Assembly: GCF_027942865.1 (NCBI RefSeq)
Contig: NC_134524.1
Coordinates: 21,195,536 to 21,259,535 of the forward strand
Direction of reading: 5' to 3'
Source of the DNA: Odontesthes bonariensis
Lineage: Eukaryota; Chordata; Actinopteri; Atheriniformes; Atherinopsidae
DNA: 64,000 nucleotides
Positions 1 to 64,000 of the stretch are shown in pieces. Position 1 is the stretch's first letter, and the number at the start of each line of letters is the position of its first letter. Both the position numbers and the translations under genes were made by a program. The notes below the pieces were generated by a model. The model worked only from the letters and a program-made list of their open reading frames with translations. It made no database searches and had not been told where the DNA came from.

Positions 1-437
1 ACTACTATAATTTCGTCCAACACAAAGCTAAGTCCATAACACGCAAGCAATGTTGATAGCCGAACACATTTGTTATTTTCAAGAACAACCTACTCACTCA
101 TCAATTAACCCCAAATGAAAATGTGGAAATGTTCATATGTTCTGCATTAAATCTGAAATAAATATGGTGACTCGCCCACTACGATTCATAGAGCTGACTT
201 TGTAACACATCCTAAGTGCAAATAGCCGAACACATTTTTTCTAAAAAAAAAAACAATTTGCAACAACGTGTGCGTGGATTGAGCCACGACAACATCTGCT
301 AAAAGTAACTCTGAACTATTTAATCAGGACGTTTGACTATCTTTGCCTCGACTACTAAACTTAGAGACAAAACCCACTTCCAGACATTCCATAAGTAAAG
401 TTTGCACTACGCTTTCATTTGCAAATAGGACTTCAAA
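1..437. other. 3' flank of the lectin gene
   Basis: No coding exon seen. It should hold the lectin 3' UTR on the minus strand. A possible ATTAAA poly(A) signal on that strand lies at about 319-324. The rest is A/T-rich and unremarkable. Confidence 0.4.
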
Positions 438-2003
438 TCAAACACCTGTCTGATTCTCCTTGTAAAAGATGTCCTTGTCAGCCCTTTTTACCCACGTCAG
501 TTTAAATCCTGCTGCAATCCCATCCTCTCTCATTTTCTTCTCTATCTGCAAAAGAGAGATTTCCACGGAAACACGTTAAAAAAAACCACACACGATATAA
601 TTAAAAAATAAAGTCTAATCTAAAAGCCTTTGCCTTTATTTTATTTTTTTCATATTGCGTTTTCCAATTGAATATTGTATGATCTCTTCCCACACTTGCC
701 TGAGTCAGGATGGCCTCCGTCACGGCGGGGTCGTTCAAGTCAATCGTAGATTTCAGTGCCGTCATCTTAATTCGAAACATCGGCTTTGGGCCTGCGCGCA
801 AAATAGAATAACTCCACTGTGAAAGAGGTCTGAATTCAACTGTGTCAAAGAGGCAAAGTTGGTATGAGTTGGTATGGAAAACAACTCACGTTCATAGCAT
901 ATGAAATGAAATGGGTCTTCACAGCTATTTTCGGCAAACCTTCCGCTGTTAACGGGGTCAAGCATGGTGACTGCGCAGTCTGTTCCAGCTTGGCCTCCAG
1001 GGTGTCCCCCCACCCAGTGTTGGGAGTTGTGCACAGACCCATCTGACCACCACATCCAGGTGTGTCTGTGCAAGCCAACCAAAGCCATCGTGTCATGGGC
1101 CACCACCTTCCTGATCTCCTCATCGTCTGCTTTCGTCTTCACGCTGGCCAGATCCGTGTGGTGCCGCCTGCAGTAGGTCTGAGCTTCATGCCACGGCTTT
1201 GGTTCATTTATCAAGAAATATCTCTTCGTGGAGGTGTTTTGCGAGCCTGAAAGATCATCACTTCTTTCACTCATACTCCTGCTACTCAAAATTCTCCTTA
1301 TTTCCATTTAAGCAACAGTCAAACATACTCCTTCTGCAAACATGATTTTTTATTTTTTTTATTTAGAATTAGATGAAGAAAGTATTTTTCTATTCTATTC
1401 TTCTATTCTATGTAAAAAGAATATGGAAAAATGATAAATCGTGTCATTTGGCTGTTTTTTTGCTGGTTTTATTCTTGTAAATAGACATCAGATAATAAAT
1501 GTAAAAACGTTTCTATGTTGTTGTTTTTTTGGAATTTTAGAAACTAGAACAGGAAACCTTTTTACTCACCACCACCTGTGTTGTTGTAGCACACAAAGGG
1601 CTGTGAATAATCACAGTCAACATCACTCCAAGTGCCTTTCAATAGAGCACCGCATATCTCCCACCGTTTCCTCGCATTGTCTGGCTGGTCAGGGTCCCAC
1701 TCAGTATTGTAATTTCCCTGTTGAAAGAGGTGACCCTCTGGCCACCGCCAGCTCCACCATATGTCATACAGACCTATCCAAGCTCTTCCGTTGTAGCCGC
1801 TGCCGGCAGATGCTACCAATCGTTCCAAGTCCTCTTCGCTGTCTACTGTGGCCAGGTCGGTATACTTTTCTCTGCAGTAGCTTTGGGCTTCAAACCAATT
1901 CTTGCCCTCAGAAACAACGATGTACCGACGGAAACATGAACCAAGTCCTTCGATCAAAGACACATGTTGTTTCATTAGAATTAGGAAAATCAAATGAAGC
2001 CAT
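438..2003 (-). CDS. C-type lectin with two CTLDs (5' partial, spliced)
   Basis: Probable secreted or receptor-like carbohydrate-binding protein. I read four exons: 2003-1570 (CTLD1), 1246-890 (CTLD2), 791-700 and 545-438, with compatible phases throughout. CTLD1 shows WIGLYD, a QPDN motif (galactose-type Ca2+ site), WSDVDC and a final FVCY. CTLD2 keeps the fold cysteines and WWSDGS but lacks a clear QPD/EPN and WND. The last exons encode the tail seen in many fish lectins (FRIKMTALKS, then LNDPAVTEAILTQ, then IEKKMREDG) and end with a stop at 438-440. A hydrophobic stretch at the start of the first exon (WLHLIFLIL) looks like a signal peptide. Its ATG lies in an unresolved upstream exon, because the reading frame enters at 2003 in the middle of a codon. 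Intron 3 has a GC donor (CAG|GCAAGT, 699-694). Fold and family are clear; ligand and orthology are not. Confidence 0.85.
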
Positions 2004-2054
2004 CTATTGAAGTGCGCATTTATTCTAAACAAGAATCCAACCCATTCCAGCTTT

Positions 2055-2150
2055 TAACCCATCCAACCTAGATGGGTTAAAAGCGGAGGACAAATTTTGT
2101 GTGTATGCATGTATGGATGACAATAAATCTGATCTTAATCTTAATTTAAG
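2055..2150 (+). repeat. Dispersed repeat 3' tail (copy 1)
   Basis: Contains ATGGGTTAAAAGCGGAGGAC, then a GTGTGTATGCATG stretch and an AATAAATCTGATCTTAAT tail. The same string recurs at about 19950-20015, which identifies it as the 3' end of a dispersed teleost retroposon-like repeat. It sits just upstream of the first recognised lectin exon. Confidence 0.7.
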
Positions 2151-4060
2151 GTGAAAGGTGTGAGGAAAAGCATGCTGTGGATCAAACAGACCAGATACTG
2201 GTGTATCTTTAACACGTTGCATATAACAGATCGGGTCAAATCCCTAAACAAGTCGGACATGGAATTAAAAACTAAATTCACACCTCCTCGTCAATGGGAA
2301 AAATGCATCGTCTTTTTCTTTGTGCGGGTTCGGTTCAAATTGACCCCACATTTCCATGTACGCTTGAGAAAAAAAAGCCATCATTTTGATGACATACTCA
2401 ACAGTAGCTGCTGAATATCGTTTTGATGCGACTGTTGTTCTGAGCATTCCAAATATATTAGCACATAAGAGTGTTTGACCATCCTGCACAGAAAAACGTG
2501 GCAGAAAAGTGTAAGGAAGGAGAAATGTACTTTGAAATTAAAATCAGTTGAAAGAGGGTCAACTCTCTTTGAAAATGTCTGCATGGGATTGTAAGCATGC
2601 TCTCTGAAGAAAACCATTGCATGTAATGTCAAATTAAAAACAAGTCTGCAAACTTACCTGATAAAAGGACAGTACATAGTATGGCCCCTCTAAACCCTGT
2701 TGATGAAAAAAAAATTACTTTCAGGAACTGTTCTAACATTATCTGATGATATTTAGTTAGTCTACAATGAGTTGGTCCATCTACGACCAGTCACTTGTCA
2801 ATCTCTTTTCCACGCTTTAGAAGTGCAGAAAATAAAAAGGTTAAAAAAACATAACAATTTATCTGCTTTCATCTTAATCGGTAGGCATATTGTATACCTG
2901 AATATACTGGAGTGCAGGTGGGCAACATTTCCAAACTCCCCAACAGTCGTCCTTTCCCCGAAATTTGTCTTGATTCTCTGTGGACAAAGTTTGCGCTCAC
3001 GCCTCCTTATTTCCTGCCTTTTTTCCCTCAATCCTTTGTTTTCTCCTGACTTGCTCCCTTTAAATATATCTGAGTCCCCTTGAGATGCAAAAACTGCATC
3101 ACTGTCACAATGCCATTTACATCTTCTTTAAAGATCCCTCCCTACAGGAAAACACCCTCCGATATAGTCACGCTCCTGCAAATCACATGAAGGAGGCATT
3201 ATGAATGGAAAACCATCAACTTATGGGTGAATAATAACTCTCCTTGCTGAAAGATTAGGGTGCATTATATAAAAGATGTAGATGAAGAGACTGAAGATAG
3301 AGCCTGGGGTCTTTTTCGCCAGTTGAATTGGAGGTGACTTAGAGTTTGATTTAGTTTCGTGCCGTCTTCGGTACTACAAAGCAGATGTGAAACCACACAG
3401 ATTCACCTGATGCAAACAGCATGCTAATGTAAGCTGATGCGTGGTGCCCTGGTTGGATAAATTGGCATACCTCTGGAAAGTTTTTTTTTTTTATCAGGAG
3501 ATGGTGTAATATGGCAAGAGTGCACAAAGGTTACAAACCCCATTTCCTAAAAAGGTTTTTTTTTAACAAACACAAGTACAAAAGAAAAGAAAAATACTTT
3601 CAGTGCCTTTATATAGGGTTTGTAACAAAAAAATAAAAGTAGGATGCAATGCCAGCAACCCAGCAAAAGAAAGAAAAGAGAGAGAAGCAAAGAAGAGTTT
3701 ATGAAATATGAAAGTGACAAGTGGGGGTGCCAGTATTGGATATAAAAGGAGCGTTAACCCACGGAGTAGTCTTTTCATGCAAGCTCATCTATTTTTATCC
3801 GTCTCCTGCAGAGAACTACTGACCAGATCTGAAACAATATGAAATCAATAAGAAATTGCATCGATCTTTTGACATCCGTAGAGAATAATCTTGTAAAAAG
3901 ATTCAGGGAGTCTGGGGAAATCTCAGCGCATAAAGGCCCAGGAGAGACTTGACCTTTGAGCTTTCTCACCAAGCCACCGCGATTGTTATCACCACATGGA
4001 CTCAGGGATCATTTCGAAAACCATTTTCAGTCAGCACAGTCCTCTGCTACATTCAGAATA
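2151..4060. other. Gene-free spacer
   Basis: I see no exon with family similarity. Short open frames here lack splice context or recognisable domains. A few A/T homopolymers occur, for example T12 near 3481. Confidence 0.4.
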
Positions 4061-4987
4061 TACAATACATTACCAAAAGTATTCATCTGCCTTTACACCT
4101 GCCTTAATATGAACTTAAGTGACAACCAAATTCTTAAGCCAGAGGGTTTAATATGACGTCGGCCCACCCTTTGCAGCTATAACAGCTTCAACTCTTCTGG
4201 GCAAGCTTTCCACAAAGTTTCGGAGTGTGTTTATGGGAACTTTTAATCATTCTTCCAGAAGCACATTTGTGAGGTCAGACACTGATGTTGGACGAGAAGG
4301 CCTGGCTTGCAGTATCCGCTCTAATTCATTCCAAAAGGTGTTCTATCGGGTTGAGGTCAGGACTCTGTGCAGGCCAGTCAACTTCTTCCACACCAAATTC
4401 CGTTCATTCATGTTTTTATGGAACTTCTCCTGTAAACTGGTGCAGCTGCAGTCATGTTGGAACAGGAAGGGGCCGTCCCCAAACTGTTTCCACAAAGATG
4501 GAGAAGCGTGATTCGTCACTCCAGGGAACGCGTCTCCACTGCTCTAGAGTCCAGTGGCGGCGTGCTTTGCACATCTGCATCCGACGCTTTGCGTTGCACT
4601 TGGTGATGTATGGGTTGGATGCAGCTGCTCGGCCATGGAAACCCATTCCATGAAGCTCTCTACGCACTGTTCTTAGGCTTATCTAAAGGCCACATGAAGT
4701 TTGGAAGCCTGTAGCGACTGACTCTTCAGAAAGTTGTCGACCTTTGCGCACTATGCACCTCACCTGACCCCGGATGTCATTTTACAACTGGACTTGTTGC
4801 ACAGGTGGCATCCTATCACTGCACCACGCTGGAATTCACTGAGCTCCTGAGAGCGACCCATTCTTTCACAAATGTTTGTAGAATGCCGAGGTGCTCAAAT
4901 TTATTCACCTGTGGCCATGGAAGTGATTGGAACACCTGAATTTAAATATTTGGATGGATGAGTGAATACTTTTTGCAATATAGTGTA
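4061..4987 (-). mobile_element. Decayed Tc1-like DNA transposon
   Basis: Bounded by imperfect terminal inverted repeats: TACAATACATTACCAAAAGT at 4061 and, on the minus strand, TACACTATATTGCAAAAAGT ending at 4987. Inside, the minus strand encodes Tc1 transposase pieces. One is the segment with RRELHGMGFHGRAAA, NAKRR, then ARRHWTLEQW and WSDESRFS at 4452-4667. Another, in a different frame, is nearer 4200-4400. The frame is broken and a central catalytic segment is missing, so the copy is dead. Total length (about 930 bp) is well below a complete Tc1-like element (about 1.3-1.6 kb). Confidence 0.85.
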
Positions 4988-7900
4988 TCTACTCTGCAGA
5001 AACGCCACTGAGATTTCTGGGCACGAACTTATCTCAAATGGATAAAAAGAGAGTGGACACGTTTCAGCTTTCTCTGTGAACTACTTAAATCTGGTTCTTC
5101 GTGCCAAAGATGAGAAAGACCATCCAGGCTGAACGCCCACACCATCACTGTCCATCGATGTTCATGGTATGGTTGACTGGCAATAGTCTCGTTCATAACC
5201 ATTTTATTTTTTAGATATCAAATCTTGAAACATTCTAAAATCAGAATCATGTGAACCAAAGAGGAGTAAAACGTTTCCTTCTGACATGCCGTTGAGTAGA
5301 AGCCGAGAGTATTTCAAATTTGTACTGTACTGAAAAGGAAGCAAAGGCTTCCACCACTGGTAAAATGCCCCATCGCGTGACTGCCTGTCACATATATTCT
5401 TATCTGAAAATGTGCTCCAAATTACAACTGGTTGCGCTCAAGATGTTATCTGACAGGCACAAAGGGTAAATAACAACCACTCTGTCTCCATCAATAATAG
5501 TCTTTCCTGTACGCTAATGTGCACTGCCTTTATTCAAGTGTAAAAAGGAAAGCTTTTAACATGTTGACACTGCTCTTATCTGAAGCTAAATGTGTCCCTT
5601 TAACCATGTAATGCACTGCAGCATTCCTCCAACCTGTCTGCTGTCTAAAGCAGATACTTCAGGTCTGTTGTAAGTGGAAAATGTTAACCATTGGACTCAA
5701 ACGCCACACCCATGACGCAAACACACTCTTACCCTGTCTAAGGGCTATTATCAAGTATTTCCATGATCACATATACATGTTCACATCCATACACAAAGTT
5801 TGTGCCACAACCTGCCAGTTCTGTTGTGTTGGCACAGTAACTAATGATGGGCTGTGCTGGAAATGCAGCTATCTTAAGATTAGGTGGTTTAAGTGAAGCG
5901 AACAGAGAAACCGGTCAGAGTGGCTTAGGAGAGGGAGGGCTTGGCTGATGAATAACTGTTGACGTTACGTTTCCCTGTGTGACAGCTCAGCCTGTAATGT
6001 ATTCATGCTAACTCATACAGCAGAGTCACCTGCTCTGCCGTCACGCACAAGTGGCTGCTTCAACTGAGAGAAGTAAGTATGAGCAATATGCAGTAAGAGC
6101 TAAGGATTATCTTAATAATAGAAATGTTTTATAGTGGAAAAAGACTGAGAAAGTGCTCATTGATCAGTTTTAAAGGTTCAGTCACAGATAGATGAAAAGA
6201 GGAACTGTTAGATATTAGCCAATTATGTCTGACCTGCTGCTCAGAAAAGCATAGAATGTTACAAATGCTGATATTTGTATTTAAATGGGCTTTGTTTTGT
6301 GCCACTGTGCCTTTTTACTTTTACAGATGAAGAAGTAAGCAGCTTTGAGCAACAGTTTAGTGGATTTACGAGATGAGTTAACCCTTTAGTCACCTTTGGT
6401 GTCTTTGTGTTCATGTGTAAAAGGGTAGTTCAGTATGTGGGTGAAAACAGACTTAGCTCTTAGGTCAGAGGACTGACACCGTTCATTTGTAGGCACTATG
6501 TAAATGAAGCTGCAGCTGCTTCAACCTAAAAGTCTGAATGAGTTTGGTCACTCAGCAGCCACATTGGAAACACCAGCGTGGACCTTTAAACTTTGAATGC
6601 ACAAGGATTTGTATACCAAGCTTATTCATGACTGAATACATAGTGCCATGATGTGACCAAAGTGCTTTATGTCCAATTCTTAGATTTCTTGGTAGCCCTG
6701 TTCATGCATGATGTCGTCTTCTTCCATACCAATTCCAAGCGATATCTGCACCCCGCCACTAAAAACCGCAGCTTTAATGGCAGGTCTCTCACTTTCTGCG
6801 GCGTATAATCTGAACCACTTTTAAAAAGGGAAAAAGGACTAAAACGTTTGTCTTGTTCTGGAAAACCACAAAATATTGTTCTAACAAATTGGATTGAATA
6901 AACGAGAAAGAATAGCGTGTCATGTAGCAAGCAATTTTGGAGAAATCCAAGCTAGTCAATTTCCTTTAATTCCAGTATTAAGCTAAGCATCTGGTTAGGC
7001 CAGGTTAGCACAGTGGTAAGTTCAAATCATGAAAACTTGTAGTCTGAATTGCAATTTGGATGATGAGTTAAAGCAGTTCTTTTACTGAAATCAGTTTTTG
7101 CTTAATGTTCACAGAGTAGTTGTTGTGGCTAACAACGAAATTTGATATCTAACGCCTTATTAGTTTAGAGTGAGGGAGTAAAGAATTACTTTGGAATGTG
7201 ATTGATAGTATATATGTACACTTTCATAAGAAATAAACAGTAAGATTTAGATTGTAAAGCATTAAGATGAAAATAACTTGTAGTCTTAGTCTTAGCTAGA
7301 TTAGCATAAAATAAATCCTGTCACTTAAGCCTTTAACCATTCCTAGAAATATTGTTACTGCTTATTTTCTATTGAGGGCTATTATCCAATGTTACATGTT
7401 CACATATACATGAGTATGTGTGAACGTCTGAGTTAATGTACTGTTATATAAAGGGGTAGATAGTTATGAGTTTTCCGTCAGTGGAATGAGAGCTGGTTGT
7501 AACTAGGCATAATGTTTTTCCTATAATAAAAATGATCAAAGTTGAATCTTTACTGGGATAAACAAAGCTAATTTATGAGGAACTCAGTCAAAGGGCTGTT
7601 TTTATGTTGGCTAGTGTTAATGTCAATGACTCCACAACTGGAATAATACTGTAAAACAACCGAGTGCACAGCTGGAAAGCACAGACTGATCTCCACAAAG
7701 AACATATCGCCATCTGCAATTTTATCGACGTTATGTTTGGGGAGAGGAAAAACGCTACGTTCCAGTATAGGGTGTGGAATAGGAGGGGTGGCAAGTCTAA
7801 AGAAAATGCCAGGACAAATATTCTCAAAGTGAACCTTAAGAGATGGGTCATCGTGCCACAAGACAATGACTCTAAGCAAGCAAGAATGCTCTGCCAGAGA

Positions 7901-8430
7901 ATGGTTGACAGGAATAAAGCCAATGCTTTGGAATGACCAATTCAAAGTCTTGACTTCTGATGTGAGCAGTTAATTGTATTAACAATACGGTGTATTTATT
8001 TTTGGATCAGATGTTTGACTCATGTTTCGGTAGGACTGCAGGAATGTAATTTCATGTCTGAGGTAGTAGTGTGTAAATGTGCAACCGTTGTTATGTTGTT
8101 ATTGTGACATGCTGTTATGTTAATCTGAGTAAAGACTGGGTGTGCCTTGTGTATGTGGTTTGTGGAGAAAACTATGACAAATGCACTGACCAAAGCAAAC
8201 AGAGCTGGGCATATGAATCCTGAATTTTAGGAAAAACATATTGTGCTTCAACGTATTTACACAGTTGCACACAAATGGGAGCAGAATCACTGGTATCATT
8301 GTTTTGTTTTAGAAAACTAGCAACATGGGTAAGCAGCTCTCTTTCTGCCCGTGACAGTGATTTTTCTGCACTTCCTAGATTAAAGATCTTCCTCTCGCTG
8401 ATCACAACTTCCTCATTTCTCGTCGTACAG
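4988..8430. other. Gene-free spacer and upstream region of the TRIM gene
   Basis: No coding exon is recognised. The end of the stretch (about 8391-8430) is a pyrimidine tract and acceptor (CGTCGTACAG) just before the TRIM start codon, so at least one 5' non-coding TRIM exon should lie somewhere in this region. I could not place it. Confidence 0.4.
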
Positions 8431-8433
8431 ATA

Positions 8434-11400
8434 ATGGCCTCCTCGGGCAACATGCTGCCGGAAAAACAGTTCCAGTGCACCATCTGTCAGCACGTGTTTA
8501 CCGACCCAGTGACCACTCCTTGTGGACACAACTTCTGCCAAGCCTGCATCCAGACTGTGTGGGACAGCAGTGATGCGTGCCAATGCCCCACCTGTAAGAA
8601 GTCTTTCACCTCCCGGCCTGAAATAAGCATCAACACCGCCTTCAAAGAGCTCGCCGACTCGTTTAAGCAAATTATAGTCTGCTCGTCGGCTTCACCGCTG
8701 TCTGCAGCCAAACCGGGTGATGTGGTGTGTGACGTCTGCGCCGCCACATCCCAGCAGGTGAGGGCCCTAAAGTCCTGCCTGGTTTGTCTGACGTCCTACT
8801 GCGAAGCCCACTTGGAGCCACACCGGAGGGTCGTCACCCTGAAGCTGCACAAGTTGATGGAGCCGGTGAAGAACCTGCAGGACAGGATGTGTAAGAAGCA
8901 CCAGAGGTTGCTGGAGATGTTCTGCAGGGACGAGCAGATGTGTGTGTGTCAGTTCTGCACCGAGACAGAGCACAAAGAGCACCAGACCGTCACTATGGAG
9001 GAGGAAAGCAACGAGAGGAAGGTATATGGAGGATATTCTGCTTTATAGAATGTGGGTCTAAGACAACGGGGGGTTTCAAGACTAGATCATGTGAGACAGA
9101 AAGAACGCCCCATTTTAATTGTAAGAATTTACATGTCAGGACATGATTTTTAAAAAGCGTAACACCTTAGAACTGAAAAAGGGTGTACTTTCAGGACTAT
9201 GAATGTCCCAATGTAACTGAGTTAAATGTTATACATTATATGCTTTCTACCAACAACTCAAAGTTTGCTCTCTTTTTTTCCCTGTTTAGGTCCAAATGAA
9301 GCAGACTGGGGCAGATTTACAACAGACCACCCAGGAGCGACTGAAGAAAGCAGGGGAGATTAAAAACTGTCTGAAGCTTAGCACAGTAAGTTGTCATGGA
9401 AACATTCATTCCTGTCATCTAGTTGAACTAAGCAGATGAATGGAGTTGAGTCATCAAACATTTGAAATTATAGGGGATCTCGTGTACTCCACCGAGGCCA
9501 ATGCTGGGTTTCACAGCTTTAACCAATGTGATCCCGACTTGCAACAAAACGTTGCGCTTCTTGTTTCGCCGACGCTCTCGAACCAAGTTTCGTGAGATTT
9601 GGTGAGCTCGTGCTGTAAAACATATCTCCACATCAGCTTTCATGCTGGAGAAAGAAAGAAGGTCCTCTTCCTCACTTTACGTTTAGGTTGTCATCAGAAA
9701 TGGGTTTAGAAAAGCAGTTTAGGCTTTTGGAAGACCATAAAAGTAGAAGGCATGATCATGGCATCATTGTGTACTTGCTATTTATGTTCTCATATGAGCA
9801 GTATGCTGATAAAGCCGCCTGGTAAAAGGCAGCAGGGATACGGATTTCTCCAACAGCATAGAATTCATTAAAGCATACCTTCCACTGCTCTCTTTGGTTC
9901 TTCAGATATACTAAATATTTCCAGCCCTGCTATTTGGGGCAAATAAAACAAAAATGGACCCAGAAGTAGGCAAGTTTAATTGAAAGAAGTTTATTGAGCT
10001 TAATGCATTGATCGTCACTGAAACATATACTCACGGTTATAGTTCAAACATGCTTTCTAATATCTTTATCCAGCTGAGTGCAGAGAAGGAGATGACGGAG
10101 AGCGATCGTCTCTTTGCATCTCTGAGCCGCTCCATCGAGGAGATACGAGCTGAAGTCAACCTAGAGATTAAGGAGAAGCAAGAGGCTACAGAAAGGAGGG
10201 CGGAGGAGCTCATCGGCGAGCTGCAGCAGGAAGTCACTGAGCTGCAGAGGAGAAACACTGAGCTGGAGGTGTTGGGGAACACCGATGACCACCTGCATCT
10301 CTTACAGGTTAGCATGGACATCAGACTGTGGTGAGTGTGGGGTGTTTAACTTAGGAAGGCAAGGATTTTGAACAAGATTGATAAAAAAGAGGGAAGGAAT
10401 ATGTGTTTCTCTATCCGACCCAGCGTTTCCATCACATGAACTCTTTTTCAATTAGATGAAGGTGAGGTTTTGTGGTAAAAAAAATGAATTTGTAGTTTTG
10501 TGTCGGAAACAATTTTGGCCTTGATAGTGCACCATTTTTTGGGGGGTGAAAATATGACACATTCATGCAAAAATTTGGAATTTCTTCCCTGTGGCAGAGC
10601 TTGCCCTCTCTCATGTCGCCCCCACCCACCAAACAATGGATGGAAATCGGCGTCCACCCTGAGCTCTGCGTGGGCACGGTGAGGAGAGCGCTGTCCAAAC
10701 TGGATGTCACGCTAAAGAATGAACTGGACAGGTTGAAGAAAGAAGGTAAAGTGAGCTAAGACGGGCTGCTACCATTAAATTCAAGATGAAATAATATTTT
10801 TCATGAGATGAAAAATTTAATCTAACACTGTCATATACACACTAAGGTCAGACAAACAGTCCTTACATTTAAACACATTTCAAAGCATTACTTTCTTTTC
10901 TTTTTTCCTCTGACAGAGATGAGAAGGATGCAGAAATATGCAGGTATGAACATGTTTAACACTGATATCTAAATCACTTTTTTATCAACTAAAGAAGCCA
11001 CATTTTTCCATTTTTTTCCCCATTTAACCTTACAATCAATTGTGTCCAGTCATTTATTCTCTGAACTATTTCACCATTTAATTTGCTCATTACCCTTAAC
11101 CTTCTCAGTTATGCTGCAGGCTTCCCCAAAGACTAGGAGATTCCTACTCGTGACCTTTGATACTGGTGGTTGTAGACTGGGTGATCAATCCATGTAAAAG
11201 GCTGGCAGTGGAAAAGAAAAAATAATGCCATTTGTGACGGTAATGTTTGAACAATGCCTTATCTCTATAGTCGATGTGGTGTTGGACCCACACACTGCCC
11301 ATCCAAACATCGTCTTATCAGCTGATGGAAAGCAGGCGGGCCGAGGTGAGCTGCTGCACATCGTCCCTGACAACCCCCAACGCTTCGACCCCGTCATCTG

Positions 11401-11925
11401 CGTTCTGGGCAAGAAAGGCTTCCTGTCTGGGAGGTTCTACTTCCAGGTGGATTGCTTTTTCTTTCAACCACAGTCGCTTCTGAAGCTCCACCAACACTAA
11501 AAGTGTCACTAATCCTTGTAATGGGTTTGGCTGTAAATTAGGTTGCTGTGGGTCAAAAGACCTTCTGGGACCTGGGCGTGGTCAAAGAGACTGTCAACAG
11601 GAAAGGCATGATCACCTCCACGCCAGAGAACGGCTTTTGGACGGTGCGTTTGAGGAACGGCAGTGAGTATCGAGCTCTGGACTCCCCCTCTGTCCTTCTT
11701 GCTCTCCATGAAAAGCCACAGACTGTCGGAGTGTTTACAGACCACGAGGAAGGAACGGTGTCGTTCTTCGATGCGGATGCAGGCTCTCACATCTACACCT
11801 TTACCGGGTGTTTGTTCTCTGAGAGGATTTTCCCCTTCTTCAGTCCAGGAGTCTTTGATGATGGGAAGAACGCAGAGCCATTGATTATCAAGGCTGCCAA
11901 TGATGTGATGTCGACTCCAGAATGA
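8434..11925 (+). CDS. TRIM39/bloodthirsty-like RING-B-box-SPRY E3 ubiquitin ligase
   Basis: Predicted RING E3 ligase of the fish TRIM expansion; related members act in innate immunity. Seven coding exons: 8434-9021, 9290-9385, 10074-10307, 10598-10745, 10917-10943, 11271-11446 and 11542-11925. Together they give 550 aa in one frame with GT-AG sites at every junction. The RING is C3HC4 (C15, C18, C30, H32, C35, C38, C51, C54). A degenerate first B-box spans about 99-130 and a B-box 2 about 153-189 (CKKH...CTETEHKEH). A coiled coil rich in E/K/L follows (about 197-345), then PRY-SPRY from about 367 to the end (LDPHTAHPNIVLS, WDLGVVKE, NGFWTV). The 96- and 234-nt exons are the usual TRIM linker sizes. 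The start was chosen for its position just ahead of the RING and 3 nt after a splice acceptor. The SPRY region is cut by a 95-nt intron. Orthology within the expanded TRIM family cannot be fixed by reading. Confidence 0.93.
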
Positions 11926-12191
11926 GCCTCTAACTATATTCTGAAGATGGGATTGATATTTATACAGAGCTGATTCAGTGTTTTTAAGTAATATGTTGGT
12001 TTTTTTGCTATTTGTGTTTTCATATAGAGTGTCAGTGATAGCCTCTAAGGTATGGCTTCAAAATGGCTCCAATGGACTCACGTTAAGAAAACTTCTTTGT
12101 TGAACTTCTTTCATGAAATACTGTGCTTTTCCACCAGTCATTATGATTTTAGATTCTCTCCCTCTGATCAGAGTTCTTTAATGTGCTTAAA

Positions 12192-12197
12192 AATAAA
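12192..12197 (+). terminator. Candidate TRIM poly(A) signal
   Basis: AATAAA about 270 nt after the TRIM stop codon. A second AATAAA follows within 20 nt. Its position suits the end of a short 3' UTR. Confidence 0.5.
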
Positions 12198-12199
12198 TC

Positions 12200-15100
12200 C
12201 ATCCTTAAATAAATAATAGGCCTCAAAAGTGTAAATGTATGGCCATCATGTATTTTATTTTCAACTGGCTGTCAAGTTTCACCCTCCTCAGCTCCTCCAC
12301 CCTCTTTTCCAAATGTCAGTTCTAGCTGAAAAACGACTAAGAATAGTGATGACCAAATGCCAAAATCAAGGCTTAACAACTCCAGTTTGCAAATAGTGGA
12401 TGATGTCATGGTGGTGACATCCTTCTTTTATAGCAAATGCAGTCAGTGGTGTGGAACTGTAGAAGTATCTGCTGATAGTGATTCATATTGCTTAAAAATG
12501 CAGGAACTTCATGTAAAAACTGAACCTTTTTCCAGTTTCAAAGTTGTTTTTTTACAAACAAGATGCGAGCAAAGAATGGCCTGTTGCCTGGTTTTGTTTT
12601 GCTGACAAACACTAACTCAAGATATCATAGAAATGACTGTAGATCAGCACTAATCCTCATTATATATGACATACAGTTCACACATGGACTGTATGCAAAA
12701 GATGGATGTAGCCATTAGATGGGGATGTGAAGCCAATAAAAAAAATGGCTTTCGCTTAAAATAAATTATCAACTTTTCCCGTGAATTCAGCAGTTAAATA
12801 CTTTTTAGCCCTTGTGGAAGGTTATTTTTGTCCTCTTATGTGCAAAGTAGTATCACTACTAAATATTGTCATATTTTCCTGCAAAAAAGCTGACGTGGCT
12901 GAACAAATCTCGCTGTCAAAAGGTTTCAAAAGGGCAGTTTATGAACCAGTATGAAAGATCCTTCAACCTTTGCCCTCTGCCTAAACACAGCTGTCATAAA
13001 AGTTGTAGTATTCCCACTGAAGAACACATTAAGAGTGTAAGAAAGAAGAACACTCTGTCTCTAAACAAGCTGGACTAACTTGACTCACTTTTTGTAACTG
13101 ATCTGATGAATGCATGTCACAAAGAGCCCTAAAACTTTACCATATGATTAATATAGCTATACCATCAATTACACAACAGCTAACTGTATGTGCCTCTATT
13201 TCTTGTATTAGATTAATCAGACATCAGAGCGGTATAAATTAGTATAGACTTTAAACCATCTGTAGTTTCTCCCTAAATTAACTTTGTAGCCTATTTGGTA
13301 TTGTGTAGGATTTTTACACTGACGCACATAAATACCTGCACCCTCTGAGCCCCATTTTCAAGTCAAAACTTAATATTGTACTGCTGTATAGCAAAATATT
13401 TTTTATAGCGCTGCTTTAGAAGGGATAACGGGATTTAAATTTGATGATATGTCTTAGATGTAAACAAAATGCAACATTCGCTCTGTAGCCTACAAAGAAA
13501 GAGCTTTCGTGGTACAGCGATCAAGCTACTCGGTGCTCCTATGGTGCTCCTTAATCTCCCTTACCATCACATTAATCTATCAAAAATTGTGCAAGAATAA
13601 TGCCATGACCAACATGTTTTGATCAATGTTTCTATGGTGATTTTGTTTTTCAAATAAAGAGGGGTTGGTTATGTTATTCTTTGCCCAGAAGGCTAATTTG
13701 GTTTGCAAGACTTTTCCATCAACTTCAAAAGACTATCCGTGTTTCCATGTGATTTGCATTTAAAAGGCTTTGTGGTCCAAACCCATCGAGGATCACTGCA
13801 GAAGAAAGGAATCATTTGGCACTCGAATATTAGTGCAAACTGTCTTGCAATGTTGATTCTGAAATGTGATCAAATTAAACATGACATTAAAAAAAACGCT
13901 CATTTTCAAATAAAAGTTCAACGAATTGTTGTTGGTAACTCAGTAAATTGCTTAATTTAAGTTCTTATTGATCAAGTTTTATGGCTATGCAAGATTTTGC
14001 AAACTTGTTAGAACAACTTGTTTAGCCACGTTAACAACTTGATAAGCGCATTAAACCGACCAAATTGAAGGGACAGCAGTTCTCTGTTTTTGTGCATATC
14101 AAACAGACATTCTGTAAAAATGCCATTTTAGTTTTTAGAGTTCTGTTACTGGGAACCTGATGAATCCAAGTCCAGCAACTCCTATGATACTTTTAGCTAG
14201 GTTACCCTGTGCTTTGCTAGCTAGCTAGCTTGCTGCTAATTTCAACATCTGTTTTCTGGATGAAAGGCTTTTAGTGCTTTTTGTCTAGTTTGTCTTCATT
14301 TGTGGCTGAAACATGTGTTAAGAGTGGTGGTGAAATTATAGGAAAGGTTCAATTTTCCAACTCAAAGACACAAAAATTATCTTTGAAGCTGGAAAAAAAC
14401 TACAGAGGACGGTAATACACTTCTCTCTTACATCTTTAGTAGTAAACATAACTATTTGTATCCGTTGTTAATATGAAATATTGATAAATAAAGCTTAATA
14501 AAATCTTTGTATACTACCACAAAACTTTTCTGAGTTTGGAGGAACAGTGGATTTTTGTGAGACCAAGCAGGCCTTGTGCTTCTAATTTACATACGACAAG
14601 ACAACCCTCAGCTGCTCTCAATCGACCACCACCAAAGATAGTATGGTAATATGATGATTCTATTAATGATGTTTGAAATGTTGACTTTTTTTTACACTTT
14701 TATTATCAAACTGAAACTTTCCACCATATAGACCGTGCTACTGAGGAGAGTCTGGGGTTGTTGTTTTCGTTTTACCCCGAGGGGAGTGGGCATAACATGG
14801 ATTTATGAAATGCTAATTGAAGTAGATAATGTTAAAATGAAGCGTTGAATGGGCCAGTGCAGAAGATGTCTCAATCGAGCATCTTGTTGTCAACTATTTC
14901 ATTTACCTATTCATTTAAATTAAAAGTACTTTTTGCTTCCGGAAACTCTAATATTTGATTGCTGTGTGGTTGATAAAGTGTCTAATCAAGGAAACTACAC
15001 ATAACCTACTGTTTTATGTCAGCAGTCATGAATTTTGATGAACCGTGTTTCTAAAAATTGGCGAGAGGCTGCAGAAATGTATTTGTAAAATACTCTTGGT

Positions 15101-15694
15101 GAGATTCAAGATGGTGGCTGTCAGTGCTGAATTTTCCGGATCAAACGTAAACATGACCTCAAGGAAATTTGTGTGTGAGCTGTCAGATTTTATTTTTGTG
15201 TTTGTTTCAACTGTTTTTGAATCAATTCAACAATCGAGTGAAAAATGGAAGACTAAGACAGATCATTTCTGTTGTACAAGGATGTACAAAGAGGGAAGAA
15301 ACACTGCAATCAAATTGGAAACTTTACATACTCTTTGCCTCCATCAAGGAACAGTCATTTCCATGCGGTTTGCATTCCAGGCTGCTGCCATAAAAGATCG
15401 GTACGATTGACCATGTTACAACAACAGCATGTCCAAGTCGGCCTTTTCAAACCTCTGAACTCATGCAACCCACCACAAGAATTTCTCATCATGGATTAAA
15501 CCTCCGCTGGAAATAGCCACAGAGCGTATTCCCACAAGGGTAACATAAAATACACTGCTGAAGGACTTGAAATTAAAGGATTTTTCTATCGATTGAGCAC
15601 ATGAGATAGATTTCAAACTGCAACAGTCACCAAATATAACTGTTCATAAAGATCTCCTAATACTAAGAGGCATTAAAACACTAAACAACATGAT
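12200..15694. other. Gene-free spacer
   Basis: A/T-rich with no recognisable exon. A GCTAGCTAGCTAGCTTGC microsatellite lies near 14217. Open frames around 15045-15500 are cysteine-poor and unsupported. Confidence 0.4.
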
Positions 15695-15830
15695 ATACAA
15701 CCCCAAATCCCCCAAAAAGTTGGATGCAGTGTACACATGTAAATGAACAACAGAATGCAATGATTTGCAAACCTCACAAACCAGTATTTTATTCGAAAAA
15801 TAAATATTGTAAGCCCTTTGCACCTTTGAG
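15695..15830. mobile_element. Teleost DNA-transposon terminus remnant
   Basis: Carries CAACCCCAAATCCCCCAAAA, then AGTTGGATGCAGTGTA and GAATGCAATGATTTGCAAA. This matches the terminus of a common fish non-autonomous DNA element (family recalled, not searched). The opposite terminus is not visible, so it is a fragment. Confidence 0.5.
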
Positions 15831-16034
15831 CAGCACTGCTTTAAAAACAGACATTATTTTGCCATGGAAATCCCTGCAGGGGCTCAAAAAATACTCCAGA
15901 AATCCCTGTATACAAGTCCTCTCCAAACCTTATTTGAACCGTGAAGCACAACATACACAATGAACAGCAGTGTCATCTGGTGGACAGAGTATCAAGAAAA
16001 CGAAATAGAGAGAGAGAGCTGTGGAGAGAGTGTG

Positions 16035-16105
16035 AGAGACGACTTGTGCGCATGCTTGAACGTCAGGAAGAAGGAGTAGCCTCTCTTCAACATGGCGGCG
16101 ACCAT
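16035..16105 (+). promoter_or_regulatory. vbp1 start region with YY1-type site
   Basis: AACATGGCGGC (16089-16099) overlaps the start codon and is a full match to the YY1 consensus found at translation starts of many housekeeping genes. A GCGCATGC core upstream (about 16048) resembles half of an NRF1 site. A GAGAGAGAGAG run precedes it (about 16007). This fits a TATA-less housekeeping promoter. Confidence 0.6.
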
Positions 16106-19100
16106 AGACAACAGCAATGCCGTCCAGGCGACAAAGAAAAGGCACCTCGGAATCCCCGAAGCAGTGTTTGTGGTGCGTTAAGCCTGACATTTCTCCGAGT
16201 GTCACTTGTCTGTTGTGGAATTAAACCGTTCTAGCTGTAGCCGATGTTTACGTGCGTCACGCTTGCTAACGAGCTAGTTAGCTAAGCTAACGGTATAGCT
16301 AACATAGTTAATCCTGCTGTGTGTGCATGTTGGGCGGCTGCTCCCCGTCCATCTATGGGCATTGCTGTCTGTGTAATAGCCGTTTCTTAGATTTAGTGTA
16401 CATTTTCTCTTTTCTAAGATTTAAAATATTCATTTGGTCAGTCTAACTAGGAGTTATAACGGGGTTGACTCGTTATAATTTTCCCCATTCAATGTTCTCT
16501 CAAAATATTACCAAACCCATGTATTTGAATGAGCAGTTACATCTGGAAGAGTAGTGAATACAGCTTAATATGTGCAGTCTCTTGGCTGTCAGCTCTCCTC
16601 TTCGGGGGGACTTTGCAGGTGTACTGGATAGAATTATCTTTTAAGAAATATATTCTAACAAAAACCTTACAAGGGACTACTTTCAGTAAGAGTGAATTTT
16701 ATTTTATAAGTTTCAGAAGAAGTGAACGAGGCATTAACTGAAAAACTTTTCTCAGTTTGCACAAGTCCGTCAAAAATAAACTACAACATTTGTATTAATG
16801 TTCTTGTCACTAGTTAAAGAGAGAATGGAAAGGAACGAGGATGCTGCTTTTTAAAAAAAAAAAATATATTCTTCTGCCTTTCATTGTGATGCGTCTTACC
16901 AAACATTCTTAACTGAGCAGTGTCTGCTTAAAATCCCACTCTAATCTGACCTGTCATTGTCAATTCTCAGGATTTCAATTTAGTTTGTCTGGACTCACTC
17001 TTGGTGGATTTTTTTTTTGTACAGGAGGATGTTGACTCCTTTATGAAGCAGGCCGGCAATGAGACGGCTGATGCGGCGCTGAGGAGGCTGGACGAACAGT
17101 ACCAGAAATATAAATACATGGAGCTCAATCTGTCTCAGAAGAAACTTAGGTAACACAACCTGAAGAACACTTGACCACACGCACAAGTTCCACAGTTCTT
17201 TACACATGTCCAGGGCTTCTCACTCACTTTTTCTTATTATAGCACTGGTGCTCTGAATTCGTTCCTCCACCTCTGGCCGTCTTGCTTTCAGATGGCTGTA
17301 TTAACTTTCTTTGTTTTCTTCATTGCGGTCAGATTAACCTTTGCTTTTCGCCAGTCCCTCACAACTTTCTCACTTGCTCCAAACTTTCCTTCTGCTGCTC
17401 AATTACAGTTTTCGGCTGCGCATTTTACTACCTGCAGGATAGGATTTTCCTTCTCAGTCGTCTTTAAGTTAATTTTTTCAGATGTTCAGGAGCAGTGTAT
17501 AGTTAGCCTAGAGTGTCCAATCGCGGCTGTAGATGGCAATTCTTACTCCTTAGGTCATGTCAGTCAGTATGAATTAACATTTAAAAACATGTTAAATTAT
17601 ATATATTTTGATATTAAGTCGCAGGACCAGCCAAACTATGTAAAAAAAAAAAGTGTGACTTATATTCCGGAAAATACGGTAGATGTGATGTAGTCAAGAT
17701 TAAAAAAAAAAAAAAAAGAATGTATTTTGTGTCATAGTGCTGTCTTTATGAGTTTCTCATGTCACAGTCGGCTAGCTTGTGTTTTTGCATAAAGAGTTAG
17801 CATTTAGAAGCACTACGTCTTCTGTGAAGATGAAATCATGTTTTTTTTTTTTTTTAAACATGACGGACTAGTTTCATCACAAATATGAAGCGAATTACAA
17901 ACTCTTTCGTACTTTTATTACCACAGAATTGGGTCCATATCTGGTCTGAGAACCAGGACCTTTTCACACTTTTTAGCTGAGAGATAAACTGTCCTATCGC
18001 GAAGATTTATGCATCGTTTCCAAAACTCGACACAAACCCAAAACTGAAATCGTGGAATTATTAAAGAAAGCAGGTTGAATATGGCTGTCATGTGCTGCTT
18101 ATAAAATCAGGATTTTATTAGAGCAGAGCGGCAGTCTCGAAATCGTTTCAGTGACCGCAGGTTGACGCAGTCTTAATGAGCTGATATTCAGTCACAAATT
18201 TAAAAAAAAACAGAAAACATGTGAATGAGAGAAGCTTTTTTAGGAAATTCATCTGGATTAATGTTTTTACAAAAAAAGCCAATAAGTTGGGAATTTGAAG
18301 CATGTACACAGCTTCTAGGTGCATTTGAGTCCAGCGGCGCATACATGCAGGAGTGGAATATCTGGGTGTGTCGGCCGGATTTAAAAAAAAAAGCTCGATT
18401 TCATGCCATTTTTGGTCAGAGTAACATTTTAAAATCCAGTTTAGATGGGACTAACACAGTTAATTTTTTTTGGGGGGGTTGGGGGGGGGGGGGGGGGGGG
18501 GGTATTTTCTAGTGTAATGTAAACATACTTCCTGATTATAGTGTTCTTATTTGAAGGTATTGGAAGTTAATAAGTTGACACAAATACTTTGCCTTAAAAG
18601 TACAACGTTTTCTCATATGAAGGGGGAAAAAATAAAGCTTTGTATAGAATAAAGATGCATTAATATCATCAATAGTCATTTTGGAGTAGCATTGCAGCCC
18701 TCTGAATTGAAACTTTGAGTTTGAGTTGCCACGTGGTTCTACTTGCTGCTTAAAATGGTCTCGCTTCAGCAGACACAAACTAACTTCGCATTCAAGGAAA
18801 GTACAGTGTAAAGATTCCCATGATGGCTTTCTTTCTTTCTATCGTAAAACTAATTTATTTCTCTTTTCTTTTAGGTTGAAAAACCAGATCCCACAAATCA
18901 CACAGACGCTAGAAATCCTACGGCACATGCAGAAGAAAAAGGTAGCGCTGTTGTTACTAACTGTCCACTGTTGGCTGCTTGTACAAGTGTTCGCTGGTGA
19001 ATGTGACTCTGAGATTTGAGTTTACTTACACAACATCACAAGCAAAGCAGGAAACTGGAACTGAGTCAGTGCTGGTTGGTCGGCCGCTAATGTTAACAGG

Positions 19101-19261
19101 CCTTCCAGAGGACGACAGGAATGGCTTAATAATGAGTTTCAACACTACTGGAGTTGTCAGCATCTTTCTAAGCATGTTGATCAGATCCAGAGTGCAGTTA
19201 AGCTTCTGGTTCTATTTTTTTTATCCAAAGTCCTGAACAAAGTGAACCAACCACATAATCT

Positions 19262-19302
<41 letters not shown>

Positions 19303-20120
19303 TTCCCACAGGAAACCACAGAACCCATGGAAACACACTTCCTATTGGCTGACAACGTTTACTGTAAGGCCTCAGTGCCGCCCACCGACAAAGTGTGCCT
19401 ATGGTTAGGGGTAAGTAATGATCAGGCAAAGCTTTTATTTCCACAACGTTGGAGGAAACGTCAGAGTAATGCCAGATGCGCCTCTCAGATGTAACGCAGT
19501 GAAACCTGCAAATAGTTGCCGGTTGTTGCTTAGGAGGCAAACGCAAACCTATCTGACAACCAGCGCTGATGAAGTCCATGGTGCATCATCAGTCTATCAT
19601 CTGGAAAATATTTGGATTTTAGAAGAAGAAAAGAACACGGGGCGGGGTCTGTACTGTATTTAGTACGGCAGTCGCACGAGCACGCCTCCGGTGAGACCTG
19701 GTGGCGCTAATCCAGCTCGGACACACGCGATTACTGCATCCGTTGTGGTCGAGGGTGGCGACTGTAGTGCTGTACCTGATGCTGTACCGTGATCTGTATT
19801 AGATCCGTGGTAAAAGATGGCGAAAGAAACTAGAAAGCCTTTAACTGACAAATATGTGCTAGGTGCTGTGAATGGCTGCCCACCGCTCCAGGTTGGCATC
19901 AGTCTCTGAGTGTGTGACCCTGTGCATGTGTGTGTCAACAGGTGCCAAAATGAATGGGTTAAAAGCGGAGGACAAATTTAGTGTGTATGCATGACCAATA
20001 AATCAGATCTTAATATCAAAGTGAGACACTGAGCATTTTTGTTGTGCGATATAAAGTACTATAAACACTTGTTTTTTTTCATCATGTTAACATTTTCCAA
20101 AATAACTTGTTCTTAATTAG

Positions 20121-20184
<64 letters not shown>

Positions 20185-20214
20185 CTATATATATATATAT
20201 GTCTATATGTTAAA

Positions 20215-20263
<49 letters not shown>

Positions 20264-21833
20264 GTGTGTGTTAAATAGTGCATCAGGCTGCATTGAAGCT
20301 GCACAAGACGATTTAATTTAAGTGGATAATGTCTTCTTGACCTCATTTGAACCTTTAAAGGGGAACTGCGGTATTTTCAACATTAAGCCTCTTTTTCTCA
20401 ACCTGCTTCAGAATGGCAAGTCATGTGCATGTCCTAAAAGGTCCGTAAAAGCACCATAAACGTCCGTTTTCAAAATCATCAACTCACCGGAGTGGTTACT
20501 GGTGTGCACTGGTAATCCATATCATTATTTGGCAGCTCGTTCATGCTCGAACTATTTTCTTAGCCACCTCACAGCCGTGGATAAACTTCCGCTCAGCAGT
20601 TGAATCTGACTTGCTATACTCTACACCACTTGATGGCGGAGTAATATCAATGAACATCCAGTCTTCCATAGAACTCAATGGGATTTACAAAATGTCAAAT
20701 AAAACACGACAGAAGCAACTTTTCGCCACGAAATTTGATATGGATTACCAGTGCACACCAGTAACCACTCCGGTGAGTTGATGATTTTGAAAACGGACGT
20801 TTATGGTGCTTTTACGGACCTTTTAGGACATGCATATGACTTGCCATTCTGAAAAAGCGTTGAGGGGGGTTCTAAAACATTGCAGACGACTCATAAAAGA
20901 GGCTTAATGTTGAAAATACCGCCGGTCCCCTTTAACAGTTGTTATATATTAATTTGCATGAAACGCAGTGCTGTTGCAGGAATAAAAATGCCACCAGTGG
21001 AAAGTCCTTCTCATTTCATGTGCTTCCGACCGCCCCTCCTTTCCCTTAAAGGCCAACGTCATGTTAGAGTACGACATCGACGAAGCCCAGGCTCTCCTGG
21101 AGAAGAACCTGTCCACAGCATCTCGCAACCTGGAGACGCTCGAAGATGATCTGGATTTCCTGCGAGACCAGTTCACCACCACCGAAGTCAGTATCCTTCC
21201 ACAGTGCTACGGTGATAAAAGTTTCAGTTTTTCTTTTGCACGCACACACTTATTGTTCCAGCTTTTCCTGCTAAAGGGATCGACCCAGCTTCTGTCTTCA
21301 GCACCGAATAAACACGGTGAAAACGTGTTGTGGGCTTTGGGGGCGTTTTATGCAGCAGACAAATGGCGACACCTGCTGGGCCGATGTGTGAGTGGAGCCG
21401 TGATTGCACGGTTAGTCATAGCAGAAGTAGTACTGTTCTTATTCGATAAACATTTGATTGTGTACCGCATTTTTATTTTAAGGGGAAAATTCTTTTAAAG
21501 TCCCAGCATTTGAAATAATTTGATAAACGTACTCAATATGAGAGCAGATGGGCGATATACTTGTAGCCTCCATGTGCAGTAAGCTGAAGTTGGTTAATTA
21601 ATCTGCTGTGGAGGGAAAAAAAAATGTCACTTTAGAGAAGTTTCCATTCATTTGCATTCATAAGCATTGTTATCTTTCAGCGCACACATGAGGAAATGTG
21701 CATCTGCTCGTGAGAGCCCTCGTTTCTGTTTCTTCTTAACTCGCTGCTCCCCTCAGACATGGCACGCGTCTACAACTGGGACGTGAAGAGAAGGAGCAAA
21801 GAAAACCTCCTGAAATCAGTTGAAAAGTCTTAA
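16092..21833 (+). CDS. vbp1: Prefoldin subunit 3 (VHL-binding protein 1)
   Basis: Subunit of the hexameric prefoldin co-chaperone, which captures nascent actin and tubulin and hands them to the CCT chaperonin in the cytosol. Six exons: 16092-16172, 17025-17149, 18875-18941, 19312-19410, 21052-21190 and 21757-21833. They join in phase to 195 aa, the usual length. Features are an N-terminal GIPEAVFVEDVDSFM, a first coiled coil (about 45-90), the prefoldin alpha beta-hairpin region with VCLWLGANVMLEY (about 115-130), and a second coiled coil ending RDQFTTTEVNMARVYNWDV. All introns are GT-AG. Introns 2 to 4 carry long homopolymers and repeats, including a 38-T tract against the exon 4 acceptor. 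Next door, rab39b lies in the opposite orientation, as in the human Xq28 block. Identification is firm. Confidence 0.97.
18464..18502 (+). repeat. T8-G7-TT-G22 homopolymer tract
   Basis: Eight T, seven G, two T and then 22 uninterrupted G, in vbp1 intron 2. The G strand is the sense strand, so the pre-mRNA carries it too. It is a strong candidate for quadruplex structure and a likely sequencing or assembly trouble spot. Confidence 0.9.
19264..19301 (+). repeat. T38 homopolymer at vbp1 intron 3 acceptor
   Basis: Thirty-eight consecutive T, then GTTCCCACAG and exon 4. It forms the polypyrimidine tract of the acceptor and is far longer than needed. Confidence 0.9.
19855..20015 (+). repeat. Dispersed repeat 3' region (copy 2)
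   Basis: GGCTGCCCACCGCTCCAGG, a GTGTGTGACC/GTGTGTGTC stretch, ATGGGTTAAAAGCGGAGGAC and an AATAAATCAGATCTTAAT tail. It is the longer counterpart of the fragment at 2055-2150 and the 3' part of a common teleost retroposon-like repeat, in vbp1 intron 4. Confidence 0.7.
20125..20270 (+). repeat. Compound (CT)n-(AT)n microsatellite
   Basis: About 28 CT units (to about 20180) run directly into AT/TATA blocks broken by GTCTATATGTTAAAGACAT. Sits in vbp1 intron 4. The CT part is a homopurine-homopyrimidine mirror repeat. Confidence 0.9.
20355..20935. mobile_element. Foldback/TIR element with arms of about 170-195 bp
   Basis: The left arm (20355 to about 20525) is repeated inverted as the right arm (about 20740-20935). 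Both contain GGTATTTTCAACATTAAGCC, TCCGTAAAAGCACCATAAAC and CTCACCGGAGTGGTTACTGG in opposite orientation. The ends read TTAAAGGGGA and, mirrored, CCCCTTTAA, which suggests a TTAA target as used by piggyBac-type elements (inference). The right arm is about 45 bp longer inside. No transposase is present, so it is a non-autonomous element, in vbp1 intron 4. Confidence 0.85.
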
Positions 21834-22484
21834 TAACCGCAGGACTCGCGAGTCCACATCCACTTGTGCTCACTGTCTTTTCACAGTCATTTAGAAATGT
21901 TAAACCCCCACCCCCCCCTCAAAGTCACGTCTATGGTCACCCCAGAGCTCGGCTCAGAGAGGACGGCTCTGAAACACTTCTGCAAGTTTTGCCCGTGCTT
22001 GATTTGAACTCATTGAGGTTATTTGGATGTGCGGGCGCCATTTGTGAGGTCGGAGGGAATCGAGCATACGTAAAACTTCAGTTTGATTTTCAGTGTCCAC
22101 TTTGTCCAGCCAAGCTTTCCACTTTCCACCACCACCACCACTGTTTTCTGTTGACTTCTTACTTTTTAAAGTATTTTTTCAAGTAAAAACTAACAAAAAA
22201 CAAAAGGCCACGAAGCAGTTTTGTATTCTTTTTATCGATTTGAATATGTTCCTGTTGTATTTTTTTTTTGTTTGTTTGTTTTTTGTTTTTCTGGCAGATT
22301 CTGAGTGAGGGTTTTCTCACCCCATCTTCTCCTCCCTGCATTTTCTATCCTCAGCCTGTGCTCTCTCTCACCCTGCAACAGCACTCACACATGGGCCTTT
22401 AGGTTTTTGTAGACCGACGCTCGCCGGTGCTCCGAGTGGAGTCTGCTCAGCAAGTTGGCGATTATCAACCGAAGACCAATACAG

Positions 22485-22490
22485 AATAAA
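22485..22490 (+). terminator. Candidate vbp1 poly(A) signal
   Basis: AATAAA (in ACAGAATAAAATGG) about 650 nt past the vbp1 stop codon. No clearer signal lies nearer. Confidence 0.45.
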
Positions 22491-22499
22491 ATGGTTTTG

Positions 22500-25400
22500 C
22501 CTTTCAGCTTTGGTTTCCAGTTACTAAAAGACTTTTTGGGGGTTCACATTGATCAGCTTCGGTCCCGTTTCAAACCCGCTGCTCGCCCTCCATCCCTTGA
22601 CCTTCCACACTCCACCATCTCTTCTCCTCCTCCCCGTCTTCCGCTCCTCCTTGCTGCTGTCCTGTCTGTATTTATTTGTCTTTCACTGTACTCATTACAT
22701 AATGAATGAAGTAAAAGATGAACATTTGGGCAAAGAAACGAGACCTTGAGGGGTGCTCTGTGTTTATTTTTCCGCTGCTAGAAAAATGCTTGATTTTTGC
22801 ATTGAGTGGATGAAAACGTGTGCAACTGCCGGCCGAGGCTGTCACGATGAGCATCGGTATTGAAGATATCTTTCAATTAGAATAAATAACGGCCTGGGAA
22901 ATGTATATTTACAAAACAAAAGCAACACTGAACTTCTAAAATAAGGTTGCATGTAGAATCTTAATGGCTTTCTGATGCGTTGTCCATTTATCTGAAGTTG
23001 GTCCCCATCGTTCTCCTTCCTCCAGCATCAGAATGAAATAAGAGTCCAGCACGCAATGACAGCTGCTCAGCTGACCATCATTTTAATTCCCTCAACCGAC
23101 CTCATGCCCGTACTTCAGTTGAAGTTATCCGTCGGGGTTGAAAGAGATCTCTTACGTTCGATGTTGACGTGTCATGACGGCTGAGAAGAAGCCTGCGTCT
23201 CCTTCAGCAACAGCATCCACGATGGCTCTGCAAGTGCCAGGAAAAAAGCTCAATAACAGAACGCATATGGCTATCAGCTGACTAAGGCAATAAAAACGTA
23301 AAAAGTGCTCGTAGGGCAATAAAATCTTCCCTGTGACTGAGACAAAAATAAACCAGAAGAATGCTGTCCCTGCAAAACTGCGGCAGATTGCCGATTGCCA
23401 GACGGATGCACTTTACTCTGCTGAAAAACCTTTAAAAGTTCTTACGCTTCATTTAAGTAGCTTTTTAACAGGAAACGTGCTGCGAACTGTAGGCTAAAGA
23501 TCACTAAACGTGCGCCGTCCAAAGTAGTGCCTTTGATAGTCATCGCAATCTTATCTGCTGCTGTAAAGTGATTTCAAGAAGTGAGCTCATTCAACAGCTG
23601 GCACACATGCACATTCCCCTCGTTATTCATGTGAATTATGCTGAATCATGCTTTTTGAAAGCTTGCTCCTTCTGCAGACTTTAGGCCATTTAAACTATTC
23701 AGCTTGTTGTGAACATTTCTGCCAAGACTGTTGGTGTTTCTACCATTAACAAGGGATCAAATGTGGCAAAAGGGCCCTGCCAGCAGCATCGGTGGTGCAT
23801 TACTGTGGACGTCTCACTGAACGAATCAAGCCTCGGCCAGTCGTTTTCATGCTTTGAATAAAAATAACAGGAGCTTGATATTTTAAAGAACTTTAAATAA
23901 AGGCACAGCATGAGCCTCCAGAATTAGCCAAATGTTATGATGTGTGTAAGTTGCGTAAACCATCCAGGAGGAAGTAGGCTTTCAAAAAAGACATGCGAAA
24001 CAATACCAATTTTCCAAACTGATTAGCTTGAATCAGTAGTCCAGACAGCTAGAAAGATGAAGTGAGATGAGATAAATGAGATGAGGAAAAAAAAAAGACT
24101 TTTCAGTTTGCTTGATGAGCACAGCCGAGGAGGTGAAATGGTCATCTTTGACGGGATAGAAGACACACAGTACAGCACGCAGCACCTGTGGGAACAAGGA
24201 TATGTTCAAGGGGAAAGAAATCAGTTTTGTTACCCAACAGACTAATCCTTTTCAGTACAAGGCTGGCACTCTAAAACTGATCTGTCAGGAAATCAAAGGT
24301 TCAAATGTGAAGTGACTGCCACTGGATGATATTCATCAACCTGGTTTGGTTGAATCCCTAAACCTACTGTCTGTGAAAAGGTAATGGACATGAAATGTTT
24401 GTTTGAAATGTTCGGACCAATGATGTCCACGAGTTCCCCAAGTTTCAGTTTGGAGGTATCTGGTTTTTTCATGTTTTGAACAACAGATTGGCTGAAAATG
24501 CCTCAGAAATTATGCACGTTTTGGAGAGTTTGCTTATCCACTTCTTGCTGACTGGTCGAGTCTTTATGTCGAATATGAAGCGGCACGTGTGCGTTGCCCA
24601 CCTTGCGAGCTGCTCTGCCTTCTGGATGTGACGCAAAACTAACCGGCAGTGGCTTCACGTCTAAAATACACATTAGTGTGCTCCTTATATCAGCATTATC
24701 AGGCGTCACCGTCTTAGTTGTCCAAAAAAAAACAAAACCTAAAGGTCTTTTGTCGGTTACGATTTAATGCAGTTTTGAAGTCTTTTTTTTTTTTTTTTTT
24801 ACAGAATCCTTGTAAACCTGTCCCTTTCCCTTAGATTAAACCACTTTTTGTTCACTGCATCATTCAAGCAGGTTTTTTTGTTTCTTTTGCCATTTAAATG
24901 CAGGCTTAGTTCTGCGTCTTCATGGGACAGTAATGCATGTGAAGGACCAACTGAAGGTTAATCTTTACAGCAGTTAGGACAACCCATTCTCATTCACAGA
25001 GTGTCAAATACTGCACTTCCATCAAAGCCCATAACGTCTCCGAGATGCACAAGGTGTCCTTTGGTGACCGTCCTTACGTCATTGTTGAGTCTCATACGCA
25101 GGCAATCGGGTCCCAATAAGCAACCGGAGGGGAAGTGAGTGAAAGGCACAGGACCCACAAATGGAACTGCAGTTCTTCAGAAAGCATATTTTCCCACTTT
25201 CTTGTTGTAATAACAAGTTGTTTACATTCCGTTCCATATGCTGCTTGGTTAAGTGTTAGTATCGCAGCTTTTTGGTTTGGGAAACATCAAATTTAGGTAG
25301 TTTGACTTTGTTTATCCTCTGTTTAGTAGCATAGAGACAGTCGAGTCTAGTCCAGAGATCACAAAACTAGCCACCACCTCAAAGTGGGGCGTCTATCCAA

Positions 25401-28400
25401 AGTTGACAGTGTGGTTCTTTATTTTTATTCTTTTTGACTTCAGTTTCCTTTGTCTAGTACTGTAGCCCACTACCTGATTAGGCATTAAAGAGTTCGGGTT
25501 AGGTATCACAAGTACTTGGTTAAAGGGATAGTTCGCCTCTTTTGACATGAAGCTGTATGACATTCCATATTAGCAATATCACTTATGAACATTGACTTAC
25601 CCCCTGCTGCGTCCTGTGAGCCGAGTTCCAGCCTCGTTTTGGCGTTGCTTCTCAAAACAATATGCATTCAAAAGAGTAATACATTTGCATCACAAAATCG
25701 TTCAACAGAAAAAGCCCTTTAAGGTCAGAAGAGGGAGGGATACAGTCTCTGACAAACTGAGAAAGTAGGTCTGTCCTTCCCATAACTTGAGTACGGATAT
25801 ACACAAAATTTACTGGAGTACTTAAGCCCAATGTGAAGTTTGTAAAAAAATGGAACCCTTCATGGTGGGGTGTCATCTGGGATATATAGAGAGGGGATAC
25901 AGATTTTGTCATCCTGAGAAATCCAGCTTGCCAGACTCCGTTTTTCCCTTCCAATGCTCATAAAGATCGATTGAACTTCCCCGTATTTACCGGAGTTATT
26001 GAGCACGATCTACAGCATATATGAAAGAAATCTGATGACAGAATATGATCAAGGCTCTATGGACAGGGGACAAAAAAGAAAGAAACGTCCCCATATTTAC
26101 TGGAGTAATGAAGCATGATCTGCAGTGTTTGCACAACAAAACACCTCGTGTGAATATTGGGGCAGATAGAGGGAGGATATGACAGGCTGTATGTCCAGTA
26201 TGATTGGATGCAAATGTCTGGTACCTTAGAAGTGCAATAAATGCTTAGCCCGTCATCGTTACAATAATGATCATTTTCCCTTCTAGGAGGTGGTGTTTTG
26301 TATCAGTAGCAGCATCTAAAAAGCATGTTATTGTCTGCAATGGAAGCGTGGACTAAAAGGGAAAATGGCTGGCGGCACAGCTGTCGTATTGTTGCTGTAG
26401 GCGTTCTTGGTCCGTTGAAATGAATACAGTTCGATAACGTGGACAGAAAAGTCAAAGCTTGTGTTTTGCTAAAAGCTACGAGTGACCTTGCAAGACCTCG
26501 CTGATAGAACATCAGCGCTCAAACCGTTCATTGAAAATATCTACACGGGCTATTTTTCCATTTACATGGGTGAAATCAAAGTGTAGTAATGCGGATCCAA
26601 CTCTCATGAGAAGGCACGAGACACGCTTCCTGTCCTGTAACTCGGGGTCCTCGTGTATTATCATTAAACTGCTGAAATGACTTAATGTGATGCAGGGCCG
26701 TGCAGAGACCTTTGGAGGGGCAGGTGCTCAAACTCAAAAGGGGGCACATGGAGCACGAATTTGAAACATTCCTTTTGTTTTTGTTTTAACGTCCTCTCCT
26801 CACGAGGCATCTCTGCAGAATGAAATATGATTGATAAACGATAATCTAAAGCACATAAAACACACACAGGGACATTTCAGACTTTTTTCAAGACATATTC
26901 TGTATAGCTGCGAATTTGCTCCATGGTGCTGATTCATGATCTGCCCTTTATTATTCGTAGAGCTGATAATAAAGTAAAAAATAATTAAATGATATAGAGA
27001 TCATGTATTTAAATGATTTTGTGCTTGACTTTCCACTTTGTGCAAGACAGCAAGGTTATAAAAGTTTTACATTTTATATTTATGCATATTATATTTAATT
27101 TGTGTGTATACAAATGTTATAAACAAGTACTGATATGTTTAAACGAGAGGTTGAGAAAATCACAATTCAAATTCTTCTAATTAATATTGTCATTGTTGTT
27201 GTATTTATACTAATACAGTCCACAATTATGTGAATAAGCATGTGGGCTACATTGCATAGTTTTAGTGAAATAACCTATGCCTCATTGCCTCTAGAAACAT
27301 ACATGTAGGAAAAGCACTGCAACTCACTTGACAGTACAATTGTACATCTCTCTAATGCACTTTGCCCATGACAAAAGAAACATAGAAACAAAAAGAAGCC
27401 ATTCATACAGGCATACAGGCATACTTTTCCCCCTCAGCACGCTGTGTGTGGTTAATTAGTGGCTATAACTTTTGAGAGTGTGTGCAGTCAGACTCACACA
27501 CACAGGATGCCGCTCACTTCACTAACTTCGCCAGTCATCTTGCAAGAATACACAGTGGCGTGCACGAACAAATACCGCTGCAGAACCTACTCACCGGAGA
27601 GTCAGTTGTGCTCTCTCCGTCTCTTAGCAGCGCCAAGCTGCAGGGCAAGTCGTCTGGGCAGTGAGGGCAGTGAGGGCACGTCTGTGGATCATGTGACCGA
27701 CCAAGGGTAGATCTAAATTTTTATTATTTTTATTATTAGGGACAAAGGGACAGGTGTCCCCCCCCCCCGATGTGATGTAAAAGTGGAGGAACTATTGAAT
27801 GATTGCATTTTAGACCATAATTCATTGGGTTTTACTGCGAGAAAGAAAGAGATCAAACCAACATCTTTTCAAATCAAAATCCGTGTGCTAATTAAACTAA
27901 AAAAAAAAGGAAACATACTCATTTTGGGCACATAACTGAATTGTGTTCATAGTTACTCGAAGCTTAGCACTTTGCACTACCGTGTGCGTTACCATGGCGA
28001 GCACAATTTCAGTTGTTAAAAATATGTGTTTTAAAAGGGTGAAAAAAAAATAAATAATTTTTCTTAGGCTGTCTGAAATATTCAGACTAAATATTCAACT
28101 TAAAATCAGTGCCTGAGTCTGAGTGTTCACTGGCTTGGAGCTTAATCCATAAATCTGTTTTTGGCTCTCATTAAACACACCAGACTGCCTTTTCGCTGCC
28201 CTTTTTGCTCTTCTCCCTGTCTATACATGAGCATTTGTTGCTCTTCGTTATACATTCCATTTTCCAGTTTTCTACTTTTGAGGCAAGTCTACATTGAATG
28301 CTCAATTTTACAACATTTCTTCTCTAAGCCAGATTGTCCAACACAAAAAACTCCATGAAACTACCTTAGAAATGTTCACACTTGACTAAAAAAAGCAAAG

Positions 28401-31400
28401 ATGTTGGGTTTTTTCTCCCCCGAAATGTCAGACTTCTTTTAAATATAAGGTTGCAGAAAAGGGAACACAGACTTTACGCAGAATCCCTTCTTGTGTAAGA
28501 TTACAACTGCATTAATGGCAACCGCTTTGCTGGCAGCTGAAATGAGTTCAGCACTGTTTTGTATTCTGTGTGCGTGCGCAGCCTTGGTGAAACCAAACAC
28601 TGCCAAGGATCCTGACAAGAGTGCCCGTAAATCATCTTGTCTGCGTCATCCTGGAACTACTTTCTATCAAAAGGAGTCGCCTCCTTCAAGGTCCCTTTCC
28701 TTGATCCCTTCGTGTGTCGTGAGGCGACTTTGCCGGCGAATCTGAGTCTCCGTACACACAGGCGCTATTCTTCTACTTTCAAGAAACTGTGACTCTTCGG
28801 CATTTGGGAGTGTTTTCGCTTATTTCACACGCAGATTGAATTACTGGAATAAACTGACAGTTCTGTAAGCATCGACAGCTAAGACCTGACTCGGATAGTG
28901 CGGATGAAAATAGATTAGTGCGTCATTGTCCAAAAAAAAAAGCCCACCCAAAATGGCTAGTACTGGTCTACTGAGACACCAGACCACTGTTTATTCATGC
29001 AAATGTGGAATATAGTCTGAGTTCTTTGGTGTGCTCTTTAAACCCCCCCCCTCCTATAAATTTAGCTCAAACAAATGAATCGGCAGTGGTCTACTTGAGC
29101 TACAAGCTGACTAAAAATGATAAACGAAGGCAGACAAATTCAAGGTAGATGTAAGGTTAAACGTCAACTTTGTTTCCATGTAAAGATTCAGAAAACACAC
29201 AAGCATCTGTGAAAGCCAAGGCTCCCCTCCCCCCCCCCCCCCCCTTTTTTTTTTTTAATTCCCGGAAGGACTTTTGAAGATCGATCTTCTCTGTCTGGCA
29301 ACAGCATCTCACTCCATAAGAAATAATGCAGCGTGTACAGCCATGGAGATGGATTTTTGTCATTAGGGTACTTTCCCATCAAGGCTTTTTGAGTGTTTTA
29401 CTTTGACTGTAAATATTTCTTACACAACAAACTGTAAAACCTCCCTCCCCCCCCCTGACAGATACAATCAAGTGAAAATGAAATCAACACAACTCAGTAT
29501 CCTTCTCCCATACACGCAGTGTGGGAAAACGATACAGTTTCGTCATATGCCATAACAGAAATGTAGAGCAGATTAATAGTTAAACTGAACAAGAAATAAT
29601 CACGTTTGCAGTTTGCAATAACATTTGCAGCAGCATCCTCCCCATCAGACAAATTATTTCTTCATGTTGAGGGAGGGAAGATAAATAGCCTACATGTAAA
29701 CTCTGCAAATAATGCATATGTATTATTAGATGAACACCAAACTATCAAGGTGGCCAAATTTTGTAATTCTGGCTGCTAAGAATGCTTCAAGTAGCCTCTG
29801 TTTCATCACATTCACATTCATTTAATTTCATTCACCCCATTTGACTGATCTATTGATTTTTTTCTCAAATACAGCCAATATATAGGGCAAAATGAGCATA
29901 CTATTATATTTGGTCCTATAGTGACACTTCGTTGATTACTGGCATTGCACAAACAGCAGGCAAGCTACCCGATGAGTTGGGATATTTCTGATTTACTGCT
30001 GTCTTATTATTCCATTTTTCTTTTGTTTTCTGGCATTCGGAGGAGCACCACGGTGGGGATGATCTAAAATTGTACTAATACAAAGCAAAAGCAAAAACTC
30101 AAAGCAATATGCCATTTTGGGGACATATCATGTCTGTGCCTTTAGAAGAGAAGACAGGCCAATGAGGCTACTTTAGCCACTGTTAGCTTAGCACAAAAAC
30201 TGACACAGAGAGGACAACTAGCCCTGCTCAGTCCAAAAATGAACTATGTTAACACATTGTATCCGGTTTATTTCATACAAAAAATTAAATTTATTGGCCT
30301 TATATAGGTGGATACCTTGTGGCTAACTTTTTGGCTAACAATGTCTGATGGTTCTCAGGTAGCTGCTCAAAAAGCCTAGCTAGCTGGGCTGGTCCTCTCC
30401 AAGCAGGACTTTCATTTAAAAAGCCAACTCTGGCTTTCTTCATCCACAGGGGAACATCAAATATTAATCTTGTCGTATACCCAATTCTGTCAAGGCTTAT
30501 TTTGGTTCTTCAGCTGACATACCGGCACTTTTTGATCGTTCAGAAAGTTTACAAAGCAAGGGAGACTGCTCGTTTTGGAGAGGGGCTGTGTGAGATTTAT
30601 TGTTATCAACACCTTTATAGTTCATCATCGAAAGGATACAAAGACACACAGGTGGTACTGAAGCCCGGGCAACGACGTCAGACCCGAGATGACAGTGTAT
30701 GAAAACCAGTACATAGTTTGTGACTGATTTAATGAGACACAGATCGAAAGGGGTGCTTACAAACTCCTCATTACAGCAGCCACTTTTTTTTATCCAAGCG
30801 GCATACACTTTGAATTTTCGGGGCTTTGAGGTACTTCCAATTTTTTTCCAAGTTGGAAATCTATTTTAACTTGCACTTGATTTTTAGAACTGGAAACTCG
30901 GATATTCAGACTTTTCGAGTTAAAACACAACACTACAAATGTAGCAGAGCAAGGCATCTGCTAATTCTGTTCGCAGATGGAACGGCGTGAGCCTCTGCTG
31001 TCCACGTTCAGTGTTTCTACAAGTCTTCATCTGTCCATGGACACGGAAACCGCAAATTGGCCCTTCAAGACAAAAGCGAATTATCGCCTTCTCACTTTAC
31101 CGTCCAACAGAAGGTGAGCAAACAAATGATCCTCAACTCAAACTGTTATTTCAAATATGACAATTATCAGAAAAACTATTGTTCAATCTACAGAGAATCT
31201 GACAATGGAATGCACTGATTTTTGGTTGGTGAAAACTATCATCAAAGTGTAGTTTAGAAAAACAAACATTTTCCCCTCATATCCTGTTTCAGTTTTCAAA
31301 ACTTTATGATGATTTTAGTTTTCAGTGTCAGTTGGGACTCTTGAGCTGTGCAAATCAAATCTAAGCTACCAAAAGGTCATCACATTTCAATCAGTTTTAA

Positions 31401-32720
31401 CCTGCATGCCTGCTCTTATTGCCTCACACCACCGTAATACCCAAGTTAACGTGGTATTAACATCCATCTGCAGAATTGGGGAGTACAAACTATAAACAAA
31501 AAGGTTGATGTGACTTAAAAGATACAATGAGAACCACTTGCATTGAGCCGAAATTAACATTGTATGTGACATAATAATGCGCCTTTATCTGTGCTGGGGT
31601 GGATTGGTTTTCCAGTTGGTACCTTTTTCACAAGATTTCATTGGGCTACATTTCTTACTGTCCAATGCGTGCATTGTGGGTAATGTGGTTCTTTAGTGGA
31701 GTCCATTTATCAAGAATCCTTCTGTCTGGTCCTTCTGTTGGTTTCGACTTCAAGAAATAAAATATCCCCCCCAAGTTTGCTTATTTGCACTTTTCCAGTG
31801 TCCCAAATGAGTCTCTGTAGTTCAGGCAGACTTGGCTGTTAAGGTGCTTTCTGGCTCCAACATTCCTATTAATCCAGTGTCCAGAAAAAGATAGAAGATT
31901 AGGAGTTTCTGTTCTAGTCCACAAGTCCATCTGGGTCAGTTGAGCTGTACACATTTCTTCCTGCTGTAAAAGTCCATTAGGGTTTGGATGGATGAAGCTG
32001 CTATGGCATAGTGTTATTTAACAGAATGATAGTGGATGTAACCATGTCAATGTCATTCAGCACACTGGAGGCCGGAATTTCTCCAAAGAGAAAATAGCAA
32101 ACAAATTCACAGGTCCAGAGAGTTGACAGTTCTTCCCTCATTATATGTAGGACCTCCAGGACTCCTCCATTGACTTTTGGAATGTGGAGCGAGATATCAG
32201 CACAAGAGAGACACAACTTTATCAAGCAGGGTTTAATTCAAGCGTGCTGAATATAAGTATATGAATAAAAATGCAACAAAAAAAACCATCTTCCCTTATG
32301 TGATCATGTCATTGCATATTGAGAGGCAGTTAATGGGAGGAGTGATGATGAAAAAAAAGAAAGGCAAAATAAGAGACTTGTCAAGTTTTGATAAAGAACC
32401 GAAAATGGATCCTCTTTCTAAGGCCTTTGCAAAACTTTCAGGGAGAGCTTTACAGATAAGAAGTCAAAACAAAGTTCAAGTTCAATTCAATCCTAGGTGC
32501 CCTCGAATGAGCATCCGCGAGCCCTCCCTTCTGAGAAATAAAACGTCTACAGAAGTGGAAAGAAACTTCGGAGCCATTCACTCATGTTCGAGGTGCCTTT
32601 CGACACCACGTACCAGCGTTTTCACAGAAAATCCTCAAACATCCCATTATGCATCCAGTTTGAAGGAAGATCTACAGAGGGTGACCAACAGTTTCAATCA
32701 GCCGACACCTCAGTCTGTCT
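22500..32720. other. Intergenic region between vbp1 and rab39b
   Basis: No coding exon with family similarity. It holds a fragment of a teleost TIR element (about 25520-26140, separate entry), several homopolymers (T18 near 24783, C runs near 27760 and 29230) and ordinary A/T-rich sequence. The right end should include the rab39b 3' UTR. An isolated exon-like stretch at 30977-31113 is listed as a finding. Confidence 0.4.
25520..26140. mobile_element. Fragment of a non-autonomous TIR element
   Basis: Begins with GGTTAAAGGGATAGTTCGCC and continues TTTTGACATGAAGCTGTATG, then ACCCCCTGCTGCGTCCTGTG, a sequence I recognise as an abundant teleost element. Inside, a motif of about 45 bp (TATTTAC-GGAGT-A-TGA-CA-GATCT-CAG) occurs near 25985 and again near 26092, with a weaker third copy near 25810. 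The mirrored right terminus is absent. Confidence 0.55.
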
Positions 32721-32721
32721 G

Positions 32722-32741
32722 CCCCCCCCCCCCCCCCCCCC
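32722..32741 (-). repeat. C20 run (G20 in rab39b mRNA)
   Basis: Twenty consecutive C on the plus strand, ending 58 nt downstream of the rab39b stop codon. If the 3' UTR extends this far, the mRNA carries G20. Confidence 0.85.
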
Positions 32742-32799
32742 ACCCGAACCTTCACTCCCCTTAAAACCTCCAGTCCCATCGTCCAAAACCCTTCCCAGA

Positions 32800-39420
<6,621 letters not shown>

Positions 39421-39979
39421 GGAGTATCCCAATTAAATCATTAGCAGGTTTTACTTCGGTTTGGCTCAAGCATGGCTGAGTGACGCCGTGAGTGTCACCC
39501 TGCTGCCCGGTCTCCATTCTGTCGAGTGTGACCGTTATTGGTGCTATGACACTGAAAAGAAACTGTGAGCTTTGAAGAGATTCACATTATCTGGTTTCCT
39601 GTGTACTGTAGCCCCTTTTTATGATCTGACACGCTGTAACTGCAAGGTGTTTATGATTCAGACAAGGTCTTAAATGGGAATAACAGAACTCACCTTAGCA
39701 ATAAGGAAGTTGAGAAATAGTTTCTCCGACATGGAAAAAAATCCCAATGAAAAACTGGTTACAACTAAAGGCCCAAGGCGTGATGTGATACAGTCACAAT
39801 GGAAGAAAAGCAACAAAAATTAAACATGAAACAAACTCTTTCATCAGAACAGATGATTATTTCCCCCTGATTTTAGTTCTTCATAGTTTTTTTTTTAAAT
39901 TGCTATTATTTGCTCTTTTTTATACCCTTGTCCAGTACTACTACTACTACGACTAATTATCACTATACACATGTATATG

Positions 39980-40350
39980 CAAGGCAAGGCAAGGCAAGGC
40001 AAGGCAAGGTATCTTTATTTATACAGCGCATTTCATACCACAGGCAACTCAATGTGCTTTACATAAAGACAAGGCATTTAAAAGAACAGCATAAAGCAGC
40101 AATTTAAAGAGAAAAAAAATAGAATAAAAATTAAAAACACAGTTAAAAGCAATCAAAGAAGAGGGGAAAAAGAAAGATATAAACTCAACCATACGCACAC
40201 CGAAAGAGAAATGTTTTTAACCTGGATTTAAAAGTGCTTACAGTTGGGTCTGATTTCAGTTCTGCTGGTAGTTTGTTCCAGTTGTGTGCAGCATAACAGC
40301 TAAAAGCTGCTTCACCGTGTCTAGTTTGAACTCTGGGCTCCACCACTCCA
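39980..40350 (-). mobile_element. L2/Maui-like LINE, 3' end (copy A)
   Basis: The minus strand encodes the C-terminal piece of an L2-clade reverse-transcriptase ORF: VQTRHGEAAFSCYAAHNWNK, then LPAEL and [15 protein letters not shown] (40185 to about 40350). A 3' UTR with TTTATTTATACAGCGCATTT (plus-strand reading) follows, and the element ends in a 5-bp repeat, (CAAGG)6 on the plus strand at 39980-40009. The copy is 5'-truncated, as is usual for LINEs. Next to it (40390-40560) is another repeat with CCACAGCCCAAAAACACGCA. Confidence 0.8.
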
Positions 40351-41328
40351 CATAAAGGTTGAGGGTGACTTATACGGGTTAGGGTGGTGTGATTGGTAGC
40401 ACCTTCGCCCAATGGTACCTGGTTGGAATGTCCAATCTTGGTTGTCACTCTGGTTTCCTTCCACAGCCCAAAAACACGCATGTTAGGTTCATTTATGACT
40501 TTAAATCGACAATGTGAGTGCGCATGGACGTTGGCCCGCCCTGAGAAAACCGGCATGGAAAATGAATGAGGATGGAAAATGAATGAGGACGGCTCATGCG
40601 TCGCTTTAGGCCAAGGCTGTTTAAGAAAACGGCCAGCGTATAAATCATCGGACCTTTAAGCCAGGAGACCAAAGTTTGAGCCCCGTGACTTAACTTAAAA
40701 TGTTCTTTTAAGAACTTCTTTTTCTTTTTTGAGTAGAGTTGTGTGAAGTAGCCTACTTATGAGGAGCTAGCGTCTCATCTGCTGTAGGCAGTTGAAAACG
40801 CTCTCTTTTTTTTTTCCAGCTCTGACTTCTCAGATTAATTTTATGTAACTAACCATCCGATGATCCAGGTTAGGCTTCGGCCTTTATAAACAAACATTCT
40901 CAAATGCCACTGCTGATATCATATCTGACATCTGTGTGTACATGAACCTTCCTCTTAATCCTGTGATGTTTATCTGCTTCTGGTTTCGTGCCAGTTGCAT
41001 AATAGAAATGCTGTCGGCACACACGCTTGTTTGCTGTAAGTTCTCCAGGCAATCCCCCGCGCTATTCGCACACAAACTCAGTCAGTTGTTACATGGACTC
41101 TGTATGGGGTACCCGGCAGACGAGAGTCCATTTAATGTCAGAAGCTAATGTCGTGGCCATCTGTATTCTCTGATATCGCCCCTTCAGCTCCGCAGTGTAT
41201 GAGCCAAAGGGGTCTCAATTTCTGGAGGACAGAACTCGCAGTTGTTTGAGCTTTTATTTCCCAATTTTTTTTAGAAGTAATCCACAGTAATCCCGTCAGT
41301 GTCACACATCAGTTATCTCAGAAATTAG

Positions 41329-41632
41329 CAGAGATGGGACCAAGTCACACATGTGCAAGTCTCAAGTAAGTCTCAAGTCTTAGCTTTCAAGTCTCAAGTA
41401 ATTTTTTCTTGGGCAAGTCAAGTCAAGTCAAGTCACCTTATTATTGCAATTTTACCTGCAGAATCTGATCTTAATAAAGTGAAAAGACAAGATATAAGTA
41501 ATTGTATTTAACTTCCAAGTCCGAGTCGAGTCTCAAGTCTTTTATTTTTTGTCAAGTCAAGTCACAAGTCATCAAAACAGCAACTCGAGTCGATTTGAGT
41601 CCAAGTCACAGTGACTCGAGTCCCCATCTCTG
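41329..41632. mobile_element. CAAGTC-rich TIR element (short copy)
   Basis: Starts CAGAGATGGGACCAAGTC and ends GACTCGAGTCCCCATCTCTG, which is close to the inverse of the start. Filled with CAAGTC and GAGTC units. A longer copy of the same element is at 55349-55885, and this one lacks a central segment of about 230 bp. Confidence 0.8.
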
Positions 41633-42018
41633 GGTATTAGATTATCGGTTATATCCATTATTATATACGAACACATCATTACCGATCCATCATGTGTCTG
41701 TCAAGGTTTTAACAGTAGGTAACAGCTTCAATAACAGAGCATGAACTGATCTGGCATTTTCATGTTAAAATGTTGCTACGCAGTCAAATAAGATTTCTAT
41801 ATGCTATATTTGAAGGGAGAAAACTTAGTACTGAGATGTTGTGCTGAATGAATATAAAGTGGCATAAAACTGAGGTGACAGTTAATTATATTTGCACTGT
41901 TGTTTATAAAAAAAAAAACCTGCCAACAAGAACGTCGCTACGGATATTTTCCAACAGAATTTATGGAGATTGTAAGTCAGCACTCAATAATAACTTTATA
42001 GCTCCTCTGTTGTTGCCG

Positions 42019-42037
42019 CCCCCCCCCCCCCCCCCCC
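42019..42037 (+). repeat. C19 homopolymer
   Basis: Nineteen consecutive C following TTGTTGCCG, in spacer DNA. Confidence 0.9.
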
Positions 42038-42679
42038 ATACTAATCCCTAATTCCAAAAAACAGCCTTTCTGCAATAGTGTGGACTTTGCTGCAGCCTAA
42101 AAGTCACAGCCAACAACAAACAGCAAAACAACACATGTTCTTGGACTGACTTGATTCAATTGAAATATATTAACCTTTTGACTGTCATCACGGTCCTTCA
42201 TTGTATTCATTGTGTGATTTAATTAAAACCACGAGGTATTAGAAAATCGTCTTGTGCTTTTCTCGTCACTGGATGGCTTTATCTGATTTTTTTTCTACAC
42301 AAAAGGCTGCTTTTTGGATTATTGGCTGTGGCCTATTGCTCCTTTTCTTTTATTACACGAGGCTTTGGCATCTGAAGGTAAAACCCTCCAAATAATGAAA
42401 CCGGACTTTGGAGTACAGTAACAGTTTTCTATGTTTATGTCAGTGTTTTGCTGCTATCGTTCACTTGAATGTGGTCTGTAGAGACGGAGGTCTAATAGTT
42501 AAAGTGCAACGTCACATCTATCACCCTGTTTTCAATGACCTAGAGTCACATGAAAATGAGAATTGTCGTGTTTTTTATCTTAAAACAAGGTATCTATATC
42601 CAAAGATGCTACAGGTTCTACCATGTTGCTATAGTAGCCCGGAAAGGACAAACCAAAAGCATATGACATATTACACTGT

Positions 42680-43323
42680 GGCTGTGTTCGAAACCGCATA
42701 CTTCTCCTACTTCTTCTACTACTCCTACTACTCATACTAACTTTTTGAGTTAGTAAGCGAGTTTGAGTAAGCGAGAAGTTCCTGGATGCATACTAGATTC
42801 GCCGAAATGTTGGGTATGCATCATGAGGTTACTACTCGTACTCAAACTACCCAAGATGCAACGTAACGTGACGTCGCCGATCGTCATTTCCTGTCAAAAC
42901 GGCAGTTTCAAGCTAGCTACAACGAGGGTAGGTTCACTTCCTGTTTTCAAAACAAAAGCACCAATTGTATCGTAATGGCTTTCCCTATGATAAAAGGCAA
43001 TGGGTATTTTATTTTGTGAAAATAACCAGAAGTGCATTGCTCACTGAGGCTAGCTTTAGGAGCGCCGAATTTGTCGGGACAAAATTGTAAACAGCCGGTA
43101 TTTTGTCAGGTTTTCAACACGTTGGGGATCTAAACAACTACTTTCTCGTCTGAAAATGTTTCAAATGTTGCTAAAGTTTACAGAGTTTAGAGCTTACGTG
43201 AAATCAGCTTCAGGCCGGCTGATTTCGGCTTGGGCAGGAGAGAAATGCATTGTGGGTAAACACTCTGCATACTGTCTGATCGATGAGTATGCAGTATGCA
43301 CTTATGCAGTTTCGAACACAGCC
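42680..43323. mobile_element. hAT-like MITE with GGCTGTGTTCGAAA termini
   Basis: Left end GGCTGTGTTCGAAACCGCAT (42680) and right end TGCAGTTTCGAACACAGCC (to 43323) form inverted termini. Subterminal blocks also mirror each other (GCATACT/AGTATGC, CTACCCAAGATGCA/GCATTGTGGGTA). No transposase is present. The hAT assignment is by resemblance only. It directly abuts the Tc1 remnant that follows. Confidence 0.75.
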
Positions 43324-43329
43324 TGTGTC

Positions 43330-44830
43330 ATTATCTAGTGAACAAAAACTAGGCCAAAATGCAGAGCCGGTGTGTGAAGAACTATGTGTACTGTATGATT
43401 CAACAGTTTGTAGAACCATCTTTAAGGAACATAACCTGAGCAAATCTTTCTCTGTATGACACGATCAACCCGGCATTAATGCTGGAGAATTTTAGCCCAC
43501 TCTGCAGCGTAGCTTCAGTTCATCGAGGCTTGCAGGTATTTGTCAGTTCAAAGCTCTCTTAATGTTGTTTCTTTCCTTTTTCAGACATTTCATAGGAGAT
43601 GCGCTGCTGTGTTTGGGATCATTGTCCTGTTACGCGATTCGATCCAGTTTTAGTTCGGGTCACATTTAACAAGAATACTTTGGAATACAGACGACTTCTG
43701 GTTAACTCAACGACTGCATGGTGTCCAGATCCTGTGGCCGGAGAACAAGCCCAAATCATCAGCCTTCCACCACCGTGCTTGACAGTTGGTGTGAAGCGTT
43801 TGTGCTGATATGCTGTGTTTGGTTTTCTCCAAACATGCTGCTGTGCATTATGACCAAACATCTCCACTTTGGTCTTATGTGTTCAAAGGAAGTTGTTCCA
43901 GAAGTCTTGTTGTCTGCTTGGATTTAACTTCACAAGACAGAAGAGGCTTTCTCCTGCAACCCTTCCACACAAGCCATGACCTTTAACATTTAACCCAAAA
44001 ATTCTCCCAAAAAGACCAGGAGAAACTCATCCATGCATTCATCTCCAGTAGACTCCATTACTGTAATGCTCTTTTAACTGGACTTCCCAAAAAGAGCATT
44101 AAACATCTGCAGCTCATCCAGAACGCTGCTGCTAGAGTTTTAACCCAGACTAAGAGATCTGAACACATCACACCAGTTTTAAAATCTTTACACTGGCTTC
44201 CAGTCAGTCACAGAATAGATTTTAAAAGCCTGCTGATGGTTTACAAATCCCAGAACGGTTTAGGCCCAAAATACATCTGTGATATGTTCAGAGAATATAA
44301 ACCCAGCAGAGCTCTTAGATCCAAGGACTCAGGTCAGCTGGTCCAGTCCACAGTCCAGACTAAACATGGAGAAGCAGCACTGCCAGTGGAGATTAAACTT
44401 TCACCAAATGTAGACATTTTTAAATCCAGGTTAAAAACATTTCTGTTCTCATGTGTCTATGCATGAAATCTGCACGCTATCTTTTAATTTATCTGGACTG
44501 TTTCTTGTTTTTAAATTCATTTAAATTGTTTTATTTGTTTCTCTTTATCATCTTTTATGTATTTTTAATGCTTCTTCCACTCCCTGCTGCAATGCATTTA
44601 TTTTATGTAAAGCACTTTGAATTGTTTGTACATGAAATGTGCTATACAAATAAATTTGATTTGATTTAACATGCTAACTGTGGCCGGCAGAGTCTGAGAT
44701 GTAGCTCTTTTGGGGTTTTGTTTGCAGTTTCTCTGAGCGTTGCACAGTCTGACCTTCGGGTGAACTTTCCACTCCTGGACAGATTTGGAGCTGTCTTTAA
44801 TGTTTCCCACTTATAAATAATCAATCTCAC
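43330..44830 (-). mobile_element. Tc1-like transposon remnant interrupted by a LINE
   Basis: The minus strand at about 43650-43870 encodes Tc1 transposase motifs: VEMFGHNAQQHVWRKP-like, TPTVKHGGGRLMIWAC and SPATGSGH. The outer parts continue on both sides, up to CTTTAACATTTAAC at 43994, then resuming ATGCTAACTGTGGCCGGCAG after the LINE at 44671, to about 44830. The frame is broken, so the element is inactive. Confidence 0.8.
43995..44663 (+). mobile_element. L2/Maui-like LINE 3' fragment (copy B), nested in Tc1
   Basis: Encodes the end of an L2-clade RT protein in the plus direction from about 44020: [20 protein letters not shown], then [31 protein letters not shown] and [15 protein letters not shown]. 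It has an in-frame deletion where copy A has CYAAHNWNK. The 3' tail is AATAAATTTGATTTGATTT. It is flanked by ATTTAAC on both sides (43988-43994 and 44664-44670), a probable target-site duplication. Confidence 0.85.
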
Positions 44831-45499
44831 TGTAATATGTGAAGTAATATGTCACGTGCTGTTGCTCATCCAAGCTGCATTTACCTCATCTTAAGACAAA
44901 ACAGTTTATCTAACGTTCTATCTTGATATCTAAGCCTTAGATTTGAAAGAGGTGAGAGTTTTGAGTGGCATCAGCTTCTGCTTTATCATTTAAAAAGATA
45001 TATTTATATATATATATGCTTTGATTACTGATAATTACTGATGAACTTATACATCATTGCGGTAGATCCATCATAAACAGTATAGAGTAGTGAAAATGGC
45101 ACTTTCTACAAACATTTGACAGAAAATGTAGCCTATCTGGGGTATTGTAAACCCTCACTCGGGCGGGCTGTTGGCTGCAGCTCCCTCAGAAACTGTTCTG
45201 TCAAATTTCCGTTTTTCAGTCAACCGTGAGAGCAAATCTCTCTGGCACTTGGCAGGATTGGCAATCTGACCCTAATTCCAGATGCTAACAACACTTTGTG
45301 GTCCTTACTGTGTGTCAGGAGAAAGATGCACAGGCTAAGCTTGGTTAGCTCAGCGTTTAATTATTCAACATTTCCATAGAGACTCAGAATAAAAAAAAAA
45401 AAGTGGTGATGAAAGGACGATATTTTAGTCTTAAATCGAGTGAGATGGCACGTTAAATGTTTTAATCTAGGTGATTGTTATGGCCTGCTGCTCCTCATA

Positions 45500-46640
45500 T
45501 TAAACCCTGTCTATTGGGGACAGGGCCATCAGGCGAGCAGAGAGCCAGACACATGCAGCCTCCCATCACCCCTTGCGCGCCTCTGTGGACTCCGGTTGCG
45601 TAGCTCAGTCGGTATGCAAACATAAGCGACCGAATCCCCGGTGAATAGACCCGGATGGGCAGTTTTAGGGGGTCCACCACGTCCACGACACAACGCGCCT
45701 CACGTGTCCGAATACTGGCGTGATCAAAAAACACGAATACAGCTCGTGCTGGGGTTGCGTCTTCCTGTTTTCCTTTGGCCGTCTGAGGGGATTTCATGTG
45801 CATATTACAACGAGCTGCTCGGGACACTGTGGGGTGCAAATCCACCGTTTCTTGGCACCAGATTATTTTTGGGCTAATCCACATTCCTTCGGGTGGTTAT
45901 TTTTCTTGCAAGCAAAATACACACAGAACACATTGTTTTCAGGGGTCTCATAATGGCCGGGATGAAATAAAAACACCTTTTAGGCTAAAAAAAAAGAAGA
46001 GAAAAGGCCTTAAACTGAGACATTCTACCATTAGAGGTTATGGGGAAAATAGCCTACTTGTAGCAGGAGTGGGGTCCGCTTTAGGCCGGAGTTGTTGCTC
46101 TTCTCGCGCTGCTCAGGACCAGGCTGATGAAGGCTCCATGGCACCGGCGGTTCTGGCTGGATCGATGCTCGGGGCGCAGCTATGTGGGCGAAAAGCAGCA
46201 CACAAAAAGCCCCCGTGAGCTCGACGCTCGTCTCGAAACTCGATGACACAGGCTGGTGCAGCTACAGTAGGCCCTAGAGCCAAGAGCTGATCTCCCTATT
46301 CGCGTCGGGCCCGATGGAGAGCCGGAGAGGAAAAGGCGCTTCCAGGAGCAGGTGCAACAACAAGCGGATCTTGCGCTTTTCCTCGCGGAGCCACGAATAA
46401 AGCGAGCGTCCGCTCTCTCTGTCGACAGCGCGGGTGAATGTGGGGGGCAAGGAGTCAGGGTGTCAGAGGGGGGGGACCCCGCGGTATCAGTTCTGTGTTT
46501 GCTGAGTGTTTGGAGGGTTTCGCCGCTGATGAAATGGCAGCAGTAGCAGCAGCATCATATAGCCTGACTCATCCCGCATCAGTACCACTACCGTAAAGGA
46601 GCGCGCAAAGGCGCAACGCGAAGCGATCTCAGAGCGATGG
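45500..46640. other. CpG-rich spacer block
   Basis: Clearly richer in CG dinucleotides than its surroundings (GGGTTGCGTCTTCC, GCGTCGGGCCCG, AGGAGCGCGCAAAGGCGCAACGCGAAGCG). A minus-strand frame at 45495-45884 is open but matches no family I know. It may be a CpG island or promoter, or a GC-rich repeat. No gene called. Confidence 0.35.
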
Positions 46641-46889
46641 CGGAGCACGGAAAACACACTTTCTTAACTACAACGCCTTCAAACAAGGAATCTGGTCATT
46701 TTTTTATTTTATTCTTTATAAATGCTGTTAATTATTTAGAGGAACATGTGAAAAAAAAAGTCTTTATGTGACTACAGGACGTTCATAGCGGATAATGCAC
46801 ACGCACACACACACGTATGTATATATATATACACAGTCTGTGGCATATATATATAGTAAAACTACAAGCTGCAAACTCACTGCCCCGCA

Positions 46890-46955
46890 GCTCATCCTGC
46901 GCATGCGCAGTCAAAGAACCGTCGCAATTGTGGCTGGGAATTGTAGTTTGTACAC
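46890..46955. promoter_or_regulatory. NRF1 plus ZNF143/THAP11-type sites
   Basis: TGCGCATGCGCA at 46898-46909 is a perfect NRF1 palindrome. Twenty-five bp on, CTGGGAATTGTAGTT (46934-46948; reverse AACTACAATTCCCAG) matches the core of the ZNF143/THAP11 motif. The pair is typical of housekeeping or bidirectional promoters, but no gene start is evident here. It could also come from a repeat. Confidence 0.5.
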
Positions 46956-47229
46956 CAACAGCACCGAACAACGCCTTTCCGTGCACAAATCTGTCGCATT
47001 GTGAGGATTCACGTTGTGATTTTTAGCATTTGTAGTATATACTGAGTTCAGCGTCAGTTTCGGGGCCGTGGTTTGGCCTTGACACACTGCAGTACAGTTC
47101 ACAGGCTCAAGGGCCCCCGAAGAGACAGGGGTCCTTAATCGAAGGGATGTGATATGTCCAGAAAACAGATAAGATGTAGCCTACTCTAAATGAATAAATG
47201 TTAAAAGACCACAGATCAAGAAAATGGCA

Positions 47230-47700
47230 AAAGAAAAAAAAGAGGATGCAGAATGATCCCAAACTGATGTAAAACAACTAATCTGACAAACGAAAACAAC
47301 CTTTGAGACATAAACTGCAATTAAAAACTGGCATTTACAATGAAAACTACAACAAAAAGAGATGTAAAACAACCCAAATGAGACACATGTATTACAAAAC
47401 TACCTCAAAAACGTGTGAAAACAACACAAATGAGACACAAAGGGAGAAAAATGTGGCACGAATCAACCATGAAGAGATTCAAAATAACCCAAATTAAACG
47501 AATGGTGACACAAAAACATTCAAAAGGACCAAGAGATACAGATCTACCAAAAAAAGAGACAAAACATCCCTAAGAGTGTCTCACAAAATGAGAAAACTCC
47601 TCTTTAAGTTGTTTTGCTGCCAGAACTGAGGCACAAAACGATTTCACAGAGATTTCAAATGACCAAGATGAGACAGAAAATTGATCAAAATAGGTAATTA
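47230..47700. repeat. Degenerate A-rich minisatellite
   Basis: Loosely repeated units around AAACAACACAAATGAGACAC and AAAGAGACAAAACA, about 20-35 bp each and strongly diverged. The complementary version appears near 53220-53630 and 54110-54210. Confidence 0.55.
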
Positions 47701-48228
47701 CCAGAATAAAGACCAATGATAACATAAAGAGAAACACGTCTGTGTTGTTTATGGCTGTTTTTCTATTCGCAAAGCACCTAAAGATTTCACTTAAAACTGG
47801 ATCTTCGCTAAGTTGCCTGTTATGTGTAAACAACAACAATGGTTCATCCCTTGAGCTCGGTGCCTTTTTTTTTATATACTTGTGTGATCCATAGGTCAGA
47901 GTTAAGTGGCTTAACAAACAACAAACACATTCCTCTGAAAATGTTCAAGTGCACATCCTGAACTGAAAATGAGAAGAAAAAAATGATTTTGCTCAAGACC
48001 ACTTTAAAAGATAAGTAGAAAGTTTCGCTGCTTGGAATTGAAATATAAAGAAAATGAGGGATGGCTCAAGACTTTTGCACAGTATCCTGCTTTTATTGGG
48101 TGGGACAATGGATGTAACAGTGTTTGAGGAGCAGTCTCATGGGGGGCTTGCGTTTTATTGTCTGAGTTCAGTCGTTGAACAGCATATGGACCGAACTTGT
48201 TTTTCATCATTATTTTGGTTCATCATTC

Positions 48229-48420
48229 AAATAAAATAAAATCAAATTTATTTATATAGCACATTTCATGTACAAAACAGTTCAAAGCGCTTTACATAAA
48301 ATAAAAGCATTACAGCAGGGAGTGTAAGAAGCATTAGAAATACATAAAATAATATAAAGAGAAACAAATAAAATCATTTAAATTATTTTAAAAACAAGCA
48401 ACAGTCCAGATCATTGTTAC
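48229..48420 (-). mobile_element. L2/Maui-like LINE 3' tail (copy C)
   Basis: AAATCAAATTTATTTATATA, GCACATTTCATGTACAAAAC and AAAGCGCTTTACATAAAATA are the reverse complement of the 3' UTR of copy B. Only the non-coding tail remains. Confidence 0.75.
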
Positions 48421-49308
48421 AATACCTTCCCGAGCCCCTAACCATCAAAGCTGAATGCCTAACCCTATAACCCTGACCATAAAACTAAGTTTTGACCTTC
48501 GTAAAGTCCCTTTAATAATTAAACACGTGGGGACCACCGTTCGGTCCCAACAAAACACGCTGGGCCGCACAAGTTAAAGCGGGCTCCTCCTTTTGGACCT
48601 CATTAGTGCAGAAAAACAAGTTCACAAACACACCGAGATGCAAGAACTGAGGACGTGTGGGCGTGGACGTCCGGAACAGAGTGCTGACAGTCTGCGCTGT
48701 CACCGCAGGGTCCGCTTTGTGGACATGGCAGAGGACCGAACTGCAGGCGGAAAAGCGCACACCAACCGCAGACCGAACAGATAACCACACTTATAGCGTT
48801 TTGCATCGTGCAACTGCTTCTTCTTCTTTTTTTTCTTTCACTCTTTTAGGCAAGTTTCGCAAGGAGCCGACTGGAACACGCCAAAAAAAACGTTACAACT
48901 TATGATGACTACATGAACGCAAATGCTTTGGCTAGAGAGAATCTGATCTACAGTTCTTGTTGCTTCGCAGACTCCTTTATTTGCATCCGCAGGAGTCAGC
49001 AGACGCCTTTTTTGGACTTGTTCTAGTTTATTTACGCGGAAAGTTTCAAATCCTTGCGTTTTGTTTCAGTATCTGCGCACATTGGGGATTCTGACGTGCG
49101 TAAAAACAGGATTTGAAATCTGTAGAAAGACGCTCCTAGTTTCCTTTCCGCCCATTATTAGTGTTCGAGTTGACAGTCTGCGTTTCTTCCATGCATGAAC
49201 CCATATCTGCCACCGGTCAACTCTTTCTCATGCGGAGCCCATAATTGGAAACATCACTTTGCCATCTTTTTTGTTGTTGTTGTGGCACGCGCTCTCTCAA
49301 ACGGAGCA

Positions 49309-52300
49309 ATGCAGCATGAGCGCCTGCTCAAAGTTTTGGTCATCGGGGATCTGGGAGTCGGCAAAACGTCCATCATTAAACGGTACGTCCACCAGGTGTT
49401 CTCCCAGCACTACCGAGCCACCATCGGAGTGGACTTCGCCCTCAAAGTGCTCAACTGGGATCACAAGACGGTGGTGCGGCTGCAGCTGTGGGACATCGCC
49501 GGTGAGTTCGTGCGTGGCTGATTACCTCGCGCCTGTGTGATAACCCCGAGCACCATCTGTGTTTGAAGAACGGCTCGAGCTCGCTCCTTATCTGCACAGC
49601 CAAATATTACTCAACATGCTCAACAGGCGAGAAAAAAGGCAAAAATAGTAGAGCTCAGCCGTTCTATGCAAACAGTGTCTGGATCTCTTGATTTTTTTTT
49701 TTTATTTCAAAGTCTTCACGTGCCCCTGACTCATATACACAACCAAACAAACTGTGTGCTCAGATGCGGCCCAATCACAAAGCATTTTCAGGTCATTAAC
49801 TGAATTAATTCCGTTTTCTGCTGCTTTTCAAGTCAAACTTTTTCCATTTAAATTGGGCTGATCATGATAATGGTTAACGCGTGAATTCTAAAGTGTTTCT
49901 CTACATTGAATCAACAGTAGATAGGATCAGTTCTGAAAACAGCTCTGGTCAGTCAGGGCATAGAGGTAGGATTGTTGAGGCTGGGTGAACAGAAGCTTCA
50001 TAGTGACTTTTAGAACATAAAAGGCCGCTGAACACTTCAGAGTCTTTTTCCGTGTTCATCGAAAGGCTTCCTAAGCAAATTTTTCCAGGAGGGAGACCAC
50101 TGAAATGTTTCGGTTGGTGGCAAAATTAATATCAAAATAACATCCAGGTAAATGTGAGCATCTCTGTCACTCTTATCAAAATGTGGAGCTATGTTTGTCC
50201 ACACTGGGTCAGCAACCTTTGTGACACAGAGTGCCAGTTTGAAATTGTCTTCTCAACGAGTGTGCCATTATCAACTATAACGCAAAGTTCGATTATGACT
50301 AGATAGAAAAACATTTCCAACACACCTGAAATTTTATTCAATCCATAGCACATCCAATCACGTTTTTAAAGATATGTTTATTAAGTCAAAAACACTGCTG
50401 TTATAAACATATTGCACTGGGAAGAGAGGCCAAAACTAAGACCACAGTGCAACAGTACAATATCTGTACATCATAACAAAGCAGCCTCCTTAATAAATCC
50501 GCCATCTATAAACGGCTACCCATGTTCGCAAAGCACTAGCTTGCTTCTGTCCCATGATTTTTAACAGAAGTAAAAACTTTTTAAGGGAGCTAGCTTGTTT
50601 ATCATATCTGGTTACAGCACGTTTAATTGACTCTGCTTTGTCTGCTTGGTCTTTGAAAGTCTTCTCGTCCCAAAATGCCGCTTAACGTTCGGCACACAAC
50701 ATTAAGTGCACACAACACGGTCTTTCAAAAATGCAAAACCAAACTCATGTGTCCGTGAAGACTGGAATGCCCTATAGTTTTGGCCCTTTTTAGCAGCCAT
50801 CTGTATTGGGTCTCTGGGAATGTGGGCGGATATCTGTCACTCAAACCTAAGAAATCAGGCCACACATAAAACGACGATTGTCATAACACAGAGGTGCCAG
50901 CGGGCCAATGTTTATGCTAGAGGATGCCACCGGACGCACGAGTGCCAAAGGTTGCTCTAAAACTGCGAGATGGCTTTATGTTTCGAGGGTGTATCGGTGG
51001 GATGAGACTCATCACCCTGGCAACAACAGATATTTGAAAATGGAGCTTTGTAACACGTGCTTTGCCTGAACTTTAATCTATTTTATTCTGAAAGGTAAGA
51101 GTAGCACCACTGCCACTGAGTTCGAAACAAAGTTTGAAGCAGTAATTGTTCCAGATGGGACACCAACCTGTGTTTCCTCAGCAAAAGTCACGTGACCTAC
51201 AACACCACCACCCCTCGTACATCCTTGTCCATTGTAACTTGTAGCTAAGTAACTTCACACAGTCATTCGACATCAACACAGGCCAGTAGAAAAGCAAGCA
51301 GACCTAAATGTAGCCATTTCCCATTTGCCAACCCTCCTTGTGAAACTTGAACGTTGTGCTCTTTCCATTCACCAGTGCAGCTTTTCAACTGAATCCAGAG
51401 GCTGGTATATGTTGAATGCGGACGTTGCAAATAACAGTATTTTTCAGCTATATTCATCATTTTACTTACTTAGTTAATGTTTTTTTGTCTTCTTTTTGGT
51501 TAGATCTACCTAATTCAAGAAAATGAAAAGAAAAAAAAAAGATCATGTACATTCAAACATTCGCTTAGTTTGTTTATGAGCTTGGTGCATTTGTGAATTC
51601 TGTCTGCCACGATTATCTCCTTTTTTAAGACTTCAAGCTAAATGTATTCTCTGTTTTAAAACGACACACAAAACCGATTAAATGGTCTCAAGATCATAGA
51701 AGATGAAAAACTGAGGGGTAAAAGTCTTGCATTTGGAATGCTACTTCAGTGAAAGTAGAGGTGTTCCAAAGAAGGAGAAGGACCGAAAGTATTCATGCTG
51801 AATGTTAGCTTGATTTGAACTCTCATTGAATGGAATTAAGTTTCCTATTGAGGTTGTAAGTTAAGTTCTATTGTGTTGATAATTGCATTTCCTGTACATC
51901 GATTGGGCAACATTTCATGCAGTTAAAGTATTTACGAAAGAAGAGGCATTAAGATGCATTAAATGGGAGTGGCAGAGTACTTAACTGAGTACTTAAATAT
52001 GTTCTTAGTTTCATCGTGCCTTTTTTTTTTTTTTTTTGCAGAAGGTGGATGAAGCATTTGTGAAATACTATAAATTAGTTACTTACTTACTTACTTAAAA
52101 TCCGTTAGATAGTACTTCAAATCATCACCAGCATGCGATACCGTCGTTCATGCATTCGAAAGTTTTTCTCTGAGTCATTGTGATGAGGGTGCGTTAACTC
52201 GCCATTTGTTTAAACATCTGTCTTTTCTTCCTTCTGTTACTACTCAGCATAACGCTGTCCCAACACACAGAGAGTCAAACCCCATAGCACACATTCAGTA

Positions 52301-55300
52301 AACTGTCACGCTTGCTGGCTGCGTATTGCTGACACATCCAACGATGATGATGCATGACATGACGAGTGGTGGCAAACCGCCATTCCTGCAGATGCACACA
52401 AGAAAAGCCCTTTGTATTCAGCTTATAAAACCACCGTGTCTCCGTAATTGCAGGTAATCAGATCTATTGGGAAATTCCTTTCCTGCTGTCTCGCAGCCGT
52501 CTCTCTTTGTCACATCGACGCTGAAACACACAGTCTCCTGTTGCCGTGCGTGTTGAGTCGGGTGATAGCTGATGGAGGCCATCATTTGCATGGAGATGCG
52601 TGGCTGAGGCCGTTTGCCAGGTCGAACTTTAGAGCGGCACGGGTTATTTTGTCGAACTGCACACAAAGTTGTCACTTATCCTTTATCAAAACATTCCAGC
52701 TTTTATCACAAGATAAAAGTTAAAGCTAAAGTCCTATGTTCTGCCTGTACTATCAGGCTGTTTCTGCTGTGTAAGATCCTGTTAGATTAGGACGCTTTTG
52801 TTCTTGGCTGATTTGGTAGATCGCCTGTGTGAGTTCCCCATTGAATTGGTCACAAATAAAGATTATTAGCTTATAGCGAGTAAAGTCTGGCCCACTTAAT
52901 ATTCTTTTACCTGCAACAAAATGGAAGAAACAAACAGCATCTGTTTCTCTCAGGCAGCTTGTATATTAGGTGTCTGGGCACACAAGTGCACCATGCATGA
53001 GTTTGCCGTGCTGTGCAGGTCATGTGCAGCGTGTCTATCGGACGCTCACATGCTGATTCACCTCTATATTAGGATCATGTGGAGGAACTTAGTAACCAGG
53101 ATAGAGACTTATTCATGTGTGTGTGAGATGTGCAACACAAAGTGCATCTTTCTGCATGCATACACTGAGGTTTTAACAGAATTTTCTCTTACACCTCTGT
53201 TTGCGTTTTAAAAGTCAACAGTCTAATGCACAAAAGCCTTGTGGTCATTTTAACATCTTTTGGTGGTTGTGTTGTTTTTGCTGCCGACTTTGTGGACAAT
53301 CTTGTCGAACATTTCTACGTTTTGCGTCTATTTGTTGAAATTCTTGTGGTCATTCTGAGCCTTTAGATGGTAACTTTGTGTGTCACGTTGGCCAATCTTG
53401 TATCTTGTATCGATTATCGTGCGTTTCATAATGGTCAGTTTGTGTTTCATTTTGGTCACTCCACAAATGATCTGCTTTGTTTTTTTTTGCCTTTTCATTT
53501 TTGTTACACACCTGAACTCTTCACAATCAGTTTAACTGTCTTGCATCTTTGTAACCAATTACAAACCAATTTGTAAATATCGTTTCTGAGATAATTTGCA
53601 TGCTGTTACGGTTGTTTTTGCGTATCATGTTGTCACAAAGGGGTGTTGGCAGGACACGGATGCGGACTTCAGAGGTGAAAGAAAAACTTGGTTTATTCAC
53701 AAAAAAAATCAAAACAGGGTTAACAAAAAGCGCGGCTGAGCCGGATGACAAAACGAGACTGTGGGAACAAAAACATGAATATCACTGTGACAAGAAAACA
53801 AAACAAAAGACTTAACATGACATGGAAAAAGCACTTAGCGCGTGGCGTGGCGTGGCGTGGCGTGGCGTGGGAATGGTGAGATCGGGGAAAGAAATCACAA
53901 ACTGAAAGGAGAGCATGGAAACTAAATAGTGAACTGAGAGTGATTGACAAATTAGTGCAGCTGGGGAACGATGGAAAGGTGAAGTGAATGAAACTAATAA
54001 CCTGGCATGGGAAGTGAGGGGAAAAACAATGGCAAGACCTAAACAACCTAAAAAATGATAAAACTAAAAACATGGGGAAAACTCCATGGACGTGACACAT
54101 ATTTGGCAATTTCTTTGAAATCTTAATGTTTTTCGCGCTTAATTTGGTTAATTTAATCTTGCATAGGAATCGTTTTGCATTTTTGTAGTCATTCTGTGTG
54201 AAATGGCACAAATATCTGGGCCAACTCCACTTAGATCCAATTCAACTGGTTAGGCTTAGTGGACAAGTTTTGGGTTAGTTAGCATAGCCTCTGAAGAAAA
54301 ACTGTCTTTTTCACAGACCAATATCTTATTGATGACCCAAACATACCAAGCCCAGGTAGAGGGCACCTTTCAGTAATCGAACCATGAAGGAAACTAAAGA
54401 GGACAGTCCCGGGAGTCGTATTTTGTAAAAAGGAGAAGCTCAGTGTAGCAGAGTCGTGGCCTTTATAAGCAGAGTTAAAAATGGCACCGTCACTCAGCTC
54501 TAATGCCAATTTTCCCAGTGGACACTCTCAACATTTCAATGAAAAAAAAAAAAGCCCTGTTTTTTTTTTCTTTCTTCTGCACACAAGAACAGAAAACTCT
54601 GTTTTTGTGTGACGTCACCCCAGTTTACAGGCACAGTGCCCACCAGAGAGTGTAACCAGCAGGGGGAAACACTAATGATCACGAGCACTGGCATGAACAA
54701 CGTGGAGATAATCTTGGAAGCTTGAAACCTGCTATGTTTTTTTTGCACAGACTAAAGTCAGGAATATACTTGCTTTTTTTAATCACATGCTGACCCGGCC
54801 AACTTGCTCCGTCATGGGCATAATTGTTCACACACTTGTGAGGATTCCTACTCTGAGGCACACCGAGTTCAGGCCAGGCTCAGGCCAGAAAAAAAAAAAC
54901 ATGCCATCGGAACAGTCCCCTCTCCGTTTCTCCAACATTCTTCTTCGTGCAGGGGATGTTTCCTGATCTCTCGCCAGCGATTTTCACAAGCATATTTGTG
55001 ACCGCGCTGTGCCGAAGACGCCTTGTACAGATCCGGGTTATTGCAGACTTTCGCTATAAGTTGTGTCATCAAAACTTCCTGCTGTATTTACCACTGCCGA
55101 CCCGATGACCCTGCTTCAAAACAGGTGCGGGATACGCCAGGCAGCCATGATAAATACTTGTATCTATAATAAAAAACAAGTTCCTGGCTGAGTCTGATTT
55201 ATGGTTCCTCTTACACATTACCTCATTTTTACATTTTTACATTCTCTATATGACAGAAAATGAGAAAAAACATTGGGGTCTTCTGTCATTAGTACATGCT

Positions 55301-58300
55301 TTTAAACAAGAAGGTAACAATTGTATTGTAATGACAGTCTTCAGATACCAGAGAGGGGACCAAGTCACATATGTGCAAATCTCAAGTAAGTCTCAAGTCT
55401 TAGCTTTCAAGTCTCAAGTAAGTCCCAAGTAATTTTTTCTTGGGCAAGTCAAGTCAAAGTCAAGTCACCTTATTATTGCAATTTTACCGGCAGAATCTGA
55501 TCTTAATAAAAGTGAAAAGACAAGATATAAGTAACTGTCAGTAAACATCATTGGCCAATGTGTCCAACCTGTCCACCCCGTATCATATCAAGCTAACGTT
55601 AGCTAACTACCGACTAGGCTAACAGGATAATATTAGCTAATTTGACAAGCACTTACTGGTCAGAATGGATCTTCAAATGACGAACAAAGTTCGAAGTTAT
55701 GCTAGATGCTTAACACTCAAGTCATCCAAGTCATCGTGTCTCAAGTCAAGTCAAGTGCCGAGTATTTAACTTCCAAGTCCGAGTCGAGTCTCAAGTCTTT
55801 TATTTTTTGTCAAGTCACAAGTCATCAAAACAGCAACTCGAGTCGACTCGAGTCCAAGTCACAGTGACTTGAGTCCCCATCTCTGTCAGATACTGATTTA
55901 AACTTTACTTAATCCTGAGCCATGCAAGTAAGTGAGATCACCTTTTTTTTAGCTAATCTGCGCCCACTTCATACCAGCAAGAGGAGGCCAAGAAATATGA
56001 AGATCTCTTATTCATTGTAAGAAAAGAAAGAAGAAATGTTTTCGGAGCCTGAGGAATGAACTTAATTCAGTTTGAACATTCTTAAATTAAGTCATTTTGA
56101 GAGCCAGCCAGAATGAAAAATAGAAAACTCATCATGTGTTGAGAGAAGGCGCCTTTGTGCTATTTGTTTTTTATCTTTTTCCACGAATGAAGTTAAGTTT
56201 GGATTACGATCTAATTTCAGTTGCGCAACTCATTTATTTTATGATGAACTTGGGTGTTGCCGATCACATGGCTGATACTTCAGTGATTGTCAATGGTGGC
56301 AGGAAAACCATAACCAAAAAAAATCTCACAGACCTTTTTTTTTCTTCCTTTTATCAAGGACAAGAGCGCTATGGAAACATGACCCGAGTGTACTACAGAG
56401 AGGCGGTGGGGGCCCTCGTTGTCTTTGACATGACCAGGCTGTCCACGTTTCAGGCTGTCTTAAAGTGGAAAGGTGATCTTGACTCGAAGGTAAGTTTGCC
56501 CAACGAGGTTGAGGATTGGGGAATGACAGGAGGCAGGGGGCGAGGTTAAAGAGAGAAGGACAAAATAAGCTCGAAGGCAACTACCAGAAGAAGTGAAAAG
56601 CAGTTAAAAGATCAATCCTCCACAGAAGGACCACCACAAAACCAGATACAAAGGAGAGGTTTTTATAAGACCTGGATTCACAGTATGAGATGAAACATTT
56701 GACAAATAGGCGGTCAAGTTTTTTTAGGGTTATTGATTGAATTCATGTGTTTCATGTTTCCTGTGGAGCTGTGGTCACAGTGACTGTTCACTTCTACTCC
56801 CCTCTGATGTCTCTCTTTTGCTTTCACAATGTTTTAAACCACGGTAGCCATTTCAAATCCCTCTCCAGCAGTTAATAATCGCTTAAAAACACACCTGTTC
56901 ACCTCAATATTTTTTTTTTTTCAAATTATTTTTTTGGGCTTTTTATGCCTTTATTAGATAGGACAGTGTAGAGAGACAGGAAGCAGGGGGCAGAGAGGGG
57001 GGAACAACACGCAGCAATCTGCGGGGCATTCTGATGCGGGATTTGAACCTCTTGTACATGGGGCGCCTGCTGTACCCACTACATCACAGACCGCCCCCCG
57101 TTCCTCAATATTGTAGATTTTGAAGTGTTTGCCACAAAGCAACTTCTGAAAGATTTTATCGGGATATGACTCACCCTTTTCGGTAAACAGGAAAGGCAGT
57201 GGGCAAAGTCTCCCCCAACTCTGCAGAACTCACTTTGTATAAATTACAGGTTTGTAACTTTATACTTAATTTATAGCACAAAGACTAAACGGCAATAAAA
57301 TTACAGCTTAGGCTGCCGACTTCCTGTCAGTGTGAGACTCCACTTAAGAAGCTGCTCCACTTGTTCTCACTTCATTTTAATTCATTACTAAGAGATTCGC
57401 AGCTTGAGCGCCACAGTCGAGTGCCTGGTTATGTCGACGAGCGCTGCCTCTCTGTAGCATGCGCGGGTCGAGTTTCCTTAGCGTTCATGTCCTTGTCGAA
57501 TGGGGGAAAAAGAAGCAAAAGACAAGATCTTTGTCATTGTTTTTTATGTGGTTTTCCTGCCACCATCATCGTAGAGATAGTTAAAATATCGGATCAGTTA
57601 AGTATGATCAGAATCGATGTCGTACTGTTGGCTGTGAGTTCTTGTCCACATTGAGCTATCTGCCAACGCTGCGTATGCACTCATCAGCTAAGTGTGCTGC
57701 ACCTTCCCCTCTGCTACACTTCAACTTTCATGCTTGTCCTCTGATTTGTATTTGATTTAATCCATCTATAGCAACGGCACATCTTTAATAATAATTAATA
57801 CTGCAGCAATATCATTTCCCTTCCGTAAAAAAAGCTCCAGTAAAAACAGCGGAAAACTTGTTAGAATTCAGTTGCCTGTTTGCACATCTGGTAGTTAAAG
57901 AGCTGCATGTTTTGTGCCAAACTTTCATGTGTATTGTATGTCTCCATTAACTCAAAAGATAGACACTTTGTTCATGGGTGCAATGCTGGTACTCTTCTCA
58001 CTTGCTGAAGCTAAGCCAACTTAAAAAGGTCAATTTCCAGATTGGCCAGCTTAACAATGACCTGCGCTGTAGACTCAGGTGACAGTTATTGGGAGATTTA
58101 AGACCGTAGGGGGCCCTGCTACAATGTATTATTTACATGTAGTGATTTTAGTCGCATTTCTTTTTACTCTCTTCTGTTTTCTCAGGTCGCCCTAAGCAAC
58201 GGCAGGCCGGTCCCAACCGTTCTGTTGGCCAACAAGTGTGACCAGCGTCGCAACGGTTTGTGCCCCAAACTGCCCAAGCTGGAGAACTTCACCAAAGAGT

Positions 58301-60029
58301 ACGGGTTCGTGGGCTGGTTCGAGACTTCCGCCATGGCAAGATATGGTTTCCTTCTCTTTTTGTTTTCCGCCTTGCTGTCAGCGCCTCTGACTTCTTCTGC
58401 AAAATGACGTCGCCTTAGACGATAGTCAATGCGTCTCAAGGTCTCTCGAAAAATGGCTCCAAATAGTTAAAAAGAACAAAAGGAGGCCAAGTTAATGCAG
58501 CAAAATGTCACGTTCTGTCACTGACTTTATGGTTGGTGAAATTCGTACAGATCGTGCAGTAACACATTTAGCTACTGCAAATGTGTAGCCGCATTTTAAT
58601 GTGGTACCTCTGTTCCATAAGGTTGACCAGGACTTATTAAAGCTATCCCCTATCATGAGGAGTTCATCATTAAGAAACCTCATCCTCTCCTTTTTCGTCT
58701 TTTATAACGTTTACAGTGGAGACGTTCACTTGCACAAACGGCGCCACAGATGGTTTCTCTTGAAGTAATCGCCCTGGTTACCAGATAGAACATTTCAGCA
58801 TTTTTTTCTGCTCATAATGCTGCACGACTGCACTCGTTTCCTCTCTGAACTGGCAGCTGTTGTCAGGAGTCAAAGTTTTTAAAAAGCACCATATAGTACT
58901 TGTCAACACAAAATGACAGTAACACGGGAGTTTAAAAACATAATCTGCTCCTTTGAATTATGTAAATTCCTCCTCTGATGAAGAACATTGCATGACATAA
59001 TACATTGTTTCATTCGTTTTTTTTTTGTTTTCTACCACAACAATCCCAAACTGCAAAAGCTGCGTGTCGAAAAAGTCCACCCTTCCTGCTTCCACAGGAA
59101 ATCAGAGGGTAAAATGCACTTGATTAACTGATCATCAGCAAGTTTAACAGTTTTGTCAGTCTGCCAGGTCTGGAGCATTCAGATTCCAAAGAGGAAACAC
59201 ATTAGCAATGATCTTATTGTCACTGCCCATCAGTTTGAGAAGAGATGTTGTTACTAAGCTTGTCTCCTATTATAAGGTTGGAGTTGCAGCTTTGTACACT
59301 GCCCCCAAGTGGCAGGATCATTAATGCTGCAGAAATATCAATGTTTTTTCCTATTGCATTTGTTGCCGAATGTATCAGGACAAAAATCCCTGTTAAATTC
59401 CTTTTCAACATCTGTGAGTTAAGTGATGATGGTCTAACTGATAAACGTGATGTAAACTCTGCGTCTCTGTGCACGTGTTGCTGCACAGCAGCTGTTTTTA
59501 CTACTTGTCTTTCCTGGAATACATGGACCAGAGTTTTTTTTTAAAGTCCTCTCAGGACAAATTCCACGAAACTGTAATCGTGTCTTCCCACGCTAATCCG
59601 GCTAAATTGAAAACTCATGCCGAGCTTGTTTTCAAACCAAAAGAAGGAAGAAAAAGAATTTTAAATGAATCAAATTTCAATTTAAAACAACCTGAAAGCA
59701 CTTGCGAAGACAAATGTCGCTTTCAGGATTTCAGATTTAGCTGGCTCACTCTGCCCAGCTCTGCCCCCATCATCCTTCTCTGACCTTTTTTTTCTTTTAT
59801 CTCCGTCCTCTCTCTGCAGGACAACACCAACATCGATGCCGCCATCACATGTTTGGTGAAAAACATCATGTCAGTGGAGGAGGAGAGGGCCTTGAGCGAC
59901 GCCGCAAGGAACGAGCCAGACGGCAGCATTCTTGTGCTGCCTCGCTTCGACTACAATGTGAAGGAGAAGGGACTCGGTGGATGTGCAGGATGCTCCTCAT
60001 TTAAAACCAGACGTGGAGACAATGACTGA
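49309..60029 (+). CDS. Rab32/Rab38-subfamily GTPase (possibly rab38c)
   Basis: Small GTPase of the Rab32/38 branch, which sends cargo such as tyrosinase to lysosome-related organelles. Four exons: 49309-49501, 56359-56489, 58186-58335 and 59820-60029. They join in phase to 227 aa. The P-loop is GDLGVGKTS (13-21) and switch I is ATIGVDFALKVLNW. WDIAGQE (61-67) has the isoleucine that marks Rab32/38. MTRVYYREAVGA, LLANKCDQ (121-128) and GFVGWFETSA follow. The start MQHERLLKVLV aligns with RAB38; the frame is open 38 codons further upstream (49195), which I read as 5' UTR. Oddities: SAM instead of SAK/SAR at 156-158, a GC donor after exon 3 (ATG|GCAAGA), and a C-terminus GGCAGCSSF followed by eight residues KTRRGDND, so no cysteine motif at the end. 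Intron 1 is 6.9 kb. Subfamily is sure; the exact paralogue is not. Confidence 0.92.
52077..52098 (+). repeat. (TTAC)n microsatellite
   Basis: About five TTAC units in intron 1 of the Rab32/38-like gene. Confidence 0.7.
53220..54210. repeat. Degenerate T-rich minisatellite, interrupted
   Basis: Loose repeats of the type GTTTTGCGTCTATTTGTTG and GTCATTCTGAGCCTTTAGAT run 53220-53630. They resume at about 54105-54210 (GTTTTGCATTTTTGTAGTC) after an inserted element. They are the complement of the array near 47230-47700. Confidence 0.55.
53631..54097. mobile_element. Inserted element with TGTCAC...GTGACA ends
   Basis: Starts TGTCACAAAGGGGTGTTGGC and ends CTCCATGGACGTGACA, giving very short inverted termini. 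The inside is A-rich and contains a (GTGGC)n run at about 53840-53867. It splits the surrounding degenerate minisatellite, which indicates insertion. Superfamily not assigned. Confidence 0.55.
55349..55885. mobile_element. CAAGTC-rich TIR element (long copy)
   Basis: Starts CAGAGAGGGGACCAAGTC and ends GACTTGAGTCCCCATCTCTG. Nearly identical at its outer parts to 41329-41632 but with an extra central segment (about 55535-55765, including AAGCTAACGTTAGCTAACTA). Sits in intron 1 of the Rab32/38-like gene. Confidence 0.8.
56913..57102 (-). mobile_element. tRNA-derived SINE-like element
   Basis: On the minus strand the head contains TGATGTAGTGGGTACA (an A-box-like segment, 57086-57071) and, 21 bp on, GGTTCAAATCCC (B-box-like, 57049-57038). 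The body (TGTCTCTCTACACTGTCCTA on that strand) ends in an A-rich tail (poly-T on the plus strand, 56913-56924). This is the layout of a tRNA-related SINE with a pol III promoter. It lies in intron 2 of the Rab32/38-like gene. Confidence 0.75.
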
Positions 60030-61039
60030 GGGAGGGGTGGGTCTGAGCACGAGACTGGAAGGAGGGGGAAGTTAACTTTGTTGAATAATTGAATAAGACA
60101 CCATTAGACGCAGGTCTGGCTCCTTTGAAGGACTTTGCTTAAAACATATTTCTTAACAGCTAATGAAAGTATTCTATTTTCCGGAGATGTTTTTTTTTAA
60201 TTATTATTTTAAATGACTTCATTAATCTAAAAAAAAAAAACATTTTATGTGGAAATCGTAATAAGCAGTTTCTTGTTTTTACAGAAAAAAACGAGGCACG
60301 ACGATATTTGATGTGGACACGGCTGCAATTTCAGGGTTCCTCTCTGTCTTTGATTTAAACTTTTTGTTGTGGTGTGTTTCATTTAGAAAAATGAGTGCTG
60401 ATGACTTTGTGTATGTCAGACAGGTTGCCATGGTTTATTTATATTTTATTTAAGAAAAATCAATAATTTGAAACAGGATTTTGTTGATGTGTCTCTTCTT
60501 TATCAGTAAAAAGTTAAGAAAAAAGAAACTTGTCCTTATTTTTAACCACCAGAGGCACTATAGAGCAGTGTTTTCTGAGCTGGTCTGCATTTTGTTCATT
60601 TTTCAACATCTTCTGGCATGGAAGCATCTATATAGCGGGGCAAAACTCCACTTTGCTTCCAAGCAGCAGTAGTCTTTTAAAGTGGTTTTAAGCAATAGTT
60701 CTCCGTGATTTCCGAAGGTCTTTCACAGTTTTTCTTTGGGAATTTAGCTGCTTTTTATTTATTTTTTTACTCATTTTCAGTCCGATCCCTGACAATTTTC
60801 AGCAAAAAGGTGTTTTTTGTTATGTTTTTGTTTGTGGGGTGTGTATGTTGGGATGTTTTAGTCACGTACCAAAATCCAATGAATCATTCAAGCGTTATAT
60901 AAAGGCAACTAAATCGAGGAATTGTGTCCACACATACAAGGCTTAGCAAAGAACCAGTTTTAAATAGCTGCTACCTGCAGCTTGTCACAAAGACGTAAGT
61001 TCTTACGATTTGTTTTGTTGCATCTATGAAAAATGTCAT
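60030..61039 (+). other. 3' flank of the Rab32/38-like gene
   Basis: Probably the 3' UTR. It is A/T-rich with a run of A near 60230. I do not see a single obvious poly(A) signal. No other gene seen. Confidence 0.4.
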
Positions 61040-61480
61040 AAAATAGTGTTTTTGTACCACTAAGGTGATTCCCAAAGAGCTATTAGCTCAGAGATGTACT
61101 TAAGAAATAGGAAAAAAATTCCATCAAAGACATGACACGGGACCTGAGAGATGCATATCGATCCATCTACTGTTCACTGAAGCCTCATCGGAAATGGTCT
61201 CCATGGAAGGGTGGCTGTCAAGAAGCCATTCTTAAGGAAGGAAAATGGGGAGAAAAGGTCGAGGTATGCCAAATGACACTGGACTGAAAATCAGTGGCAA
61301 CAGGTCTTATAGAGGAATGAATTTTCCCCAGAGCCCGGAGCTCAATATTATTGAAGCAAAGTTAGGGACGCTCGTGTATCCAAGACATCACACAGAAAAC
61401 TTCCTTAACTTTCAGACAGTTGGTGGCAGTAAGAAATTATGTGAAAGACAAGCTGCTAAAGCTGCCAACTGATTTGAGCG
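61040..61480 (+). mobile_element. Decayed Tc1-like transposon fragment
   Basis: Carries Tc1-like DNA: AGCCTCATCGGAAATGGTCT, CCATGGAAGGGTGGCTGTCA, GGACTGAAAATCAGTGGCAA. It then joins directly to coding for SPELNIIEAKLGTLV, the late transposase DDE-region motif (SPDLNPIE type). The middle of the gene is deleted and the frame is broken. Termini not found. Confidence 0.75.
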
Positions 61481-61738
61481 GTCGGTTTTAAAAAGTTCAA
61501 ATAAACATATTCAAGGATTGCTTTATTTGAAATCTGGCCTTTTACTCTTAAAGCAGCTTAAAGCAAATACGTAAACTAGTCTAACCCTCCTGTTTTTCTG
61601 TTATGGATTTTCTCCATGAGAAAAAGTACACGAGTCAAGTCAAATCATCAAGTATTATTTAACCTATTAGCTGAGCTTTGATTTGGCTTCCATTTTAGAT
61701 TTCTTCTAGCTATTTGGGGCTACGAGAACAAGTACATT

Positions 61739-61760
61739 TTATATATATATATATATATAC
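61739..61760 (+). repeat. (TA)n microsatellite
   Basis: About ten TA units in spacer DNA. Confidence 0.85.
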
Positions 61761-62129
61761 CATTATATACGATTTTCTATAATCTGCCAGCTGTGCCTAA
61801 ACAGACCAAAACAGAGTATTTCAGAATATAGCAAGTGTCTATAGCAAGTTTCACCTGAATGCATTCTCAATCCATCCTGAGTGCATTCACACCTATAATT
61901 AGCTCTGCTCACTTGTGATCCAGTCAACCGGGCCGCGGGCCGGAACCAGAATCCTAATAGGGCCAATATGTAATTTCATAAACGACCGGACAGGGAGTCT
62001 GATGCATCAATGATGTCAGTTGAAAAGTCAGCTGAAAAACTGCATTCTTCACATTTTTAAGGCTTTGAAACATGGCATTTACTTTTGTCTTCTGAGTGCA
62101 CAAGTGTTTGTTGGTGTGATCATTGTGTA

Positions 62130-64000
62130 TCTTGTCTTTACCTTCGTATTTGCCTTTGTCTTTACCTTTGCCTTTGTCTTTTTCTTTACCTTTGTTTTCA
62201 TCTTTGTCTTTACCTTTGTCTTTGCCTTTGTCTACCTTTGTCTTTACCTTTGCCTTTGTCTTTACTTTTGTCTTTGCCTTTGTCTTTGCCTTTGTCTTTA
62301 CCTTTGTCTTTACCTTTGCCTTTGTCTTTACCTTTGTCTTTGCCTTTGTCTTTACCTTTGTCTTTACATTTGTCTTTGTTTTTACCTTTGTCTTTGCCTT
62401 TGTCTTTACATTTGTCGTTGTTTTTACCTTTGTCTTTACATTTGTCTTTGTCTTTACTTTTGTCTTTGCCTTTGTCTTTACATTTGTCTTTACCTTTGTC
62501 TTTGACTTTTCCTTTACCTTTGTCTTTGTCTTTTCCTTTGTCTTTGTATTTTACTTTGTCTTTGCCTTTACCCTTGTCTTTGTATTTTACTTTGTCTTTG
62601 CCTTTACCTTTACCTTTGTCTTTTTACCTTTGTCTTTACCTTTACCTTTGTCTTTTCCTTTGTCTTTGCCTTTACCTTTATCTTTGTCTTTGTCTTTGTC
62701 TTTGTCTTTGTCTTTTCCTTTGTCTTTGTCTTTGTGTTTGTCTTTGTCTTTGCCTTTGCCTTTGCCTTTACCTTTGTCTTTGTCTGTCTTTGTCTTTTCC
62801 TTTGTCTTTGCCTTTACCTTTGTCTTTGTCTTTACCTTTGTTTTTACCTTTGTCTTTACCTTTACCTTTACCTTTACCTTTGTCTTTGTCTTTTCCTTTG
62901 TCTTTGCCTTTGCCTTTGTTTTTACCTTTGTCTTTTTCTTTGTCTTTGCCTTTACCTTTGTCTTTGCCTTTGTCTTTGTCTTTGTCTTTGTATTTTACTT
63001 TGTCTTTGCCTTTACCTTTGTCTTTGTCTTTGCCTTTACCTTCGTCTTTGTATTTTACTTTGTCTTTGCCTTTACCTTTACCTTTGTCTTTTTATCTTTG
63101 TCTTTGCCTTTGTCTTTACATTTGTCTTTGTCTTTACTTTTGTCTTTGCCTTTGTCTTTACATTTGTCTTTACCTTTGTCTTTGCCTTTGTCTTTACCTT
63201 TACCTTTGTCTTTGTCTTTTCCTTTGTCTTTGGCTTTACCTTTGTCTTTTCCTTTGTCTTTGCCTTTGTTTTTACCTTTGTCTTTGTCTTTTTCTTTGTC
63301 TGTGCCTTTACCTTTGTCTTTGTCTTTGCCTTTACCTTCGTCTTTGTATTTTACTTTGTCTTTGCCTTTACCTTTACCTTTGTCTTTTTATCTTTGTCTT
63401 TGCCTTTGTCTTTACATTTGTCTTTGTCTTTACTTTTGTCTTTGCCTTTGTCTTTACATTTGTCTTTACCTTTGTCTTTGCCTTTGTCTTTACCTTTACC
63501 TTTGTCTTTGTCTTTTCCTTTGTCTTTGGCTTTACCTTTGTCTTTTCCTTTGTCTTTGCCTTTGTTTTTACCTTTGTCTTTGTCTTTTTCTTTGTCTTTG
63601 CCTTTACCTTTGTCTTTGTATTTTACTTTGTCTTTGTCTTTACCTTTGTCTTTGCCTTTACCTTTACCTTTATCTTTGTATTTTACTTTGTCTTTGTCTT
63701 TGTCTTTACCTTTGTCTTTGCCTTTACCTTTACCTTTGTCTTTGTATTTTACTTTGTCTTTGCCTTCACCTTTCTCTTTTTACCTTTGTCTTTACATTTG
63801 TCTGTCTTTACTTTTGTCTTTACTTTTGTCTTTACATTTGTCTTTACCTTTGTCTTTGCCTTTGTCTTTACCTTTGTCTTTGCCTTTGTTTTTACCTTTG
63901 TCTTTACCTTTACCTTTGTCTTTGTATTTTCCTTTTCCTTTGTCTTTGTATTTTACTTTGTCTTTGCCTTTACCTTTGTCTTTGCCTTTACCTTTACCTT
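62130..64000 (+). repeat. Hexanucleotide array, CTTTGT/CTTTGC/CTTTAC
   Basis: At least 1.87 kb of 6-bp units of the form CTTTGY and CTTTAC, with some CTTTTC and CTTTGTATTTTA variants, reaching the window edge. The plus strand is T-rich and purine-poor; the minus strand reads (AAAGGY AAAGAC)n. Because the period is a multiple of three, frames stay open by construction: FVFAF or LCLYL on plus, KDKGK on minus. The open frame at 62020-62505 is this effect and not a gene. Part of the array is duplicated as a unit of about 296 bp. Confidence 0.95.

Follow-up and report, generated by a model that had tools for sequence, protein, structure and literature searches.

Rabs are taken to require prenylation for function, and the tail of human Rab38 has a further cysteine three residues before that of its terminal CAKS. 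The available portion of PMC3504004 describes how such ends are handled: CaaX enzymes need the box in their pocket, and Rab geranylgeranyl transferase sets the tail alongside its active site, with up to five added residues being tolerated by the latter enzyme, an observation credited there to Wu et al. Farnesyltransferase is active on extended sequences, for which the accessible part of PMC10320760 gives no length. An excerpt of PMC3864799 ranks human Rab38 with the Rabs that are prenylated most slowly, and its end CAKS, a CaaX sequence, appears in an excerpt of PMC11152559 as the one human sequence of the tested set that farnesyltransferase did not fully modify. The subfamily is recognized by the sequence FALK, which marks the group of Rab32, Rab38, Rab32LO and Rab7L1, and the P-loop then distinguishes Rab38 (GDxxxGKT) from Rab32 (GExxxGKT); five Rab32/38 genes are known from zebrafish (PMC4728774, in the portion available).

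The locus considered here lies in a stretch of 64,000 nucleotides from the fish Odontesthes bonariensis, which we refer to as the window. A splice model of four coding exons on the plus strand (49309-60029) yields a Rab32/38-class gene of 684 nt and 227 residues with no internal stops. Exon 1 (49309..49501) runs from the ATG to DIA-G, includes the P-loop GDLGVGKT, switch I and FALK, and ends in a GT donor; exon 2 (56359..56489) extends from GQERYGNMTR to DLDSK between an AG acceptor and a GT donor; exon 3 (58186..58335), from VALSNG to ETSAM, has an AG acceptor and a GC donor (ATG/gcaaga); and exon 4 (59820..60029) carries the tail and the stop. Exon 4 matches the genome at a single place, namely itself, at 100%. 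Within intron 1, short repeats resembling CAAGTC or GTCAAGT are clustered by eye at 55370-55870 and are absent from the TRF output. The protein belongs to the Ras superfamily, scoring 139.2 bits for PF00071 against a curated cut-off of 21.6. FALK stands at residues 43-46, after switch I, which by the rule of PMC4728774 places it in the Rab32/38 subfamily, and its P-loop has the GDxxxGKT form that the same rule assigns to Rab38. Its switch II, DIAGQERYGNMTR, departs from the consensus DIAGxERFGxMTR only in an F to Y change that is shared with the paralogue termed C21b below. Matches in the PDB to human Rab38 (6s5h, E 7e-83) and Rab32 (5oed, 4e-82) show that it is far nearer to these than to Rab7L1 (1.8e-57). 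Identities of 127/176 residues with human Rab38 and 125/173 with human Rab32 in turn make it about equidistant from the two. It shares both the P-loop form and FALK with 6s5h but differs in its end from the CAKS of human Rab38 (PMC11152559, excerpt); with 5oed it shares FALK but not the GExxxGKT P-loop. The alignments with these PDB relatives do not extend over the tail.

Residues 213-227 of the window protein read CAGCSSFKTRRGDND. They begin with CAGC (residues 213-216; 59982..59993), whose two cysteines would be expected to carry the prenyl groups. Overlapping this is CSSF (residues 216-219; 59991..60002), a candidate ancestral CXXX box. An earlier note on this DNA had drawn attention to CSSF and to the frame running on behind it, and the splice model bears this out: the translation continues as KTRRGDND (60003..60026) to a TGA stop (60027..60029), and the last 11 residues contain no cysteine, as that note had also stated. 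Its further point, that one more T in the T3 run at 60000-60002 would place a TAA right behind CSSF, is confirmed by computation; the run lies in a T3A4 context within TCATTTAAAACC, which begins at 59997. As read, the fourth residue from the C-terminus (224) is glycine and not the cysteine of a CaaX box, which in this protein would require a stop after F219. The end is likewise not of the Rab38 type, in which CxxC is followed by a short CaaX-like end: CAGC is there, yet 11 residues follow the last cysteine.

Paralogues were collected across the 945-Mb genome (187 contigs) by a protein search, which gave 75 matches, together with a Ras-family table; 150 of the 162 candidates were scored, and the set may hence be incomplete. 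Four Rab32/38 paralogues, C21b, C21a, C14 and C29, could be reconstructed, all with open frames, so that with the window gene this genome has at least five Rab32/38 genes, matching the zebrafish count in the available portion of PMC4728774. Contig C15 also has a Rab29-like region (L040), which lies outside these four. C21b ends in NCSSCVKW, C21a in TCSGCFK, C14 in TCSSCFTSQ and C29 in PGCC, that is, respectively 3, 2, 4 and 0 residues past the last cysteine. The window gene has 11 there; its tail exceeds all those compared, and its KTRRGDND, beyond these 0-4 residues, has no counterpart in the four. As these paralogues all stop so close to the last cysteine and human Rab38 ends in CAKS, the eight-residue read-through looks derived, and comparison of the predicted proteins makes the loss of an ancestral stop in the window gene likely. 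Single-exon GTPases of the same genome, sought on both strands with a looser pattern, were read at 11 loci with 8 distinct sequences, seven of which end 0-3 residues past the last cysteine; the eighth, without a cysteine near its end, resembles Ran.

A protein scan of viral and prokaryote contig collections returned no orthologues of the window protein, a literature text search with pieces of its tail returned no paper, and the accessible portions of PMC4728774, PMC4684697 and PMC11505094 did not yield a complete fish Rab32/38 C-terminus. One candidate for such an end, the zebrafish Rab38c reverse primer (PMC4728774, excerpt), of which a frame reads MTCSKS and might be a terminal CSKS box, was dropped: C21a reads MTCSGCFK before its stop at this place, so that the primer may not mark the end. 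Among random 20-mers, C[SA]KS turned up in 245 of 2,000,000.

Of the four paralogues C21b (contig C21, L039) has the highest identity to the window gene, at 131 of 169 aligned GTPase-domain residues. Both have four exons, an intron after DLDSK and a Rab39-like neighbor; C21b differs in ending with CSSCVKW, in having ETSAK and in its GT donor. The intron after DLDSK is present in no other of the four. C21a and C14, the fish Rab38-like forms, share the GDxxxGKT P-loop and FALK with the window gene but differ in their ends (CSGCFK and CSSCFTSQ) and in having a single exon that spans DLDSK. The fish Rab32-like C29, also without the intron, shares FALK but has the GExxxGKT P-loop and the different end PGCC. 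In the tree the window gene and C21b form one group (ultrafast bootstrap 81), apart from the Rab38 (76) and Rab32 (76) groups, the join of the latter two having a value of 25. This separate group, the extra intron and the Rab39-like neighbor suggest that the window gene and C21b possibly constitute a third vertebrate Rab32/38 lineage, whose two genes perhaps go back to the teleost genome duplication.

The GTPase domain of the window gene is intact. Of the 107 sites at which the four paralogues agree only three are changed (V89M, C144T and K158M), and relative-rate counts for the window gene and C21b are 7 and 11 with C21a as outgroup, 8 and 10 with C14, and 10 and 12 with C29; on these counts there is no decay and no rate excess over C21b. 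K158M, seen in the window gene only, turns ETSAK into ETSAM: codon 158 is ATG, encoding M in place of the K of the four paralogues, and is followed by the GC splice donor (58333..58337), where the paralogues have AAG/GT, so that two differences fall within four bases. The Rab39-like neighbor has ETSAR at this place, which indicates that the lysine of ETSAK is not universal among Rabs, and one frame of the largemouth bass rab38b forward primer reads ETSAKD (PMC11505094, available portion), which fits lysine having been the earlier residue at position 158. With one unusual splice donor already present, a second departure in splicing might be imagined, in which a splice before CAGC leads to one more exon, and this exon supplies a normal prenylation motif; the four paralogues, however, terminate in the corresponding exon, and we consider such an alternative 3' end very improbable.

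A loss of the stop could have produced the present tail in a single step by any of three routes: deletion of one T at 60000-60002, TAA to AAA at codon 220, and TGA to AGA at codon 222. The second yields the identical CSSF box without a frameshift, and in the third the old stop would stand after FKT. Thus, of the proposal in the earlier note that one T is missing, the part concerning a stop near the cysteine agrees with the state of all four paralogues, but the missing T as the cause of the loss does not stand out, the two substitutions fitting equally. Codons 220 (AAA), 222 (AGA) and 224 (GGA) are each one substitution away from a stop, which for codon 224 is TGA; such codons make up 3 of 8 in the extension and 68 of 219 in the body, and hence carry no signal. 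The probability that a given cysteine would acquire a suitably placed stop by a +1 change is 3.5% when codons are resampled and 6.2% when the local base composition is used, rising to 7.9% and 12.3%, respectively, if one-base gain or loss is allowed; of five cysteines examined one, C216, has the property that an added T creates the stop. Taken alone this is weak evidence, but it gains weight from the fact that CAGCSSF followed by a stop would match the CxxCxxx pattern in which C21b, the closest paralogue, ends (CSSCVKW). The same match, the resemblance of the four-residue box to the human CAKS and the sufficiency of a single T would also be expected if the assembly or the sequencing had gone wrong by one base and the real gene stopped after CSSF, its product being prenylated like Rab38-type proteins. 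Against such an error speaks the short T3A4 context, which is no long homopolymer. Moreover, the window has no N, the 945-Mb genome is in only 187 contigs, and an array of about 1.9 kb (1.86 kb) adjoins the gene, all of which suggests long reads. Six Rab coding sequences of this assembly are unbroken, namely the five Rab32/38 genes (3,216 nt, window gene included) and the Rab39-like gene (642 nt), and a substitution accounts for the CSSF box equally well. We therefore regard a one-base error as a serious but rather unlikely possibility.

The alternative that we hold with moderate confidence, and as the best explanation overall, is a stop loss after which the tail runs into the former 3' UTR. 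An ancestral stop within a few residues of the CxxC prenylation motif would have been lost through one of the three single-base events, and translation would now enter formerly untranslated sequence, adding up to eight hydrophilic residues, KTRRGDND. We infer that the direction was a loss in this gene and not four gains of earlier stops, that the change is genuine and that it involved a single base. The composition of the extension is of relevance here: only 3 of its 8 codons have G or C in the third position, against a fraction of 0.749 in the body (P 0.028), and the third positions favor a composition like that of the 100 bases directly behind the stop with a likelihood ratio of about 10. 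With all three codon positions the extension scores an undecided +0.53 bits, where 24-mers of the body have a mean of 5.7 (sd 3.6) and those of the UTR a mean of -5.9 (sd 4.9).

The UTR-like third positions also argue against an old functional tail, that is, a long hydrophilic stretch past the cysteines carried by the orthologues of related fishes, with no recent loss. Such a tail would accord with the F-K in C21a (TGC TTT AAA TAA) and the V-K in C21b, by which the frame through K220 can have been inherited, and with the window gene evolving no faster than its sister C21b. Yet the four reconstructed paralogues have at most 4 residues past the last cysteine and C21b stops 3 residues after CSSC, and we judge this reading unlikely, more so than an error. 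An F-K inherited as in C21a would fit the window frame as read. It is no refutation of a missing T, since TTT TAA A minus one T likewise gives TTT AAA. The alignment of the tails is itself ambiguous: MAFFT pairs CAGC with the CSSC/CSGC of three paralogues, and pairwise alignment pairs CSSF with CSSC. When the residues after CSS were shuffled, 3,650 of 20,000 orders equaled or bettered the true one in their alignment with the three Rab38-like fish tails, and for single tails 8,680 (C21b), 3,718 (C21a) and 6,232 (C14) of 20,000 did so; this similarity is not significant, the shuffling does not tell the two pairings apart, and homology of the tail is weak. At the DNA level exon 4 had no significant match at the C21b locus (best E 0.86).

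For a protein ending as read, the earlier note had predicted failure of both standard Rab and CaaX prenylation. As regards the latter this should hold: the window protein should be no CaaX substrate, CaaX enzymes being presumably unable to use CSSF with eight residues behind it. The failure of Rab prenylation, however, was overstated in view of the tolerance for up to five added residues described in the accessible portion of PMC3504004. With 11 residues behind the last cysteine, more than in any tail compared here, and with human Rab38 already slow and CAKS incompletely modified, the protein may nevertheless be a poor substrate of Rab geranylgeranyl transferase; REP and this enzyme may still modify C213 and C216, more slowly or not at all, and poorer modification would leave a larger cytosolic pool. 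A Ras-superfamily protein without the ancestral lipid-anchor end, as this one may be, has a parallel in Rheb GTPases whose prenylated C-terminus was lost or replaced (PMC5869587, in part), where, however, the cases cover whole lineages and not one gene in one genome. That the stop loss is fixed and makes one gene of the pair a non- or poorly prenylated Rab with its GTPase domain under normal constraint, a naturally cytosolic Rab and possibly a sink for effectors in the traffic of lysosome-related organelles, is a speculation to which we attach little credence. If the tail is real, nature would have provided a test of what length of extension Rab geranylgeranyl transferase accepts, with C21b as a built-in control; if it stems from an assembly error, the value lies only in a corrected gene model.

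Elsewhere in the window, a Rab39-like gene of three exons lies on the minus strand at 32800-39263 (642 nt, 213 residues, ending in CLC), whose only PDB match at E 1e-60 is Rab39B. Contig C21 (L038, L039) has a second pair of a Rab39-like and a Rab32/38-like gene in the same orientation as in the window, the Rab39-like gene lying to the left of C21b and opposite to it. About 11 kb separate the Rab39-like gene from a frame at 20986-21495 that matches a prefoldin subunit, presumably VBP1-like. Downstream, the array mentioned above, a degenerate tandem repeat of CTTTGT-like units, occupies 62132-63995 and reaches nearly to the end of the window. At the other end there are frames for a TRIM-type RING, B-box and coiled-coil (8224-10331), as well as C-type lectin frames on the minus strand at 765-2053.
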